Shown here one piece after another: positions 1 through 60,834 of a stretch of 60,834 nt of DNA (position 1 is its first letter; each line of letters starts with the position of its first letter). Position numbers and translations under genes: made by a program. The stretch comes from Candidatus Woesearchaeota archaeon (GTDB lineage: Archaea; Nanobdellota; Nanobdellia; Woesearchaeales; JACPIF01). The stretch is taken from NCBI GenBank assembly GCA_016188215.1, contig JACPIF010000003.1, positions 99,388 through 160,221 on the forward strand. The letters are read 5' to 3'. The notes below the pieces were generated by a model. That model saw only the letters and a program-made list of their open reading frames with translations. It ran no database searches and had not been told where the DNA came from.

Positions 1-480
1 CCACATTATGGCATGCACACCATGGTGATATTTTTCTGCGATAGCGGCTAATTTTCTTTGGTTGTCTATTTTTGTTCGCTCCGCATCTCTCTCATTTTTT
101 GTATCCCCTTGAGAAGCTCTCCCCACCTCAACTATGAAGGGCCACAATAATATATGGTCCAAGACCCACTCGCCGATTCCTGATAGGGAGTCTAATCTTG
201 GCTTTCGCTTTACAATTCTTATGTCCGGCTGTGAAGGCAAATCCATCCAATGGTATAAAAGAAAGAAATCCAAAGATGTTTCATGCTTTGGCAGCCAAAG
301 AACCGGACCCTCGTAATCTGTGACACATTCTGCGTTAAATAGTTGCACCTCATCCAAGAATCTTCCATGCATCTGCTTAAGTGCTCTAGCGGCAACCCCC
401 ATAGCTGGCCTTTTAAGGTACTTAAACAGCACTGATTCGCTTGGAGGCTCTTCAATTAAAGTTATTTGTGGTTGACTCAT
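1..480 (-). CDS. PlsC-like (HX4D) acyltransferase, C-terminus cut by window edge
   Basis: The reverse strand from the ATG at 480 is open for 160 codons to the window edge. Residues about 61-81 hold a hydrophobic stretch ending in the motif HETSLD, which matches the HX4D catalytic box of glycerol-phosphate and lysophosphatidate acyltransferases. It is followed by a basic stretch and a hydrophobic segment, as in that family. PlsC-family enzymes transfer an acyl chain to a glycerol-phosphate or other acceptor at the membrane. In archaea, whose core lipids are ethers, the acceptor is not obvious. The FPEGTR-type second motif would lie beyond the edge, so family membership rests on one motif. Confidence 0.55.
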   Translation of the reverse strand, partial: MSQPQITLIEEPPSESVLFKYLKRPAMGVAARALKQMHGRFLDEVQLFNAECVTDYEGPVLWLPKHETSLDFFLLYHWMDLPSQPDIRIVKRKPRLDSLSGIGEWVLDHILLWPFIVEVGRASQGDTKNERDAERTKIDNQRKLAAIAEKYHHGVHAIMW

Positions 481-538
481 TTATTGAGCGGACTAAAGTT
501 TGCCTTATAAGCTTTATGCCAAACAACCAAAACATCAC

Positions 539-748
539 TTAACAACCTTTTATTTTTTTTAGAATATCAAAAGGAATCTTAAAATTCTTATGTATCCCCA
601 TAAATTCTATTCCAACTAATTCTTTCTTTTTATTAAGGCTTAAGATTACGAGGCCTTTATCAACACTAGAATCTATTTTTTCTTTTTCCTTAAATATGGT
701 AAGATGATCCACGTTCTCGTCATAATTGACGTATTCAATTTTAGCCAT
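539..748 (-). CDS. DUF2283-like small protein
   Basis: A 69-residue protein whose pattern (Y-D-E-N-V-D-H-L near the start, DKGLVILSLNKKKELVGIEF in the middle) matches the DUF2283 family. That family has a YDxxxDxLYI opening followed by a D-x-x-x-V-x-x-x-DxxxxVVGIEI segment. No function is established for the family. It often sits near toxin-antitoxin genes, which is weak contextual evidence only. It starts with ATG at 748 and stands alone between an acyltransferase-like gene and tRNA-Ser, all read on the minus strand. Confidence 0.6.
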   Translation of the reverse strand: MAKIEYVNYDENVDHLTIFKEKEKIDSSVDKGLVILSLNKKKELVGIEFMGIHKNFKIPFDILKKIKGC

Positions 749-799
749 ATTGCTCTTTAATCCATTGCAATATTTAAATGTGTCTCAAAAATAATAAAA

Positions 800-1009
800 C
801 GCCGGAGCTGGGACTTTCGCACAGTACAGCATGCATGGATACTGATTATCCACGTGTTAAGTCAGGCAGCGATTGCTCGTGCTTGATCAGCTGCACCATA
901 TTTGAACCCAGATTCCCGTTAGGGACAAGCTCTCGTAACTTCGTTCCGAGCCTTTGTTCAGAGACCAAAGTTTCCAGGCTTGCGCACTACCAGGTTATGC
1001 GACCCCGGC
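800..1009 (-). tRNA. tRNA-Ser(GGA) with two introns
   Basis: Read on the minus strand from 1009. Acceptor 5' GCCGGGG pairs with CTCCGGC at 807-801 (one G-U pair), and the discriminator is G (800), as expected for serine tRNAs. T8 and C9 follow, then D stem GCAT/GTGC with loop AACCTGGTA. Anticodon stem CAAGC (982-978) pairs with GCTTG (930-926), and the loop CTGGAA gives anticodon GGA. The long variable arm is TCCC-TAAC-GGGA. T stem CTGGG (911-907) pairs with CCCAG (812-808). Two insertions interrupt it: about 40 nt in the anticodon loop (roughly 932-971) and about 87 nt in the T loop (roughly 813-899) after TTCAAA. The second contains a 7-bp helix GTGCAGC/GCTGTAC. Removing both leaves about 83 nt, a normal type II tRNA. 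Exact splice points are uncertain because strict bulge-helix-bulge pairing is imperfect. No CCA is encoded. A T-rich tract follows the 3' end. Confidence 0.88.
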
Positions 1010-1095
1010 AGGAAGGAACTACTTCCCCGGCACTGCTAAAAATAGGAGGATACTTTATAAATCTTATTGAGAATTGCTAGAGCGAGGCAAGCATG

Positions 1096-2406
1096 CTATT
1101 CATCAAGAAACTCATCAGTTGTTATCCTTGAGTTGATCTCCCCCCTCAGATTCTGCCCTATCAATCTCTTAACCTCTTCAACAGGATAGTTAGCAAGCAG
1201 CCAGGATAACTTTACCAAAGCAGTCTCTGCAAGCATGTCTTCTCCAGGTATCACACCAAGCTGTGCAAGGTCCACTGCCTTGTTGTACACATGCATGTTG
1301 ACCCTGCCAAAGATAGTCTGGGAAGTCATTACAACCACGCACCCTGAATCAATGACTTCCTTTATAGCAGGGAATATCTTGAGGTGTATCCTGGCAATCT
1401 CATTTGGCATGTGGCCTGGAGTGTGCCCCAATCCAGTACCCTCAATCACCAGGCCCTTGTATCCTTTGAAGAATGAAAACTGCTCAGGAAACATGTTGAT
1501 ATGTATCTTAAGCAGGCCAACCTTTTCTTCCATGGCAGGCTTTATAACTATTTTCCGTGCCTTGTCCTTCCTGGTATAATCCTTCTTTACAAATTCAATC
1601 TTTCTGCTGTCATAATGCACACGTGCAATAATCGTGTCATTTACAGCTTTAAATGCATCTCTCCTTGAAGCGTGCATCTTCCTTGTCTTGGCAGCTGGGA
1701 AGAGCGCGGCAACATCATCATCAGGCTTTTCATGCATGCAGATGGCAACCCCTGCAAAATCAGACTTTGCAATGAACTCAGCAGCGCACACAAGGTTCAT
1801 GTACGCATCTGAGCTGCCGCGGTCAGAACTTCTCTGAGCCCCGACTAGTATGATAGGGACAGGCGTTTCCTCAACAATGAAAGCAAGTGCAGCAGCTGCA
1901 ACCGCTAAATTATCTGTCCCCATGCCAATTATTATACCTTCAACTCCTTTCTTCACTTCTTTCTCAACAGCTTTTGCAATCACTTCAAAATGCTTAAACC
2001 TCAGGTCATCTGACCACATGTTTGAAACGAGCTCAGAACTGAAATTGGCAATCTTTGCAAGCTCAGGAAACTGCTCAAGCAGGTCTTCAGGTGTAAATGA
2101 TGAGAACACAGCCCCAGTCCTGTAATCCACTTTTGAAGCTATTGTTCCTCCGGTGTGCAGTATAGAGATAGTGGGCAGCTTTGGATTATGCTTGACTTCC
2201 TTCCGCTCTGCTTTCTGGGCAAGCCCGGATTCCCTGAGAACCTCAATATTACTGACATCTTCCCTGTTCAGCCCTATATTATAGCCAGAATTCAGCTTTA
2301 GGACAATTATGCTCTCGTCCTGGTACTCGCCCCTTGGCATCAAAATGCCTTCAATAACCTCATCCTTTGTCTCTACCTTTATACGGTCGCCTGGTTTAGG
2401 TTGCAT
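1096..2406 (-). CDS. gatD: Glu-tRNA(Gln) amidotransferase subunit D
   Basis: GatD is the asparaginase-like subunit of the archaeal GatDE complex. It releases ammonia from glutamine or asparagine, which GatE uses to turn Glu-tRNA(Gln) into Gln-tRNA(Gln). The 436 residues match the family's usual length. A small N-terminal domain (about 1-75) precedes the asparaginase fold. HTGGTIAS at 84-91 carries the first catalytic Thr, GTD at 163-165 the second Thr-Asp pair, and GAQRSSDRGSSDA lies near 200. The residue after GTD is Asn rather than the common Thr. It starts at ATG 2406, with a TATA-like CTTTATATAG just upstream. GatE is encoded at 38146 and a tRNA-Gln at 43963, so the transamidation route is present in one window but not as one operon. 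Confidence 0.96.
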   Translation of the reverse strand: MQPKPGDRIKVETKDEVIEGILMPRGEYQDESIIVLKLNSGYNIGLNREDVSNIEVLRESGLAQKAERKEVKHNPKLPTISILHTGGTIASKVDYRTGAVFSSFTPEDLLEQFPELAKIANFSSELVSNMWSDDLRFKHFEVIAKAVEKEVKKGVEGIIIGMGTDNLAVAAAALAFIVEETPVPIILVGAQRSSDRGSSDAYMNLVCAAEFIAKSDFAGVAICMHEKPDDDVAALFPAAKTRKMHASRRDAFKAVNDTIIARVHYDSRKIEFVKKDYTRKDKARKIVIKPAMEEKVGLLKIHINMFPEQFSFFKGYKGLVIEGTGLGHTPGHMPNEIARIHLKIFPAIKEVIDSGCVVVMTSQTIFGRVNMHVYNKAVDLAQLGVIPGEDMLAETALVKLSWLLANYPVEEVKRLIGQNLRGEINSRITTDEFLDE

Positions 2407-2540
2407 CAGCTTTCCAATCTGTCATAGTGCCTATATAAAGATTGCTAGGTATCATATTCTATTACAATACTCTGTGAATGCCATTGAGCTATGGGTTATT
2501 TGGAAGAATCTTTAAAACATGCATCTCACTTGCAGTCAAT

Positions 2541-3014
2541 ATGCTGGAAGATTCAAACAAATTTCCCAGATTTACGAAGTTCCTTGAGCAAAGGCTTTCA
2601 GGAAGAATTTTCTATAGGAAAACCTCCAGCGACAAAGACTATCATTTTTTTCTTGACGTGGTGATACAGCACGAAGTGTATGAAGTGATATGGATGCGCA
2701 GGATTAGAGATGGATTCTTCACTATTTCTACTGATGTCAAAGTGCTTGGCACCATAGAGGACACTATAATAAGTCCTGATGAGGACCTCATTCATTATAG
2801 CACTAGAACAACAGAATATTTAGGTAGGCTCCCAATAAAAGGCAGATTAACGCTCTTTAACAGAAGAACGGTTGTTACTGAACGCCCTCAACCTATGGAG
2901 ACAAATGTTCCGATGATGAGGGAAGTAAGGCGCCCATTATTGTACAGGCCAATGTTTCCAGCGACTATTTTCTCCTACACCCCAGAGCCTGATTTTAGTA
3001 AAAGAGAGAACTAA
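2541..3014 (+). CDS. Conserved hypothetical protein
   Basis: I do not recognise this 157-residue protein. ATG 2541 was chosen over the longer reading from 2478 because a TATA-like TTTAAAAC at about 2509-2516 lies 25-30 bases upstream, the spacing of a leaderless archaeal transcript. The protein is soluble, with alternating hydrophobic and charged segments, no membrane span and no cysteine pairs. The C-terminal 50 residues are rich in Arg and Pro. It is divergent from gatD and shares a 134-base intergenic region with it. Confidence 0.6.
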   Translation: MLEDSNKFPRFTKFLEQRLSGRIFYRKTSSDKDYHFFLDVVIQHEVYEVIWMRRIRDGFFTISTDVKVLGTIEDTIISPDEDLIHYSTRTTEYLGRLPIKGRLTLFNRRTVVTERPQPMETNVPMMREVRRPLLYRPMFPATIFSYTPEPDFSKREN

Positions 3015-3039
3015 CCATATACGCAGGCGCCTAATTTTG

Positions 3040-3270
3040 TTACTTTACTGCTTTCAGAAACTCGTCTCTATCCATCTTTAAGTCATGTTTAACTATCTTA
3101 TTAAGGAGCCCTCTATCAATTTCTTCACCAGGATGATTTGGGATTACTGTTGTCCTTCCATCTGAATGCTCAAAAAACATATGGCTTCCCTCCTGTCTTT
3201 TGAATTTAAATCCAAGCTTATTGAGAGCTTTAACTAGCTCTTTGGCTGTCAATAAGGGCAATCTAGGCAC
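3040..3270 (-). CDS. hicA: HicA-family mRNA interferase toxin
   Basis: HicA toxins are small double-stranded-RNA-binding-fold ribonucleases that cleave mRNA and are neutralised by HicB. This 76-residue protein has the family signature: a helix with KELVKALNKLGF, then GSHMFFEH with the catalytic His of the GSHxxF motif, then VIPNHPGEEIDRGLL. It starts with GTG at 3270, one base after the stop of the HicB-like gene upstream, so the two are translationally coupled in the order antitoxin then toxin. It lies between CDC48 and a hypothetical gene. Confidence 0.9.
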   Translation of the reverse strand: MPRLPLLTAKELVKALNKLGFKFKRQEGSHMFFEHSDGRTTVIPNHPGEEIDRGLLNKIVKHDLKMDRDEFLKAVK

Positions 3271-3271
3271 A

Positions 3272-3481
3272 CTACACCTCTATTTGCTGCACTCCTAAGA
3301 ATTTAGAATAAATCTCTTTATCTTTTGTAGCTTTTAAATACAATGAAACAGCTTCTTTTGTTCTTTTTAGCAATGCATCGATAGATTTGGCCTGGGTATG
3401 GCAACCTGGCAATTCAACTACATCTGATATCAAATAACCATCTTCTCCTTCCTCTATAACAACGGTGAATTTCTTTGGCAT
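3272..3481 (-). CDS. hicB: HicB-family antitoxin
   Basis: A 69-residue partner of the adjacent HicA. The partial RNase-H-like fold of HicB is visible: FTVVIEEGEDGYLISDVVELPGC, in which the G-Y-x-x-x-x-x-x-L-P-G-C pattern is diagnostic. A helix with KRTKEAVSLYLKA follows. No C-terminal DNA-binding domain is present, so this is the short form that binds the toxin without obvious operator binding. ATG 3481 is preferred over longer readings, which run into the CDC48 gene. A TTTAAA-type promoter element lies about 25 bases upstream. Confidence 0.85.
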   Translation of the reverse strand: MPKKFTVVIEEGEDGYLISDVVELPGCHTQAKSIDALLKRTKEAVSLYLKATKDKEIYSKFLGVQQIEV

Positions 3482-3524
3482 AAGGTAACATATTATTTTT
3501 GTATTTAAAAATATATCGGTATAA

Positions 3525-5834
3525 CTAGCCCATATAAGCAGGCTTCTCTTCTGCCATCTGCTTTGCCCTTGCTGACCTGAACTGGTCGCGCATCTCTTCG
3601 TACATCTTCTCAATCTCTTTAGTTATGGAGGGCGGCACCCTTTTCAGGGCCTCTTCAAAATGCTTCATGCCGACTTCCTTGGCCCGCATGTCCTCACGCA
3701 AAGCAATGATTGCAGCTTCCCGGCACACAGCTTCTATGTCAGCGCCTGCATAACCTTCTGTCTTTTCTGCAAGCTCATGCACATTCACCCCTTTGAGCGG
3801 CATGCTCTTGGTATGCACTGCAAAGATTTCCTCACGCGTCTTAAGTATTGGAGCTGGCGTAAGTATAATGCGGTCAAACCTGCCCGGTCTGAGTAGTGCG
3901 GTATCAAGCATATCCGGGCGGTTGGTTGCGGCTATCACAACAATATCATTCATCTCCTCAAGGCCATCCATCTCAGTCAATATTTGGTTTACGACTCTCT
4001 CAGTCACATGGCTGTCTGCAGCAAGCCCCCTTCTTGGGGCAACTGCATCTACCTCATCAAAGAATATGATGCAGGGCGCAACCTGCCGTGCCTTGGTGAA
4101 TATCTTGCGTATCCCTCTTTCAGATTCCCCAACCCATTTGCTCAATACCTCAGGCCCTTTCACCAGGATAAAGTTAGCCTCGCTCTCGTTTGCAACAGCC
4201 TTGGCAAGCAGCGTCTTTCCTGTTCCAGGGGCGCCATACATAAGTATTCCCCTGGGAGGCCTGATGCCCATTCTCCTGAACGCATCAGGATTCTTGAGAG
4301 GCCATTCCACAGCTTCCTTCAGCTCCTGCTTGACCTCTTCCAATCCGCCTATATCTGCCCATTTTATTGTAGGGATTTCAACCAGGACTTCACGCATCGC
4401 ACTAGGCCTCACTACCCGCAGCGCTTCCTTCAAGTCCTTTCTGGTGACTATCATCTTCTCAAGGATATCCTTTGAGATTGGCTCATCCTCTTCCAGCTTC
4501 ATGTCAGGCAATACCCTCCGCAGCACAACCATGGCAGCCTCTTTTGTCAATGAAGCAAGATCAGCCCCGACAAAGCCATGCGTTATTGAAGAGAATTCCC
4601 GCAGCAATTTCTCTTTCTCTTTCTCTGCAAACAGCTTATTCCTCTCGCCTATAGGCATGTTCCTTGTGTGAATCTTGAGGATATTCAGCCTGCCCTCCTT
4701 GTCTGGCACGCCAATTTCAATTTCCCTGTCAAACCTTCCCGGCCTCCTCAATGCAGGGTCAAGCACATTAGGGATATTGGTTGCGGCAATTACCACTACC
4801 TTCCCCCTAGACTTAAGGCCGTCCATCATCGCCAGCAGCTGAGCAACCACCCTTCGCTCAACTTCCCCATGCACCTCTTCCCTCTTTGGCGCAATCGCAT
4901 CTATCTCATCAATAAAAATGATGGAGGGGGCATTCTTCTCAGCTTCCTCAAACTTCTTGCGGATGTTAGCTTCGCTCTGTCCATAATATTTGCTCATGAG
5001 TTCAGGCCCATTTATCAGTATAAAATTAGAATTTGTTTCATTTGCAACAGCTTTTGCGAGCAATGTCTTTCCGCTTCCGGGCGGGCCGTGCAGCAGCACC
5101 CCTTTTGGCGGCTCTATGCCAAGCCTCTCAAATATCTCAGGATGCTTCAGCGGCAGCTCTACCATCTCCCTCAGCTTGTTTATTTCCTCAGTCAATCCGC
5201 CTATATCTTCATATGTTACTTCAAGGACTTTCTCCTCAGGGAGCTCAACCGCTTCCGGGTTGAATATGACTTCTGTAAGCTCAGTTATTATTACCGGCTG
5301 CTTCGGCTGGCAGTCCACAACTATAAATTTCAGGTCGCCAAGGCCAAAGCCCATCAGATTATCATCAATCATGCCGAAAACATCCTCAAAGAATTGCGAA
5401 TGGGACATTGCGCTTCTCCTTCGCTTGGTGCCGCCCAGGCTTACTATATCGCCCTTGACCACTGCCCTTCCCAGCAATCCCTGCTTGAATATCTCAGAAG
5501 AAGCCCTGATAAGAATCCCTTTTTTGGCAGGCGCAAGCACTATCCTCTTTGCCTCCTTTATATTAGCCTTTGCCACCCTTACCATCTCACCAACGCCTGT
5601 CTTCGCATTTCTCCTGATGATGCCGTCCATGCGGATGATGTTGAGGCCTATATCGCCGGGGTATGCCCTGTCCACAATGCCAACTGTCAATCGCTCGCCT
5701 TCAATCTCTATGATATCCCCTGGCCGCATCTCCATGTCCTTCATGAAACCAGAATCTATGCGGACTATTCCTTTGTTCACATCATCCTGGATCGCTTCCG
5801 CGACCTTCAGCTTCAGATCCTGCTTTTCTGCCAT
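3525..5834 (-). CDS. cdc48: CDC48/VAT-type AAA+ ATPase
   Basis: This 769-residue protein has the full archaeal VAT/p97 layout: an N domain (about 1-190, double-psi barrel plus clamshell), a D1 ATPase with Walker A GPPGSGKT near residue 248 and Walker [11 protein letters not shown], and a D2 ATPase with Walker A GAPGTGKT near residue 533 and Walker [11 protein letters not shown]. Arginine-finger regions ([23 protein letters not shown]) are intact in both rings. It forms a hexamer that unfolds and extracts proteins, commonly feeding the proteasome, whose beta subunit is encoded at 7634. The short tail lacks the HbYX ending typical of proteasome-docking ATPases. It starts with ATG at 5834. A perfect palindrome sits at the predicted transcription start. 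Confidence 0.97.
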
Positions 5835-5846
5835 TGAAAACCTTGT

Positions 5847-5880
5847 TATCGGATATCCGATATAACTCTTATTTATAAGC
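5847..5880 (-). promoter_or_regulatory. cdc48 promoter with palindrome over the predicted start site
   Basis: On the minus strand a TATA element GCTTATAAATAA (5880-5869) is followed by the perfect 16-base palindrome TATCGGATATCCGATA (5862-5847). The palindrome lies where transcription should begin, 13 bases before the cdc48 start codon. An inverted repeat at that place is a natural operator for a dimeric repressor. The palindrome and TATA element are visible. The regulatory role is inferred. Confidence 0.5.
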
Positions 5881-5944
5881 TTTGTGGATTTTCTTGTTTT
5901 AGCAAGGAATGCTTATAAAGTTTTTGGCACGATGTGAGAATTTC

Positions 5945-6367
5945 CTATTTCTTGCCTGTCTGCTCTGACACCTGCGGCAATGGTATCGGGCTCGGCAGGC
6001 TAAGTTCCTGGCTGAGGATAAGCGATTGTATAGTGCACCTGGACAGTATATGGTTCAGGATGCCTTTCATTACTGCAGGATCAACTTTCTTGTCTTTATT
6101 CCAGTCTTTAACTATTTCCTTGAGTACCTTTGGATCATCCAGGAAGACAACCTCTCCTGTCAGCACAATGCTGCCTATATTTGGCTCGTAGCTGCAGCTG
6201 TATTCAAAAGTGAACACCAGGCTTTCCTGCCTGTCCTTGCCGCCCAGGCTCAATTTCTGTTCTTTGATATCCTTGACAGCAACATTATTGCTGATGTTGA
6301 TCTTTCCTGTAGCGATGCCTGTCCGCTCAACGAGAAATTTCTTGTATGAAAATCCGATTACAACCAC
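5945..6367 (-). CDS. Conserved archaeal hypothetical protein
   Basis: A 140-residue soluble protein starting with GTG at 6367, 33 bases after a CTTTATATAG element. It reads as an N-terminal beta-rich half, with pieces such as FEYSCSYEPNIGSIVLTGEV, and a helical C-terminal part (ILNHILSRCTIQSLILSQEL). It ends in a Pro-rich LPSPIPLPQV tail. This overall pattern resembles SecB-like beta proteins found in small archaeal genomes, but I cannot assign a function. It is divergent from the hydrolase gene at 6572. Confidence 0.65.
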   Translation of the reverse strand: MVVIGFSYKKFLVERTGIATGKINISNNVAVKDIKEQKLSLGGKDRQESLVFTFEYSCSYEPNIGSIVLTGEVVFLDDPKVLKEIVKDWNKDKKVDPAVMKGILNHILSRCTIQSLILSQELSLPSPIPLPQVSEQTGKK

Positions 6368-6571
6368 TGTATCACCAGTGCCGGAAGGTAATACCTTACT
6401 ATATAAAGGTTGTGATAATTTTGAATTACAGTTTTCTTATGCACTATCCTCTGGAAAATGCCGGCATGCGTTTTTATAATCTTCTCAAGCTATACTATCT
6501 ATAATTATTATCTAATCCTCTACGATAAACTTTCTATAAAGTTATAAAGCGCTATCTTGCCGTCTCTCTGC

Positions 6572-7531
6572 ATGAAAAAAAGGCTTATGGTGCTTATAGG
6601 GCTTATAATTTCAATTTTTGCATTGATATCCATATTTTCCGTAATGCTTGTAAATGCGGTGACGCATCCGGTTGCTGCTGATAGGCCAACATCTGCAAAC
6701 CTTACATGGCAAAGCGTGCTTGGGGTCCTTAAATCAGGCATTGCAATCCCAAAGTTCTCAGGCAAAACCCCTTCAAGATATGATCTTCAATATGAGAATG
6801 TATCCTTTGAAAGCAGGGACAGCCTGCTGCTGAAAGGATGGTATATCCCTGCAGAAGATCCCAAAGGGACTATTATAATAGCGCATGGCTGGGGTGCAAG
6901 CAAGGAGAGCATGCTAAAATATGCAAAGCTGCTAAACCGCAATGGTTATAATACGTTTCTGTTTGATTTCAGGGGCTTTGGCGAGAGCCAGGGAAATTTC
7001 ACCTCTTTGGGATACTATGAGCGATATGACGTATTGGCCGCGGTAGATTACCTGAGAACAAGGCAGGATGTTGATGTCAGGAAGATAGGCGTGCTCGGCT
7101 TTTCCATGGGCTGCGCCGCCTCAATCCTTGCGGCACGCGAAGAGCGCCCTTTCAGGGCAATGGTTCTTGACAGCTGCTACACCTCCATCAACCAGAATGC
7201 TGCACGGAGAATGGAGAAGGCTTCAATCCCTAAGCAATTTGCAAATTCAGTTACCTTGATGGGCAGCCTTGTGCAGGGCTTCAATGCATTCAACCTTGCT
7301 CCAATAAAATACATTGACGAGGTGCATTCCCCCTTATTGATCATGCATGGCAGCAGGGACGAGTTCGTTTCAGTTGAGGAAATAACTGAGATGTACAGCA
7401 GGGCAGCTGACCCCAAAGAGCTGTGGATTGTTGAAGGGGGGAAGCATGTCGGGCTGCACAGGCAGGATTCCAATAAGTATGAGGAGAATGTGGTCAGTTT
7501 CCTGGACATGTATTTTGTTGGTGCAGGCTAA
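6572..7531 (+). CDS. Membrane-anchored alpha/beta hydrolase
   Basis: A 319-residue serine hydrolase of the BAAT/prolyl-oligopeptidase-like type. An N-terminal hydrophobic segment (about residues 3-26) should anchor it in the membrane with the catalytic domain outside. The domain shows IIIAHGWGAS (oxyanion region), the nucleophile elbow GFSMG, an Asp in MHGSRDEFV and the catalytic His in EGGKHVGL. Substrate is unknown; relatives hydrolyse esters or peptides. ATG 6572 is chosen over TTG 6557 because TATA-like ATAAAG elements at about 6533-6548 give a leaderless transcript starting near 6572. Confidence 0.85.
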   Translation: MKKRLMVLIGLIISIFALISIFSVMLVNAVTHPVAADRPTSANLTWQSVLGVLKSGIAIPKFSGKTPSRYDLQYENVSFESRDSLLLKGWYIPAEDPKGTIIIAHGWGASKESMLKYAKLLNRNGYNTFLFDFRGFGESQGNFTSLGYYERYDVLAAVDYLRTRQDVDVRKIGVLGFSMGCAASILAAREERPFRAMVLDSCYTSINQNAARRMEKASIPKQFANSVTLMGSLVQGFNAFNLAPIKYIDEVHSPLLIMHGSRDEFVSVEEITEMYSRAADPKELWIVEGGKHVGLHRQDSNKYEENVVSFLDMYFVGAG

Positions 7532-7633
7532 TCTGCCAATATCCGAAATGTTTATAAATAACCTATATCTTACATACTCTAAATTGATAATTCTGCTCAC
7601 TGATAATTATCATAGAAATATTTGGTCTTAAGA

Positions 7634-8275
7634 ATGGTCAAGCAAGAAAACGTAATGGAAACAGGGACTACAACTGTCGGCATAGTCTGCAAGGACGGCA
7701 TTGTGCTTGCTGCTGATAAGAGGGCGACCGCAGGCTACCTGATAGCAAACAAGAAGACCGAGAAGATCCAGAAGGTCACTGACAATATTGCATTGACGAT
7801 GGCAGGCACAGTCTCAGATGCCCAATTACTGATAAAAGTGGCGGAATCAGAGCTCCGCCTCAAGCGGATACGTGCAGGAAGGGAAGTAAACGTAAAAGAG
7901 GCAGCAAACCTTATTGCGCGCCTGGTCTACTCAAATATAAGGAAATTCAGCGTCATCCCCGGAATCTCACATTTTGTGTTGGGCGGCAAGGATTCCAAGG
8001 GGCATTACCTGTATGACATTTATGCAGACGGCTCAATCATGGAGATTGATGATTTTATCTCTTCAGGCTCCGGCTCTGTTTTCGTTTTCGGCGTTTTGGA
8101 ATCACAGTACAAGAAGGATTTGTCAGTTGAGGAAGGCGTGAAGCTTGCAGTGAAGTGCGTCAACGCGGCATTGCAGCGCGACATTGCATCAGGCGACGGC
8201 ATTGATGTTATGACTGTCACAAAGGACGGGGTCAAGAAAGTGCTGTCCAGGGAACTGAGATTGAAGATTGAGTAA
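7634..8275 (+). CDS. psmB: Proteasome beta subunit
   Basis: Catalytic subunit of the archaeal 20S proteasome. The short propeptide ends METG, and autoprocessing between Gly and Thr exposes the nucleophile of TTTVGIVCKDGIVLAADKR, with conserved Asp and Lys behind it. SGSGS near residue 140 and the GDGIDVMTV tail segment are family features. At 213 residues it has the normal length. ATG 7634 is preferred over the upstream TTG 7622 because it gives the typical short propeptide. No alpha subunit is in the window. The CDC48 ATPase at 3525 is a plausible unfoldase partner. Confidence 0.96.
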   Translation: MVKQENVMETGTTTVGIVCKDGIVLAADKRATAGYLIANKKTEKIQKVTDNIALTMAGTVSDAQLLIKVAESELRLKRIRAGREVNVKEAANLIARLVYSNIRKFSVIPGISHFVLGGKDSKGHYLYDIYADGSIMEIDDFISSGSGSVFVFGVLESQYKKDLSVEEGVKLAVKCVNAALQRDIASGDGIDVMTVTKDGVKKVLSRELRLKIE

Positions 8276-8344
8276 ATCTCTTCTGCTCTCCAACAAGGTG
8301 TTTGCTATATCAGGACAAAACAATTCTATTTGCAGTGAATTACT

Positions 8345-10243
8345 ATGACGGATATCATTAAGGAAGTTTTGAAATACATACCTGAAGGGAAGATTAGTGA
8401 AGCCAACTTTGAAGGGGCTAACATTGTCCTTTATACTAAGGACATGGACTTCTACTTCAACAATAATGGTATGATTAAAAAGATAGTTGATGCTATAAAG
8501 AAACGGGTTGAATTGAGGCCGGACCCTTCCATAACCATGGAGCAGGAGAAGGCAGAGAAGGTGATCAAGGATCTTATGCCGCCTGAGGCAGGCGTTGATA
8601 ATATCATCTTTGACCCTATGCGCAGCCGTGTCATCATTGAGGCTGAAAAGCCAGGGCTTGCCATAGGCAAACAGGGGCAGCTGCTCAGGGATATAAAGCA
8701 GAGGACCTATTGGGTACCGCTTATCAGGAGAATGCCTGCAATCAAGTCAAAGATAATTGAGAATGTCAGGGCAGTGCTCTACCAGCAGTCAGAATACCGC
8801 CGGAAATTCCTTGATAAGGTAGGCCACAGGGTATATGACGGATGGCTGCGCGGCAAGAAGAAAGAGGAATGGGTGCGGTTGACCATGTTGGGCGCAGGCC
8901 GGCAGGTCGGCAGGAGCAGCATATTCCTGCAGACGCCTGAATCCAGGATTTTGCTTGATTGCGGCGTGAATGTTGCTGCGATGGACGAGACAGCATATCC
9001 CCACCTTGAAGTTCCTGAATTTGACATCAAAGAATTGGATGCAGTTATCCTATCTCATTCACATACAGATCATATCGGCTTTGTGCCATACCTGTTCAAG
9101 TATGGCTACCGCGGACCTGTCTATTGTACAGCTCCTACACGTGATATATCTGCGCTCTTATTGCTTGATTACATCAAGATAATGATGTCAGAAGGCAAGG
9201 AGCCTATATTCAGCACTGACGATATCAAGGAGATGGTCAAGCACACCATCTGCCTGGATTATGGCGAGGTCACCGATATAACCCCTGATGCGCGCATCAC
9301 CTTGTACAACGCGGGCCATATCATCGGCTCGTCCATGGTGCATCTGCACATTGGCAATGGACTGCATAACTTCCTCTACTCAGGCGACATGAAATATTCC
9401 AAGACACGATTGCTTGAGCCTGCTGTCACTGACTTCCCGAGGCTGGAGACTCTTATGCTTGAGGCAACTTATGGCGGGAAAGATAACATCGGCGTAGGCA
9501 GGAAGGAGAGTGAAGACCAGCTGATTGAGATAGTCAAGAAGACAGTAGCACGCCGCGGCAAGATTCTTATACCTGTGCTTGGAGTCGGCAGATCGCAGGA
9601 AATAATGCTCATTGTTGAGTATCTGGTGAGGACCGGGCAGATTGAGAAGATACCTGTATACATTGATGGCATGGTATGGGACGTTACCGCTATCCATACT
9701 GCATATCCTGAATTCATGAACGGGATAGTCCGCAAGATGATATTCCACAAGGATTCAAACCCGTTCCTTTCTGACATCTTCAGAAGAGTGGGAAGCGCAA
9801 AGGAAAGGATGCAGGTTGTTGAGGAAGAAGGGCCCTGTGTGATCCTTGCGACATCCGGAATGTTAGTCGGTGGACCTTCAGTTGAATACTTGAAGCATCT
9901 TTCCAGCGATGCACGCCATTCCATGATATTTGTCAATTACCAGGGCGAGGGCTCTCTGGGAAGAAGAATACAGCGCGGTGAGCGTGAGTTTACTATGGGA
10001 ACCAGCATCCGGCCTGAGATGCTCAGGATAAACATGGAGATACACACCCTTGAAGGCTTGTCTGGGCATTCCAATAGAAAGGAGCTGATGAGTTTCATCT
10101 ACAAGTGCAGCCCAAGGCCGAAGAAAGTCATCATCAACCATGGTGATTCAGCACGCTGCCTTGACCTGGCTTCAGGAATCCACAAGCAGTATAATATAGA
10201 GACAGTTGCTCCAAGGAATCTGGAGACTGTGAGGATTAAGTGA
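8345..10243 (+). CDS. aCPSF1: KH and beta-CASP ribonuclease for transcription termination
   Basis: This 632-residue protein is the archaeal CPSF73 homologue (FttA/aCPSF1). It cleaves nascent RNA 3' ends and drives factor-dependent transcription termination. Two KH-like domains occupy about residues 1-145 (GLAIGKQGQLLRDI is a GxxG loop). The metallo-beta-lactamase core follows, with SHSHTDH near 237-243 as zinc ligands, and the beta-CASP insert after it. Later ligands appear in YSGDM, in NAGHIIGSS and in the C-terminal INHGDS. Length and order are as expected. A 60-base diverged copy of its 3' end is found at about 10990, on the far side of the VapBC pair. Confidence 0.96.
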   Translation: MTDIIKEVLKYIPEGKISEANFEGANIVLYTKDMDFYFNNNGMIKKIVDAIKKRVELRPDPSITMEQEKAEKVIKDLMPPEAGVDNIIFDPMRSRVIIEAEKPGLAIGKQGQLLRDIKQRTYWVPLIRRMPAIKSKIIENVRAVLYQQSEYRRKFLDKVGHRVYDGWLRGKKKEEWVRLTMLGAGRQVGRSSIFLQTPESRILLDCGVNVAAMDETAYPHLEVPEFDIKELDAVILSHSHTDHIGFVPYLFKYGYRGPVYCTAPTRDISALLLLDYIKIMMSEGKEPIFSTDDIKEMVKHTICLDYGEVTDITPDARITLYNAGHIIGSSMVHLHIGNGLHNFLYSGDMKYSKTRLLEPAVTDFPRLETLMLEATYGGKDNIGVGRKESEDQLIEIVKKTVARRGKILIPVLGVGRSQEIMLIVEYLVRTGQIEKIPVYIDGMVWDVTAIHTAYPEFMNGIVRKMIFHKDSNPFLSDIFRRVGSAKERMQVVEEEGPCVILATSGMLVGGPSVEYLKHLSSDARHSMIFVNYQGEGSLGRRIQRGEREFTMGTSIRPEMLRINMEIHTLEGLSGHSNRKELMSFIYKCSPRPKKVIINHGDSARCLDLASGIHKQYNIETVAPRNLETVRIK

Positions 10244-10657
10244 CTATCTTATTTCAGACAAACCTTTTCTTTTTAATTCTTTGATTTTATTAAAATCCGT
10301 GTCTTCTGAGACTATTATTGAGGCTTTATTCTCTAAAGCACATGCCGCGTGTAGTGCATCTCTTGGATCAAGATGATATTCTTTTATAAGGTTCAAGCCA
10401 AGCCAGACTATATTTCTATCAACAGGTGCTACTTCCAAATTTGGGGTGAGGAGCATTGCCTCAGTAACAGCAATTGCATGAGACTCTCCACGCAGTTTCT
10501 TGACGCCCCAGAAAACTTCATCGCATGTTAGCGAGCTGGTAACTACTTTGCCAAATGTCCCAATTCTGGTCTTTTGCAGTAATTCCCTGGCCTTCTCTGA
10601 AAAGGAGCCGTCAAGTGCAGCAGTAATAAAAACATTGGAGTCGAAATAGAATTTCAT
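10244..10657 (-). CDS. vapC: VapC-type PIN-domain ribonuclease toxin
   Basis: A 137-residue PIN protein. Acidic active-site residues are seen at FDSN near the start (DSNVF), in CDEVFWG, in DPRDALHAA and in SEDTDFNKI, the usual four-Asp/Glu arrangement that binds divalent metal. VapC toxins cleave tRNA or rRNA. Its start (10657) overlaps the end of the AbrB-like antitoxin gene by 4 bases, giving the standard antitoxin-toxin operon. Its stop abuts the stop of aCPSF1 with no gap, and a remnant of the aCPSF1 end lies beyond the antitoxin, which suggests insertion next to that gene. Confidence 0.85.
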   Translation of the reverse strand: MKFYFDSNVFITAALDGSFSEKARELLQKTRIGTFGKVVTSSLTCDEVFWGVKKLRGESHAIAVTEAMLLTPNLEVAPVDRNIVWLGLNLIKEYHLDPRDALHAACALENKASIIVSEDTDFNKIKELKRKGLSEIR

Positions 10658-10932
10658 TTACGGCTGCGCCTCATTTTGGCCAATCTGGACTCAAGTTCAG
10701 ATTCATAAGCATAGTGCGGAGTAAGCATTTGCTTTGCAAGCTGAGGAGCTTTGGCTACAGTTCTGAATACGTCCTCGATCTTTATTTCAGGCTTTTCTAT
10801 TGCTATCCTTGTGTCATCTAAAGCTACAACTACGTCTTCTCCTGGAGCTAACCCAAGTGCCTCCCTAAATATTTGCGGTATCACGACCTGGCCTTTTGGG
10901 CCTATCTTCGTTTGCTTCTTTAATATTACCAT
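10654..10932 (-). CDS. vapB: AbrB-type VapB antitoxin
   Basis: A 92-residue protein with an N-terminal AbrB/MazE swapped-hairpin DNA-binding domain: QTKIGPKGQVVIPQIFREAL and then LAPGEDVVVALDD. The helical C-terminal part should wrap the PIN toxin encoded immediately downstream. It would repress its own promoter. The sequence upstream of its start (about 10933-10965) holds overlapping CTAGTATA repeats that could be the operator; this is inferred. Confidence 0.85.
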   Translation of the reverse strand: MVILKKQTKIGPKGQVVIPQIFREALGLAPGEDVVVALDDTRIAIEKPEIKIEDVFRTVAKAPQLAKQMLTPHYAYESELESRLAKMRRSRK

Positions 10933-10989
10933 AGGTTATACTCTAGTATAACTAGTATTTAAACTTTTCTATGCCTACCTACTAAGTTT

Positions 10990-11075
10990 CAACCGTCAGT
11001 ATAATACAAAGACAGTCGCTCTCAGGACTCTGGAAGCTGTGAGGAATATTCTCTCCTCAATTCCAAAATATTCCG
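10990..11075 (+). pseudogene. Diverged duplicate of the aCPSF1 3' end
   Basis: Bases from about 10997 translate as QYNTKTVALRTLEAVRN, closely matching the true aCPSF1 C-terminus QYNIETVAPRNLETVRIK at 10190-10240. At DNA level most positions agree (CAGTATAATA, GACAGT, GCTGTGAGGA). The reading frame then runs on without a matching stop. The VapBC pair lies exactly between the intact end and this remnant. It looks like a tail fragment left after duplication or insertion and has no sign of its own expression. Confidence 0.65.
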
Positions 11076-11136
11076 ATTTAAAATACGAAAGTTTATAATG
11101 AACTTACTCAATTATAAATCCTAAAAGGGAATTAAA

Positions 11137-11259
11137 ATGTCCAAGAAGAATAAAACTATAAAAGAAGAAATTATTCGATCGAAAAAGAACACTAAGCGAT
11201 ATAATCAAGATATTTCTAAGTGGATTTATGGCGATAGGTTATACGAGGAAGTTTTCTGA
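11137..11259 (+). CDS. Small basic ORF, 40 residues
   Basis: An ATG at 11137, preceded by AAAAGGG and an ATTATAAATC promoter-like element about 25 bases up, opens a 40-codon frame rich in Lys, Asn and Arg (KKNKTIKEEIIRSKKNTKRY) and closes at TGA 11257. No family is recognised. The promoter and the composition make it a possible small protein, but it may be chance. It lies between the VapBC region and methionine aminopeptidase. Confidence 0.3.
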   Translation: MSKKNKTIKEEIIRSKKNTKRYNQDISKWIYGDRLYEEVF

Positions 11260-11306
11260 TATTATTAAGCACAATCTTTATAACCTCTTTTCTAGTTCTT
11301 TTTTAT

Positions 11307-12191
11307 ATGCTTACACAAGAACAAATAAAGGACTGGAAACAATCCGGAAAGATATCTGCAGAGGCATTGCAGTATGGCAAATCACTCATCAAGCCTGGCG
11401 CATCTATGCTTGAAGTCCTTGAAAAGATTGAATCTAAGATTAAAGAGCTAGGCGGAGAAATCGCATTCCCTGCGCAGATGGCTGCCAATGAGGTTGCCGC
11501 GCATTTCTGCCCGGATGCTGATGATAATACGATTCTTGAAGATCAAATCTTAAGCCTTGATATCGGCGCGCATGTGAATGGCCACGTCACTGATACTGCA
11601 CTGACTGTTGACTTATCAGGCAAATACACTGAGCTTGTAAAAGCGTCTGAGCAGGCTTTGCATGAGGTTATGAAAGTCCTGCAGATAGGTATAGAAATAG
11701 GTCAAATCGGTAAGCTCATAGAGGAAACCATTGCAAGCTACGGCTATAAGCCTGTAAGGAACCTTTCAGGGCATGGAGTTGGCATCTATAATGTTCATAT
11801 AGCCCCAAATATTCCTAACTGCATGAGTCAAAGCACTCAAAAGCTGGAGAAAGGCATGGTAATTGCAATTGAGCCCTTTGCTTCAACAGGGGCGGGAGTT
11901 GTCATAGAGAAGGGTGCTCCTACAGTATTCTCGCTGCTGCAGAGCAGGTCAGTAAGGACCGGATTCGTGCGTGATGTGCTGAAAGAGGTTGAGCAGCGCA
12001 ATGAGCTTCCTTTCACTACCAGATGGCTTCTCAAGAAATTCTCAAGGGCGCAGCTCACCTATGCGCTCAAGCAGTTAGAAGAGCAGCATATCATTCGCAG
12101 CTACCCTCCATTGGTAGACAGGGCAAATGGAATGGTATCCCAGGCCGAGAAAACCTTTTTAATAGATGATGAGGTAACTTTACTGACATGA
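11307..12191 (+). CDS. map: Methionine aminopeptidase, type II
   Basis: Removes the initiator methionine from new proteins using two metal ions in a pita-bread fold. The 294 residues match the archaeal type II length. Metal ligands are visible: the Asp pair in LDIGAHVNGHVTDTAL, the His in LSGHGVGIYNVH, and Glu in AIEPFAS. A late Glu is expected near the end. The lid-like insertion of type II enzymes lies around residues 190-260. A TATA element TTTTTTATATG overlaps the start region. The stop overlaps the next gene by 4 bases (ATGA), so the two are co-transcribed. Confidence 0.95.
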   Translation: MLTQEQIKDWKQSGKISAEALQYGKSLIKPGASMLEVLEKIESKIKELGGEIAFPAQMAANEVAAHFCPDADDNTILEDQILSLDIGAHVNGHVTDTALTVDLSGKYTELVKASEQALHEVMKVLQIGIEIGQIGKLIEETIASYGYKPVRNLSGHGVGIYNVHIAPNIPNCMSQSTQKLEKGMVIAIEPFASTGAGVVIEKGAPTVFSLLQSRSVRTGFVRDVLKEVEQRNELPFTTRWLLKKFSRAQLTYALKQLEEQHIIRSYPPLVDRANGMVSQAEKTFLIDDEVTLLT

Positions 12192-12745
12192 TACAATCAA
12201 CATATACTAAAGAGTCATTCAGCAAGCACAAACGAGAAATCGGAATAGCTGCAAATGCGCTGGCAGCAGCAGCATATGTCGATCATTTCAAGAGACTAGG
12301 GGAATTGCATCAGATACCATGGTATGCACTGGTGATAGGCACTAACTGGTCTTATTCGTTGCGGATACCTCAAAAGAGACAAGCTCTACTAGAGCAGGCT
12401 CACCCTTTCATTAAAGGGATACTTTCACAGGAATGTGAACCGCAATTGTTCCAGATTTTTCCTGAGGTGCCTCTGACTATTGATATGGTAGTTGATCTTT
12501 ACAGAGGTGCCTTAAGCCTTCGTGAAAGGGCAAAACCTGGACTTTATGTAAAACATGGAGAACCTATTTCTGTATTTTTAGTAGGTGCCCAGAGAGTGGC
12601 AGAATCAGAAGGGTTTCAACAAGAGCTTAAAGCCCGCTCCGCCGTGGTCGGGATTCATTCTCCTCCTAATCTCGTATTATTCCACCATATACCGGGAATT
12701 GAAGAAATAGAGATGATACCCTATATCCCCAAAAAGGAAAATTAA
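12188..12745 (+). CDS. Hypothetical protein co-transcribed with map
   Basis: A 185-residue protein that I do not recognise. Its ATG overlaps the stop of methionine aminopeptidase, so it is the second gene of that operon. It is soluble and mixed alpha/beta, with no signal peptide, membrane span or cysteine pairs. Segments such as YALVIGTNWSYSLRIPQ and GLYVKHGEPISVFLVGAQ suggest buried strands. Its end overlaps the convergent CBS gene's stop. Confidence 0.65.
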   Translation: MIQSTYTKESFSKHKREIGIAANALAAAAYVDHFKRLGELHQIPWYALVIGTNWSYSLRIPQKRQALLEQAHPFIKGILSQECEPQLFQIFPEVPLTIDMVVDLYRGALSLRERAKPGLYVKHGEPISVFLVGAQRVAESEGFQQELKARSAVVGIHSPPNLVLFHHIPGIEEIEMIPYIPKKEN

Positions 12746-13173
12746 AAAAATCCAAGCTCAGTCAGCTGGTACTCAGGCCTGACAAACAGCTTCTCCCTGC
12801 CAAGGATGTATCTTAGGTTTTTTGACACTGTAGTGGTATTTACGATGCCGGTAATGTTGCCTCCGTTGACCACCACCACTCTCCTGATATTATTGCGGTC
12901 CATCATCTCGCTTGCCTCAAAAAGGCTGGCATTCTCGTCTATGGTTATGAGCGGATAGCTCATGATCTCTGCAACACTCGTTGCGTCAGGATTCCTCTTG
13001 TTTGCCACAACCTTCCTTAAGATGTCCCGCTCTGTCACTATGCCCCTTACCAGGCCGTTATCCCTAACGAGCACGGCGCTTGCCAGATGCTCATCCATCA
13101 GCCTTGCCGCTTCAGAAACCGATTGCTCTGCCTCCACGATGGTGCAGGCATGCATCACCTCTCCTACTTCCAT
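12742..13173 (-). CDS. CBS-pair protein
   Basis: Two CBS motifs form one Bateman module: the first covers about MHACTIVEAEQSVSEAARLM to GIVTERDIL, and the second covers MSYPLITIDENASLFEASEMM to GIVNTTTV. Such free-standing modules bind adenine nucleotides or SAM and sense energy or metabolite state, usually acting on a partner. ATG 13173 is chosen because GGAGG lies six bases upstream. A second in-frame ATG at 13179 would put that site on the codon itself. A TATA-rich stretch lies at 13236-13250. Confidence 0.85.
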   Translation of the reverse strand: MEVGEVMHACTIVEAEQSVSEAARLMDEHLASAVLVRDNGLVRGIVTERDILRKVVANKRNPDATSVAEIMSYPLITIDENASLFEASEMMDRNNIRRVVVVNGGNITGIVNTTTVSKNLRYILGREKLFVRPEYQLTELGFF

Positions 13174-13295
13174 GGGCATCCTCCTCCGTGACACCCCTCT
13201 TTTACAGCTCTGCTCAACCAAGGTTGATATAGGTAACAGATTATATATACATTTGCCTTAATGATTATAAGGACTATATAATATCTCTATTAGCC

Positions 13296-14606
13296 CTATC
13301 CCTGTATTATATTGACTGCATCTTCAACAGAAACTAGCTTTTCCTCGCCGCTCTGCATGTTTTTTATCTTGACCTTATTAAGTTTCATCTCTTCCTCACC
13401 GATAAACGCAACAAAAGGTATGCCCAGCGCATTCGCATATTCAAGGTTCTTGCTGACGCCTCTGCCTACCAAGTCTATATCCACGGCAATTCCAGCATTC
13501 CTGAACTCCTGAGCTATGCCAATCGCGTCTTTTAACGAAAGCTTTGCAGACTCTCCCCTCTTAAGCCCAATGGGGATAATATAGACTTTAGTGACTGTCT
13601 TCTCCTTGCCTTCAATCTTGAGCGCATCAATGATAACATCCAGGCCGAAAGAGATGCCGACTGCAGGGAACTCCTGCTTGCTGCCCAGGAATTGCTGTAT
13701 CATCTTATCATATCTTCCGCCGCCTGCAACTGCAGACTTTATCTCATTATCCACTAAGAACACTTCAAATACAGTCCCCGTGTAATACGCCAGGCCCCTT
13801 GCCAAAGTCGGCTCAAAGGACACAGTAAATGGATCCTGCAGGTAGCTGAACAGTTGCTCTATATCCTTCAGCCCTTCCTGCCCTTCTGTGCTTGTTAATA
13901 CATTCTTTAGCTTGGTTATCTTTACCGGATTGGTACCCTGCACTTCCAGCAGTTCTTCAACCTTGCTGATAGCTTCCTGCTTCAGCCCCTTTTCTTTTAG
14001 TTCTTTTTTAACAGTTTCCATTCCAAACTTCTCAAGCTTGTCCACTGAAAGGATCACGGTCTCCATCATATCCTCTTTAATGCCAGCATAGGCTAGCATG
14101 CCATTCAGCACTTTCCTGCTGTTTATCTTTACGACAATCTTGAGCCCAAGCCTCTTGAAGATATCCTGGGCTATCATTACAAATTCTGAGTCAGCAGTCA
14201 TCTCCTTCACTCCTACCGTATCAACATCACACTGCCAGAACTCCCTGTATCTTCCCTTCTTCATGGGCCCGTCTCGCAGCACGTTCGCTATCTGGTAGCG
14301 CTTGAAAGGCATCTTTATATTTGGGTTCATGCCGATAAACCTGCACAGGGGGACAGTAAGGTCGTACCGGAGCGCAAGCTCCCTGCCGCCCTGGTCTTTC
14401 AGCTTGAATGTCTCTTTCAATATCTCAGCGCCGCCTGCATATTTTGATGCAAGCAGGTCATAACGCTCTATAACCGGAGTCTCCAGCGGTGAGAATCCAT
14501 ACAGCTCAAACACAGCCCTCAGCGTATCCATGACTTTCTGCCTTGCAATCGCCCTTTCAGGAGCAATGTCCCTTGTCCCTTTTGCTGTTGAGAGCTCCAT
14601 TTTCAC
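13296..14606 (-). CDS. hisS: Histidyl-tRNA synthetase
   Basis: Class II aminoacyl-tRNA synthetase charging tRNA-His. The 436 residues match the usual length. Seen in order: motif 1 around LETPVIERYDLL, motif 2 RYREFWQCDVD, the His-specific loop LARGLAYYTGTVFEV, motif 3 with AGGGRYDKM and VGISFGLD, and an anticodon-binding domain after about residue 335 (VYIIPIG...). It is a single gene on the minus strand. Confidence 0.97.
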   Translation of the reverse strand: MKMELSTAKGTRDIAPERAIARQKVMDTLRAVFELYGFSPLETPVIERYDLLASKYAGGAEILKETFKLKDQGGRELALRYDLTVPLCRFIGMNPNIKMPFKRYQIANVLRDGPMKKGRYREFWQCDVDTVGVKEMTADSEFVMIAQDIFKRLGLKIVVKINSRKVLNGMLAYAGIKEDMMETVILSVDKLEKFGMETVKKELKEKGLKQEAISKVEELLEVQGTNPVKITKLKNVLTSTEGQEGLKDIEQLFSYLQDPFTVSFEPTLARGLAYYTGTVFEVFLVDNEIKSAVAGGGRYDKMIQQFLGSKQEFPAVGISFGLDVIIDALKIEGKEKTVTKVYIIPIGLKRGESAKLSLKDAIGIAQEFRNAGIAVDIDLVGRGVSKNLEYANALGIPFVAFIGEEEMKLNKVKIKNMQSGEEKLVSVEDAVNIIQG

Positions 14607-14636
14607 TATTCCGCATTATACTCATTAAAATGGTTT

Positions 14637-15623
14637 CTATTTTACGAGATGTTTATCCAAATTTCTTGCCATTGAGTCATAACTTGTATTATGTAATTGA
14701 GGAAGACCTTGATTTACTTCTTTTATCAGTCCCATAACTCTCCTATAATCAGTATTGCCCTCTTTCCGCTGCTCATTCGATAGGAGTATTGCTGAAGATT
14801 CAGCTATTGGTCTTCTGAAGACAGCAAGAGCAGAGCCAGTGCGTGCAGCTTCTTCAAGGAGTGTAGTTCCTGACGCAACTATCTCAATACCATATCGCCT
14901 GCTGCCATCACTCTGCAATACAAATTGCTCTACTTTCTCGCCTTCTCTTAGTCGATAGTGGTCATTGAACAAGTATTTGTAGATAAGATAATATTCTCCA
15001 TTTACAACCACCAAAGTCCCTTCTTCCAATAGTGGAAGATCTTGCGGGTCAGTGGGTATGCTTTCAGGTCTAAAGTTCATGATAAGCATGTGCCTTGCTC
15101 CATTTATTGCAAGTTTGCCTTCATAAGATACTGAAGTCGTATCAGGCGGCAAATTTGCCAGCACTGCAGCTGGGTTGTCTATTTCAATTCCTTGAGGCAA
15201 TAAATTCACAAATTTTGCCAGCAACAAATCAGAAGAAACAACAGCAATGTTGACATTGTTATCACGAAGTGTCTCTATAGGATTAAGATCACCATATAAT
15301 CTAAATGGTACACTTTCTACAACCCCCTCTATTCCTGAAAAGACTATCCTGTACGGTTGCCCTCTTCGTTTTAAATCTGGCGCAACTGCAAGAGCTGACC
15401 TTATGTCAGGCATTCCTGCACTACATTCTTCAAGGAAAGCTGTTAGGTCAGCTTTTGTGTATGGTTGGTTTCCTTTAAGCCGTTTTTTATCCCTTTCAAG
15501 AATTTCAACAAGTGTTGGAAAGAGTTCAGCCTTGTCCCTAAACAATGCAGGCCCGAAATACTGCAGGAATTGGGTTACGATTCTTCCCTTTGGTTTGATG
15601 GTTGCTGAAACGATATCACCCAT
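14637..15623 (-). CDS. Hypothetical protein with HisG-like C-terminal segment
   Basis: A 328-residue soluble protein. The segment IEIVASGTTLLEEAARTG followed by PIAESSAILLSNE resembles the ligand-binding end of ATP phosphoribosyltransferase HisG (IVDIVxTGTTLRxN...ILxSxARLI). VVSSDLLLAKFVNLLPQG resembles the part that recognises substrate. Length and the N-terminal 100 residues (helical, basic) do not match HisG, and no other histidine biosynthesis gene is nearby, so a true HisG role is unlikely. It may be a divergent periplasmic-binding-like fold protein. It lies directly upstream of hisS on the same strand with a 30-base gap, so they could be co-transcribed. Confidence 0.6.
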   Translation of the reverse strand: MGDIVSATIKPKGRIVTQFLQYFGPALFRDKAELFPTLVEILERDKKRLKGNQPYTKADLTAFLEECSAGMPDIRSALAVAPDLKRRGQPYRIVFSGIEGVVESVPFRLYGDLNPIETLRDNNVNIAVVSSDLLLAKFVNLLPQGIEIDNPAAVLANLPPDTTSVSYEGKLAINGARHMLIMNFRPESIPTDPQDLPLLEEGTLVVVNGEYYLIYKYLFNDHYRLREGEKVEQFVLQSDGSRRYGIEIVASGTTLLEEAARTGSALAVFRRPIAESSAILLSNEQRKEGNTDYRRVMGLIKEVNQGLPQLHNTSYDSMARNLDKHLVK

Positions 15624-15696
15624 AGTATCCTCCTTTCTTTTTTTATTTAAAATTCATGGGTTTAAAACCCCTTGCTTTAGCATGAATTTTCAATCC

Positions 15697-15777
15697 CGCA
15701 AACTTGCCTATCAATCACGAGGCGCAATCAAAACCCCAGCTTTTAAGCTGGGGATTGCGCCGAGTGGCAAGTTTGCG
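15697..15777. repeat. Nested three-level inverted repeat
   Basis: Three perfect nested palindromic arms occur in order: CGCAAACTTGCC (15697-15708) with GGCAAGTTTGCG (15766-15777), GGCGCAAT (15721-15728) with ATTGCGCC (15754-15761), and CCCCAGC (15734-15740) with GCTGGGG (15747-15753). The product would be a long interrupted hairpin with a TTTTAA tip. Nothing coding explains it. It could be a non-coding RNA, a terminator for the minus-strand gene, or the end of a decayed mobile element. Confidence 0.7.
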
Positions 15778-15921
15778 TTATATTTTGGTAAAATCTCCGC
15801 GCTTACAGCCCGCCGGCTCAATCTTAGTTTTATCTTTAGTAAATGAAAAAAGAACTAGTTATGACAATGCAGATTAACACTTGATCTAGATATATTTTGT
15901 CGTGTTAAAGAACTCAAACCA

Positions 15922-15962
15922 AGGAATTGAATAATTCCTGGGCCTTGAAACAAAGTTTCAAG
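15922..15962. repeat. Two adjacent perfect hairpins
   Basis: AGGAATT/AATTCCT with a GAAT loop is followed after GGGC by CTTGAAAC/GTTTCAAG with an AAA loop. It sits in a 440-base stretch without a recognisable gene (15624-16064), of which the remainder outside this and the preceding inverted repeat shows nothing I can identify. The paired-hairpin arrangement recurs elsewhere in the window. Confidence 0.6.
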
Positions 15963-16064
15963 AGTAACAAAATCCTTACTAGAATTACATACAGTGAAGA
16001 TAACCAACTCGTGTCATAATAGAATCCTAAATTGTTCTCTAGTATTTAAATCTTTCTATTGTAA

Positions 16065-16346
16065 TTACCTGGAAGTAACACTACTTCTGGGAACCAGCAC
16101 TTCAGCCTTTGCCGTGAATTTCACTGCAGGAAACAATCCAAATCCAAACATTGTTGCGTTAACATTTACCTGATCCTTTTGCCCATTAAAAGGCTGTATG
16201 TGGTGTGCAGTTGCCAGCATGCAATGTATTCCTTCAAAATTAGAAGCATAGAAATTTGACTCCACTCTCTTGAGAATAGTGCGATGTCCTGGAAAATCAT
16301 TCCCTAAAACGCTTGATAGGTATATAAGGGGCAGGATCAATCTCAT
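16065..16346 (-). CDS. Hotdog-fold protein, second of a MaoC-like pair
   Basis: A 93-residue protein overlapping the preceding hotdog gene by 4 bases (ATGA). YLSSVLGNDFPGHRTILKRVESNF resembles the R-specific hydratase pattern in which a helix is followed by a LPGxGTI turn and a strand. The protein lacks the D-x-x-x-x-H catalytic pair, which lies in the 202-residue partner. The two may together form a double-hotdog dehydratase, split into two chains. Confidence 0.55.
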   Translation of the reverse strand: MRLILPLIYLSSVLGNDFPGHRTILKRVESNFYASNFEGIHCMLATAHHIQPFNGQKDQVNVNATMFGFGLFPAVKFTAKAEVLVPRSSVTSR

Positions 16347-16951
16347 GCCTTCATGCGCTGCCCGTTAAGGGCAACTAAGCGGGAGTCATGCGCGGTCTCT
16401 CCAGGATTTATATCAAAATATTTTTTATGGTAGTCTCCGGCTGCGACAATCTTTTGCTTTGCTCCGTTAAATGGGTTGCCCAGCCGAACCAGGTCAAGCC
16501 AATAGTAAACTCCGCTGGCTGCGTCCGTCAAATATGCAGCAGGGTCCCAGGGCCTGGCTAATGTCTCCGGAGGGGGATGAGAAGGACTTCCTACTTCAAT
16601 TTTCCCCTCAATTATCTTCTTACCATCCTGATTTAATGAAGTAATGTCATAGGATGATGCTTTAATAACTTGGACCCCTGTTTCAAGTACGTCGTCAAGA
16701 AAGAGTGGTCTCTTAAAATCCACTTTTACCTTTGTAATTGCCCAACCATTAGGTATGCCATGGTTTTCTAAATATACAGCTACATAATCTGCAGCCACAG
16801 CAATTGGAAAAACGCCGTGGACAAGCCTTCCTTTATAACCCTGGTTTTGCGCCTCCGCATCAGATTTATGGATAGGGTTAGGGTCGCGCTCGCCTAGAGG
16901 ACCATCAATAACAGAAGGAGTAATCCTGACTTTCTGGTCTATTACTGCCAT
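16343..16951 (-). CDS. MaoC-like hotdog dehydratase domain protein
   Basis: A 202-residue protein. Residues around 21-47 read GERDPNPIHKSDAEAQNQGY then LVHG, the hydratase motif in which Asp and His activate water for enoyl-thioester hydration. A downstream strand WAITKVKVDFKRPLFLDDVL is typical of the second hotdog half. It is co-transcribed with the 93-residue hotdog protein. The substrate is unknown. Together with an acyltransferase-like gene at the left edge it hints at acyl-chain metabolism, which is inference. Confidence 0.7.
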   Translation of the reverse strand: MAVIDQKVRITPSVIDGPLGERDPNPIHKSDAEAQNQGYKGRLVHGVFPIAVAADYVAVYLENHGIPNGWAITKVKVDFKRPLFLDDVLETGVQVIKASSYDITSLNQDGKKIIEGKIEVGSPSHPPPETLARPWDPAAYLTDAASGVYYWLDLVRLGNPFNGAKQKIVAAGDYHKKYFDINPGETAHDSRLVALNGQRMKA

Positions 16952-17055
16952 TAAAATAGGTGCTATTTAGATTGCTCTTTTTATATTTTTTTATTAACGC
17001 GGGATGTAAGCGACGCAAGGGAATATTTATAAAAGCCATTCTAATACTAATCTGC

Positions 17056-17358
17056 ATGAAGCTTGTCCGCGACAAGATACCCAATATCATCAGGAAGCAG
17101 GGCAGAATGCCCAACATCAGGATAGCTGCTGATTCTGAATATGTCCAGCTGCTGCTCAAGAAGCTGGACGAGGAAGTCACAGAATACCAGATCTCGCGTG
17201 AGCCTGAGGAACTGGCAGACATCATAGAGGTTGCGATTGCCCTCGGCAAGACGCATAAGATTTCCCCTGCAAAACTAGAACAAGTTAGAAAGAAAAAGGC
17301 AAAGGAGCGCGGCACATTTGACAAGAAAATAGTGTGGATGGGCAATGCACCTAAGTAA
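17056..17358 (+). CDS. MazG-like nucleotide pyrophosphohydrolase
   Basis: A 100-residue all-alpha NTP-PPase-like protein: MKLVRDKIPNII opening, then KKLDEEVTEY and EELADIIEVAIAL, giving the paired EExxE and ExxD magnesium-binding motifs of the MazG/PRA-PH superfamily. It hydrolyses nucleotide triphosphates or a phosphoribosyl-ATP-like substrate to monophosphate and pyrophosphate; house-cleaning is the usual role. ATG 17056 was chosen because a TATA-like TATTTATAAAAG lies about 25 bases upstream. The stop overlaps the next gene's start. Confidence 0.85.
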   Translation: MKLVRDKIPNIIRKQGRMPNIRIAADSEYVQLLLKKLDEEVTEYQISREPEELADIIEVAIALGKTHKISPAKLEQVRKKKAKERGTFDKKIVWMGNAPK

Positions 17359-17647
17359 AATTTTTTACTGGCATATAACCCCATTAAAACTTATTCTATC
17401 AATATTTCCAATCTTTATTTTAGTTTTTACTCAAATTTGTAGCCCATTAGTTGGAGATGTTATAATGGCATATTGCCTAGGAATTTATATGATTTTCTTT
17501 TTTATCTTAATCTCCCCACTTTATCTATTACCAAATTCAAATGTAAATGGCATTCTATTAATCTGGGTTTGGCTAATTATTATTTCAATATCAATTTATA
17601 TAGGGATATCATATTATCAAGCGAGAACTAGAAGCTTAAAGAAATAA
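17345..17647 (+). CDS. Small three-helix membrane protein
   Basis: A 100-residue protein with three predicted membrane segments: about residues 15-35, 43-62 and 69-90. No family is recognised. Its ATG at 17345 overlaps the end of the pyrophosphohydrolase gene, so translation is probably coupled. Its base composition is clearly AT-richer than its neighbours, which may mark it as a recent or poorly constrained gene. Confidence 0.5.
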   Translation: MHLSKIFYWHITPLKLILSIFPIFILVFTQICSPLVGDVIMAYCLGIYMIFFFILISPLYLLPNSNVNGILLIWVWLIIISISIYIGISYYQARTRSLKK

Positions 17648-17663
17648 ACAAATAAATAAAAAA

Positions 17664-17714
17664 CGGGTTCCAGAATTAGGCCAATGAACCCTAAAGTTGG
17701 TCACCACAACCTAT
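17664..17714 (+). pseudogene. Partial tRNA-Leu-like remnant
   Basis: CAGAATTAGGCCAATG (17671-17686) matches the D arm of the functional tRNA-Leu 100 bases downstream with one change. TTGGTCACCACAACCTA matches its variable arm. The anticodon arm between them is missing and no acceptor stem forms. It is best read as a truncated, diverged duplicate of the tRNA gene. Confidence 0.6.
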
Positions 17715-17757
17715 TATTAAGTAGTGATAGTATTATATAAAGCTTTCGTTGTGTAAA

Positions 17758-17869
17758 GGCGGGATGGCAGAATTAGGTCAATGCGACTGGTTCAGAGCCA
17801 GTTAGGTCACCACACCTATGCGGGTTCAAAACTTTTTCGAAAGAAGGAGTGTTAATCCCGCTCCCGCCG
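17758..17869 (+). tRNA. tRNA-Leu(CAG) with T-loop insertion
   Basis: Acceptor GGCGGGA (17758-17764) pairs with TCCCGCC (17862-17868). T8 and G9 are followed by the D arm GCAG-AATTAGGTCAA-TGC. Anticodon stem ACTGG/CCAGT encloses TTCAGAG, giving anticodon CAG. The variable arm TAGGT-CACCAC-ACCTA marks a type II tRNA, as leucine requires. T stem GCGGG (17820-17824) pairs with CCCGC (17857-17861), but 32 bases lie between them instead of 7. The loop begins TTCAAA and ends T, so about 25 bases (17831-17855), including a CTTT-TTCG-AAAG hairpin, are an insertion at about position 59/60. A clean bulge-helix-bulge is not evident. Discriminator 17869 is G, where archaeal tRNA-Leu normally has A. No CCA is encoded. 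Confidence 0.85.
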
Positions 17870-17892
17870 CACTAACAAGAAGGGAAACTATT

Positions 17893-18273
17893 ATGAAAGA
17901 ATTTGACGCTTTGGTTGATGCCTTGAAACAATCCAGGAGGAAGTGCCCATGGGCGCGGGAACGCATTACTAAAGAGCATCTTGAAGCGCTCAAGGATGAG
18001 GTAAGGGAACTTGAGGAAGCAGTTTTGTCAGGAGAGAAAGATAACGTCAGGGAAGAACTGGCGGATGTCATCTGGGATGCCTTGTTCATTGCAATTATTG
18101 AAGAGGAACAAGGCAGCTTTACCATCAAGGAAATGTTTGAGAAAGCTACTGAAAAATTAAAGCGCAGGAAACCGTGGGTTTTCGGCACTGAGAAAGTAAA
18201 GGATTCAGAAGAGGCAGTAAGGCGCTGGAACGAGATAAAAGCACAGGAAAAGGCTAATAATATAAGTAAATGA
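17893..18273 (+). CDS. mazG: MazG-family nucleotide pyrophosphohydrolase
   Basis: A 126-residue MazG-type protein. CPWARERITKEHLEALKDEVRELEEAV carries the CPW opening and the ExxE pair, and EELADVIWDALFI carries the second EExxD motif. It degrades nucleoside triphosphates, often to limit aberrant nucleotides. ATG 17893 is the first start after the tRNA-Leu; longer readings would begin inside the tRNA. It is the second such enzyme within 1 kb (the other is at 17056), with different sequence, so they are not a recent duplication. Confidence 0.85.
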   Translation: MKEFDALVDALKQSRRKCPWARERITKEHLEALKDEVRELEEAVLSGEKDNVREELADVIWDALFIAIIEEEQGSFTIKEMFEKATEKLKRRKPWVFGTEKVKDSEEAVRRWNEIKAQEKANNISK

Positions 18274-18301
18274 TAGTGTTTTTAACTGGAACTACCTTGC
18301 A

Positions 18302-18406
18302 GGAGCCAATTGAGGTAAACCTCAATTGGACTGTACATGGTCCGCGAATCGCGGGCTTACCGCAATTACTCGCGGACCGCCCCGTGGTGGGCGCGCATTT
18401 CGCGCT
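18302..18406. repeat. Hairpin cluster upstream of the HIT gene
   Basis: In this 190-base gene-free stretch, CCAATTGAGG-TAAA-CCTCAATTGG is a perfect 10-bp hairpin. It is followed by GGTCCGCGA (about 18341-18349) pairing with TCGCGGACC (about 18371-18380) around an inner GCGG/CCGC stem, then GCCC/GGGC and GCGCG-CATTT-CGCGC. Four helices in a row suggest a structured leader or a non-coding RNA. No tRNA fold can be made from them. Confidence 0.6.
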
Positions 18407-18463
18407 AGTAATCCAAAATTAGTATTGTTATTTACCAGTTCGGCAAAACTAAAAACTTGAAAC

Positions 18464-19198
18464 ATGGAACTGCAAAACCTTACACCTGAAGAGCAGAAAG
18501 CCATGCAGGAAAAGCTCAAGAACATGAGCCCTGAGGAGCTGCGCAACCTGCAGAAGCAGCAGTGCCTGTTCTGCCAGATCATTTCAGGCAAGGTGAATGC
18601 TAGGAGAGTGTATGACGATGACAAGGTTGTTGCTGTCCTGGATATAAACCCGGCAAGCCTTGGCCATGTCCTGCTTATCCCGAGAGAGCACTACCAGATT
18701 CTGCCCCAGATGCCAGATGATGAGATAGCGCACCTCTTCAACATTGCAAAGGGGATCTCAGGGGCTGTTTTGCGGGCATTCCAGGTGCAGGGCACTACCA
18801 TCTTTGTTGCAAACGGCGTGGCAGCAGGGCAGAAGGCAACCCATGTCATGGTGCATATCATCCCCAGGCATGAGGGTGACAAGGCTGCGCTTGATATCCC
18901 GGAATATCAGATCAACGAGGAGAATATGAAGGTGATCCACAAGAGGTTGCTGGATTTGATGACTGCAGACTTAGGCATGATGCCTGAAAATGAAGCATCC
19001 CAAGCAGGGCCAGAATCAGAAACTCAACCTGCGGAAGCTGCAGAGACTCCAGCAGCTCCTGAATCAGTGCAGCCGCCAAAGACTCCTGAACCAGAACAAC
19101 AGCCCACTGCCCAACCCATTGCCAAATCTGCACCACAATCACAAACTCAAAAGCCCCGCAATAGAAAAGGCCTTGACGACCTTACGGGTGGGTTTTGA
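18464..19198 (+). CDS. HIT-domain protein with Pro-rich tail
   Basis: A 244-residue protein. An N-terminal helix (1-30) is followed by a HIT nucleotide-binding domain with zinc-ligand CLFCQIISG and INPASLGHVLLIPREHY. The HIT signature reads THVMVHIIPR: where active HINT/GalT relatives have H-x-H-x-H-x-x, the middle His, normally the nucleophile, is Met. It therefore probably binds nucleotide without hydrolysis, or uses other chemistry. After about residue 165 the protein becomes a low-complexity Pro/Gln/Ala/Glu tail. It is followed after a hairpin by a second HIT-like gene. Confidence 0.8.
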   Translation: MELQNLTPEEQKAMQEKLKNMSPEELRNLQKQQCLFCQIISGKVNARRVYDDDKVVAVLDINPASLGHVLLIPREHYQILPQMPDDEIAHLFNIAKGISGAVLRAFQVQGTTIFVANGVAAGQKATHVMVHIIPRHEGDKAALDIPEYQINEENMKVIHKRLLDLMTADLGMMPENEASQAGPESETQPAEAAETPAAPESVQPPKTPEPEQQPTAQPIAKSAPQSQTQKPRNRKGLDDLTGGF

Positions 19199-19200
19199 AA

Positions 19201-19255
19201 CCATGAAAATGCGCACATTTTCGGGGTCTCAAAAACCGAGGGGTTTTTGAAATGG
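19201..19255 (+). promoter_or_regulatory. Three-way-junction-like hairpins over the start of the second HIT gene
   Basis: Between the two HIT genes CCAT (about 19201) can pair with ATGG (about 19252), enclosing two perfect hairpins: GAAAATG-CGCA-CATTTTC and TCAAAAACC-GAGG-GGTTTTTGA. The closing strand includes the downstream start codon, and the GAGG loop resembles a ribosome-binding site. This would let folding set translation of the second gene. The base pairing is visible. The control is inferred. Confidence 0.5.
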
Positions 19256-19791
19256 CAAAAGAGGATTGCTTGCTTTGCAGCGTGATTGACAACAAGGTTG
19301 CTGCGCGGAAAGTGTACGAAGACAAGGATGTGCTTGCCATCCTGCATCCAACTCCTGCATCCGTCGGGCATATTCTAGTCATGCCCAAGGAGCATCTTGC
19401 AATATTTGAGCAGCTTACTGAGTTTACCACAGGCAGGCTGTTCCAGGTGACCAACAAGCTCTCTTCTGTCGTCTTTGAGGCCCTGCAGATGGAAGGGACT
19501 AACATCATCATCAGCAACGGCACTGCTGCCGAGCAGAAGTGGCCGCACTTCACCATCAACCTCATCCCAAGAAGGAGCCAGGACGGCCTTAACTTTGCAT
19601 GGAGCCCAAGGCAATTCAATGAGGATGACATGGGCACTGCCGAGCTCAAGCTCAAGGCAGAGGCAAAGAAGATAACTGAAGAGGTCCTTGAAGACCAGGC
19701 TGAGCCCCCGGTCATAGACACGAAAGTTGAGCACCTTTCCGGAACAGAAGAGGACAATTATCAGATCAGGCAGCTTAGGAGGATGCCTTAG
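19252..19791 (+). CDS. Degenerate HIT-domain protein
   Basis: A 179-residue paralogue of the preceding protein. The start CLLCSVIDNKVAARKVYEDKD and the segment TPASVGHILVMPKEHL align with it. The HIT motif is further eroded: HFTINLIPRR keeps only the first His, with Thr and Asn where the other two stood, so hydrolysis is very unlikely. It lacks the Pro-rich tail. Tandem order suggests the two arose by duplication and may work as a heterodimer. Confidence 0.75.
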   Translation: MAKEDCLLCSVIDNKVAARKVYEDKDVLAILHPTPASVGHILVMPKEHLAIFEQLTEFTTGRLFQVTNKLSSVVFEALQMEGTNIIISNGTAAEQKWPHFTINLIPRRSQDGLNFAWSPRQFNEDDMGTAELKLKAEAKKITEEVLEDQAEPPVIDTKVEHLSGTEEDNYQIRQLRRMP

Positions 19792-20414
19792 CTTCTATGT
19801 GTTAGTTCCAGATTCTCCTTAAAGAATGGCATGAACCAATTGACATATCTTTCTTTCAGTCCAATAATTCCAAGACCGCTTGGTGTGTAGCTATGCCTTT
19901 GTTCAATTTTATCTCTGGAAGGTACATAATCCAACGAAGCTTCCAGCACAAAAAATGGTTTGCTTGTTAGACCTTTAAGCCCGCCTGCATAGAGTACAAG
20001 CGTTTCACCAAAACTCTGCACGCCCGGCACAAAAGGGCCATATCTTCCTTGGCTGAGAGGCCTTTTCATATTAATATGCGGAGCAGCCATCCATGCCTCA
20101 GTCGTTATCTTTGAAAGCCCAATATCAGGCGTTAGCATGCATCCGCGTGCTACCTTGATTTCCCAGCGATAAACAAGCTGTCTTCTCTGCTCATTATATG
20201 CTGCAGCCGCCTGAAATTCGCTTCCTTCACGCACTTTTACAATCCTGAAGCCAGGAAGCGCGCCTTCGAGGTCCCTGAATGCTTCGCTCATATCCAATAA
20301 TTTGGCAGATCTTATTACATCTTCACTTGAGAAATAATGCCTTTTATTAGAAAAATGCCGCTCATAGTGCCGTTGTAATGCCTGAATCCTAAACCAGGAG
20401 CCTATGCTGACCAT
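19788..20414 (-). CDS. Hypothetical protein
   Basis: A 208-residue protein I do not recognise. It is soluble, with basic N-terminal helices (WFRIQALQRHYERHFSNKRHYF) and strand-rich middle parts such as QLVYRWEIKVARGCMLTPDI. It lacks a signal peptide and cysteine pairs. It is convergent with the second HIT gene, overlapping its stop by 4 bases. The style, with many short strands and Pro-Gly turns, is shared by several orphan proteins in this window. Confidence 0.6.
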   Translation of the reverse strand: MVSIGSWFRIQALQRHYERHFSNKRHYFSSEDVIRSAKLLDMSEAFRDLEGALPGFRIVKVREGSEFQAAAAYNEQRRQLVYRWEIKVARGCMLTPDIGLSKITTEAWMAAPHINMKRPLSQGRYGPFVPGVQSFGETLVLYAGGLKGLTSKPFFVLEASLDYVPSRDKIEQRHSYTPSGLGIIGLKERYVNWFMPFFKENLELTHRS

Positions 20415-20483
20415 TATTTATAATTTTCAATTATCATATAAAAGCTTTATTGCACTGCAGCTAGAACAGCTTGCCTGCTATGT

Positions 20484-20522
20484 TTCAAAAATCATGGATT
20501 TTTGAGACTAGGAAATCACTTG
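20484..20522. repeat. Two adjacent perfect hairpins at the end of the prepilin peptidase gene
   Basis: CAAAAATC-ATG-GATTTTTG is followed by TAGGAAATCA-CT-TGATTTCCTA, extended by GTTT/GAGAC pairing on the first. The second hairpin overlaps the last codons and stop of the minus-strand prepilin peptidase gene, so on that strand it could act as a terminator. CTGCAG copies flank the pair at about 20455 and 20534. Confidence 0.6.
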
Positions 20523-21404
20523 ATTTCCTATGTACTGCAGTAAATTCCCGGCCAGAACTGTTGCGATAAATGCAGCCAGAAAAGACGGCACGAACGGAAT
20601 TCCCGTCTTGAGCCAGACTTTCTTTATTTTTTTCTGTTTGTATAGTTTCACTAAAAGCCTGATCTGCTCCTTGCTCACGCCTAAGTCTTTTGGCCCTGCA
20701 ACTGCCTTTCCCTTATATTTCACCTCTTTGGCGACCCAGTCCCCTTCAGTCAGGACTTTAGGGTGCACCAGGCTCAGCATGCATACCTTTTCCACTGTCC
20801 TCACAAAGACCCATATGATTAGGGTGAAGAGCATCATCACGAGAAGGGCTATTGTAATAAACCTGATATAGGTGTCATGGAGCATGAAATATGCTATTAT
20901 GCATAGGACAAGCAGGGATACTACTGTTACATGAAACCCTTTAACCCCCGCAATTCCTTTCTTGAGGGCAGGCATGAATGATTTCCTTTGCCTTAAGGCA
21001 AGGTACAATGAATACATAAGCCCGTATACTGCACCGAGGAGCAGCAGGTTTACGAAGAATGAAACGAGAGGGGTGCTCATCAATACTTGCAAATCCCATC
21101 CAGTGAATGGCATCCCAAAAACAGCACCAAGGGCCATGAGCATCTTGCTGTCGCCGCCTCCCCACTGGCCGGTATAGAACATGAGCAGGCCTACAGCTAC
21201 CAATAAAATAAGCCCGGCAATGCCTTCCAGGAAATGCCACCAGTTCTCATAGTACAGTGAGAATACCAGGCGCAGCCCAAGCCCAGCAAATATCAGGCTG
21301 TAGTTAAGCCAGTCAGGCACCTCTCTTGTCTTTAAGTCGGTGTAGGAGGCGATAAGAAGGGCAATGAGGGCTATTAGATATAGTATAAGGAGGCTGGTAT
21401 CCAT
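20508..21404 (-). CDS. Type IV prepilin/preflagellin peptidase (A24 family)
   Basis: A 298-residue membrane aspartic protease that trims signal peptides of archaeal pilins or archaellins. The two catalytic Asp residues are visible: YTDLKTREVPDWLN near residue 23, and GQWGGGDSKML near residue 85, the latter the GxGD-like motif. About seven membrane segments are spread over the protein. A cytoplasmic insert (KVLTEGDWVAKEV to KKIKKVWLKTGIPFVP) lies before the last span. A pilus- or archaellum-like surface structure elsewhere in the genome is implied. Confidence 0.9.
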   Translation of the reverse strand: MDTSLLILYLIALIALLIASYTDLKTREVPDWLNYSLIFAGLGLRLVFSLYYENWWHFLEGIAGLILLVAVGLLMFYTGQWGGGDSKMLMALGAVFGMPFTGWDLQVLMSTPLVSFFVNLLLLGAVYGLMYSLYLALRQRKSFMPALKKGIAGVKGFHVTVVSLLVLCIIAYFMLHDTYIRFITIALLVMMLFTLIIWVFVRTVEKVCMLSLVHPKVLTEGDWVAKEVKYKGKAVAGPKDLGVSKEQIRLLVKLYKQKKIKKVWLKTGIPFVPSFLAAFIATVLAGNLLQYIGNQVIS

Positions 21405-21508
21405 GCAATAAAGCCTCTTAAAGCAGCTTTATAAAACTATTCTCTGAAATATGTTTAACTGAAAAGTGACGAAAAGCTTATAAGCTAAGGGCCTAAAAGT
21501 AAACATAT

Positions 21509-22126
21509 ATGGAAATAGGGATAGGTTCAGACTTGAGTTCCAAATACAGGACTTTTCTTTATACTAATTCAAAAGGAAAAGAAGGGAGACTTGCAAACGA
21601 GCGGATACTTAGGAAGCTAGCATACCCGGATCCTGGCTCTCAGTTTGATCATAAGATTGGACCTATGAAGTACCTTTTTAGAGCACCTACTAAAATGCGG
21701 GTACTAATGCCTATAGCTATGCAATTAATGATGCCTGGAGCACAATGGTTCCTTCAAAGAGAAGGGTACGATGCATTAATGCTTGGTCTGGATGATAGGA
21801 TTATCGCACATAGCGCATTCCAAGTAAGGCATGACATCAGATACGGAGCAAGGGCCCTTCATGTATTCTCAGTAGAAGTTGATGAGCCATACAGAGGACA
21901 TGGACTTGCAAAGCTCATGGGGATTGAGCTTGTGGGGCTAGCAAGGTCACAGCGGTTTCCTAGCATAAGGTTTGGAGCAGGCGGACACACTTCAATGGAT
22001 AGCATTATCGGGCATTTGGCCCAAAGAGCTCCTGAATTGGGCGTCAGGGCAGCAGGTAATAATTATGTGGATATTGTATATCCTCCAAGATCTGACGGCA
22101 TCGCACTGGCACAGCAACCTTTATAA
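21509..22126 (+). CDS. GNAT-family acetyltransferase
   Basis: A 205-residue protein whose C-terminal half is a GNAT fold. LHVFSVEVDEPYRGHGLAKL (about residues 115-135) holds strand beta4 and the R-x-x-G-x-G/A acetyl-CoA pyrophosphate loop. Acetyl acceptor is unknown. The N-terminal 80 residues do not resemble known GNAT partners. A TATA-like GCTTATAAGC lies about 30 bases upstream. Confidence 0.75.
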   Translation: MEIGIGSDLSSKYRTFLYTNSKGKEGRLANERILRKLAYPDPGSQFDHKIGPMKYLFRAPTKMRVLMPIAMQLMMPGAQWFLQREGYDALMLGLDDRIIAHSAFQVRHDIRYGARALHVFSVEVDEPYRGHGLAKLMGIELVGLARSQRFPSIRFGAGGHTSMDSIIGHLAQRAPELGVRAAGNNYVDIVYPPRSDGIALAQQPL

Positions 22127-22166
22127 ACATCTCACAGTTCCTGTTTGATTACCAGTGATTAATGAC

Positions 22167-22185
22167 GGCAGCTGTTTCAGCTGCC
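22167..22185 (+). promoter_or_regulatory. Hairpin in the L7Ae leader
   Basis: GGCAGCTG (22167-22174) pairs perfectly with CAGCTGCC (22178-22185), flanked by ATGAC on the left and TGAAT on the right. The flanking GA dinucleotides on both sides resemble the tandem G-A pairs of a kink-turn, the element bound by L7Ae. Some archaea are reported to control L7Ae through a kink-turn in its own leader. A second (C) stem is not convincing here. Confidence 0.4.
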
Positions 22186-22239
22186 TGAATGAGGAGTACG
22201 TTCTTGTATATCCTCTAAGCTGCAGGGAGGAAGATTACC

Positions 22240-22584
22240 ATGGCACAAATAGAAGTTCCAAAAGAGATGATTGACAGGGTCTACGAGGCTATTGAAGTAG
22301 CGAAGACCACGGGAAAACTGAAGAAGGGCAGCAACGAAGTGACCAAGGCGATTGAGCGCGGCGTGGCCAAGCTTGTCGTGGTTGCAAAGGATGTAAACCC
22401 TCCTGAGATAGTGATGCACATCCCCATACTTTCAGAAGAGAAGAATATACCTTGCGTCCAGGTCCCCAGCCGCGAGGAATTGGGGGCAGCTGCAGGCATC
22501 GGCCTGCCGACTGCAACCGTCGCCATAGTGGTGGAAGGCGAGGCCAAGGACATCATCAAGGATATCATCGCAAAAGTAAAGTAA
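22240..22584 (+). CDS. rpl7ae: Ribosomal protein L7Ae
   Basis: A 114-residue kink-turn RNA-binding protein that is part of the 50S subunit and also the core of box C/D and H/ACA RNPs and archaeal RNase P. The signature KKGSNEVTKAIERGVAKLVVVAKDVNP and the LGAAAGIGLPTATVAI loop are intact. GGAGGAAGATTACC upstream supplies a ribosome-binding site. It heads a cluster L7Ae, S28e, L24e and NDK, an order common in archaea. Confidence 0.96.
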   Translation: MAQIEVPKEMIDRVYEAIEVAKTTGKLKKGSNEVTKAIERGVAKLVVVAKDVNPPEIVMHIPILSEEKNIPCVQVPSREELGAAAGIGLPTATVAIVVEGEAKDIIKDIIAKVK

Positions 22585-22630
22585 TAGAGATGTTATAAAA
22601 GAGCTAAATAATTAACAACTAATAATTTGG

Positions 22631-22714
22631 GCGGCTAACGCCGCTTTGCGTTGGGAAACCCAACGCACCGTGAACAGTCCCCGAATAGCAAATTAAAAGC
22701 AAATATTCGGGGAC
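22631..22714. repeat. Three consecutive hairpins between L7Ae and S28e
   Basis: GCGGC-TAAC-GCCGC is followed by TGCGTTGGG-AAA-CCCAACGCA (22647-22667) and by GTCCCCGAATA (22677-22687) pairing with TATTCGGGGAC (22704-22714). They fill most of the 204-base gap inside a ribosomal-protein operon. Possibilities are a structured internal promoter or leader, an attenuator, or a small RNA. The strength of the pairing makes chance unlikely. Confidence 0.65.
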
Positions 22715-22788
22715 ATGGATACACAGCCAGACCAGTTGCAAATTGTTAGTCGTCTAAAAACCGAAAGAAATATCTTAACACACAAAAA

Positions 22789-23097
22789 ATGGCAGAAGAG
22801 CAAGTCCAGCAGAAGGAAAGGAGGCGTGACAGGCCGCAGCCTGAAAAGCAGCAGAAGACTGCAGTACAGTTCTCAGATGCAGTTCCTTCGCGTGTGGAAG
22901 AGATCATAGGCCGCACTGGGACGAGGGGAGAGGCTGTGCAGGTCAGGTGCAAGATACTTGCAGGAAGGGACCAGAGCAAGATCATACGAAGGAATGTAAA
23001 GGGCCCGGTGCAGGTCGGGGACATACTTATGTTAAGGGAAACAGAGATTGAGGCAAGGCAGATCACCAAGGGCGGCACCAGGGGGACAACAGGATAA
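22789..23097 (+). CDS. rps28e: Ribosomal protein S28e
   Basis: Small 30S protein with an OB-like fold. [23 protein letters not shown] and [25 protein letters not shown] match the family. At 102 residues it is about 30 longer than usual because of a charged N-terminal extension (Glu, Gln, Lys, Arg-rich, residues 1-30). An alternative start further in is not evident, so the extension is probably real. Confidence 0.94.
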
Positions 23098-23105
23098 TCT
23101 TTGAG

Positions 23106-23285
23106 ATGGTAAAATGCAACTTTTGCGGCACAGAGCTTGAGAAAGGCACAGGAAAGATGTTCATTGAATTAGACGGAAGAATCTTATACTTCTGCTCAAA
23201 TAAATGTGAGAAGAACACATTCAAGCTAAAAAGGAACCCACGGCATTTGAAGTGGACCAAGAGCTATCAGAAAGGAGGTGCATAA
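23106..23285 (+). CDS. rpl24e: Ribosomal protein L24e
   Basis: A 59-residue zinc-ribbon protein of the 50S subunit. CNFCG and CSNKC are the zinc ligands, spaced as in L24e, and the tail [12 protein letters not shown] is the typical basic end. It begins with ATG 23106, eight bases after the S28e stop, and its stop lies four bases before the NDK start, so the cluster is one operon. Confidence 0.95.
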
Positions 23286-23288
23286 TGT

Positions 23289-23768
23289 ATGCTTGAACGA
23301 ACCCTAGTCCTGGTAAAGCCGGACGGCGTGCAGCGCTCCCTCACAGGGGAGATAATCAGCAGGTTTGAAAAGGCAGGCCTGAAGATTGTAGGCATGAAGA
23401 TGGCGTGGGCTGACAGGAAGTTTGCAGAGGAGCACTACAGTGCGCATAAAGGCAAGGCATTCTACAAATCTTTAGTTGGCTTCCTCACAGAAGGGCCTGT
23501 GGTTGCGATGGTTCTTGAAGGCCTTCATGCAGTAGATGTAGTCAGGAAATTGACAGGCGCAACAGAACCCAGGACCGCAGCGCCTGGAACTATAAGAGGG
23601 GATTACGCGCATCACTCATATGAATACACTGACAAGAAGGGCATTCCCATAAAGAACCTGATACACGCATCTGGCGACAGGAAGGATGCAGAAAAGGAGA
23701 TAAAGCTCTGGTTCACGCTAAAAGAGATGCATTCATACAAATCAGTGCATGACGTGCATGTGCTTTGA
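23289..23768 (+). CDS. ndk: Nucleoside diphosphate kinase
   Basis: A 159-residue enzyme exchanging phosphates between nucleoside di- and triphosphates through a phosphohistidine. ERTLVLVKPDGVQRSL is the conserved opening. The phosphorylated His is in NLIHASGD. The RGDYA nucleotide-binding stretch is present. Its ATG at 23289 is four bases after the L24e stop, with AAAGGAGGTG as ribosome-binding site. Confidence 0.96.
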   Translation: MLERTLVLVKPDGVQRSLTGEIISRFEKAGLKIVGMKMAWADRKFAEEHYSAHKGKAFYKSLVGFLTEGPVVAMVLEGLHAVDVVRKLTGATEPRTAAPGTIRGDYAHHSYEYTDKKGIPIKNLIHASGDRKDAEKEIKLWFTLKEMHSYKSVHDVHVL

Positions 23769-23791
23769 GTTTAGTTTCTTAGTTTACTACC

Positions 23792-25928
23792 ATGGCAGAA
23801 AAGACATCAGACAAGGCAAGACGGCTGATGATGCAGCATGAGCATATCAGGAATATAGGCGTCTGCGCCCACATTGACCATGGCAAGACAACATTCTCAG
23901 ACAATCTTCTTTCAGGCGCAGGAATGATGTCAGAGGAGCTTGCAGGCAAGCAGTTAGTCCTGGATTTTAGGGAGGATGAAAAAGCCAGGGGAATCACTAT
24001 AGACGCGGCAAACGTATCCATGGTGCACGATGTTGAAGGCCAGGAATACCTGATCAACCTGATTGATCGCAATTGTGCTGTGCGACTGCGTTGAAGGCAT
24101 CATGCCTCAGACAGAGACAGTGCTGAAGCAGGCTTTAAGGGAACGGGTTAAACCGGTATTGTTCATCAACAAGGTTGACCGCCTAATCAGGGAACTAAAG
24201 CTGACGCCAGAAAAGATGCAGGAGCGCTTCATCAGGATCATCAATGATGTAAACCGGCTTATCAAATCATACCTTGACAAGGACATGAAGACTATTTGGC
24301 AGGTCTCTGTGAACGATGGCTCGGTGGCATTCGGCTCTGCCGTGCACAACTGGGCGCTTTCTTTTGACTACATGAAGAAGCATAACCTCACGTTCAAGGA
24401 TGTTATTGACGCATACAACAGTGACAACCACAAGGAGCTTGCAAAGAAAGCCCCGCTGCACCGTGTTGTCCTGAACATGGTGGTCAAGCACCATCCGAAT
24501 CCGAAGGATGCGCAGGCATACAGGATTCCCAGGATATGGCATGGCGACCTTGACTCTGAGACCGGAAAATCGCTCATAGAATGCAATCCCAATGGCCCGC
24601 TCGCCTTTATCGTGACTAAGATCATAATTGACCCGCATGCAGGCGAGGTAGCTGCAGGACGCATGTTTAGCGGCCGTATGAAATCAGGCGATACAGTCTA
24701 TATGAACCAGGCCAAGAAGCAGGTAAGGGTGCAGCAAGTCTCTATCTACAACGGTCCGAAGCGGGAAGTGGTAGAAGAAGTATTGGCAGGCAACATCATT
24801 GGCGTAGTCGGCCTGAAAGGAGTTTTTGTAGGGGAAACTGTATCAACAGAGGCTATGGACACTTTTGAAGCTATCAAGCATATGTTTGAGCCGGTTGTCA
24901 CCAAGGCAATTGAAGCAAAGAAGCCAAGCGACCTGCCGAAACTGGTAGAGGTGCTGCATCAGGTTGAGAAAGAAGATCCCACCATCAAGATAGAAATCAA
25001 TGAGGAAACAGGCGAGCATTTGATGCACGGCATGGGCGAGCTGCATCTTGAGGTCATTGAGAACCGTATCAGGACTGAGAAGGGTGTTGATGTAGTGACT
25101 TCAAAGCCTATAGTGGTGTTCAGGGAGACTATCCAGGCAAAGAGCCCGGAGATTGAGGGCAAGTCGCCTAACAAGCATAACAAATTCTACTTTATCGTAG
25201 AGCCTGTTGAAGATGCAATCATGGCAATCATAAAGGCAGGAGAGATATCAGAAGGAAGGATAAAAAAGAAGGATCTTGTATTGAGGGACAAATTAGTTGC
25301 CGCAGGCATGAGCAATGATGATGCGCTTAAGGTGCGGGATATCTACAAGGGCAACCTGCTGATTGACATGACCAGGGGAGAGGTCCATATTGGCGAAGTC
25401 ATAGATATGGTTGCTGACGGATTTGAGCAGGTCATTGATGCCGGCCCGCTGGCAAAGGAGCCCTGTTTCAAGGTTAAAGTCATGCTTGTTGATACTAAAT
25501 TGCATGAAGACGCAATCCACAGGGGCCCGGCGCAGGTGTATCCTGCAGTACGTGATGCTATCAGGGCAGCTATGCTGAACGCACGTCCTGTCATGTTTGA
25601 GCCGGTGCAGACACTGCAGATAGACGCGCCTGCAGAGTATACTGGCGAGATATCAAAGCTTGTGCAGAACCGGCGCGGCCAGCTGATTGACATGCAGCAG
25701 GAAGGCGAGCATTTGGTTGTGAGGTCAAAGATGCCTGTTGCCGAGATGTTCGGCCTGACATCTGACTTGAGGAGCGCAACAGGCGGCAGAGGCAATGAAT
25801 TCCTGGTTGACCAGAACTTTGAGAAGATGCCAAATGAATTGCAGGAGAAATATATAAGGCAGATCAAGGAGCGCAAGGGATACAAGGTAGATGAGGCTAT
25901 TGATAAGTTGTCTAATGTAGGGGATTAG
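23792..25928 (+). pseudogene. fusA: Elongation factor 2, interrupted by an internal deletion and frameshift
   Basis: aEF-2 is the GTPase that moves tRNA and mRNA through the ribosome. The first frame (23792-24094) gives the normal N-terminus with G1 AHIDHGKTT and switch [13 protein letters not shown], ending in EYLINLID. The second frame, starting at about 24063, resumes at [19 protein letters not shown] with G4 INKVD and continues to a normal C-terminus. Missing between them are about 20 residues that in all EF-2 contain the G3 motif DTPGHVDF. The DNA gap corresponds to about 59 bases, which also changes the frame. Without G3 the GTPase could not work. Either the assembly lost 59 bases here, or this is a non-functional variant. 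The rest of the protein is well conserved and shows no other decay, which favours a recent event or an error. Confidence 0.9.
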
Positions 25929-26236
25929 TCCCACCCTTCCACACCACCAGCCAGCGAGGCAGTTTTGTATCCCATATCTTCCAATATCTGGGATGCAAAG
26001 ACAGAAGTCCTGCCAACGTTGCATACTGTGATAATTTTCTTATCTTTTGGCAGCACAGCAAGCTTCCTCTTGATGAGTTCAGGGCTGCTCACATAGATAT
26101 CCTCATACACATCAATATTTATGCTGCCAGGGACTGTCTTTTGCTTTACAAGCGCAGGATTCCTGATGTCAACTATTACAATGTCCTTGTCGTGCATCAT
26201 CTTCCTGAGCTCTTCCGGCTGGATTTCCTCTGCCAT
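25925..26236 (-). CDS. Rhodanese-like sulfurtransferase
   Basis: A 103-residue single rhodanese domain. DIVIVDIRNPAL opens the fold, and the active-site loop reads CNVGRTS with the catalytic Cys in place. The CH2-type end GGVEGW closes it. Such proteins carry persulfide sulfur for tRNA thiolation, Fe-S assembly or detoxification. It is convergent with EF-2, overlapping its stop. Confidence 0.9.
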   Translation of the reverse strand: MAEEIQPEELRKMMHDKDIVIVDIRNPALVKQKTVPGSINIDVYEDIYVSSPELIKRKLAVLPKDKKIITVCNVGRTSVFASQILEDMGYKTASLAGGVEGWD

Positions 26237-26344
26237 GTATGAGACTTGCCTAAGTTCCTATTTAAGGATTGCGGAGCATTGGAGCATTGCTTGCCTTTCA
26301 AGTGATAAGGAATATTTATAAAGAATATGGCTACAATATATTGC

Positions 26345-26623
26345 ATGGAAACTGTCTTCATCTGCGGCAGGTGCGGCTACCGGAGCCACCATCAGGGGAT
26401 TTGCCACAACTGCAGGATTCAACTTGAAAAAATGTGCGAGCACTGCTTCTGTGCACTGGGCAACTGCATATGCCTCAGCCATGGAGAGCCGCATAGTAAG
26501 CTCCTCAAGATCAAGAAGCAGCTGCAACAGAACCTGACTGCGAAGCGGACAGCAGTGCAGCACAGGAAATCACACCGTAAAAAGAAAGTCGTCAAGAGGA
26601 TTGTCAAAAGAAAAAAGAGATAG
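26345..26623 (+). CDS. Cys-rich zinc-binding small protein
   Basis: A 92-residue protein with CGRCGYRSHHQGICHNC and then CEHCFCALGNCICLSHG, giving at least two potential zinc sites, followed by a strongly basic Lys/Arg tail (KKKVVKRIVKRKKR). This points to nucleic acid binding. ATG 26345 is preferred to 26327 because TTTATAAAG at 26312-26320 lies at leaderless-promoter distance. No named family is recognised. Confidence 0.6.
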   Translation: METVFICGRCGYRSHHQGICHNCRIQLEKMCEHCFCALGNCICLSHGEPHSKLLKIKKQLQQNLTAKRTAVQHRKSHRKKKVVKRIVKRKKR

Positions 26624-26648
26624 TGAACTAATACCTTGCATATTAGTC

Positions 26649-26719
26649 GGTGACATAAACATAGGAAATGCAAGCATTTCCTTGGCTTTAGAATTGCTAG
26701 GCAATTCTAAAATGTCACC
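26649..26719 (+). ncRNA. Three-way-junction RNA element
   Basis: GGTGACAT (26649-26656) pairs with ATGTCACC (26712-26719) and encloses two perfect hairpins: AGGAAATG-CAAG-CATTTCCT (26663-26682) and TTAGAATTGC-TAG-GCAATTCTAA (26688-26710). All three helices are perfect over 26 base pairs in a 71-base span. This is far above chance and defines a compact cloverleaf-like fold. It lies in a 245-base space between the zinc protein and trxB, so it may be an independent RNA or the trxB leader. Confidence 0.6.
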
Positions 26720-26734
26720 TCCGTGGCGACGTTG

Positions 26735-26822
26735 GTCCCCGTTATCGCGATTGAGTTCCAGAAACGGGGACATGTTGCAGTGCGCGAGCATGTCGAGCGC
26801 GTCCGCGCTAGGCGCGGTGCAA
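26735..26822 (+). repeat. Second hairpin group upstream of trxB
   Basis: GTCCCCGTT (26735-26743) pairs with AACGGGGAC (26763-26771). After it TTGCA (26775-26779) can pair with TGCAA (26818-26822), enclosing GC-only stems such as GCGCG/CGCGC. Together with the preceding three-way junction, the whole region before trxB is strongly structured, and GC-rich compared with its flanks. Confidence 0.5.
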
Positions 26823-26868
26823 AGTAATAGTTTCGTAATCGTCTCAAAGTTGAAAGAGGTGATAGGAT

Positions 26869-27704
26869 TTGCATGATTGCATCATCATAGGGGGAGGGCC
26901 TGCAGCAATGGCTGCTGCTGTCTATGCTGCGCGGCAGAAGATCAGCTTCCTGATGCTCGCCAAGGATATAGGCGGGCAGACTGCGCTAAGTTCAGACATA
27001 GAGAATTACCTTGGCTTTGCGCACACGAACGGGGCAGACCTTACCGCTGAGTTTGTAAAGCATCTGGAAGACAATAAGGTTCCCTACAGCACAGGAGAGG
27101 AAGTCACCGGCATTGAAAAGAAGAATGCTGCATTCATTGTCCGGACAAAAGACAAAAGCTATGAGACCAGTACTGTCCTGATAGCATCAGGGAAAAAGCC
27201 GAGAAAGCTGGATATTCCAGGGGAAGACAGGCTGTATGCACATGGCGTAACGTACTGCGCAACATGCGAGGCCCCTCTGTTCAAAGATGTGCCTGTTGCG
27301 ATTGTAGGCGGCGGCAATGCGGCAATGGATGCAGCGCTCCTCTGCTCCAACTATGCATCAAAAGTCTACATCATCACTATCAACCCTGACCTGATGGGTG
27401 AGCAGAACATGATGGACACCATCAGGAAAGGCAGCAAGTTCCAGGTTTTTTACAACGCAAAAACACTTGAGATATCCGGCAGCAGGAATGTTGAATCCAT
27501 AAGCTTTGATATTGGCGGGCAGAAGAAACAGGTTGGGGTCAAGGCTGTCTTCATAGAAATCGGCAGCGTCCCATCCGCTGACTTTGACAAGCTTACCGAG
27601 AAGAACGCACCCCTGAAAAGCAGATCAGCGTAGCAGCAGGCGAAGGCGTCAAGGCAATGCTCTCCATCTTCAGGTTTTTGAACGCGAAGTTTGCTGGGTA
27701 TTGA
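26869..27704 (+). pseudogene. trxB: Thioredoxin reductase with internal deletion and frameshift
   Basis: A flavoprotein that passes electrons from NADPH to thioredoxin. The N-terminal FAD domain (IIIGGGPAAMAAAVYAAR), the redox pair CATCEA and the NADPH site VAIVGGGNAAMDAAL are intact. Near 27610 the frame reads KLTEKNAPLKSRSA and stops, while the next frame supplies TPEKQISVAAGEGVKAMLSI and a normal end at 27704. The block that should lie between, including the FAD-binding GIFAAGDV motif (about 30 residues), is absent. It starts with TTG 26869 after GAGGTGAT. As with EF-2, a deletion plus frame change sits in an otherwise well-preserved gene, so an assembly error or a recent mutation is likely. 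Confidence 0.85.
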
Positions 27705-27756
27705 GTTGCAAGTTGCAGAAAGATTTTTAATTGCATTCAAAAAGAATAATTTTAAT

Positions 27757-28083
27757 ATGTCTAAGACAATTGCTGCATTATCTGCTGCCTTTAGCATCTA
27801 TAGCCTGCTGTTTGTAGGAGGGGCAGCGCAACGTTACAGTAATATTGACCACGCCAGTCGTGAATTCACGCAGGCAGGGAATATTCAAGCAAGGCAGCAA
27901 TGGCTTGCATATGCACAAAGGGAATATGATCTGATGCAGAGCTCTATGGCATTGGTTCCTTTCAATGCGATGATATGGAAAACTACAGCTCCACCTTTAT
28001 TCAAGCACAGGACCAATGAAGAACAGCAGAATTCTGATATAGGAGCTATTATGCGGTATGTCACTGGCTTAAGGACTCCATGA
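27757..28083 (+). CDS. Small protein with N-terminal hydrophobic segment
   Basis: A 108-residue protein. Residues 3-24 (TIAALSAAFSIYSLLFVGGA) form a signal peptide or anchor, followed by a Gln/Arg/Tyr-rich helical region. ATG 27757 was preferred over the longer upstream reading because TTTTTAATTG lies about 30 bases before it. It is unrecognised. It lies between trxB and EF-1A, followed by the EF-1A promoter region. Confidence 0.5.
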   Translation: MSKTIAALSAAFSIYSLLFVGGAAQRYSNIDHASREFTQAGNIQARQQWLAYAQREYDLMQSSMALVPFNAMIWKTTAPPLFKHRTNEEQQNSDIGAIMRYVTGLRTP

Positions 28084-28119
28084 TATCTAAGCTTATAAAA
28101 TATATAATCCAGCAAAAAC

Positions 28120-28227
28120 AGCAACATTTATATACCTTCCCTTTATCCTAAAGCAAGCTTTTAGCTCGTAAGTAGCTATAGTCATGTTAAACGATAAAAG
28201 GACAAATTTGGAGGATTCATACATAAA
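28120..28227 (+). promoter_or_regulatory. EF-1A promoter and leader
   Basis: The TATA element ATTTATATACC (about 28127-28137) is followed by a leader of some 60 bases, containing TAGCTCG/TAGCTA repeats, and by GGAGG 15 bases before the EF-1A ATG. It is one of the few genes here with both a strong TATA box and a clear ribosome-binding site. Confidence 0.55.
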
Positions 28228-29517
28228 ATGGCTAAGAACAAACCGCACTTGAACCTTGTATTTATCGGTCACGTAGACCCTGGAAAGTCAACCACAGTAG
28301 GAAGATTGCTGTACGATTCAGGCAATGTTGACGAGCAGACCATGAGGAAGCTCAAGGACAAGGCAAAAGAGCTTGGAAAGTCAGGCTTTGAATTCGCATT
28401 TGTCATGGACCAATTGAAGGAAGAGCAAGAGCGCGGAGTTACCATTGATCTGGCCCACAAGCGGTTTGAGACTCCAAAATATTATTTCACTATTATTGAT
28501 GCGCCTGGCCACAGGGATTTCATCAAGAACATGATTACAGGAGCATCACAGGCTGATGCCGGTGTTCTCATTGTTTCAGCCAACCCTGGCGATGGCGTCC
28601 AGGCCCAGACCAAGGAGCACGTTTTCTTGTCAAGGACTTTAGGTGTAAACCAGCTTATCATCGGTGTCAACAAGATGGACATGGCAAAATATGATGAAAA
28701 GCGGTTCAACGAGGTCAAGGCTGAGGTATCTATTCTATTGAAATCAGTCGGCTACAATCCGGATACAATACCATTCGTCCCGTTAGCTTCATTGCTCGGG
28801 GAGAACGTAGTTAAGAAATCAGAGAACATGGCCTGGTACAAGGGCGCTTCACTGCTTGAGACCATGGACACTCTAAAGGAGCCTGAAAAGCCAACATCAT
28901 TGCCGCTGAGGCTGCCTATCCAGGATGTATATAATATAACTGGTATAGGCGTAGTCCCTGTGGGCAGGGTTGAAACAGGCATCATGAAAGTCGGCGACAA
29001 GGTCATGGTCATGCCAGGAAGGCAGGGCAAGGGCGCTGTTGGTGAAGTAAAGACCATTGAGATGCACCATGAGCAGATGACACAGGCAGAGCCTGGCGAT
29101 AACATTGGCTTTAACCTGAGGGGCATAGAAAAGAAGGACATTGCAAGGGGCGATGTCCTCGGCCATACTGACAATCCGCCTACGATCGCATCTGAATTCA
29201 CAGGACAGATTGTTGTCCTGAACCATCCGACAGTCATCACTGCAGGCTACACCCCAGTGTTCCACATACATACGGCGCAGGTAGCATGCCAGATTACTGA
29301 GATTGTCAAGAAACTTGACCCAAAGACAGGGCAGAGTATGCAAGACAAGCCGGACTTCATCAAGAACGGCGATGCAGCGGTCATTAAGGTAAAGCCTATC
29401 CAGCCATTGGTCATTGAGAAGCAGAAGGATATTCCACAGCTCGCTCGGTTTGCTATAAGGGATTCAGGGCAGACAGTGGCAGCAGGCATGTGCATTGATT
29501 TAGTCAAGAAGGCCTAG
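28228..29517 (+). CDS. tuf: Elongation factor 1-alpha
   Basis: GTPase delivering aminoacyl-tRNA to the ribosome. G1 reads GHVDPGKST, with Pro where most relatives have His. G3 is DAPGHRDF, G4 NKMD, and switch I ERGVTID is intact. Domains II and III follow normally. The 429 residues match the family length. S10 is encoded 90 bases downstream, a linkage common in archaea. Confidence 0.97.
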
Positions 29518-29607
29518 GCCTAAGCTGCTCCATTGGTAGTTCACCATCATGGTAAACTGGGCTTATCATGAAGCACTCCAGAAATGCTATATTGAGGTCA
29601 AAGAACT

Positions 29608-29919
29608 ATGCCGAAAGCACGCATCAAACTGGCAAGCATTGACATAAACAAGGTCAATGAGGTCTGTAATTCTATTAAAGATATAGCTGAGAAGACTGGA
29701 GTTGACATGCGCGGCCCAATACCTCTTCCTACAAAGAGAATGAGAGTCACTACACGCAAGTCTCCCTGCGGCGATGGCAAGGCTTCCTGGGAGCGCTATG
29801 AGATGCGTGTCCACAAGCGATTGATTGACCTGGGCATTGATGAGCGTGCCTTAAGATTGGTGATGAGGGTCCCTATACCAGAGGGGCTTAACATTGAGAT
29901 TGAGATGATTGAGAGCTGA
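29608..29919 (+). CDS. rps10: Ribosomal protein S10
   Basis: A 103-residue 30S protein. [19 protein letters not shown] and the loop [22 protein letters not shown] match S10/S20e, as do the helix [14 protein letters not shown] and the strand [15 protein letters not shown] hairpin in the 90-base space after EF-1A (TAGTTCACC/GGTAAACTG around 29536-29560) may be a processing site or a terminator. Confidence 0.96.
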
Positions 29920-29962
29920 TCTTTGGCTAAAGGTTTATTAAGTCTTTTAAAAATCCAGCAGT

Positions 29963-30280
29963 ATGCTTAACTCTTATGATGCCCGTGAATTTCATTGCAT
30001 GTTAAGGCAAGGTTTTATACCAGTTGTAGCTTCAACAGATTACCAAAGTCTTAGGAGATTGAAAAATGCTCCAGCTGCTGAAATTGCACCGGGAGATGAG
30101 GGTAGAGTAGTTAGAGTTGCTTTTTCAGAACGTTTTGACCTGAATCATCTGAATGATTTTGGCATTGTTGTTGACTGGGGTAAAAGAAGAAGTGTCTACA
30201 TTGACGGAATTATTAAAGAATTATCTTTTAAGAGATACGAAGCAACTCCTGATCATAGCCGACAGTTAGCCCTTTTCTAA
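29963..30280 (+). CDS. Hypothetical protein
   Basis: A 105-residue protein. IAPGDEGRVVRVAFSERFD and FGIVVDWGKRRSVYIDGII suggest a small beta-barrel. The pattern GDEGxVVRV...VDWGxxR resembles domains that read like KOW or carbamoyltransferase-regulator barrels, but I cannot name it. TTTATTAAGTC upstream gives promoter spacing. It is a stand-alone gene. Confidence 0.6.
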   Translation: MLNSYDAREFHCMLRQGFIPVVASTDYQSLRRLKNAPAAEIAPGDEGRVVRVAFSERFDLNHLNDFGIVVDWGKRRSVYIDGIIKELSFKRYEATPDHSRQLALF

Positions 30281-30385
30281 GTATCCACCTGTTTACCAAC
30301 TCCAAAATTTCTGCATATAATGCCTATTATAAACTCCAAAGATTTATTACGCATGATTGCTGGTTTATGTAAAGGGTGATGTGCC

Positions 30386-30826
30386 ATGGCGCAGGAATTC
30401 CGGGAGCTTGAAGGTTCTGTGGAAACATCAAAGATTATCGGAAAGAAAGTTCTGGCAGCCAGCGGTCAGCGCATCGGCTCCATCCGCGCAATATATCTTA
30501 ATCCGAATGACCTTGCAGTGCAGGGCATCACGGTGAAGAGAGGAGCCTTTGAGCATGACGATTGCTTCAGCGCTTCCCAGATCAAGTCGCTCGGTAAGGA
30601 CGGAGCGGTGCTGTCTGTAACGCCAATATCGGAGCTGATTGGGTTGAAAGTGTACGATGCTGCAGGCAGGAATATAGGCAAGGTGAAGAGGGTGCAGCCG
30701 GGAAAGAATCGCATAAAGTCAATTGTTATACACCGCGGTATGCTGGAAAAGGACCTGATAGTTGAAGAGGAAGAGATAGCGCAGATAGGCGACAGCGTTA
30801 TGCTCAACAAGCGCGTTGAGGCTTAG
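30386..30826 (+). CDS. Double PRC-barrel protein
   Basis: A 146-residue protein with two PRC-barrel domains. The first covers about residues 10-75 (IIGKKVLAASGQRIGSIRAI) and the second about 80-140 (LIGLKVYDAAGRNIGKVKRV). PRC barrels mediate protein or RNA interaction. In archaea, relatives of this kind have been linked to RNA processing and cell division (CdpB-type). The gene upstream of a small acidic protein is probably co-transcribed with it. Confidence 0.85.
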   Translation: MAQEFRELEGSVETSKIIGKKVLAASGQRIGSIRAIYLNPNDLAVQGITVKRGAFEHDDCFSASQIKSLGKDGAVLSVTPISELIGLKVYDAAGRNIGKVKRVQPGKNRIKSIVIHRGMLEKDLIVEEEEIAQIGDSVMLNKRVEA

Positions 30827-30857
30827 ACAAGATAGGAATGAGAACGGGGGGGATAGC

Positions 30858-31049
30858 ATGGCGAAACAACATGATGCGAGACGTGGTAGCCAGGGCAGGA
30901 AGCAGAAAGATAATGATGATAGCCCTGAAATTGCAGAGGACATGCCTATCAGCGACGAAAGCAGGCAGGCGGAAGACATGGATAGGGGCATGGAAGAGGA
31001 GGACGAGGAGCGCGAGCGAAAGATGGAAAGGCGAGAGGTAGAGCAGTAA
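30858..31049 (+). CDS. Small low-complexity charged protein
   Basis: A 63-residue protein almost wholly of Glu, Asp, Arg, Lys, Gln and Met. It starts with ATG 30858 after GGGGGGGAT, 32 bases after the PRC-barrel gene. It should be disordered or coiled-coil. No family is recognised. Confidence 0.5.
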   Translation: MAKQHDARRGSQGRKQKDNDDSPEIAEDMPISDESRQAEDMDRGMEEEDEERERKMERREVEQ

Positions 31050-31134
31050 AGCCTGCAAAAAAAGAGGTGGCTTTATTTCTTTGGCTCTTTGGTCTTTGCA
31101 CAAGATTTTTAAAGCAGATTGATGTCCTCTTAGT

Positions 31135-31563
31135 ATGTCCCTAGTACAGGATATATTCGGCATTGATCTGTCTGAGAACTGGCACGTTGTTTCTACAGAT
31201 GGAATTTACCACCTACCAGATGAATGCGCAAAAAGCAAAACATCTCTAGATTTTAGGGATGGCAAATATAGAGTTCCCGCATTTGAAGAACTAAGTGTCC
31301 TGTACGCGTTAAATGCATCAAAGGGGCTCTTTGTGCCTTTATATGAAAGAGAAGCGAGAACCAGGAAAGTTAATGCGCATATTCTCCAAAGGGGTAGCAG
31401 GATTGTTACACTCTTTGAAGATCCTGTTACTATCTTAAACAGGTTCGGCAAAGGATTGAGCATCAAGCCTGTTGTTGTAGACATTGGTGGTGATGAATTA
31501 ATGGAAGATATGATTCTAAAATTAGGTCTGGTAAAGCTCCCCAAGCCTTCTCATCGCACCTAA
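31135..31563 (+). CDS. Hypothetical protein
   Basis: A 142-residue soluble protein I do not recognise. It is rich in short strands (YHLPDECAKSKTSLDFRDGK, PVVVDIGGDELMEDMILKL) and has one cysteine. A TTTTTAAAG element about 25 bases before ATG 31135 supports a leaderless transcript. Confidence 0.6.
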   Translation: MSLVQDIFGIDLSENWHVVSTDGIYHLPDECAKSKTSLDFRDGKYRVPAFEELSVLYALNASKGLFVPLYEREARTRKVNAHILQRGSRIVTLFEDPVTILNRFGKGLSIKPVVVDIGGDELMEDMILKLGLVKLPKPSHRT

Positions 31564-31645
31564 TCTCTATCTGCACTATTCTAGGAGATTAAGTACGTGT
31601 CCAGTGGCAGCAAATTATATATAGTAATCAATCATATATGTCAAA

Positions 31646-32185
31646 ATGGACAAATCATTGCGTTATGCAGCTGTTGCCGGCATCATCTCCCTTCTCTCTC
31701 TGGTTCCCGTCATTATTTTTGACATACTTAAGGAATTTGGAAGGGCAAACCAGAAGTTCCTTTTTATCTATATAGCCCTGTCTTTCATTTCCATAGCTGC
31801 ATACCTCATCTTTATGTGGGCATTCAAGATAATTGGTGAGAAAACCAAAAATACTCTCCTGGTCGCCATGGCTTACCTCACCATAATCCTTTCAGTCCTG
31901 TTCTACCTCTATGATATGCTTGGGCTGCTGTATCCTTCCCTTGATAACGTATTTATGGGTGTTGCCATTCTTATACTGTCAGGCATAGTAGGTATACCCT
32001 ACGGCATAGCCCAGCTCCGCCTCAAGAAAAAGCTCGGCGGGGTAGCAACAGCAGCCGGAGTCCTTAACATCATCACCGCTGCCTGCTTCATCACAGTCCT
32101 GCTCGCTGTTGTCGGCCTGCTTCTTTTGATACCTACTGCTATTGTAGAGATTGTGCTTGTTTTCAGGGCTTCTAAGAAGTTATAA
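31646..32185 (+). CDS. Five-helix membrane protein (DUF996-like)
   Basis: A 179-residue integral membrane protein with about five spans at residues 8-28, 38-60, 70-90, 100-120 and 138-172. The charged loop RLKKKLGG sits between spans 4 and 5. The composition and the LGGVATAAGVLNII segment resemble DUF996-type archaeal membrane proteins. Function unknown. It is convergent with the MscS gene, overlapping by 6 bases. Confidence 0.7.
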   Translation: MDKSLRYAAVAGIISLLSLVPVIIFDILKEFGRANQKFLFIYIALSFISIAAYLIFMWAFKIIGEKTKNTLLVAMAYLTIILSVLFYLYDMLGLLYPSLDNVFMGVAILILSGIVGIPYGIAQLRLKKKLGGVATAAGVLNIITAACFITVLLAVVGLLLLIPTAIVEIVLVFRASKKL

Positions 32186-33034
32186 ATTTTTCTTTCCGTA
32201 CATCTTACCCCTCAACACAACAGCAGTGTGCGGCACTGCAATCTCCACATCTTTTGTCTTCCTGATTAGGTCAAGCAATTCTTTCGTGATAAGGCTTGAT
32301 AACTCCTGCACTCTCTGCGCAGGCACCAGATACCGCACGTGCACATTTACCCCGCTTGGCTGGAAATACGTCCTGGTAAAAGCTTCCTTATCTGTTCCGA
32401 ACTGCTTGATATGCTTCCGTGCCGCCCTCAATGCCAGCTCAATTGCCTTATCAATATTGCTCTCGTACGTCACCTGGACCGTGACCTGGTCAAGGATGTT
32501 CTCTGTCTGGAAATTATAGTTGATGATCTTCTGCTCAAACAGCAATGAATTCGGAACCATTATGGTCCTCTCAGACCGCTCCTCTCCTGCAACCAGGCCG
32601 CCTATCTCACCGATGTAGATGTGCGTTAAAGTGATATCTACGACATCCCCTTTTACATCACCGATGATTATCCTGTCGCCTATCTGGAAAGGCCTTTTGA
32701 TGACGAGCATGACCCAGGCAGCCACCCCTGTGATAGGCTTCTGCAATGCCCACCCTAAAGCAGCAGACAATAAGCCTACGCTAAGCCCCAAGCCTGCCCA
32801 CGATCCTGAATATGCAAAGAGCGCGGATATTATTACAATTACCAAAACAGAATACTGCAGCACCCTGGAGAAAATCTCAATATTGGAATATTGCGCTCTT
32901 GTCCTCGCCCGTTTCAATAGGAACTTCTTGAGCCTGCGCACAATAAACCCAAAGACCAGCAGGAGCAATGCTGCAACCAGCATTGTCCTAAGTATAGGCA
33001 GGAAATCCAATGTAAGAAACTGAAGAGAAACCAT
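32180..33034 (-). CDS. mscS: MscS-family mechanosensitive channel
   Basis: A 284-residue channel. Three spans come first (about 8-28, 62-82, 88-108). The third reads AGLGLSVGLLSAALGWALQ, the Gly/Ala-rich pore helix. The beta domain then follows with FQIGDRIIIGDVKGDVVDITL and the MVPNS loop, and a C-terminal alpha/beta region. It releases solutes on hypo-osmotic shock. The length is typical of the short MscS type. Confidence 0.93.
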   Translation of the reverse strand: MVSLQFLTLDFLPILRTMLVAALLLLVFGFIVRRLKKFLLKRARTRAQYSNIEIFSRVLQYSVLVIVIISALFAYSGSWAGLGLSVGLLSAALGWALQKPITGVAAWVMLVIKRPFQIGDRIIIGDVKGDVVDITLTHIYIGEIGGLVAGEERSERTIMVPNSLLFEQKIINYNFQTENILDQVTVQVTYESNIDKAIELALRAARKHIKQFGTDKEAFTRTYFQPSGVNVHVRYLVPAQRVQELSSLITKELLDLIRKTKDVEIAVPHTAVVLRGKMYGKKNL

Positions 33035-33247
33035 GGCTCTTATAGCGTAAATATATACTTAAAGATTGTGAAAATCCCAATTATTGTATTGTAAAATCTC
33101 CATTCAGTGGCATCTATATATTAGGGAATAGCGCTTACAAGAAAACAACAAGATTTATAAATAAAGCCCTATTATACTCGTCCTAGTATACGAGAACTGC
33201 TTCTAGTAGTTTTTCAGTATAACTAAACAGAATGAGGTATAAAGAAA

Positions 33248-33415
33248 ATGGCATTTGGAGAACGTAGAGGATTTGGCGGCGGCGGTTTTGGCAATAGAGA
33301 GATGCACAAGACAACCTGCTCAGAGTGCAAGAAGGAATGTGAAGTTCCGTTTAAGCCGGCAGAAGGCCGAGCTGTATTCTGCAGGGACTGCTACCAGAAA
33401 AGAAAGAAGTTCTAG
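33248..33415 (+). CDS. CxxC-x17-CxxC zinc protein
   Basis: A 55-residue protein: a Gly-rich arginine-bearing N-terminus (MAFGERRGFGGGGFGNRE) followed by CSEC, exactly 17 residues, then CRDC and a basic end. This matches the CxxC-x17-CxxC family, abundant in DPANN archaea and candidate phyla and thought to bind nucleic acid. It starts at ATG 33248 after GAGG. A hairpin CTCGT/ACGAG lies in the 70-base leader, downstream of GATTTATAAAT at about 33151. Confidence 0.85.
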   Translation: MAFGERRGFGGGGFGNREMHKTTCSECKKECEVPFKPAEGRAVFCRDCYQKRKKF

Positions 33416-33497
33416 TAGGGTAAACTTGCTAGTTTTTTATTTCTTATTTTTTCTATTTTCTTTTTAAAGAGCATACGATATGCTATACTTTCTTCTA

Positions 33498-33668
33498 TTA
33501 AACTGTTGACGACCTCATAAAGTGCCGTATCAGCGAGAAGATAAACAGCACCAGGAATATCACGAATAGGACCTTCGCTATCCATGCAGCTGTCCCTGCT
33601 ATCCCTCCAAATCCGAATATTGCAGCAACAATCGCCACTATCAGGAATGCTATTGCCCATCCCAGCAT
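33498..33668 (-). CDS. DUF1328-type small membrane protein
   Basis: A 56-residue protein with two membrane spans. [20 protein letters not shown], then [20 protein letters not shown] and a short basic end, match the DUF1328 (YtjA/UPF0391) family almost along its whole length. Function is unknown. In bacteria its members respond to envelope stress. A different minus-strand frame covering the same bases has no comparable match. Confidence 0.85.
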
Positions 33669-33792
33669 AAGGACCACCCTTTCTGATATAGACTTTAATT
33701 CTTTTAAAGGTTATGGACTACTGGTTATATGCTCTATATGCCCAGCCTGGTTTCATTAGGATTAAATAATCCGTTATCTTCCCACTAATTTC

Positions 33793-34407
33793 ATGGCCCT
33801 AAAAGAGTACAGGAAAAAGCGGGATTTCAAAAGAACACCTGAACCCAAGGGAGATACTTCAAAGATAAAGACAGAAAAAAAGACTAAACAGAAAGCTAAA
33901 AAGTTCTCATATGTAATCCAGCAGCATCATGCACGCAGGATACACTATGATTTCAGGATAGAGGTAGATGGCGTGCTTACTTCCTGGGTCATTCCCAAGG
34001 GTCCTTCAACAGACCCTGAAATAAAGCGGCTTGCGGTCATGACAGAGGACCACCCCATGGAATATGCTAATTTTGAAGGAATAATTCCTGAGGGCGGGTA
34101 TGGCGCAGGCTCTGTAATAGTGTGGGACAATGGGACATATGAGAACATAAGCCGGTTTGAGAACATGAAGGATGCAGTCAAAGCAGGCCATATAGTCATA
34201 AAGATTACAGGTAAGAAGCTGAAGGGTGAATTTGCTCTCATGCGCATGCGTGCTCGAAATCCATTTGAAAAAGAACAATGGTTATTTTTGAAAATGAAAG
34301 ATGGATATGCACAACCTGGTTATGACGTTACTTCGGAAAAGCCTAAATCAATTGTAAGCGGGCTTACCCTTGAGCAGCTTGAGAAAAAGCACGCGAAAAA
34401 GGTGTAG
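33793..34407 (+). CDS. LigD-type 3'-phosphoesterase domain protein
   Basis: A 204-residue stand-alone copy of the LigD PE domain, which trims 3' ribonucleotides and phosphates at DNA breaks before ligation. After a basic N-terminal arm (1-45) the core motif reads QQHHARRIHYDFRIEVDGVL, with the metal-binding His and Asp. It continues with SWVIPKGPS and TEDHPMEYANFEG (catalytic His), then GGYGAGSVIVWDNGTY. It is convergent with the ligase gene and near Ku, forming a complete end-joining set apart from a polymerase domain. Confidence 0.92.
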   Translation: MALKEYRKKRDFKRTPEPKGDTSKIKTEKKTKQKAKKFSYVIQQHHARRIHYDFRIEVDGVLTSWVIPKGPSTDPEIKRLAVMTEDHPMEYANFEGIIPEGGYGAGSVIVWDNGTYENISRFENMKDAVKAGHIVIKITGKKLKGEFALMRMRARNPFEKEQWLFLKMKDGYAQPGYDVTSEKPKSIVSGLTLEQLEKKHAKKV

Positions 34408-34412
34408 TATCT

Positions 34413-35342
34413 TCATAAATCCTCCATAGTACATTCCCTTGGATTCTTGTCATCTCTTAATCGAAGGAAAACAGGAGCACGTGCAATCATATCTGATGTA
34501 AAGTCCTGATACTTGATTTCAGCGACAAACTTTGGCTTAACCCACTGCACATTTCTTGCTTCAGGCGGCAGCCTTTCAATGTAGGCTTTTGTCTGCAAAG
34601 GTTTCAGTTTGGCATAAAGCTCTTCAAGTATGCGCTCATTGAATCCTGTGCCAACTTTTCCGATATAGGTAAGCTTTCCTTTTACATAAAGGCCCATGGC
34701 AAGCGATGATAATGCCCGTATCTTTTGGGTGTATCCGATAATTACCGCATCAAAAGTCTTGACATTCTTTATCTTGATCCAGTCCGGAACCTGCCTTCCA
34801 GAATAGTACATGCTGTCTGCACGCTTTGCCACAACCCCTTCCAGATTCCTTGCTTTTACAGCATCCCATAATCTCCTGCCATCTGCAGTGTACACCATGA
34901 GCTGCAGGTTTCTGGTTTCTGCCACAATATGCTTTAGTATCTCCTTGCGCTTCAGCAGCTTCTCTTTCATCATGCTTTTCCTATCTTTCTCAAGGATATC
35001 AAATGCAACATATACCGCAGGATACTCCTTGCTTAACTCCTTGATTTGCCCAAGGCTGCTCACATTCCTTTTCTGCCATAATCCAAACGATGGATTTCCC
35101 TTGTCATCATAAACGACAATCTCACCGTCAAGAACGCAGCTCTTAGCCTTGATCTGCTCACGGAAAGAAAGCTCAGGATAAACCCTTGTGACGTCATGGC
35201 CGTTTCTGGTGACGAGCTTCAGTCTGGAATCAACATGGCAAATTGCCCGTATCCCGTCCAGTTTTGGCTCAAATATGTATCCTTTCCTTAAAAGGTCTGC
35301 CGGACTGCCCAAAACAGCAAGCATTGGCTTTATCATGGTCAC
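34413..35342 (-). CDS. ligD: ATP-dependent DNA ligase (LigD ligase-like)
   Basis: A 309-residue ligase consisting of the adenylation and OB domains only. Motif I is EPKLDGIRAI with the nucleotide-linked Lys; LDGEIVVYDDKG (motif III) and EGVVAKRADSMY (motif IV) follow, with KIKNVKTFDAVIIGYTQ as motif V. The C-terminal VKPKFVAEIKYQDFTSDMIAR is typical of LigD ligases. It overlaps the Ku gene by 4 bases (ATGA), so the two are one operon. Confidence 0.94.
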   Translation of the reverse strand: MTMIKPMLAVLGSPADLLRKGYIFEPKLDGIRAICHVDSRLKLVTRNGHDVTRVYPELSFREQIKAKSCVLDGEIVVYDDKGNPSFGLWQKRNVSSLGQIKELSKEYPAVYVAFDILEKDRKSMMKEKLLKRKEILKHIVAETRNLQLMVYTADGRRLWDAVKARNLEGVVAKRADSMYYSGRQVPDWIKIKNVKTFDAVIIGYTQKIRALSSLAMGLYVKGKLTYIGKVGTGFNERILEELYAKLKPLQTKAYIERLPPEARNVQWVKPKFVAEIKYQDFTSDMIARAPVFLRLRDDKNPRECTMEDL

Positions 35343-36100
35343 TTGAGGCTTGCCTTAAGCGCCTGTATCAGATTCTTCTCCACCTTAGGCTGTTTGGCCT
35401 CCTTTATAATAACAGGCTCGCCCTTCTCTTTCTTCCTGATAAGCTCTTTAAGCTGCTCAGCAAAAGTGTCCTTGAACTCTGATATGTCAAACTCATCCGT
35501 TGTCAGTTTCTGCACCAGCTGCTTTGCCAGCTCAAGCTCCTCTTTCTTCAGCTTTGGCGGCTCTTTCAACTCTTCTACCCTTTTGATGTCACGGATCTCA
35601 TACTGGTAATTAAGGGTAGTGAGCAGCATCCCGTCCTTGTAGGCAGAGATTATGCATGTGTGCTCCTTCTCGCGCATTACAAACCTTCCGATGGCAACCC
35701 GTGCTGTTGATTCAAGCACTTCCCTGAAAAGGAAATATGCCTTATCCTTTGGCTTTTGGGGTGCGCAGTAATAATGCTTATGAATATAGATAGGATCCAC
35801 CTGATGCGCGTCCACAAACTCAACGACGTCAATAGTGTCTGCCTTTGCCGGCTTTAATTTTTCAAGCTCTTCCTTTTCAAACACATAGAACTGCCCTTTC
35901 CTTATCTCAATCGCCTTGAGCACCTCACCCCATGGGACTTCCCGCTTGCAGCCTTCGCAGAACCGCTTGTAGCGGATAGGGCTCTTGCATTCGCTGCAGA
36001 TGAGCCTGAAGCTGATTGCCTGGTTTTCTACCGCTGCATACAGCCGTACAGGTATGCTTACGAGACCGAATGAGACATAACCGTTCCACACAGACTTCAT
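35339..36100 (-). CDS. ku: Ku DNA end-binding protein, prokaryotic type
   Basis: A 253-residue homodimeric ring that threads onto broken DNA ends. MKSVWNGYVSFGLVSIPVRLY is the canonical opening (first 20 shown by family). Two CxxC pairs (CSECKSPIRYKRFCEGC) are present as a possible zinc site. VDPIYIHKHYYCAP and REKEHTCIISAY are conserved. The basic C-terminus should bind ligase. ATG 36100 is chosen since it gives the conserved start. Ku and LigD are mainly bacterial and known from few archaea, so transfer is likely. Confidence 0.94.
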   Translation of the reverse strand: MKSVWNGYVSFGLVSIPVRLYAAVENQAISFRLICSECKSPIRYKRFCEGCKREVPWGEVLKAIEIRKGQFYVFEKEELEKLKPAKADTIDVVEFVDAHQVDPIYIHKHYYCAPQKPKDKAYFLFREVLESTARVAIGRFVMREKEHTCIISAYKDGMLLTTLNYQYEIRDIKRVEELKEPPKLKKEELELAKQLVQKLTTDEFDISEFKDTFAEQLKELIRKKEKGEPVIIKEAKQPKVEKNLIQALKASLK

Positions 36101-36331
36101 GGTACCGCCTCGCAATGTATAAGTTATAGTCTATTTTGGATAATACAAAGAATTCTGGCTTAATAAATTTGCGCATCTAAATAAAAGTTAAGCTAACTAT
36201 AATCTGCAATTATAGTCGGTGACATGAACCAAGACGCGCAGATGCTCATTAAAGAGCATAAAACGCACTTCTGTATGCTCCTCTCATCCTCTCAAAAGGC
36301 TGCTGGTTTTGATATAGCCATTTTGCTTCAA

Positions 36332-36655
36332 TCATTTAAGGTTAAGCGGGTATTCGCTCTCTTTCCAATCTTCTATGCCACCTTTATAGACAAAGACATT
36401 GTCAAATCCAGCTTCATTTAGTGTATAATGGGCTTCATCAATAATGTCATAGGGCCCATAGAGTATTATTGTTGCGCTCTTGTAAGGCACTTTCTCAAGC
36501 ACCCTTTCCTCAAAGCTATCCTCCTCAAAAGGGATATTGACGGCTCCAGGTATGTGCGCAAACTCAAAATCATCAGGGCGTGATACGTCTAATATTATAA
36601 AATCCTGGCTTTCCTGCATAAGGTCCTTCAAGCCTTGTTTTGTAATAGTGCCCAT
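36332..36655 (-). CDS. Rhodanese-like domain without catalytic Cys
   Basis: A 107-residue rhodanese fold: FIILDVSRPDDFEFAHIPGA, and at the end FVYKGGIEDWKESEYPL. In the active-site loop the sequence is LYGPYD, without Cys. It therefore cannot carry persulfide and may be a binding module. It differs from the intact rhodanese at 25925. ATG 36655 gives the usual family N-terminus; the longer reading from 36670 adds five residues. Confidence 0.8.
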   Translation of the reverse strand: MGTITKQGLKDLMQESQDFIILDVSRPDDFEFAHIPGAVNIPFEEDSFEERVLEKVPYKSATIILYGPYDIIDEAHYTLNEAGFDNVFVYKGGIEDWKESEYPLNLK

Positions 36656-36736
36656 GCTGCCCCCGAGCACCTCTTTAGAAATAAAACTATAAAAGGCTTC
36701 CCCATTAATAAAAGTAGTGAATTTAGCCTAATTGAT

Positions 36737-37177
36737 CTATTGATGCTCATGGCGGAGGCTTTCGTCCCTTGTCACCACATACGCCATCCACCTGCTTGTT
36801 GTCTTGCCTATGTTTCGGAACTTCTGCATCTCCTCCCTTACACTTGGATTGAACAATGGCTGCTTTTTATGCTTCTGCTGCACCTCCTTCACCCATCTCA
36901 TGACGCTGCCATGCCTTTTGGCAATATCCTGTATGCTCCTGGCATTCTCAATGACAGCTGCTATCTTGCTGCGGTTTCGTATCATGCCTTCACGCCTCAT
37001 AATCTTTTCCACACGCTCTCGTGCAACCTTGCTTATATCAAAATTATTGAAAGCCTTGCGTATCTTTGGCCATCGCTTCTGGACAACATTCCAGTTGAAG
37101 CCTGACACAAACAATATCTGAGCCATGGCCTCAAGGAATTCAGCATCAGATCTAGGTTTGCGATGAATATAAGTCAT
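36737..37177 (-). CDS. DNA-3-methyladenine glycosylase I-like protein
   Basis: A 146-residue all-helical protein. SDAEFLEAMAQILFVSGFNW, VVQKRWPKIRKAFNNFDISKV and IRNRSKIAAVIENARSIQDI follow the Tag/HhH-GPD pattern, in which a Trp-rich opening is followed by RNxxKI. It would remove alkylated bases. Classical Tag zinc ligands at the ends are not obvious, so the specificity is uncertain. It neighbours end-joining genes. Confidence 0.65.
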   Translation of the reverse strand: MTYIHRKPRSDAEFLEAMAQILFVSGFNWNVVQKRWPKIRKAFNNFDISKVARERVEKIMRREGMIRNRSKIAAVIENARSIQDIAKRHGSVMRWVKEVQQKHKKQPLFNPSVREEMQKFRNIGKTTSRWMAYVVTRDESLRHEHQ

Positions 37178-37202
37178 TGCATAATAGAAGAAAGCGTCTC
37201 TT

Positions 37203-37580
37203 TTAAGATTTGCTATACCCCAGGTGCACTGGCAAACCTAAATATTGCATGGCGCGGCCAAGCCATGTGATGGGCTGAGGCACTGGCTCTTTTTCCCTAA
37301 GCCTCCATTCAATAAGATCGTATTCATACACCAGCCTCTTTTTCCTGTCTTGTACAGTGCAGAAAGGAGCGTTAACATGAGTTGTGGTAGGATACGCATC
37401 TCCGGATAGATGTACAATAATGTCGCCCAGGCCGATGCGGAGCAAGGCCTCTGCATCTTTTACAGCAATGGCAACTTTACGTACTGATGTCATAATTCCA
37501 TAGTGAGTCATGCCCGCAAGGTCAAAGCGGATTGCAAGATCAGCTGCTAGGCTTTCAATTGAGCTTATCCTTGTAGTCAT
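37203..37580 (-). CDS. Hypothetical protein
   Basis: A 125-residue soluble protein without recognisable family. KVAIAVKDAEALLRIGLGDIIVH and LVYEYDLIEWRLREK suggest an alpha/beta fold. It is on the same strand as the Tag-like gene, 25 bases upstream of it, so they may share a transcript. Confidence 0.55.
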   Translation of the reverse strand: MTTRISSIESLAADLAIRFDLAGMTHYGIMTSVRKVAIAVKDAEALLRIGLGDIIVHLSGDAYPTTTHVNAPFCTVQDRKKRLVYEYDLIEWRLREKEPVPQPITWLGRAMQYLGLPVHLGYSKS

Positions 37581-37706
37581 TCAGTAATATTTTGTCTCTT
37601 ACATATTTAAAGATTATCACAAAAATGCAAAATATATGCATAATATGCCCAAAAAGAATTTAATAATCCCTGGAAATAAAGACTAAAACGGGTAAAGGGG
37701 TGTCCT

Positions 37707-38105
37707 GTGCCAAGTGTACTTATAATTGAGCCAGATCACGAAATTTCTGAGCCATTGCGCCTTGAGGTTGAGCAAGCTTCTCACAGTGTTGTTGTTGCCA
37801 AAAACTGGGAGCGGGGGCTTGAGGTTATGATCCGCAAGGCTCTCCTGGATCAACTTCCTGATGCTGCATTGGTAAGTTTTGAGCGCGGAATATCCAATTA
37901 CCTATTTGCACTCTATTTGAGGCAGCATCCTGCGTATAGCCAATATAGGCTTTCTATTCTTGGATATGGGCAATTTGCAGTGGATCCTGTTGTGCAAAAG
38001 CTGTTTGATTATACTACTTCAAGGATATTTATGGATGACGAAATATTACATTGGTTAAGCTCTGTTTCAGCAAATGGTGGCTGGGGTTTGCTGAAACCTG
38101 CATAA
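37707..38105 (+). CDS. Degenerate receiver-like protein
   Basis: A 132-residue protein starting with GTG 37707 after AAAGGGG. The opening SVLIIEPDHEISEPLRLEVE and a middle SHSVVVAKNWERGLEVM look like the first strand-helix-strand of a response-regulator receiver. The phosphorylated Asp position reads PDAALVSFERG without a clear Asp-based acid pocket. It may be a pseudo-receiver. No kinase is nearby. Confidence 0.5.
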   Translation: MPSVLIIEPDHEISEPLRLEVEQASHSVVVAKNWERGLEVMIRKALLDQLPDAALVSFERGISNYLFALYLRQHPAYSQYRLSILGYGQFAVDPVVQKLFDYTTSRIFMDDEILHWLSSVSANGGWGLLKPA

Positions 38106-38145
38106 ACCAGTTAAATTCTTAAATAGCCGAGATTCATGACTCTCC

Positions 38146-39573
38146 ATGAGCACTGATTACAAGCTTCTCGGCCTGAAGGCAGGCCTGGAGATTCACCAGC
38201 AGCTTGACACAAGCAAGCTATTCTGTAACTGCCCTTCTGTGTTAAGGGATGATGCCCCTGATGCCATAGTCAAGAGGCGATTGACTGCAGTAGCCGGGGA
38301 AACCGGTGAAGTGGACATTGCTGCATTGCATGAAACCAGCAGGAAGGCTGCCTTTAATTACGAGATATACCACAATACCACCTGCCTTGTTGAGCTTGAT
38401 GACGAGCCGCCGCATCCAGTAAACCCTGAGGCTTTAAGGATAGCCATGGAAGTAGCATTGCTTCTGAATGCAAAGCCAGTGCAGGAGATACAGGTCATGC
38501 GCAAGACAGTCGTAGATGGAAGCAACACCTCAGGCTTCCAGAGGACTGCATTGGTTGCGCGAAATGGCCATATCCAGATGAGATCAGGAAAGGTGAGGAT
38601 AGCAACAGTCTGCCTTGAGGAGGATTCTGCAAAGATCATAAGCCAGGACAGGCAGCATGGCATGGTAACATACCGGCTTGACAGGCTCGGCATCCCCCTG
38701 ATTGAGATAGCGACTGAGCCTGATATCCACACTCCGGAGCAGGCAAAAGAAGTTGCAGAATACCTTGGCATGGTGCTGCGCTCCACTGGAAAAGTCAAAC
38801 GTGGGCTTGGCACCATACGGCAGGATGTCAATATTTCAATAGAGAAGGGGGCTAGAGTTGAGATCAAGGGAGTTCAGGACCTTAGAAGCATTCCAAAAGT
38901 TATTGAGAAGGAAGCAGAGCGGCAGCTTTCCCTGTTAAAGCAAAACCAAAAGCCGAAATCTGAAGTGAGGAAAGCGAACCCTGATAACACAACCTCTTTT
39001 TTAAGGCCCATGCCCGGGGCTGCCAGGATGTATCCTGAGACTGATGTCCCTCCGGTTCCTGTAACTAAAGAATACCTCATGCGCATAAAGCTGCCAAAGC
39101 TGTTGACTGATAAGTTAAGTGAGCTTGCCGCTGAATATGGCCTATCGGAAGCCCTCGCAAAAGAAATAATTGCCAGGAATGTCTCATTGGAGGAATACAA
39201 GGCCTTGTTTCCTAATATAGCACCTGCATATGTTGCACAGATCCTCATAGAAGTTCCAAAAGACATTAAGGCAAGGCTTAAAGCAGATACTGGCAAATTA
39301 GTGCATGAGGATTTCCTCAAAGTGTTCAGGCATCTTAACGATGGCGAGATAACAAAAGAGGCAGTGCCTGAAATCCTCGTAGAGCTTGCAAAAGGCCACA
39401 AGCTCGATATCTCTAAATATAAGTCTGTACCTGATGAGGAGCTTAAGAAAGAGATTGACAGGCTCAAGAAGGAAAAGCCAGATTTATCAAGCCAGGCATA
39501 CATGGGGCTGATAATGAGCAAATTCAGGGGCAAGGTAAGCGGCAAAAAAGTGATGGAGATGCTGCAGGGTTAA
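38146..39573 (+). CDS. gatE: Glu-tRNA(Gln) amidotransferase subunit E, short form
   Basis: GatE binds Glu-tRNA(Gln), activates the glutamate with ATP and accepts ammonia from GatD. LKAGLEIHQQLDTSKLFCNC, RRLTAVAGETGEVD and CLVELDDEPPHPVN are GatE-specific, and RQDVNISIEKGARVEIKG is the catalytic cradle. The 475 residues are about 150 fewer than described GatE proteins: the sequence passes from SEVRKANPDNTTSF straight to LRPMPGAARMYPETDVPP, leaving out the AspRS-like (GAD) insertion domain. The C-terminal helical and YqeY-like domains are present. It is linked by 1 base to a DedA gene. Confidence 0.93.
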   Translation: MSTDYKLLGLKAGLEIHQQLDTSKLFCNCPSVLRDDAPDAIVKRRLTAVAGETGEVDIAALHETSRKAAFNYEIYHNTTCLVELDDEPPHPVNPEALRIAMEVALLLNAKPVQEIQVMRKTVVDGSNTSGFQRTALVARNGHIQMRSGKVRIATVCLEEDSAKIISQDRQHGMVTYRLDRLGIPLIEIATEPDIHTPEQAKEVAEYLGMVLRSTGKVKRGLGTIRQDVNISIEKGARVEIKGVQDLRSIPKVIEKEAERQLSLLKQNQKPKSEVRKANPDNTTSFLRPMPGAARMYPETDVPPVPVTKEYLMRIKLPKLLTDKLSELAAEYGLSEALAKEIIARNVSLEEYKALFPNIAPAYVAQILIEVPKDIKARLKADTGKLVHEDFLKVFRHLNDGEITKEAVPEILVELAKGHKLDISKYKSVPDEELKKEIDRLKKEKPDLSSQAYMGLIMSKFRGKVSGKKVMEMLQG

Positions 39574-39574
39574 A

Positions 39575-40213
39575 ATGATAGACATAGCTTCTCTCCTCAG
39601 CTTTATCCTGCACTTAGACCAGCATATCCAGTGGGTCTTTGACAGCTATGGCATATGGATATACGCGATTCTTTTCTTTATCATCTTCGCAGAGACAGGT
39701 TTCGTGGTAACGCCATTCCTTCCGGGAGATTCCTTATTGTTTGCAGTCGGCGCGTTTGCAGCGACTGGCTCTTTGAATGTATTTTTCCTTTTCATGCTGC
39801 TCAGCGTTGCAGCAATTGGCGGCAACACGGTAAACTATGCAGTTGGGTACAAGCTTGCGCCTGCCATTACCAAAGGAAAGAAGGTGCGCTTCATAAAGAA
39901 AGAATATATTGAGAGGACCAGGAAATTCTATGAGAAGTACGGCGGCAAGACAATCATCCTGACAAGATTCATCCCTATCCTGAGGACATTTGCACCATTC
40001 ATGGCAGGCGTCGGCTCTATGAGTTTCTGGAAATTTCAAATGTACAACATTATAGGCGGCATCGCATGGATAGGCATTTTCCTGTACAGCGGCTATTTCT
40101 TCGGCAACATCCCTTTTGTAAAGCAGAACTTTACTATAGTTATACTGGTAATAATCATAGTATCGCTTATACCCGCGGCTGTGGAGTATGTAAGGCACAG
40201 GAGACAGAATTAA
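39575..40213 (+). CDS. DedA-family membrane protein
   Basis: A 212-residue membrane protein of the DedA/SNARE-associated family. IIFAETGFVVTPFLPGDSLLF carries the E-x(9-10)-P-G motif, and GGKTIILTRFIPILRTFAPFMAG carries the conserved R-F-x-P-x-x-R. Family members act as scramblase or lipid carriers driven by proton motive force. It starts 1 base after the gatE stop. The two are unrelated in function but share the transcript. Confidence 0.92.
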   Translation: MIDIASLLSFILHLDQHIQWVFDSYGIWIYAILFFIIFAETGFVVTPFLPGDSLLFAVGAFAATGSLNVFFLFMLLSVAAIGGNTVNYAVGYKLAPAITKGKKVRFIKKEYIERTRKFYEKYGGKTIILTRFIPILRTFAPFMAGVGSMSFWKFQMYNIIGGIAWIGIFLYSGYFFGNIPFVKQNFTIVILVIIIVSLIPAAVEYVRHRRQN

Positions 40214-40830
40214 ATCTCCCCTTTCTTCTTATACCTGCCGCGCTTTTCAACCTGTGCCAGGCGCTCAAGGACTGCAGCCCCATCTTTAGCTTTCTTCTTA
40301 TAAGCTTCAAGGGCCGCAGCAAAAGATTCCTGCCAAATCCTGTAATGCTTGGATTCAAGCCCTTCTTTCAGTAGATGAAGATCAACGGCCTTGTCCTCTA
40401 TCTTATGGGAAAAGAAAGACAAGCCAAAGTCAATAAAGTAAATTTTCCTCTCCTTTCCATGAAGTATCATATTTGAAGTTGTCAGGTCTCCATGGATTAT
40501 AGTCATGTTATGCAGCTCCGCAACTTTCTCCCCCATCTCTTTAGACAGTTTAATGTAGTCAGATTTTTCTAAAACATCTCTTAATCTAGACCCCTCAATA
40601 AAGTCCATCACAATAGTCTGCTTTCCATCCTGCTGGATAAGCCTTGGAGAAGGGAATCCAGCTTTCTGCAATGTCGCAAGAACTTTAGCCTCCCTCCGTG
40701 TCCTATAGCCGCGCAGCTTGCTGTCTATCTCTGCAATCCTGTATCTTTTGGGAATCCTATCCTTTATCAATACAGCCCCATCCCGGTAGATGTTTGCTTC
40801 TGCTCCCATTGATATCTGTTTTTTTTGCAT
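40210..40830 (-). CDS. bud32: Bud32 (PRPK) atypical kinase of the KEOPS complex
   Basis: A 206-residue small kinase that supports Kae1 in making t6A on tRNA. GAEANIYRDGAVLIKDRIPKR replaces the Gly-rich loop with its Lys. The catalytic loop reads IHGDLTTSNMIL and the metal site IYFIDFGLS. The C-terminus KRGRYKKKGEI is the typical basic tail. ATG 40830 shares its A with the stop of the PIN gene (TAATG), so the kinase follows the toxin gene in an unusual operon. Kae1 is not in the window. Confidence 0.95.
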   Translation of the reverse strand: MQKKQISMGAEANIYRDGAVLIKDRIPKRYRIAEIDSKLRGYRTRREAKVLATLQKAGFPSPRLIQQDGKQTIVMDFIEGSRLRDVLEKSDYIKLSKEMGEKVAELHNMTIIHGDLTTSNMILHGKERKIYFIDFGLSFFSHKIEDKAVDLHLLKEGLESKHYRIWQESFAAALEAYKKKAKDGAAVLERLAQVEKRGRYKKKGEI

Positions 40831-41258
40831 TATTCCAATGAATTCAATATTCTCCAAGTTCTGATGACAGGGATTCCTTTATATTCTTTCAAGGAAAGCA
40901 GATCCTTATCGCCACTGACAATATAATCAGCTTTTGCGCTTTCTGCGCACTCAAGGAATTTGTTATCTTTTTCATCCCTGCAAACTTTTATGATTAATCT
41001 GGGAGCAATAACTAAATGGGAGAGTGAAACAATCTTCTGTATAATTTGATCTGGCGTTAAGCCAGCATCCTTCATAACTTTATCAAATTTTGGTCTTTTT
41101 ATTACATCTTCAACCTCTTTAAGAATTTCGTTCGTAATGTACAATTTAGCCTTACCTTGCTCAATTTTCCTAAATAGTTCAGCCTCATTCCCTTCCCAAA
41201 AGAAAGCTGAAACAAGAGTATTGGTATCAAGAACCAGTTTAAGCGGCATTTCTGACAT
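40830..41258 (-). CDS. PIN-domain toxin (COG1569-like)
   Basis: A 142-residue PIN ribonuclease. LVLDTNTLVSAFFW holds the first Asp and Asn, NEILKEVEDV a Glu, and CRDEKDNKFLECAESAKADY and VSGDKDLLSL the remaining acidic residues. It overlaps the AbrB-type antitoxin by 20 bases and abuts Bud32, so the toxin pair is inserted directly upstream of an essential tRNA modification gene. Confidence 0.87.
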   Translation of the reverse strand: MSEMPLKLVLDTNTLVSAFFWEGNEAELFRKIEQGKAKLYITNEILKEVEDVIKRPKFDKVMKDAGLTPDQIIQKIVSLSHLVIAPRLIIKVCRDEKDNKFLECAESAKADYIVSGDKDLLSLKEYKGIPVIRTWRILNSLE

Positions 41259-41502
41259 CTTTAATAGCTTTTTTTACATCTGCTTTTGTTAATCCCGCTT
41301 GCTTTGCTGCATCTCTTAAAGGCTTTGCTATCTCATCAAATGTCTTTTTAATTGCAGGGGTTTCTATTTTTTTAAGTATAACTGTTCCAGCTTCACCAAA
41401 TACCATAAACTGGTCGGATTTCTTTATTCCCATTTCTTTCCTTAAAGAAGATGGAATAACAACCTGTCCTTTTTCAGATATTCTAGTTAGTTCAACTTGC
41501 AT
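41239..41502 (-). CDS. AbrB-type antitoxin
   Basis: An 87-residue protein with the SpoVT/AbrB hairpin domain ISEKGQVVIPSSLRKEMGIK followed by a Lys-rich helical tail. It pairs with the PIN toxin downstream and likely represses its own promoter. A TTACTTATATAC element lies about 25 bases before its ATG at 41502. Confidence 0.87.
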   Translation of the reverse strand: MQVELTRISEKGQVVIPSSLRKEMGIKKSDQFMVFGEAGTVILKKIETPAIKKTFDEIAKPLRDAAKQAGLTKADVKKAIKDVRNAA

Positions 41503-41633
41503 GTTAGATCACCTGTAGGATAAGTAAACCATATCTTACTTATATACTTTTCTATTTTAAAGCCAGCCTATTCATATATCTTTGAAGTAATTTCTCCAGG
41601 CTCTATTCAAGGCGCACCGCAATCTTTTTATAA

Positions 41634-43019
41634 GTGCTCAGGCAAAGTGATGGCATCGCCAAATACAAATTAAAAAGAGGCATAGGCTTATTTGAGGCAA
41701 CCTTATACGGCATAGGCATAATTCTGGGTGCTGGCATCTATGCGCTGATAGGTGTAGGAGCAGGCATTGCGGGAAATGCTCTCTGGCTCTCCTTCCTGAT
41801 AGGCGCTGCCATTGCTGCATTCACTGGCTTCAGCTACGCTGAGCTTTCTTCCATGTACCCAAAGGAGGCAGCAGAGTATGTGTATACAAAGCATGCCTTC
41901 AGGAAGAATTCTCTTGCCTTTATCGTGCAATGGGTCATGCTCTTTACCGGCATAGTATCAGTGACTGCAGTTGCTCTGGGCTTTGCAGGCTACTGGAGCT
42001 TCCTGTTTGGAGGCCAGATTGCGCTCATCGCGTTCCTGCTCATAGCTGTAATGTCGTTGATCAACTATTTTGGCATCAGCGAGTCTGCAAAATATAATGA
42101 TATCTCAACCATCATTGAGACATGCGGCCTGCTTGCCATCATAGGCCTTGGAATATACTACATCACCCGCTATGATATCTTTGCTTCTGTCAATTTCCTC
42201 AGCTCGCCCACAGGCATTACAGGAATCCTGACCGCAACCACAGTAGTCTATTTCGCGTTTATCGGCTTTGAGAACCTTGTCAATATTTCAGAAGAGGCGA
42301 AGAACGCAAGAAAAGTCATCCCGAAAGCTCTGCTTATCTCGCTTGCAATATCTGCGCTGATTTACGTTCTTGTTTCAGTTGCAGCTGTTGCCATCCTCGG
42401 AGCTGATGCGCTGTCACATTCAAAGGCACCCTTGGCAGAGGTAGCCGAGAAAATAGTCCCAGGAGGCTCGTATGTGCTTTCTTTAATAGCCCTTTTTGCA
42501 ACATCCAATACGGTCCTTATTCTCTTGATTGTATCCTCACGCCTGCTGTACGGATTAGCGTCAAACAAGATGCTCCCTGCACTGTTTGCCCATGTTGGCA
42601 CTCGCGGCACCCCATTCATATCTGTGATTACAGTTGGCATCTTTGCGGCATTAGGCTTGCTGTTAGGCAGTATCAAGAGCCTTGCCCATCTGGTTGATTT
42701 GGGGATCTTCGTGGTCTATATCTTTGTGAATCTTTCTGTGATAATCCTTAGGTATAGAGAGCCTGGCATGAAGCGTGCTTTCAAGGCTCCCCTCAATATA
42801 GGCAGGTTTCCCATGCTTGCATTCCTGGGATTAGCTGCAAATCTCGGCTTGCTATACTATTTTGACCTCAGGACTTTTATTTCCGGAATTTTGTTATCCC
42901 TTGCAGGATTTGTCATATACTTAATATTGTGCAAGAAGGCCGCAAAGGGAGCTGAACTGAAGGTGCACAACCACAAGGCACGCTTCCATAGGAATATAGT
43001 CTTGAAGAATAAGCTGTAG
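41634..43019 (+). CDS. APC-superfamily amino-acid permease
   Basis: A 461-residue transporter with 12 membrane spans. The first, GIGIILGAGIYALIGVGAG, carries the unwound G-x-G-I motif that binds the substrate's carboxyl and amino groups. Other conserved blocks are FSYAELSSMYPKEAAEYVY and AFIGFENLVNISEEAKN. Substrate is unknown. GTG 41634 is used; ATG 41650 is out of frame. TTTTTATAAG immediately before 41634 is too close for a leaderless start there, so the real start might lie a few codons inside. Confidence 0.9.
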   Translation: MLRQSDGIAKYKLKRGIGLFEATLYGIGIILGAGIYALIGVGAGIAGNALWLSFLIGAAIAAFTGFSYAELSSMYPKEAAEYVYTKHAFRKNSLAFIVQWVMLFTGIVSVTAVALGFAGYWSFLFGGQIALIAFLLIAVMSLINYFGISESAKYNDISTIIETCGLLAIIGLGIYYITRYDIFASVNFLSSPTGITGILTATTVVYFAFIGFENLVNISEEAKNARKVIPKALLISLAISALIYVLVSVAAVAILGADALSHSKAPLAEVAEKIVPGGSYVLSLIALFATSNTVLILLIVSSRLLYGLASNKMLPALFAHVGTRGTPFISVITVGIFAALGLLLGSIKSLAHLVDLGIFVVYIFVNLSVIILRYREPGMKRAFKAPLNIGRFPMLAFLGLAANLGLLYYFDLRTFISGILLSLAGFVIYLILCKKAAKGAELKVHNHKARFHRNIVLKNKL

Positions 43020-43046
43020 CAGCCGGGTTGGAAACAGCACTATTTT

Positions 43047-43093
43047 CTAGCGCTGGGAGTTTCGTGTACAATCCGTCCCAGCTGCACAGCTAG
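43047..43093. repeat. Imperfect hairpin downstream of the permease gene
   Basis: CTAGC (43047-43051) and GCTGGGA (43052-43058) pair with TCCCAGC (43076-43082) and, after the bulge TGCACA, GCTAG (43089-43093), giving 12 base pairs around a 17-base loop. It lies 30-75 bases after the permease stop in a gap of 136 bases. It could stop transcription or be part of a small RNA. I see no tRNA here. Confidence 0.5.
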
Positions 43094-43155
43094 ACTATTG
43101 GGAATCCAGATGAGGGAAAAGAAGTAGATAAAGCGAGCAGTTTCCCAAAGGATAG

Positions 43156-43437
43156 CTATTGTATGTCTGTGACTTTAATAATATGCCAGCCGAACTGCGT
43201 CTGCACAGGCTTTGACAGTCCTTCTTTTTCCAATGAGAATGCAGCATCCTCAAACGGCTTCACCATCATTCCCCTGCCGAACCAGCCTAAATCACCGCCT
43301 TGCTTCTTGGAAGGGCACAGGGATATGGCCTTTGCCACTTCAGCAAAATCCTTGCCGTGCGTAATATCATAAAGCGCAACATTCGCCTCCTGCTCAGTCT
43401 TTACCAGGATGTGGGATGCTCTTATTTTTGAGGCCAT
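43156..43437 (-). CDS. Parvulin-type peptidyl-prolyl isomerase
   Basis: A 93-residue free-standing rotamase domain that speeds cis-trans change at prolyl bonds. IRASHILVKTEQEAN, AKAISLCPSKKQGGDLGWFGRG and TQFGWHIIKVTD match PpiC/Pin1-type cores, including the active-site His pair and Cys. It has no signal peptide, so it is cytosolic. Confidence 0.94.
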   Translation of the reverse strand: MASKIRASHILVKTEQEANVALYDITHGKDFAEVAKAISLCPSKKQGGDLGWFGRGMMVKPFEDAAFSLEKEGLSKPVQTQFGWHIIKVTDIQ

Positions 43438-43440
43438 TTT

Positions 43441-43911
43441 TTAGAATATTGGAAGACCCTTCATTTCTTCCATTAGCGCTTTAACATCCACATAAGATTC
43501 TCTCAGCCCCGGGCCGAAAAATTTCATTAGTTTGGGATATCTTTCACGCAAATCAGCGCACTTCTTGCTGTCTGCACCAAATACCTGTACAAATTTCTCA
43601 TATGCGCTACGAGCGAGATCTACAGCAAGGTCATCAGGCTGCATTCGAATATCAGCTCTATCAGGATTCCTGCCTTTTGTTGCCAGCACAAATTCAGCTG
43701 CTCTTTCGTAAAGAGTGCCTAGCCTTGTCTTAGCTGCCGGCTGATCAGCATCTGGCTGGGTATAATAGTGGACTTCACATGCTTTAAGCGCATCCCTGAA
43801 GAGATCGCTTATATCTGGATTAAACTGCACTATTCCGACTGCTAGTTCTCTCGCCTGCTTCTCAGGCATAACAGGGCGAAGGATATCGTAGAGTGATGGT
43901 GTTGAATACAT
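43441..43911 (-). CDS. Hypothetical protein
   Basis: A 156-residue soluble helical protein that I do not recognise. It is acidic and has two cysteines. It ends 3 bases before the parvulin start on the same strand, so the two are probably co-transcribed. A TTTAAATAAAC element lies about 20-25 bases before its start. Confidence 0.6.
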   Translation of the reverse strand: MYSTPSLYDILRPVMPEKQARELAVGIVQFNPDISDLFRDALKACEVHYYTQPDADQPAAKTRLGTLYERAAEFVLATKGRNPDRADIRMQPDDLAVDLARSAYEKFVQVFGADSKKCADLRERYPKLMKFFGPGLRESYVDVKALMEEMKGLPIF

Positions 43912-43962
43912 AGGACAAACGCTGCAGAGGTTTATTTAAAAACCTTTTGCCAAAATTAAAAA

Positions 43963-44107
43963 TAGCCCCGGGCAGACTTTCGTGGCACATTCCTTAATGC
44001 ACCTGTTCGAACTGCCGTCAAAGCCTTTCTTTTGTCACCGAAGCAACAACCAGAGGGCTCTATCCTTGACCGCTAGATACCGCGAGATTTTATCCCTCTA
44101 CGGGGCT
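43963..44107 (-). tRNA. tRNA-Gln(CTG) with three introns
   Basis: Read on the minus strand from 44107. Acceptor AGCCCCG pairs perfectly with CGGGGCT (43970-43964), and A73 is at 43963, both typical of archaeal tRNA-Gln. D stem ATCT/GGAT encloses AGCGGTCAA (44074-44066). Anticodon stem GAGCC (44060-44056) pairs with GGCTT (44025-44021), loop CTCTGG, anticodon CTG. T stem GGCAG (44016-44012) pairs with CTGCC (43975-43971). Three insertions: about 20 bases between acceptor and D stem (about 44079-44098), 23 bases after position 37 (44027-44049) and 29 bases after TTCGAA in the T loop (43977-44005). The last forms a bulge-helix-bulge: TTCG pairs CGAA, flanked by 3-base bulges AAC and AGT. The second does so with one mismatch (CTCT/AAAG, bulges GGT and AAA, inner helix TGTTGC/GTGACA). 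Splicing leaves 73 nt, a perfect length. Confidence 0.88.
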
Positions 44108-44215
44108 ATGTGTCAAGCGGGGCATTTAGCCAAGATAAAGCCAACATATTTAAAGTTTATTGAAGCGGGGCGCTGCACAAACATTTAAAAGTAAAAAAGC
44201 AAAGCATCCTCACCC

Positions 44216-44548
44216 ATGCAATTCAAGACTATAGATGAAGCCGCAGCAATCCTTGCAGATAAGATTCTGGATCATCCTTTGAGAAGGGTTCGGGCTGTAC
44301 AGTTAGCGCAGGCAGAGGATGGTAGTGAGCCCCTGCATTATTTAGCAGTCCGAGCCTGCAACCAGTTGCTGGGCGGCTATTTCCCGCTTGGGGATGTTGC
44401 AAGTTATTGGATTTATATTGACCAATTGATGCTTCCAATGGGCTTTCATGTCAGGAGAAGAACGCCAGGAGAAGCACTCTGGTTACTGGTCTCTACTGCG
44501 GAAAAGATAAGAAATGCGGCTGTACCTTCTTATTACGCCGGGAACTAG
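44216..44548 (+). CDS. Hypothetical protein
   Basis: A 110-residue soluble protein without a recognised family; it is helical with a Leu/Ala-rich centre. ATTTAAAAG about 30 bases upstream suggests a leaderless transcript. It is convergent with S3Ae, overlapping its stop by 4 bases, and divergent from the tRNA-Gln. Confidence 0.55.
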   Translation: MQFKTIDEAAAILADKILDHPLRRVRAVQLAQAEDGSEPLHYLAVRACNQLLGGYFPLGDVASYWIYIDQLMLPMGFHVRRRTPGEALWLLVSTAEKIRNAAVPSYYAGN

Positions 44549-45201
44549 GCTGCTGAAACTTCAGCTTTAGATTCAGGCTCATGCGCGCTGAGTTCCTTTA
44601 CTATCTGCACAAGGCTTCTCTCATCGCTTGCATCCTTGGTTATCTCAAGGGTCCTAATCTCAAGGGCTTTCAGGGGATATATCCTCTTTAGCATGCCCCT
44701 GAGCTCTTCCTGGGGCTTGTAATCAACAATATCCCGTAATAAGTCTATCAGTGACTTCTGCTTTGCATACTTGATGAGATATTCCCTGGATATCTTGCGC
44801 AGCCTTGTCTTGATGGAATCCTTAACCAGGTTGCGGGTGAGCATGAACGGCTTTATCTTTATCTTGATGCCTTCCGCAGTCTCGCAGAGGATTGAGTCAT
44901 CAACACGGTCGGTCCTCCTGCGCACTAACCGCTTCAATGAGGAAGCCATGATGTAGTAGCCGACAGGATCTGCCTGCGCCTGGGTTTCATTTGCGCTGGT
45001 CACCATGAACTTGATATTGACGTGCTGCTTCTTGGGGTCATTAGTCAAGGTCATAAGGTTTGCAAGCAAAGTCCTTCCTACTAACGATTTAGCCTCAAAT
45101 GCAGGCGTCTCGCCCACAGGCATGTCCTCCAGCCTGGGTGCAACTACAGGATACCACTTCTTCTTCCTGATTACCGCTGCTGCTGTTTTTGCTTTTGCCA
45201 T
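44545..45201 (-). CDS. rps3ae: Ribosomal protein S3Ae (eS1)
   Basis: A 218-residue 30S protein. KKWYPVVAPRLEDMPVGETPA is the family opening, followed by LVGRTLLANLMTL, RRRTDRVDDSI and LVKDSIKTRLRKISREYLI. The C-terminal Ala/Glu-rich tail is short. It is a single gene on the minus strand. Confidence 0.95.
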   Translation of the reverse strand: MAKAKTAAAVIRKKKWYPVVAPRLEDMPVGETPAFEAKSLVGRTLLANLMTLTNDPKKQHVNIKFMVTSANETQAQADPVGYYIMASSLKRLVRRRTDRVDDSILCETAEGIKIKIKPFMLTRNLVKDSIKTRLRKISREYLIKYAKQKSLIDLLRDIVDYKPQEELRGMLKRIYPLKALEIRTLEITKDASDERSLVQIVKELSAHEPESKAEVSAA

Positions 45202-45270
45202 AGTATATGCAATAAGAACTGAGGAGAGGATAGAAGTACGGTATATAAAGCTTTCTCAAGTTCCGTGGGG

Positions 45271-45498
45271 CTACCAGATAAACCCAGGGATATCCTCCCC
45301 CTTTTTCTTCAGGTCTTTGACTATCAGGTGCTCAACATACTTTGACACATTCTCTATCTTTGAAAGCTTATGCTTCAGCAGCAATGGGAGCGATATGCTT
45401 ACCGGGATCTTCTTGTCTGGATAGTTTCCTAATTCATCATACTTCTCCAAATATTCAAACGCCTTTCGTAGTCGCCTCATTCGTTCCTTGTTTATCAT
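45271..45498 (-). CDS. Putative ribbon-helix-helix antitoxin partner of Doc
   Basis: A 75-residue protein. IPVSISLPLLLKHKLSKIEN followed by VSKYVEHLIVKDLKK looks like an Arc/MetJ ribbon-helix-helix domain, though it is at the C-terminal half rather than the start. Its ATG overlaps the end of the Doc gene by 4 bases, so toxin precedes antitoxin. This order is less common than the reverse. Assignment as antitoxin is from position and fold only. Confidence 0.55.
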   Translation of the reverse strand: MINKERMRRLRKAFEYLEKYDELGNYPDKKIPVSISLPLLLKHKLSKIENVSKYVEHLIVKDLKKKGEDIPGFIW

Positions 45499-45824
45499 CT
45501 TTGCCTCCGATTTGCGTTTTTTAGCATCTCAACCAGTTTATTGATGTCAGTAATATTTTCTTTAGCGATATTAATAATTGCTTTAGTAATCTTCTCCTCA
45601 TCTCTGATCTTAATGAACGCATCAAACACATATACAGCCGTCCTCTTATTTGCATCGCTGAAGGGATGGTCAACCGCAATAGCCCTTGCCCATATGGCTG
45701 CCTTTCTATAGCTGGACCTTGTGTAGGTAACATGCGAGGCTGCAAACCTTATGCAGGAGTCTGACCTTAAGTGGCCGCCAAATTCCTTGTTGACTTCTAT
45801 GGCCTCTTCTGGTGTAATATCCAT
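45495..45824 (-). CDS. doc: Doc/Fic-type toxin
   Basis: A 109-residue short Fic-fold protein. DHPFSDANKRTAVYVF matches the HPFxxGNxR motif. As in Doc proteins, the residue at the Gly position (here Ala) and Lys replace those of AMPylating Fic enzymes. Doc phosphorylates EF-Tu in bacteria; the archaeal equivalent target would be EF-1A, which is inference. A TTATATACTAATAG promoter lies 15-30 bases upstream of the start. Confidence 0.85.
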   Translation of the reverse strand: MDITPEEAIEVNKEFGGHLRSDSCIRFAASHVTYTRSSYRKAAIWARAIAVDHPFSDANKRTAVYVFDAFIKIRDEEKITKAIINIAKENITDINKLVEMLKNANRRQR

Positions 45825-45946
45825 AATAAGAAATTTACACTATTAGTATATAAAACTTGTGGATTTAGTGCAAAATCCTTAAGTAAGGAAATCAACCCAT
45901 CGCAACATTTAAATATTAGTCCATCTTATGAACTAATTAGTCCACT

Positions 45947-46537
45947 ATGAGAACTAATGTAGCTGCCTTTATAATCGCGTCTGAAAACAGGGAACGGATA
46001 GTGAGAACTCTGCTCGAATACCCGGACCGGGAATGGAGTTGTCCTAGTGTTGAGGATGCGACCAAGCTGCCTCATGCCACAGTATTCCGCACCTTAACCG
46101 GCCTGAAGCGCTTTGGGATGCTGAAAACTAGCAAGATAAACAGGAAAAACATTGTTTATGAGGTAGCAGAAAGCCCTCTAAAGCAGGAATTTGAAAGAAT
46201 GCTCAATATTGAACAGATTGCTGCCAAAAGTATTGCCCAGAGTTTTGTTGATAAAGCAGCTTCCAGGGAGGTCTATTCAATCATACTCTTTGGATCAAGT
46301 GTAAAAGGAGATATGAGGCCAGAGAGTGACATTGATATTCTCATTGTTTTAAATAAACATGATCGGGAATTGGAGATTAAGATACAGGATATTGCTGCCC
46401 AGATATCAAGCGATGCAAATAAAACAATTTCCACTGTAATTATGGATAAGAAAGAAGTGCAGAAAGAAATCAATACGCCTTTTATAAAATCTATCCTGGA
46501 GAACATGGAGCTATTGTATGGAAAAAACCCATTTTGA
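45947..46537 (+). CDS. MNT nucleotidyltransferase with N-terminal winged helix
   Basis: A 196-residue protein. Residues 1-80 are a winged helix (HATVFRTLTGLKRFGMLKTSK) for DNA binding. Residues about 105-190 are a minimal nucleotidyltransferase: IILFGSSVKGDMRPESDIDI carries the GS-x(10)-DxD motif. In MNT-HEPN systems the MNT protein AMPylates and silences the HEPN ribonuclease encoded next. Overlap with that gene is 20 bases. Confidence 0.88.
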   Translation: MRTNVAAFIIASENRERIVRTLLEYPDREWSCPSVEDATKLPHATVFRTLTGLKRFGMLKTSKINRKNIVYEVAESPLKQEFERMLNIEQIAAKSIAQSFVDKAASREVYSIILFGSSVKGDMRPESDIDILIVLNKHDRELEIKIQDIAAQISSDANKTISTVIMDKKEVQKEINTPFIKSILENMELLYGKNPF

Positions 46538-46901
46538 ACAGGCTAAGCTCTGGCTGGAAGCTGCAAAGCATATAGCAAGCCTTGGAGAGGACAGGAACAG
46601 AAATACAGTTGCTGTGGCGATGGCAATACACGCAGTTATAAAGGCCAATGATGCGCTGACATTTAAGTTTCTCAATACAACAGCCAGGCGCCATGATGAT
46701 GCCCGCAGGCTGTTTGAGGATCTCATTAAAAAGAATTGTATCAAGGCACAGTATTCAAGCTATAAGCAGATAGTTCAGGATGCAATTAACAATAAGGCCA
46801 AGGCTGACTATAGAGGCGCATATTTCAGCAAGAAAGACTTTGAAATTATGAGAAAAGATGCAGAAGAATTTCTGAAGATGGTTGAAGAGACTTTGGGATA
46901 G
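46518..46901 (+). CDS. HEPN-domain toxin
   Basis: A 127-residue all-helical HEPN protein. QAKLWLEAAKHIASLG opens it, AIHAVIKANDAL is the second helix, and ARRHDDARRLFEDLI holds the charged patch; the strict R-x4-6-H RNase motif is only partly matched (R-H adjacent with D-D). It is the toxin half of an MNT-HEPN pair with the preceding gene. Confidence 0.82.
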   Translation: MEKTHFEQAKLWLEAAKHIASLGEDRNRNTVAVAMAIHAVIKANDALTFKFLNTTARRHDDARRLFEDLIKKNCIKAQYSSYKQIVQDAINNKAKADYRGAYFSKKDFEIMRKDAEEFLKMVEETLG

Positions 46902-46936
46902 ATAATTATAAATAATAACCATTTAACGCTATTACT

Positions 46937-47032
46937 ATGAAAAAGATTAATGTGTCAGAAAATCTTTCGCTAATAGAAGATATAGAGAAGGGTATCAAAG
47001 ACATTCTTGATGGGAGAATAAAAGAAGTTTAG
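46937..47032 (+). CDS. Orphan antitoxin-like peptide
   Basis: A 31-residue frame from ATG 46937: LIEDIEKGIKDILDGRIKEV looks like the C-terminal, toxin-wrapping end of small RelB-type antitoxins. A TTATAAATAATAACC promoter element lies 30 bases upstream. No toxin follows. It may be a stand-alone relic or a truncated antitoxin. Confidence 0.4.
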   Translation: MKKINVSENLSLIEDIEKGIKDILDGRIKEV

Positions 47033-47132
47033 CTTCCTAAAACTATTTAAACCAGATTAAAATCGCCATCTGCCATGAACAAGAGGGGTTTCCTTAGTAA
47101 AATATAAATACTAGTAAAATCTTATTCGTCTT

Positions 47133-47267
47133 ATGAAACAAGTTACTATACCAGCTGACGAGTATGATAGGCTTAAGAAAAAAGCCAAGATAGCTGATGA
47201 TATACTCTATCAATTGGAGATGAGCCTTAGGGACGCAGAAGCAGGCAGAATCAGAAAAGTTGCTTAA
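47133..47267 (+). CDS. Small antitoxin convergent with RelE-like toxin
   Basis: A 44-residue protein: QVTIPADEYDRLKKKAKIAD is a RelB/Phd-like opening, followed by a helix ending in DAEAGRIRKVA. It is read on the plus strand, while the RelE-like toxin is on the minus strand. Their stop codons overlap (TTAA at 47264-47267). An AATATAAATACTAG promoter lies 30 bases upstream. Confidence 0.55.
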   Translation: MKQVTIPADEYDRLKKKAKIADDILYQLEMSLRDAEAGRIRKVA

Positions 47268-47569
47268 ATAGATTCTATTAATTTCTTATATCTCTCTTTG
47301 TTTTCTAGGATATAGCTTATTATCTGTTGCTGAGCTTTCTTTGAACCAAAGGCTACAAGTAACACTTTATTATGGTTTTCATAGATAAGATAATATAATC
47401 TTTTATCACCAAACTTTTTCTCTCGGAACCACTCAAACCTTAACGGCTTGCCGGTATATAGATTTTCTTTTAATTGGAGCTTTATTTTACCAACCCATTC
47501 TCTCTCATCCTTCTCCATAGTAGCATATAATCTAGAAAAATACTCTGTTTCATAAATATCATAAACCAT
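47264..47569 (-). CDS. RelE/ParE-superfamily toxin
   Basis: A 101-residue protein. YDIYETEYFSRLYATMEKDE, GKIKLQLKENLYTGKPLRFEWFREKKFGDKRLYYLIYE and VLLVAFGSKKAQQQII follow the RelE fold order (two helices, then R-x-x-R-x-x-Y strand). RelE toxins cleave mRNA in the ribosome. Its antitoxin is on the opposite strand in convergent orientation, which breaks the usual operon rule. Confidence 0.8.
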   Translation of the reverse strand: MVYDIYETEYFSRLYATMEKDEREWVGKIKLQLKENLYTGKPLRFEWFREKKFGDKRLYYLIYENHNKVLLVAFGSKKAQQQIISYILENKERYKKLIESI

Positions 47570-47614
47570 AGATTAGATAAAACTATTTAAATAACTATAA
47601 AAACTTGCTGTTTT

Positions 47615-50600
47615 ATGAAAATAGGGATGTTGATTGGGATACTAGCCTTATTAGTTTATCCTTCTTTAGCTCTTGCAGATTCATGGGAGACATTTGGCAA
47701 GAATCTCACTGCAAACGGAATCAATAGGGATGCAGTAGGCTATCTTAACAGGAGCATTGCATTCTTCAACATATCATTCGGCATGGATGTGCAGCCTTTA
47801 GTTTATGATTTGGATGGAGATGGTTTTACTGAGCTTGTTTTATGGCAGAATGATACGATTAGGATTTATAATAAAAGCATACAGCTGATGTATGAATATA
47901 GGCTTGGTGTATTGAAGAGCCAGCCTTCTGTTTCTAACTTTACCGGTACTAAGCAAATTGTTGCGATACAGGGCAATAACTTTACGGTTTTAGGTGTAAA
48001 CAGCAGCGGTATAAGTATAGTGAGAAATTTCAATCTAAGCTATAACATTTCAACCCTCGGAATTGTATGCGGCCTTATAGATAATGACAGCCTTGAGGAT
48101 TGCGTGTTCAAGGATGTTAATGGCTTTCTTCATATGTTTGACAGGAATGCAGCTTCTCAAGTTGATGACCGGCTGAATGTGAATGTGAGCAATAACAGTG
48201 ATACTGACATTGATATAACTATTCCTTCTATTGCGGATTTTGACAATGACAGCAGGAATGAGATAATGGTGAGGCACAGCAGTTTTGTTACAGTAGTTGA
48301 TAGTGTTACTAGAACCATTGATTTTATGTTTGATATGAGCAAGGATTCAAACTACATAGGAAAAGGATTTGGGTTGTTTCCTGTTGATCCAGTCTTTATT
48401 GATGCTGATAAGGATGGGTATTATGAGATAATTGCCTCATATCCTAAATCATTCATTGCCCTTGGGAATCCAGACAGGGGAATGGGGTATCGCATGATAA
48501 ACAGCTCTGGCGCTGTGTTCTGGAGCTCAGGATGCGCTTTTGACGCTGCAACCAGTTCCCCAACCCTTTCATTCGGCTCAAAGCCAGTTCCGCTTGATAC
48601 ATCAGATGGACCTAATACAGAGATTGTTTTAGGATGTTATGGAACTGAAAGTGTTGATTTCAAACATGGCTTTACCATAGGCATTAATGTCATAGACAGC
48701 TTGAATGCAACTGAGTTCAGGAGTACAAATGCTTCAGTATCAGCCTTCTCTAACAAGCGTGATTTTACTGCAATAGCTGACATCAATAACAATGGCATTC
48801 TTGATATAGTGCTGGCTAATGGGATTTATGAGATCCCTTTAAGGAATAATGAGCTTAACCTTACCTTTGACTATCTTGGATTAAGCTTTGAGTTCAAGAA
48901 TCCCATAGTAGTTGATATTGACGGTAATGGGGCTTTGGATATTGTACAGAGCTCTAATCATAGTACTTATGTATTCCTTGACAATACCAGCACTTATAAT
49001 GACTTAAGTGTTATCAGTTCTGACATAAGCTATTTTAGGGTATCCAATACCAGCATCAATGTTTCTGTTATGGTACACAACCTTGGCAGCCTTAATGCGT
49101 TTAGCATTAATGTTACAGTTGCTAACCAAAATACAGGAGATGAGTCTAGTAAGATAGTTAACATAACGAGCAGCATAGCGACTTTAACTTTCACCATAGC
49201 CAGTCCTGCGGACGGCAATACACTGATTGCACAGGTTGATACAACTAATGTCTTTAACGAGACTGATGAAAGCAATAACTTTGCAGAGACTATATTCAAG
49301 GGAACAAGCATATATCTTGATATTAGATTACCTTACAGCTTGAATACAACATTTGAAGACTATCTTAAAGATAGGTTTAGCAGCTATAACTTTGTTTCAA
49401 ATGTAGATAATTCTGATATTGTCATAAGTGTTGGCAAGAGGAGTGATACCCTGCTTAAGTACAATGATTTTATTTTTAACACGCTTGGCTTCGGGATATT
49501 TGGCGGTATTGTGACGTATAATGGAGAGCTGCAGAATGAGCCTTATATTGGCTTGGTTGCTGGCTTTGAGAACGATTCAAGGAAGTATACGTTTGTTCTT
49601 GGCAATGAGATTGAGGGTGAGATAGCTGCTGCAAGGGCTCTTAATGAAGAGATTTTGGATAACATGATTCCCACATATTTAGACGACAGCTATGAAGATG
49701 GTATTGCCACCTTTGAATATCTGCATAATAATGTTAATAACCAATACTACGCTACAGACACTGAAAACTTCAGAAATATAGTCAAGACTGCACTTAACGG
49801 AAGGTATAGCGTTGAGAACTTTACTGTGTATACAAATGATAATGTAAGCCTTAGATTAATGAAAGTCAAGACACTTAATTCTAAAGCTTACCAAAACCTT
49901 ACCAATAGGACACTTCCTGTTGTATTATCTAAAGGGCTGTGGAGCAATATAAATGACTGGAAAGATTTTGCACAGGAATTAGCTGATGATGGCAGCGAAG
50001 CCTGGGTCATAGAGATAACTGGAGGTCCTGGAACAGAATGTGATACCTGTGTTGATTATACCTTTGATAATCTGACTGATAGTTACTGGCCTGCTTTGAT
50101 TGGAGCAGTGCAGTTCTATACTAATTCCAGCAAGGTCAATTATGTAGGGTTTTCCAATGGCTGCAGGGCAGCTCTTTCCAGCCTAGATAAGTGGAACAAT
50201 GTAGGCAGGGATAACATTGGAAAGGTTTATATTGATAATAACTGGATAGATGTAAGCATGAGCGCTTACCCTGTGGATACATTTGTTGGTGTTGCATGTC
50301 CTGGGGCTTTTAACAAGAGTGATCCTTATGGTGAGGGAGTGGTTTATAGCAGTGTGGAGAGTGATACTCTAAACACTTTTGGTAGTAGAGTTATTTCTAA
50401 CGCAAGACAAAAGAATTTAACGCATACTACAATCTCACAGCTAAGGAAATTGCTCTTTAACTTAGCTCTAAATTCTTTTGATATTAGGAGTAAAATATCA
50501 ATAAATCTTTTTCAGGATTATTATAATTTTTCTAGTGGAGATAAAGATAATCAACCAGCAAACAATCTAAATATTCCAAATTTTATAATAATTGAAGGTG

Positions 50601-50815
50601 ATAGATACGGAACTAATGATTTAATTGTTTTTATTTCAGATGAAAAGTTTATTTATAATAGTGTAAATTCTTCTTACAAAAAATACTTTAGATTATTTGA
50701 GAGCCATCATTCAATAACAGAAGATTCTGGAACAAGAAACATTATTATTAGGTCTCTTCTTAACCAAAGTTTTACAACTTATCAACGAATAATAAATCTT
50801 AAGGAGGAATCATGA
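47615..50815 (+). CDS. Large secreted FG-GAP/CARDB protein with hydrolase-like domain
   Basis: A 1066-residue surface or secreted protein. A signal peptide (MKIGMLIGILALLVYPSLALA) precedes a beta-propeller with repeated calcium-binding loops of the FG-GAP/VCBS kind: DLDGDGFTELV, DFDNDSRNEIMV, DADKDGYYEIIA, DINNNGILDIVL, DIDGNGALDIVQ. A CARDB-like domain follows at about 465-570 (VSVMVHNLGSLNAFSINVTV). From about 760 an alpha/beta-hydrolase-like part has WVIEITGGPGTECD and the elbow GFSNGCRA. Many N-x-S/T sites suggest glycosylation. The last 150 codons are visibly AT-richer, as is the downstream DNA. A plausible role is adhesion to or degradation at a host or partner surface. Confidence 0.8.
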   Translation: MKIGMLIGILALLVYPSLALADSWETFGKNLTANGINRDAVGYLNRSIAFFNISFGMDVQPLVYDLDGDGFTELVLWQNDTIRIYNKSIQLMYEYRLGVLKSQPSVSNFTGTKQIVAIQGNNFTVLGVNSSGISIVRNFNLSYNISTLGIVCGLIDNDSLEDCVFKDVNGFLHMFDRNAASQVDDRLNVNVSNNSDTDIDITIPSIADFDNDSRNEIMVRHSSFVTVVDSVTRTIDFMFDMSKDSNYIGKGFGLFPVDPVFIDADKDGYYEIIASYPKSFIALGNPDRGMGYRMINSSGAVFWSSGCAFDAATSSPTLSFGSKPVPLDTSDGPNTEIVLGCYGTESVDFKHGFTIGINVIDSLNATEFRSTNASVSAFSNKRDFTAIADINNNGILDIVLANGIYEIPLRNNELNLTFDYLGLSFEFKNPIVVDIDGNGALDIVQSSNHSTYVFLDNTSTYNDLSVISSDISYFRVSNTSINVSVMVHNLGSLNAFSINVTVANQNTGDESSKIVNITSSIATLTFTIASPADGNTLIAQVDTTNVFNETDESNNFAETIFKGTSIYLDIRLPYSLNTTFEDYLKDRFSSYNFVSNVDNSDIVISVGKRSDTLLKYNDFIFNTLGFGIFGGIVTYNGELQNEPYIGLVAGFENDSRKYTFVLGNEIEGEIAAARALNEEILDNMIPTYLDDSYEDGIATFEYLHNNVNNQYYATDTENFRNIVKTALNGRYSVENFTVYTNDNVSLRLMKVKTLNSKAYQNLTNRTLPVVLSKGLWSNINDWKDFAQELADDGSEAWVIEITGGPGTECDTCVDYTFDNLTDSYWPALIGAVQFYTNSSKVNYVGFSNGCRAALSSLDKWNNVGRDNIGKVYIDNNWIDVSMSAYPVDTFVGVACPGAFNKSDPYGEGVVYSSVESDTLNTFGSRVISNARQKNLTHTTISQLRKLLFNLALNSFDIRSKISINLFQDYYNFSSGDKDNQPANNLNIPNFIIIEGDRYGTNDLIVFISDEKFIYNSVNSSYKKYFRLFESHHSITEDSGTRNIIIRSLLNQSFTTYQRIINLKEES

Positions 50816-51066
50816 TTAAAAAATCGCCATTGGTTTTTGGTATAATATTCCTAATTCCTGTGCTTATTTTTGAATATTTACTTCTATATACTCCCTTTTT
50901 TGATAAAGGCGAAGGTGGATTTTTAGTTCTTACGTTGAGTGTTATTTTTAATTTTCCCTGTCTATTTATAAATACACAATATGAAGTAATTTGCTTTATT
51001 TTGAGTGGTCTAGTCTGGTTTGGAGTTGGGGCGCTGGTTGGGTGGTTGGTCAGTAGGAAAAATTAG
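50812..51066 (+). CDS. Two- to three-span membrane protein
   Basis: An 84-residue protein, ATG overlapping the preceding stop by 4 bases. Hydrophobic segments at about 7-26, 33-50 and 55-78 fill most of it. It is probably co-transcribed with the large secreted protein and could help anchor or export it; that is inference. Confidence 0.6.
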   Translation: MIKKSPLVFGIIFLIPVLIFEYLLLYTPFFDKGEGGFLVLTLSVIFNFPCLFINTQYEVICFILSGLVWFGVGALVGWLVSRKN

Positions 51067-51161
51067 TAAAATTTCTATAAATCTGTTTATGTTAGTTTAT
51101 TTACTTATATCATATAACTACTTATTAAAGTATTGATCTATCTACTATATATAAAGGAAAT

Positions 51162-51203
51162 ATTTATATATAAGTGCAACGTTCCACTAATAAGAGGAGA
51201 TAT
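51162..51203 (+). promoter_or_regulatory. Promoter and ribosome-binding site of the candidate defence operon
   Basis: The TATA-like ATATTTATATATAAG (about 51162-51176) lies 30 bases before AAGAGGAGAT, a good ribosome-binding site 6 bases ahead of TTG 51205. The arrangement marks the first gene of the operon running to about 54670. Confidence 0.5.
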
Positions 51204-51204
51204 C

Positions 51205-51366
51205 TTGATTGATAAATCAAAGAAAGGAAGGCGAAATAAATCAGAATGGGGGGGCATGGGCGCCGCCGAATTAACAAGATTGATGGCTCATAGAATCGCA
51301 AGAATTGAAATTTTAAAGATGGAGATTAAAGAACTTCAGAAATTAATTGACAAGAAGATGAGATAA
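51205..51366 (+). CDS. Small helical protein opening the ATPase operon
   Basis: A 53-residue protein from TTG 51205, chosen for its ribosome-binding site. A basic start (KSKKGRRNKSEW) is followed by a helix AAELTRLMAHRIARIEILKMEIKELQ that should form a coiled coil. Its stop is 1 base before the ATPase ATG, so it is tightly coupled. It may be a regulator or an assembly partner of the ATPase. No family is recognised. Confidence 0.5.
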   Translation: MIDKSKKGRRNKSEWGGMGAAELTRLMAHRIARIEILKMEIKELQKLIDKKMR

Positions 51367-51367
51367 G

Positions 51368-52938
51368 ATGGTAGAAACAAAAAGTGTGGAAATAGTTGAT
51401 ATAACACCGGACAAGAGCGTGTGGGAAAAATTTGGGAAATCTGGTTATTCTTTCTCAACTGCAATGGCTGAATTAATTGATAATTCAATCACAGCTATAC
51501 AAGAATACAAAATTAAAAAACCCAATTTAAAAGAACCATTAAAGATCTACATCTATATTGATAAAGAAAAACACAAACAAACTGAACAGATAAATATTAC
51601 TGACGAAGGATGCGGAATGACATATGAGGTCGCCAAGAAAGCCTTGATTTTAGGAAAAAGCAGTTGGACAATCAAAAGTTTAGGAGAATTTGGCATAGGT
51701 ATGAAAGCGTCCTGTAGTGCTTTAGGAAAAAAATATACAATTTTGACTACATCAGAGGGTGATAATAACGTATACAAATATGTTCATGATGAGGAGGAAT
51801 GGAGAAAACAATCAAAATGGCAGGAACAACTATATAAAGAGACTAAGGATGATAAGAAAGAACATTCCACGTCAGTTATTATTTCTAACTTAAAGAAACC
51901 TATAGGGCCCCAGAAAATTAATAATTTAAAAGTAGATTTTGCTAAGAGATATCAAGCATTTATTAAAAATAAAGAAATAGAAATATTAATTAACGGACAA
52001 TCAATTGTTCCCGAGGAGCAAATTCTCTCTTACGGACCCATCAATTTTGACATTACGTTAAATAGTGGTAATAAAATTTATGGCTGGTATGGTTTGCTAA
52101 AAGAAGGCTCTGACACTGGATATTATGGTTTTGAAACTTATAAAAAAGGAAAAATGATAAAATGCTACGAAAAATAGGTTTTACACCACACCCAACAATG
52201 AGAAGAATCTATGGAGCTATACACTTAGATCATGTTCCCTGGAATTTTAATAAGCTTGATTTTGACAAAGAATCTGAGGAATACGAGGAAGCCATTGAAA
52301 CGTTAGAAAACGAATTGACAGAACTAAGAAAAATGGCAAGACAAAAATCAACTGAAGAAAAATTAAGTTCAAACATAGAAGAAAAGAAAGAGTTATTTCT
52401 AGAGAAAGTAGCTGAGGTCCTAAATAATGCGGAAGAATTCAAGGATTTAAGAACACCAAAAGAAAAAATTAAACAGCAAATTACAAAATTAACAAATAAA
52501 GAACCTGAAGGTTATGATCTTATATCTATTGAGAAAAGAAATGAAAGAACTAATAAGAATGAATATAAAGTAAATCTGCCTGAATCAGAAAGAACTAGAA
52601 TACCTAAAAAGACTCAACAAAAGAAAAGATTATATATCACAATAAGTGGCCAAAAAATTAACTTTAAACATGAATTTCAACACTTTGGTTCTGCTGGGAC
52701 ATCTAAAGAATATCATATAAGAGAAAATAATTTAATTGAAATATATTCAAATTATGATTTTCCGGCTTATATGGTTACTGAAGATAAAGCATTCTATGCA
52801 TTGTCTCATGTAGCTGAATGTATATCAAGTATTATTATGGAAACTGGCGATGCACAATTCAAAACCATGGACGAATGCAGAGACAAAATACTTAGACTTA
52901 CATGTGAAAAGATAGAACAATTTAGAGAAAAATATTAA
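51368..52938 (+). pseudogene. Bergerat-fold (GHKL) ATPase, split by a -1 shift at an A-tract
   Basis: Two frames together make a protein of about 523 residues. The first (51368-52177) has the GHKL ATP site: ELIDNSITAI (N box with the catalytic Glu and Asn), ITDEGCGM (G1) and GEFGIGMKAS (G2), followed by a transducer-like domain. It ends KMIKCYEK-stop. The second frame continues with KIGFTPHPTMRRIYGAIHLDHV, a coiled-coil section (about EEYEEAIETLENELTELRK) and a C-terminal domain. The join is GAAAAATAG at 52169-52177: reading back one base gives EK-IGF without interruption. Either a base was lost, or ribosomes slip -1 on the A-tract. The architecture resembles MORC/Hsp90-like ATPases found in restriction and defence loci. 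Followed by DGQHR and nuclease genes. Confidence 0.8.
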
Positions 52939-52946
52939 CTATCATT

Positions 52947-53075
52947 ATGTCAATTAATGTGTGTAAAATTACTAGATCAGAAATAAAGGATGCTTTTAAT
53001 CGTATCGGATTTGAGGATGAATTGAATCATTTGGAAATTTTCTTCAATCCAAAAATAAAAGGAAATATTTATTAG
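52947..53075 (+). CDS. Small ORF between ATPase and DGQHR genes
   Basis: A 42-residue frame from ATG 52947, eight bases after the ATPase stop: ITRSEIKDAFNRIGFEDELN then HLEIFFNPKIKGNIY. The helix and strand order looks like a protein fragment rather than chance, but no family is recognised. It may be a truncated gene of the same system. Confidence 0.35.
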   Translation: MSINVCKITRSEIKDAFNRIGFEDELNHLEIFFNPKIKGNIY

Positions 53076-53154
53076 TCGGAGTATTTACTAATAAAATCCA
53101 AAAAGATTTAAATACTAAACAAAATTTAATGTTATTTATATAGGTGGTTTCAAT

Positions 53155-54183
53155 ATGATAGAAATTAAAGCATTTGAATATTTAATGAATAATATGCTTT
53201 TCTATATCGGGATAATCAAAGCAGGTGACTTAGCTAAAAATTCTAAAGTTGACGCATGGTCAATGTCTAATCCAAGCGGGTATCAAAGAGATTTAAGTCA
53301 ATCAAGATCAAAAAAATTTTCTGAATATCTATCAAAGTGTAAGGGTATATTTCATCAAACTGTTCTCATAAATGTCAGAAATAAAGACAAAGTAAAATTT
53401 GTTAATGGAATATTAAAAGTGGAGGGTGAATTTTATTTAGTTGATGGACAGCATAGAGTTGGTGGTTTGAAACTTTTGTTGCAAGCACAACCTTCTTTTG
53501 ATTCAATCCCTGTCCCTGTTTTAATAATGGTGGGTTTCAACCGCGAAAGTGAAGCAAAAGAGTTCTTAATAGTTAATAAAACTCAAAAAGGTGTTAGGAC
53601 AGATTTATCAGATAGACTCTTATCTCACGTAATTAGTGCTATGGATAAAGAACTACTTGAAGTTATCGGAATAAGAGAGCCAAAAAGACTTACTGAATTA
53701 GTTATTGATATATGTGATAAACTAAACACAAATAAAAAATCAGTGTGGTACAATAGAGTAACGCTACCTAACCATAAACAAAAGGCTACTGAAACAATAA
53801 AACAGAGGTCATTTACGGAATCATTAAAACAAGTTGTTAAAGATAATTATATCCAATCAAATTTTAAATCTATAAATAAACTATCATCTTTGTTAATTGA
53901 TTATTGGAATGTAATTAAAGAGCTATGCCCTAAGTCGTGTGGAGATGATGCAAAAAATTATGTTTTATTAAAAACTGCAGGCCCATTCATAATGCATAAA
54001 CTTCTACCAATTGTAGTAATAAAATGTGGAAGTAACCCAACTAAAACAAAAATGAAGAATATACTTTCAAAAATAGAACAAATGGCTGATGATGATTGGC
54101 ATAATAAAGGCGAATTGGGAGAAGGTAGTAGTCAAAAATTTTTCAATATTAAATTTGATGATTTTAAGTCCCAAATCCAATAG
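53155..54183 (+). CDS. DGQHR-domain (DndB-like) protein
   Basis: A 342-residue protein. The motif YLVDGQHRVGGL lies near residue 100, after NPSGYQRDLSQSRSKKFSEYL. That arrangement matches the DGQHR superfamily, which includes DndB, the regulator of DNA phosphorothioation, and related ParB-fold proteins of DNA-modification islands. FLIVNKTQKGVRTDLSDRLL is the conserved segment after it. It starts at ATG 53155 behind GGTGGT and TTATTTATATAGG. No Dnd or Dpd genes are seen, so it probably works with the neighbouring GHKL ATPase and nuclease-like protein. Confidence 0.82.
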   Translation: MIEIKAFEYLMNNMLFYIGIIKAGDLAKNSKVDAWSMSNPSGYQRDLSQSRSKKFSEYLSKCKGIFHQTVLINVRNKDKVKFVNGILKVEGEFYLVDGQHRVGGLKLLLQAQPSFDSIPVPVLIMVGFNRESEAKEFLIVNKTQKGVRTDLSDRLLSHVISAMDKELLEVIGIREPKRLTELVIDICDKLNTNKKSVWYNRVTLPNHKQKATETIKQRSFTESLKQVVKDNYIQSNFKSINKLSSLLIDYWNVIKELCPKSCGDDAKNYVLLKTAGPFIMHKLLPIVVIKCGSNPTKTKMKNILSKIEQMADDDWHNKGELGEGSSQKFFNIKFDDFKSQIQ

Positions 54184-54187
54184 AATT

Positions 54188-54670
54188 ATGACATTTACCA
54201 CAATCTTTAAACAAGAATTATTAAATTTACTAGATGATAAAACAAAAAGGTTATGCAAATCTGAGGAGATTGAATATTCTAAAGGAACATATAAAATAAA
54301 ATTTGATGTATATATCGAAAAAGATAATTCTATATTCATTATAGAAATTGAATTAAGAAGGTCAGACCCCATAAATAATCTTATTAAAACTTTACATTGG
54401 AAATGCAGCTCTATCGACAACAAAAAAATTAACATGATTCAAATTTTTGATAAAAATTATTATACAAAACCAGAAAATAAATATAAGAAAGATTTCACAT
54501 TATTTCTAGCAAAAAGGTGTAATTTATTACATAAAAAGTTGTCACATTTTTCTTATAGATCATTAGATATTACCATTGACGAAAAGGCTTACAAGAGGAA
54601 AGATATGATTGAGGCCAAGCGAATAGCTAGGAACACCTATAAGCAATTGATTGGGATGATAGAAAAGTAA
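54188..54670 (+). CDS. PD-(D/E)XK-like nuclease candidate
   Basis: A 160-residue protein starting 2 bases after the DGQHR stop. The core reads YKIKFDVYIEKDNSIFIIEI then ELRRSDPINNLIKTL: an Asp at the end of one strand followed by E-x-E on the next and a basic residue, as in PD-(D/E)XK nucleases, although the canonical Lys is Arg here. A basic C-terminal half (KRKDMIEAKRIARNTYKQL) could bind DNA. It is the likely effector of the operon. Confidence 0.6.
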   Translation: MTFTTIFKQELLNLLDDKTKRLCKSEEIEYSKGTYKIKFDVYIEKDNSIFIIEIELRRSDPINNLIKTLHWKCSSIDNKKINMIQIFDKNYYTKPENKYKKDFTLFLAKRCNLLHKKLSHFSYRSLDITIDEKAYKRKDMIEAKRIARNTYKQLIGMIEK

Positions 54671-54770
54671 TAATGTTACGACTAATATTTTAAAAGTGAA
54701 TTTAAAGATTATATCAAGTTACCATCTCACGTAACAAACCTATAAATACATCGAATTTTGAGGCATTACA

Positions 54771-54896
54771 ATGAGTCAAAAAATCGCAATCATCTATGGA
54801 AGAAAAGACTTAGTAGAATACTTTATCGAGCAATTCAATATAGACAGGATGCACGATAACGCACCTATAAAAGTCAAACTAATCAAACTAGAATGA
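54771..54896 (+). CDS. Small protein, first of a two-gene unit
   Basis: A 41-residue protein from ATG 54771: KIAIIYGRKDLVEYFIEQFN then APIKVKLIKLE. A CCTATAAATAC promoter lies 30 bases upstream. Its stop overlaps the ATG of the next gene (ATGA), so they are translated together. Family unknown; position suggests a toxin-antitoxin-like pair. Confidence 0.5.
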   Translation: MSQKIAIIYGRKDLVEYFIEQFNIDRMHDNAPIKVKLIKLE

Positions 54897-55180
54897 AACT
54901 CCTCCAAACCGTCCTCTCCAAAGGCTTCTCAGTAGAATATGAGGGCAAAACCTACTACATCAATTATACGAATTCAGACGGGCAGACATTGGCATTAGCG
55001 AATAGAGATTACTGGAAAGTATTGGATGAGGAGCTTGAAGAGTTGTGCATATACGAATTTAGCGATGATACAAAGGAAGAAAGAGAGCAGCTCAGAAAGA
55101 ACAGGAAACTAGTGCTCAAGCTAATCAAATTCTGCATCAAGCATTTTGAGGACTATAAGTCCAAGATTGATGATTATTGA
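54893..55180 (+). CDS. Small acidic protein, intact member of a three-copy family
   Basis: A 95-residue protein: GFSVEYEGKTYYINYTNSDG, then a Glu/Asp-rich middle (VLDEELEELCIYEF) and a helical end RKLVLKLIKFCIKHFEDY. Two decayed copies lie downstream at 55788 and 57413. Function unknown. It is coupled to the preceding 41-residue gene. Confidence 0.6.
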   Translation: MKLLQTVLSKGFSVEYEGKTYYINYTNSDGQTLALANRDYWKVLDEELEELCIYEFSDDTKEEREQLRKNRKLVLKLIKFCIKHFEDYKSKIDDY

Positions 55181-55284
55181 GTTCTAAAGTATCTTATTCG
55201 GAAAGGCGATTAAACCCAAAGAGTATATGAAAATAATGATTCCAAGCGTTAATTATTTAAACTACAGGCACATAAACTCTGATT

Positions 55285-55494
55285 ATGGGATCAATAACAC
55301 TATCTGAAGAAAAATTCAACAAGCTGATGGCTGATGTAGAGGCTTTGATAGAGGATGCAGCCTCACTTTTTGACCAAGAGGAGATAGCAAAGCAAAGAAT
55401 GAAGGATATAAAGGAAAATCCCTCTATAGGCAAATCTGAGAAAGAATTAGATGCCTATCTCAAGAAGAGGGGAGTACAATTGAATGGGAAATAA
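55285..55494 (+). CDS. RelB-like antitoxin
   Basis: A 69-residue protein: SITLSEEKFNKLMADVEALI and a helical acidic middle, ending EKELDAYLKKRGVQ. It precedes and overlaps a RelE-like toxin gene. An ATTATTTAAACTACAG promoter lies 25-30 bases upstream. This module sits between the intact and the first truncated copy of the acidic protein family. Confidence 0.7.
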   Translation: MGSITLSEEKFNKLMADVEALIEDAASLFDQEEIAKQRMKDIKENPSIGKSEKELDAYLKKRGVQLNGK

Positions 55495-55769
55495 GAGAGC
55501 ATCCGGACTTCTTTAAAGATTTAGATAGGTTAGGGTCAAATGAGCTAGGGATATTCTACAAGAAAAAGAATAAGATAAAGGAGAATCCAGAGCGGCAAAA
55601 GCATCTCAGCGGCGGAGATAACTGCTATAGAGAACCCATTACAGATAACATAAGGTTAGTGTACTTCATTGAGGGCAAAATAATTTGGCTCCTTGCCATT
55701 GGCAGACATAAGGAAGCATACAAAGAATACCTAAGAAGATTATATTCCCTTAGAACCAATAAAAAGTAA
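55479..55769 (+). CDS. RelE-like toxin with non-standard start
   Basis: A 96-residue frame (EWEIREHPDFFKDLDRLG at the start, KIKENPERQKHLSGGDNCYR in the middle, then NIRLVYFIEGKIIWLLAIGR and HKEAYKEYLRRL) that matches RelE/ParE toxins in order and length. There is no in-frame ATG, GTG or TTG; ATT 55479 gives the best N-terminus. It overlaps the end of the antitoxin gene by 16 bases. Either ATT is used or the gene has lost its start, perhaps as a silenced toxin. Confidence 0.7.
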   Translation: MEWEIREHPDFFKDLDRLGSNELGIFYKKKNKIKENPERQKHLSGGDNCYREPITDNIRLVYFIEGKIIWLLAIGRHKEAYKEYLRRLYSLRTNKK

Positions 55770-55787
55770 GCTGAAGTAGTTTTCTAA

Positions 55788-55973
55788 TTGCTCAACAGGG
55801 ATAACTGGGAAGTATTAGATGAAGAGCTTGAAGAGGTAAATATATACGAATTTAAAGATGATACAAAGGAAGAAAAAGAGCAGCTCAGAAAGAACCGAAA
55901 ACTGGTACTAAAGCTGGTCAAATTCTGCATAAAGCATTTTGGTGACTATACGCCAAGGATAGATGCTTATTGA
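55788..55973 (+). pseudogene. Truncated copy of the small acidic protein
   Basis: LNRDNWEVLDEELEEVNIYE and RKNRKLVLKLVKFCIKHFGD match residues 37-95 of the 95-residue protein at 54893. The first third is missing and the frame begins at TTG with no promoter. The RelBE-like module lies just upstream, at the break. Confidence 0.6.
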
Positions 55974-56002
55974 TTCTATCCTGAGGCATTTTATCTGGCA
56001 AA

Positions 56003-56659
56003 TCATCTCTTCTGTTTCTCTTTTGCCTGTATCTTGACTATCTCAAAAAGTTCATCTAATACTTTCTGGGGGATATCAACGCCAAGCTTATTTCTTAGCT
56101 CTTCCAGGAACTCCCCTAAATCAAATGCAGCCCTTGCTTTTCCCAGCCCTATTTGCTCCTTAGCTTCTCCTATCAATATTTCCCATCTGATTTTCCTGCT
56201 GGTTATGATATTTCGTGCATCATCCTTGTCTTTAACCCTATCGGTTGCGCATTTCATTATTATCAAGTCATGCGGATCTGCTATTTTCAGTATCAATGTA
56301 TCTCCAAACTGATGGGTATCCTCTGCACGCTTCTGCATGCTCTCTGAAAATATGAAATCTATGACTTCAACCACGAATAAATCAAATCGCTCATCATTTA
56401 GCGTAAGCATCTCCGGATGGTTTTGTTTAGCCCCATAAACAGCACTTGTTTTCATTTCCCTATATCCTAAAGTTTTAATGGCATCCTTGAACATATTCCT
56501 ATCTCTCTCATTTTCAAATACCAAATCTATATCCAGCGTAGCGTCCTTCATGCCTAGGAACATCATGGCTGTACCGCCAACGGCGTATGCAGTAACCTTC
56601 TTTTTCAGGGCACTGCTTATGTTTAGGAATAGTTTCTGCTGCCTATCAATCGTAATCAT
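56003..56659 (-). CDS. AbiEii-like nucleotidyltransferase toxin
   Basis: A 218-residue nucleotidyltransferase of the DUF6036/AbiEii kind. AYAVGGTAMMFLGMKDATLDIDLVF shows the GG and D-x-D catalytic motifs, shown here with its key residues only: Gly-Gly near residue 30 and Asp-Ile-Asp near 45. A later KCATDRVKDKDDARNII is also typical. Such toxins add nucleotides to tRNA 3' ends. The start at 56659 overlaps the upstream winged-helix gene by 14 bases. Confidence 0.82.
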   Translation of the reverse strand: MITIDRQQKLFLNISSALKKKVTAYAVGGTAMMFLGMKDATLDIDLVFENERDRNMFKDAIKTLGYREMKTSAVYGAKQNHPEMLTLNDERFDLFVVEVIDFIFSESMQKRAEDTHQFGDTLILKIADPHDLIIMKCATDRVKDKDDARNIITSRKIRWEILIGEAKEQIGLGKARAAFDLGEFLEELRNKLGVDIPQKVLDELFEIVKIQAKEKQKR

Positions 56660-57266
56660 GCATATCACCCTTATTAAAGGGCAAGTATACCCTCCAGGTT
56701 TCTTCTACTCTCTTAAAGTCTTTTGAGCTAAGTCCAGGTATAGCATATTCAAAACCATATCCCTTTTTTGGCAAGGCATTGTTTCTGAACCGTTTCGGCA
56801 TTCTACTGACTCTCATATACTTCTTGGCAAGGTCATACAACGCACCCACTTGCCTTTCAATCCGGTTTATCTTTGCCAAGTGATAGAGTTGACTCCAATT
56901 GGTTATTTTCTGAAACAATGCCAACGATGCCAAAATAGTCCTTAAGCTGCCTGTCTTAATCGCGAATACCAGAGTTTCCTCCATCGTTGGCTCTTTTCCA
57001 TATATCTTATAGGTAAAGGGTGTTGAGATCTTGACTTTCGAGTGCTTGTTTATGATATCGTAGTAGCTTGTACCTTTTAGCTTGTTTTCAAATGAGATGT
57101 TATAGACTCTTGTATTATCGCTTAATTTCCTTGTCTTTACATAGCCTTCTTTCCTTAAGCGGTATAGGTAATAGATAGTCTTATCTTTATCTATCTTTAA
57201 GATGGTTCTTGCAGATTTTAGGGTCTGGACCCCTTCTAGTTTCCTCAGTAATATTCTTGTTTCCAT
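56646..57266 (-). CDS. AbiEi-like winged-helix antitoxin
   Basis: A 206-residue protein. An N-terminal winged helix (SARTILKIDKDKTIYYLYRL, RKEGYVKTRKLSDNTRVY) should bind the operon's promoter. The C-terminal part contains helices and a basic patch (RVSRMPKRFRNNALPKKGYG). It precedes and overlaps the nucleotidyltransferase. Together they fit the AbiE type IV toxin-antitoxin scheme. An AATATTTAAAC element lies 25 bases upstream of ATG 57266. Confidence 0.72.
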   Translation of the reverse strand: METRILLRKLEGVQTLKSARTILKIDKDKTIYYLYRLRKEGYVKTRKLSDNTRVYNISFENKLKGTSYYDIINKHSKVKISTPFTYKIYGKEPTMEETLVFAIKTGSLRTILASLALFQKITNWSQLYHLAKINRIERQVGALYDLAKKYMRVSRMPKRFRNNALPKKGYGFEYAIPGLSSKDFKRVEETWRVYLPFNKGDMHDYD

Positions 57267-57412
57267 AGTTAAATGTAGATATATGTAATATTTAAACTTT
57301 TCTCTTTATTTTATAATATTACTAAATGTAGCCTTGATGATATTTAAATAAAGTATTAATATTGAGTTATTTATATATGAAAATAAACTATCTTGACTTT
57401 AGAAATAGTAGC

Positions 57413-57608
57413 ATGTATACGAATTCAGATGGGCAGGCATTAGCGTTGCTCAACAGGGATAACTGGGATGTCTCTGATGAGGATCTAGAAGACATAAATA
57501 TCTACGAATTAAGCAGCCATTCAGGCAAGGAAAGAGAGCAAATAAGAAAAGACAGGAAACTGGGTATTAAAACTGATTAAATTCTGTATAAGGCATTTCA
57601 ATAAATAG
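57413..57608 (+). pseudogene. Second decayed copy of the small acidic protein
   Basis: YTNSDGQALALLNRDNWDVS and EDINIYEL align to the middle of the protein at 54893. Near 57560 an extra G in CTGGGTATT shifts the frame: without it KLVLKLIKFCIRHFNK would follow and stop at 57608. The N-terminal third is also absent. It is a decayed duplicate. Confidence 0.6.
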
Positions 57609-57681
57609 TCAAAGGATAGACTAAAATACCGAAAGTTTTAAATAGTAACTAAAGGTTTCTATATAGTAACTATAGATTACC

Positions 57682-58269
57682 ATGATATCTTTGACACAGA
57701 AGGAAAGGGAAACATTGCTGTTTTTATTCAAGGATTTCACTACTTACTATAATGCAAATTCTATAAGTAAAGTGCTCGGCATAAGCCATGTTGGGGCGCA
57801 AAAGATCTTCAAGCGTTTATCAAAGCAGAATCTTGTCAAAGGCCAGCATATAGGGAAATCTATCGTATACAAGCTTAGATTAGAAGAGGATTATGTATGC
57901 AAGCTAATAACCTTTCTTTTAGCAGATGAGGCTACTAAGTTCAGGAGATGGAAAGAAGAATTTAAAGAGCTATTCAAGAAAGGCAGGATAGTGATGCTCT
58001 ATGGCTCAGCAATTGTAAATTATGCAACTGCAAAAGACATAGATGTTATGATTGTCATAGAAAAGAATGAATACAAAGAAGTATATAAAGTCATAGAGAA
58101 AAAGCAGGAATTTCTGCCCAAGAGAATACATGCGATTGAGCTTACAAAACAAGACCTGATTAATAATATTAAAAATAGGCAGGAGGCTATAATGGATATT
58201 GTCAAAACAGCAATAATCTTATATGGCGAGTCTGAGTATGTTGAGGTTATAAAGCATGTCACAGGCTGA
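57682..58269 (+). CDS. MNT nucleotidyltransferase with winged helix
   Basis: A 195-residue protein. The N-terminal winged helix (LTQKERETLLFLFKDF, SKVLGISHVGAQKIFKRL) is followed by a minimal nucleotidyltransferase with VMLYGSAIVNYATAKDIDVM, in which the GS and D-x-D are kept but the usual Gly-rich spacing is altered. It precedes and overlaps a HEPN gene. It is the second MNT-HEPN module in 12 kb and only distantly similar to the first. Confidence 0.82.
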   Translation: MISLTQKERETLLFLFKDFTTYYNANSISKVLGISHVGAQKIFKRLSKQNLVKGQHIGKSIVYKLRLEEDYVCKLITFLLADEATKFRRWKEEFKELFKKGRIVMLYGSAIVNYATAKDIDVMIVIEKNEYKEVYKVIEKKQEFLPKRIHAIELTKQDLINNIKNRQEAIMDIVKTAIILYGESEYVEVIKHVTG

Positions 58270-58785
58270 TAATCATGTAAAAAATGGTGTATAGCAAAAG
58301 CACAGAAAGAGATTGAGGAATGCAGGAGGCTCGGAAAAAGGCCAAAGCATAGAGGACTTGTTCAGGCAAAGCCTGATATTAATGCAGCAAAAGGGCATCT
58401 AGAGAAGGCTGCACACTATCTACAAGCAACAAAAGTTCTCAATAAAGGGAAATTTGTGGATATAAGTGCTAGCACACTCTTTTATTCAATGTATCATTGC
58501 TTCTTAGCTATTGCTTCAAAATTCGGATATGACTCCAGAAATCAGACATGTACTGTCGCATTAATAGAATTGCTTATTGAACAGAAAAAGATTGAATTAG
58601 ATAAGAAATTCGTTGATTGGCTTAAGCCAGAGGAGATTGGTGAAAAGTCTGGATTTGTAATAAGTATCAGGGAAGAGTATACTTATGGAGTAGAAATTTC
58701 TGTTAAAGATCCTGATAAAATAGACGAGCTAATGCAATCTTCCAAAGAATTGATAGATAAGACTAAAGATATAATATTCGATTAA
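58256..58785 (+). pseudogene. HEPN-domain protein with -1 shift at an A-tract
   Basis: ATG 58256, inside the end of the MNT gene, reads MSQADNHVKN and stops. Stepping back one base in the run of six A (58279-58284) gives KKWCIAKAQKEIEECRRLGK and continues through LEKAAHYLQATKVL, SASTLFYSMYHCFLAIASKF to the end at 58785. The whole is a HEPN four-helix protein of about 176 residues. Either one base was lost from the tract or a -1 slip is used. It is the partner of the preceding MNT protein. Confidence 0.65.
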
Positions 58786-58837
58786 ACCCGTTTGCAGGCT
58801 AAGGAACTACTTTAGCCGCATCTTATCGCCTGAATTT

Positions 58838-59034
58838 TCAGTTTTTACCATCTAAAGCCCACTCAACATCTTCTTCAACTGCCTTAATCTCCATGACCTG
58901 TTCCTTGCTTAATTTGACCTGCATCCCATTCTCTATCTGGAGTCTATCAGCTCCTTCTGCAGCCTAGACCAGTCATCATGGCTCACAACATACTGCGCCC
59001 ATTTCTCCACGTATCTCATGCGCTCATCCATCAT
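58838..59034 (-). pseudogene. Frameshifted small protein downstream of a nucleotidyltransferase
   Basis: MDERMRYVEKWAQYVVSHDD and WSRLQKELIDS are followed in another frame by QIENGMQVKLSKEQVMEIKA and VEEDVEWALDGKN. A single lost base in GACTCCAGATAG explains the break. Its ATG overlaps the stop of the 50-residue gene upstream. It is likely a former 65-residue member of a three-gene operon. Confidence 0.55.
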
Positions 59035-59183
59035 TCCATCAGTTTCTTCTGCTGGGAACTCCATTCTTTATTAGAAGTCTTTTTGAGCCATTCTGCATAA
59101 AGATCAATAAATTCCAGGCGCTCCCTGAAATTCTGCTCTTTCATCCTCTTTAATTCTTCCAGATCAATCTCAGGCAGTTTCAT
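59031..59183 (-). CDS. Small helical protein coupled to a nucleotidyltransferase
   Basis: A 50-residue protein: LPEIDLEELKRMKEQNFRER then LEFIDLYAEWLKKTSNKEWS. Its start overlaps the nucleotidyltransferase stop (ATGA), and its stop overlaps the next, broken gene. Short helical proteins of this sort accompany nucleotidyltransferase genes in several archaeal toxin-antitoxin-like operons. Confidence 0.6.
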   Translation of the reverse strand: MKLPEIDLEELKRMKEQNFRERLEFIDLYAEWLKKTSNKEWSSQQKKLME

Positions 59184-59779
59184 TTTAGATACTTATCAAA
59201 TTCTTTGCCTATTTTAAACTTTGCCTTAAAAGCCTCTAGCTGCGCTCTATCAAGATTATCTTTAAAGACAAGATATAAATGGCGGGCATCCTCAATATCC
59301 TTATCGCTGGCCATAAAAAGCTTGTAGACTATTTGTAATTCTAGGGGTGACGTGAACAGCTCGTGGCCATTGAGGAACACCAGCCTCTTATTTTTTAAAC
59401 TCCAGTTATCAAGCTCCACTTTCGGGAATTTTATCTCCATGTTCGGTATAAATTCATCTTTATACGCGAACCTCAATGCATGATTGGCGCTTAGATAATA
59501 GTGGTATGCCTCATGGACATCCCCTGTGATTATACATTCAAATTTGGCTGACAATTCTTCCCAAAGCCTTTCAAAGGTGGCAAAAGGCATGTGCTCGACA
59601 AACATGTCGATGTCTTCAGATGTCCGGCTCCTGCCGAATAAAATAGCGATATACCCTGAGATGACAACGTATTTAATCCCCACTTTATTTAGAATTTGAG
59701 TAAATTCAATTACAAAATTGTCCAGAGCGTTAAGCTCCTTTTCTATGGTTATCTTATCCTTAGTATAAGTAAAGTCCAT
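59180..59779 (-). CDS. Nucleotidyltransferase-fold protein
   Basis: A 199-residue protein. IKYVVISGYIAILFGRSRTS then EDIDMFVEH shows the Gly-containing helix cap and D-x-D metal site of the pol-beta fold. FLNGHELFTSPLELQIVYKL and DIEDARHLYLVF follow as in AbiEii-like proteins. ATG 59779 is chosen over the longer reading from 59899 because TTATAAATAC lies 25-30 bases upstream. It heads a three-gene operon on the minus strand. Confidence 0.78.
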   Translation of the reverse strand: MDFTYTKDKITIEKELNALDNFVIEFTQILNKVGIKYVVISGYIAILFGRSRTSEDIDMFVEHMPFATFERLWEELSAKFECIITGDVHEAYHYYLSANHALRFAYKDEFIPNMEIKFPKVELDNWSLKNKRLVFLNGHELFTSPLELQIVYKLFMASDKDIEDARHLYLVFKDNLDRAQLEAFKAKFKIGKEFDKYLK

Positions 59780-59881
59780 TGCATTATACATAATTAAGCC
59801 GTATTTATAAGCTTCACGCCTAAATGTCCAGTGACCAGTGAGAGCAAACCTATTTATACCAGCTTCTTCAGAAATCCAAGA

Positions 59882-60193
59882 ATGTATGTAAATGAGCATG
59901 TCCGCGACATTACAGGTATCAGCTTAGATGGCGCACTTGAAATTACTATCAGCCCTAAATTTAGGGAACATTACCTGCATACAAAAGACGGCTATCATCT
60001 TGCTACTCTCACCAGAACAGGGGAGACTTACCTTGTTATTATATATGAGCCAAATACAACAGATCATAAGTTTGAAGAAAGGAATACATTGGCCGAGAGG
60101 TTACGCAAAATGATTGAAGATCGCAAGCCTGTACAGACATTAGTGCCTGCAAATAGACCAAAAGCAAAATATTCCGATCCGATTGCAGTTTAA
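59882..60193 (+). CDS. Hypothetical protein
   Basis: A 103-residue protein that I do not recognise. LDGALEITISPKFREHYLHT and YHLATLTRTGETYLVIIYEP suggest a beta-rich core, with a helical end. ATG 59882 was chosen because CTATTTATACC lies 27 bases upstream. Divergent from the nucleotidyltransferase operon. Confidence 0.55.
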   Translation: MYVNEHVRDITGISLDGALEITISPKFREHYLHTKDGYHLATLTRTGETYLVIIYEPNTTDHKFEERNTLAERLRKMIEDRKPVQTLVPANRPKAKYSDPIAV

Positions 60194-60194
60194 A

Positions 60195-60329
60195 CTATCT
60201 ATTATACGCAGGAACCTTAGCTCCTTTCCTTCTTGCCTCGGACAATCCTATGGCGATTGCCTGCTTTCTGCTCCTTACTCTTTTACCTGACCTGCCGCTC
60301 TTCAATTTGCTCGCCTTCATCTTGTGCAT
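60195..60329 (-). CDS. DUF6496-like small basic protein
   Basis: A 44-residue protein: MKASKLKSGRSGKRVRSRKQ followed by AIAIGLSEARRKGAKVPAYNR, matching the small basic DUF6496-type proteins (KVxSRKQAIAIALSEARxxGAKxP) common in archaea and bacteria of reduced genome. Function unknown; the charge suggests nucleic acid binding. In-frame codons upstream (GEKAVKRA) suggest the full family N-terminus was cut by a TAG. Confidence 0.7.
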   Translation of the reverse strand: MHKMKASKLKSGRSGKRVRSRKQAIAIGLSEARRKGAKVPAYNR

Positions 60330-60364
60330 TGCTCTTTTTACTGCTTTCTCACCGTTCTAAATTC

Positions 60365-60715
60365 TTACACATGAGCTTTAGCCATCTGCCTGCATGATTC
60401 AGCTGTCTTCCTACATATATTTGCGCATGCCATCATGTGCTCGTCATCATACTCTGCGCATGATTCTGCGCAAGCCTCAGCGACATCAGCGCACGCTTGG
60501 CATATCTCTGCTATGAACTCAGAATCGCTCAGCATGAAATTAAGGGCAGTCTGGCATATCTCTGCGCAGTCTTTCAACAGTTTCATATGTTCAGGAGCGA
60601 CATGCTCCTCACCCATCTCAAGGCAATAATTTATCACGTCAAGGCACGTCCTGTGGCACACTGTGCAGTCCTCAATGCATTGCACAAGCTCAGGGCTCAT
60701 TGTTTCTTCTGCCAT
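60365..60715 (-). CDS. DUF326-type Cys-rich four-helix copper-binding protein
   Basis: A 116-residue protein with 12 or more Cys in helical spacing: CIEDCTVCHRTCLDVINYC, CAEICQTAL, CQACADVAEACAESC, CANICRKTAESC. This is the signature of DUF326/cytosolic copper-storage-like proteins that hold many Cu(I) ions in a helix bundle. ATG 60715 was chosen since TTG 60727 lies in the upstream gene. No signal peptide. Confidence 0.88.
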   Translation of the reverse strand: MAEETMSPELVQCIEDCTVCHRTCLDVINYCLEMGEEHVAPEHMKLLKDCAEICQTALNFMLSDSEFIAEICQACADVAEACAESCAEYDDEHMMACANICRKTAESCRQMAKAHV

Positions 60716-60716
60716 T

Positions 60717-60834
60717 TTAAGGTGCAACCTTCTGCCTTCTTCTGCGCGCCTCCTGGGCTTTTTCTATGTTACTCATCCTTGCTCTCTGCTGCGCTTCAGT
60801 AGGTTTTTCATATTCAGGAATGTCTGGCCTGTCC
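60717..60834 (-). CDS. Hypothetical protein, N-terminus cut by window edge
   Basis: The minus strand is open from the right edge to TAA 60719-60717, giving the last 38 residues of a protein: RPDIPEYEKPTEAQQRARMS then NIEKAQEARRRRQKVAP. It is highly charged and helical. Its stop lies one base before the ATG of the Cys-rich gene, so they share a transcript. Confidence 0.5.
   Translation of the reverse strand, partial: DRPDIPEYEKPTEAQQRARMSNIEKAQEARRRRQKVAP

Follow-up and report, generated by a model that had tools for sequence, protein, structure and literature searches.

Pre-tRNAs with three introns have been described in Pyrobaculum, namely tRNA-Pro(UGG) and tRNA-Glu(UUC) (PMC4090602, PMC4390854). 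Like the tRNA-Gln(CTG) gene analyzed here, these Thermoproteales transcripts contain three bulge-helix-bulge (BHB) introns, one at the canonical position and two elsewhere (PMC4090602, PMC4390854). However, they represent another lineage and other isotypes, their hosts possess (alpha-beta)2 endonucleases, and the introns of P. islandicum tRNA-Pro are located at 25/26, 37/38 and 56/57 instead of 10/11, 37/38 and 59/60. Multiple tRNA introns were also reported for ARMAN, Nanoarchaeum and others (PMC4033280) and for Caldiarchaeum (PMC3293823); ARMAN-2 (Micrarchaeum) is likewise a DPANN archaeon whose tRNA genes carry multiple introns (PMC4033280). In the Asgard Atabeyarchaeia and Freyarchaeia, a different phylum that likewise carries abundant non-canonical and multiple introns outside Thermoproteales, more than half of the tRNA genes are multi-intron (PMC11291895). 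A eukaryote, the red alga C. merolae, likewise has three introns in its tRNA-Ile(UAU), in the D, anticodon and T arms (PMC9602550). The sequence-only reading of the locus had considered three introns in one tRNA very rare outside a few Thermoproteales. This view is contradicted by the literature (PMC4033280, PMC3293823, PMC11291895, PMC9602550) and by the many Woesearchaeales genomes described below.

The list of intron positions given in the text of PMC4090602 includes 59/60 and not 10/11, but it ends with 'etc.'; we claim no novelty for the 10/11 position. No literature on tRNA introns in Woesearchaeota was found in a search that covered few subscription journals.

Structure of the interrupted tRNA-Gln(CTG) gene

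The window (the whole stretch of DNA analyzed, 60.8 kb) belongs to a genome of 1.11 Mb in 13 contigs that is 91% complete. When S3Ae was used as the query, no relatives were found, and EF-1A was used instead. The best EF-1A matches were overwhelmingly labelled Woesearchaeota or Nanoarchaeota, and by this protein the host is placed in Woesearchaeales (DPANN) and not in Thermoproteales. Among the compared genomes it is alone in its family.

The pre-tRNA-Gln(CTG) comprises 145 nt on the minus strand (43963..44107), in which four exons alternate with three predicted BHB introns. Read from 44107 to 43963, exon 1 (AGCCCCGTAG, nt 1-10; 44098..44107) is followed by the 20-nt intron 1 at junction 10/11 (AGGGATAAAATCTCGCGGTA; 44078..44097) and by exon 2 (TCTAGCGGTCAAGGATAGAGCCCTCTGG, nt 11-37; 44050..44077), which contains the D arm, the 5' anticodon arm and the anticodon CTG. 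The 23-nt intron 2 occupies the canonical junction 37/38 (TTGTTGCTTCGGTGACAAAAGAA; 44027..44049) and precedes exon 3 (AGGCTTTGACGGCAGTTCGAA, nt 38-59; 44006..44026) with the 3' anticodon arm, the variable region and the 5' T arm. The 29-nt intron 3 interrupts the T loop at junction 59/60 (CAGGTGCATTAAGGAATGTGCCACGAAAG; 43977..44005), and exon 4 (TCTGCCCGGGGCTA, nt 60-73; 43963..43976) completes the gene. All exons lie in order within 145 nt, so a split or permuted tRNA was rejected.

With the three blocks removed, ARAGORN called the 73-mer a tRNA-Gln(ctg) in which every stem is paired; our own scorer assigned the same identity with the top score of this analysis. By both programs the invariant bases and the anticodon CTG are intact. 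ARAGORN found no tRNA in the raw unspliced 145-mer, and neither ARAGORN nor Rfam detected anything in whole-window scans. With a relaxed threshold, Rfam returned only weak unrelated matches over the locus.

In each 3-nt bulge of a BHB motif, archaeal endonucleases cut between the second and the third base; by this rule the junctions were set at 10/11, 37/38 and 59/60. The BHB of intron 3 has a fully paired central helix (TTCG/CGAA, 4/4) with bulges AAC and AGT, the T stem outside and an inner helix of 8 bp; with helices on both sides it fits the strict hBHBh' form. Intron 2 has three of four central pairs (one mismatch) and a 6-bp inner helix. In intron 1 the central helix CCGU/GCGG is paired 4/4, the bulges are AG|A and UA|U and the inner helix has 5 bp, but the outer helix is absent, making this a relaxed motif. 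The sequence-only reading had given the same limits and the same block sizes (20, 23 and 29), and had described the T-loop motif and the single anticodon mismatch just as they are found here. It had located one intron near position 8-10; the BHB rules place it at 10/11.

A cut at 9/10 would be an alternative for intron 1, since the shifted A10/G10 still pairs with U25 and the D stem is paired with either cut. We regard it as very improbable: only 10/11 yields the 4/4 central helix together with 3-nt bulges, and uninterrupted relatives have G10.

The unconstrained fold of the 145-nt precursor (z = -2.5) reproduced the T-loop BHB exactly and also formed the acceptor stem and the hairpin of intron 1; the anticodon BHB was present with a shift of one base. 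When isolated regions were compared with shuffles, the T-loop region (z = -3.2) and the anticodon region (z = -2.0) folded better, and the first 46 nt of the precursor folded no better (z = 0.4). A scan of both strands of the 60.8-kb window, with up to three BHB introns allowed, gave two loci, tRNA-Gln(CTG) and a tRNA-Leu(CAG) at 17758..17869. The same scan of one dinucleotide-shuffled window gave zero loci.

A TATA-like box (TTTAAATA; 44147..44154, minus strand) starts 47 nt before the 5' end of the mature tRNA, but it is weak evidence, since the window contains this octamer 20 times; the same octamer is found at -55 of the other tRNA-Gln gene of the genome, Gln(TTG). Directly 3' of the gene, a T-rich stretch (TTTTTAATTTT; 43952..43962, minus strand) is likely the transcription terminator. 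The gene for ribosomal protein S3Ae (44545..45201) lies upstream on the same strand, and Gln(CTG) adjoins S3Ae also in the genomes G009, G053 and G050. On the plus strand, the product of 45947-46537 has a nucleotidyltransferase domain in its C-terminal part and matches FUR weakly at its N-terminus. Nine ORFs of the window use CAG more often than CAA (94:27).

Interrupted tRNA genes in the genome and in Woesearchaeales

The only other tRNA-Gln found in the genome has the anticodon TTG (C2:188508-188607). It shares exon 1 with Gln(CTG), as do the relatives, and has no anticodon intron. Its T arm (GACGGCAGTTCGAATCTGCCCGGGGCTA) lacks intron 3 and is identical to the T arm obtained by joining exons 3 and 4 of Gln(CTG). 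One 27-nt intron is present, with the same 10/11 junction and the same central helix as intron 1 but a different body; it is independent of intron 1.

The two spliced Gln tRNAs served to build a covariance model, by which the Gln genes of relatives were collected. The orthologue L261 (genome G084) comes from another family and has predicted introns of 18, 21 and 18 nt at 10/11, 37/38 and 59/60, respectively. Its intron sequences differ from those in the window while the exons are identical at 71 of 73 positions, and the two differences form one compensatory pair in the anticodon stem (A-T to G-C). Other Gln(CTG) genes, likewise from other families, carry introns at 10/11 and 37/38 (L260, G112), at 21/22, 37/38 and 59/60 (L194, G050), or at 21/22 and 37/38 (L177, G009). 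L180 (G052) has the 21/22 intron alone and none at the three sites of the present gene, and the genes of G042 and G055 are intron-free at all these sites. Site 37/38 is thus intronic in L261, L260, L194 and L177, and site 59/60 in L261 and L194. By this comparison the insertions can be removed and have come and gone at fixed sites: the same exons occur with different subsets of blocks, as removable blocks require. Together with the perfect spliced tRNA, these relatives bear out the sequence-only reading of a tRNA-Gln(CTG) with three removable introns.

The 10/11-intron Gln pattern matched in 15 of 374 genomes of the class, i.e. the host and 14 others, with 0 control matches. In all 16 introns of this set the central helix is paired 4/4, and they contain 91 consecutive inner-helix pairs (shuffles: mean 10.9, maximum 25). 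The 59/60-intron pattern was observed in 143 of 353 genomes of the order, but control matches were also common, so this count does not give a clean prevalence. Among 30 inspected 59/60 loci, 20 had the full flanking T stem; the isotypes were Lys, Leu, Ala, Pro, Glu and Gln, and some genes had three predicted introns. Multi-intron tRNA genes, as predicted from these genomes, are widespread in Woesearchaeales.

A decaying tRNA pseudogene, or a chance assembly of tRNA-like pieces, would explain why the standard finders are blind to the locus, and CAG could in principle be read by Gln(TTG) through wobble. We consider such an origin very improbable, because all stems and invariant bases are intact after block removal, the insertions end at BHB junctions and not randomly, and the L261 orthologue with the same junctions is identical at 71 of 73 positions, the differences forming a compensatory pair. 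In addition, a second Gln(CTG) gene, named by the sequence-only reading as the contrary observation to look for, was not found in the 91%-complete assembly, although an intact copy could be absent from that assembly. Almost certainly, the locus is a functional tRNA-Gln(CTG) gene of an archaeon, and its transcript contains EndA-type BHB introns at three sites, 10/11, 37/38 and 59/60.

Introns at 59/60 were also found in other tRNA genes of the same genome: Leu(CAG), Lys(CTT) and Asp(GTC), to which visual inspection adds the tRNA gene that follows Asp. The tRNA-Leu(CAG) (17758..17869, plus strand) has a 25-nt intron, was revealed by the BHB scan and was missed by ARAGORN and Rfam at normal thresholds. 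For tRNA-Lys(CTT) (L021) our own scanner gave no convincing anticodon-loop intron solution, and the T-loop intron alone is secure. The tRNA-Asp(GTC) at L247 (G000:C9:16750-17350) has introns of 87 nt at 37/38 and 80 nt at 59/60. The gene after it is a probable tRNA-Lys(TTT), the 59/60 intron of which nearly matches that of Asp over its first ~45 nt, and a piece of ~30 nt recurs in the Asp anticodon intron. To judge from these matches, introns have likely been copied among the tRNA genes of this locus. The genome also has a tRNA-Leu(CAA) with a D-loop intron (L019) and a tRNA-Phe(GAA) with predicted D-loop and anticodon introns (L022). One weak match to the tRNA model (L018, G000:C2:150541-150596) is no tRNA and consists of AT-rich inverted repeats (GCAAACTTGCC/GGCAAGTTTGC, TTTAAACCCATGA). 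In a partial census (L001-L023), only 16 tRNA genes of the 91%-complete genome scored above the Rfam cut-off, and many further ones are probably hidden by introns.

Splicing enzymes and the rtcB gene

Both an EndA gene and an RtcB gene are encoded in the genome. EndA is a single protein of 200 aa that consists of an N-terminal and a catalytic domain, and its closest solved relative is the catalytic alpha subunit of N. equitans (3iey_A, E = 5e-37). The N. equitans enzyme has a separate beta subunit, whereas no EndA paralogue or beta-like subunit was detected in this genome at E <= 10. ARMAN-2 EndA is a three-unit epsilon2 enzyme with an ARMAN-specific loop (PMC6379350), unlike the single unit here, in which the ASL Tyr-Lys is absent at the aligned place. 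Seven aligned EndA homologues showed no insertion in the specificity-loop region, and PF01974 matched exactly once in 112 of 120 sampled genomes of the order and twice in four.

According to reviews, relaxed BHB motifs are removed efficiently only by (alpha-beta)2 and epsilon2 enzymes (PMC6379350). If this rule holds, the present genome poses a puzzle, as it has relaxed motifs yet only one detectable EndA gene. A divergent beta subunit in the lineage is possible. Removal by a route without EndA, e.g. as self-splicing RNA, is extremely improbable: an apparently single-gene EndA without a broad-specificity loop makes the relaxed motifs puzzling, but BHB hairpins of 18-46 nt fall far below the size of group I and group II introns, no such family was shown by Rfam at the locus, and the fully paired central helices of the whole 10/11 set speak against such a route.

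In the EndA-dependent pathway that we propose, EndA would cut pre-tRNA-Gln(CTG) between bases two and three of each 3-nt bulge, and RtcB would join the exons, with the predicted junctions TAG^TCT, TGG^AGG and GAA^TCT, into a 73-nt tRNA reading CAG. Intron 1 would probably be cut early, while the RNA is nascent or not fully folded, because its central helix occupies nt 5-8 and the acceptor stem needs nt 5-7 as well. The predicted probability of this helix is ~0.93 in nascent RNA of 30-35 nt, variable between, and ~0 in the full transcript; at some transcript lengths the nascent helix is predicted to be unstable.

Two 31-nt insertions, both of perfect BHB geometry, interrupt the rtcB gene itself (G000:C11:8649-10018; L262 1157-2684), which lies outside the window. 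Their central helices are GGGG/CCCU and UUCG/CGAA, with inner helices of 10 and 9 bp, and removal of both insertions restores the conserved motifs HWGYGFPIGG and GGIGFDINCG. The first insertion has an in-frame TGA right after the interrupted codon. Ten of 353 genomes of the order, from three families, carry it at this codon, with 0 control matches, and its inner-helix changes across relatives keep pairing. The rtcB introns predicted in this genome and in G205, G209 and G232 measure 30-33 nt. Seven of nine relatives have no break at the site of the second insertion, and in the other two that site was not located. In the literature, an archaeal protein-gene BHB intron was found for cbf5 (PMC2738675). 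EndA and RtcB may splice the rtcB mRNA, in which case the ligase would need itself for its own mRNA.

We tentatively suggest, while thinking it rather doubtful, that a single-gene EndA without a beta subunit or CSL/ASL loop, features regarded as necessary for broad specificity, might remove relaxed BHB introns, including the 10/11 class in which the recognition helix excludes acceptor pairs 5-7, and might also splice the conserved rtcB mRNA introns, forming an autoregulatory loop.

Significance for tRNA genes of the order

The kind of gene described here is already known; the interesting parts are the order-wide intron pattern and the enzyme puzzle. Triple-intron tRNA genes, as predicted here, would belong to the normal gene set of a large, uncultivated order of DPANN archaea. 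As interrupted tRNAs are missed by ARAGORN and Rfam, tRNA counts may be too low. Introns that repeatedly come and go at fixed sites of near-identical tRNAs would provide a natural experiment on intron turnover, and the evolutionary rule on which enzymes remove relaxed BHB introns becomes testable in this lineage.
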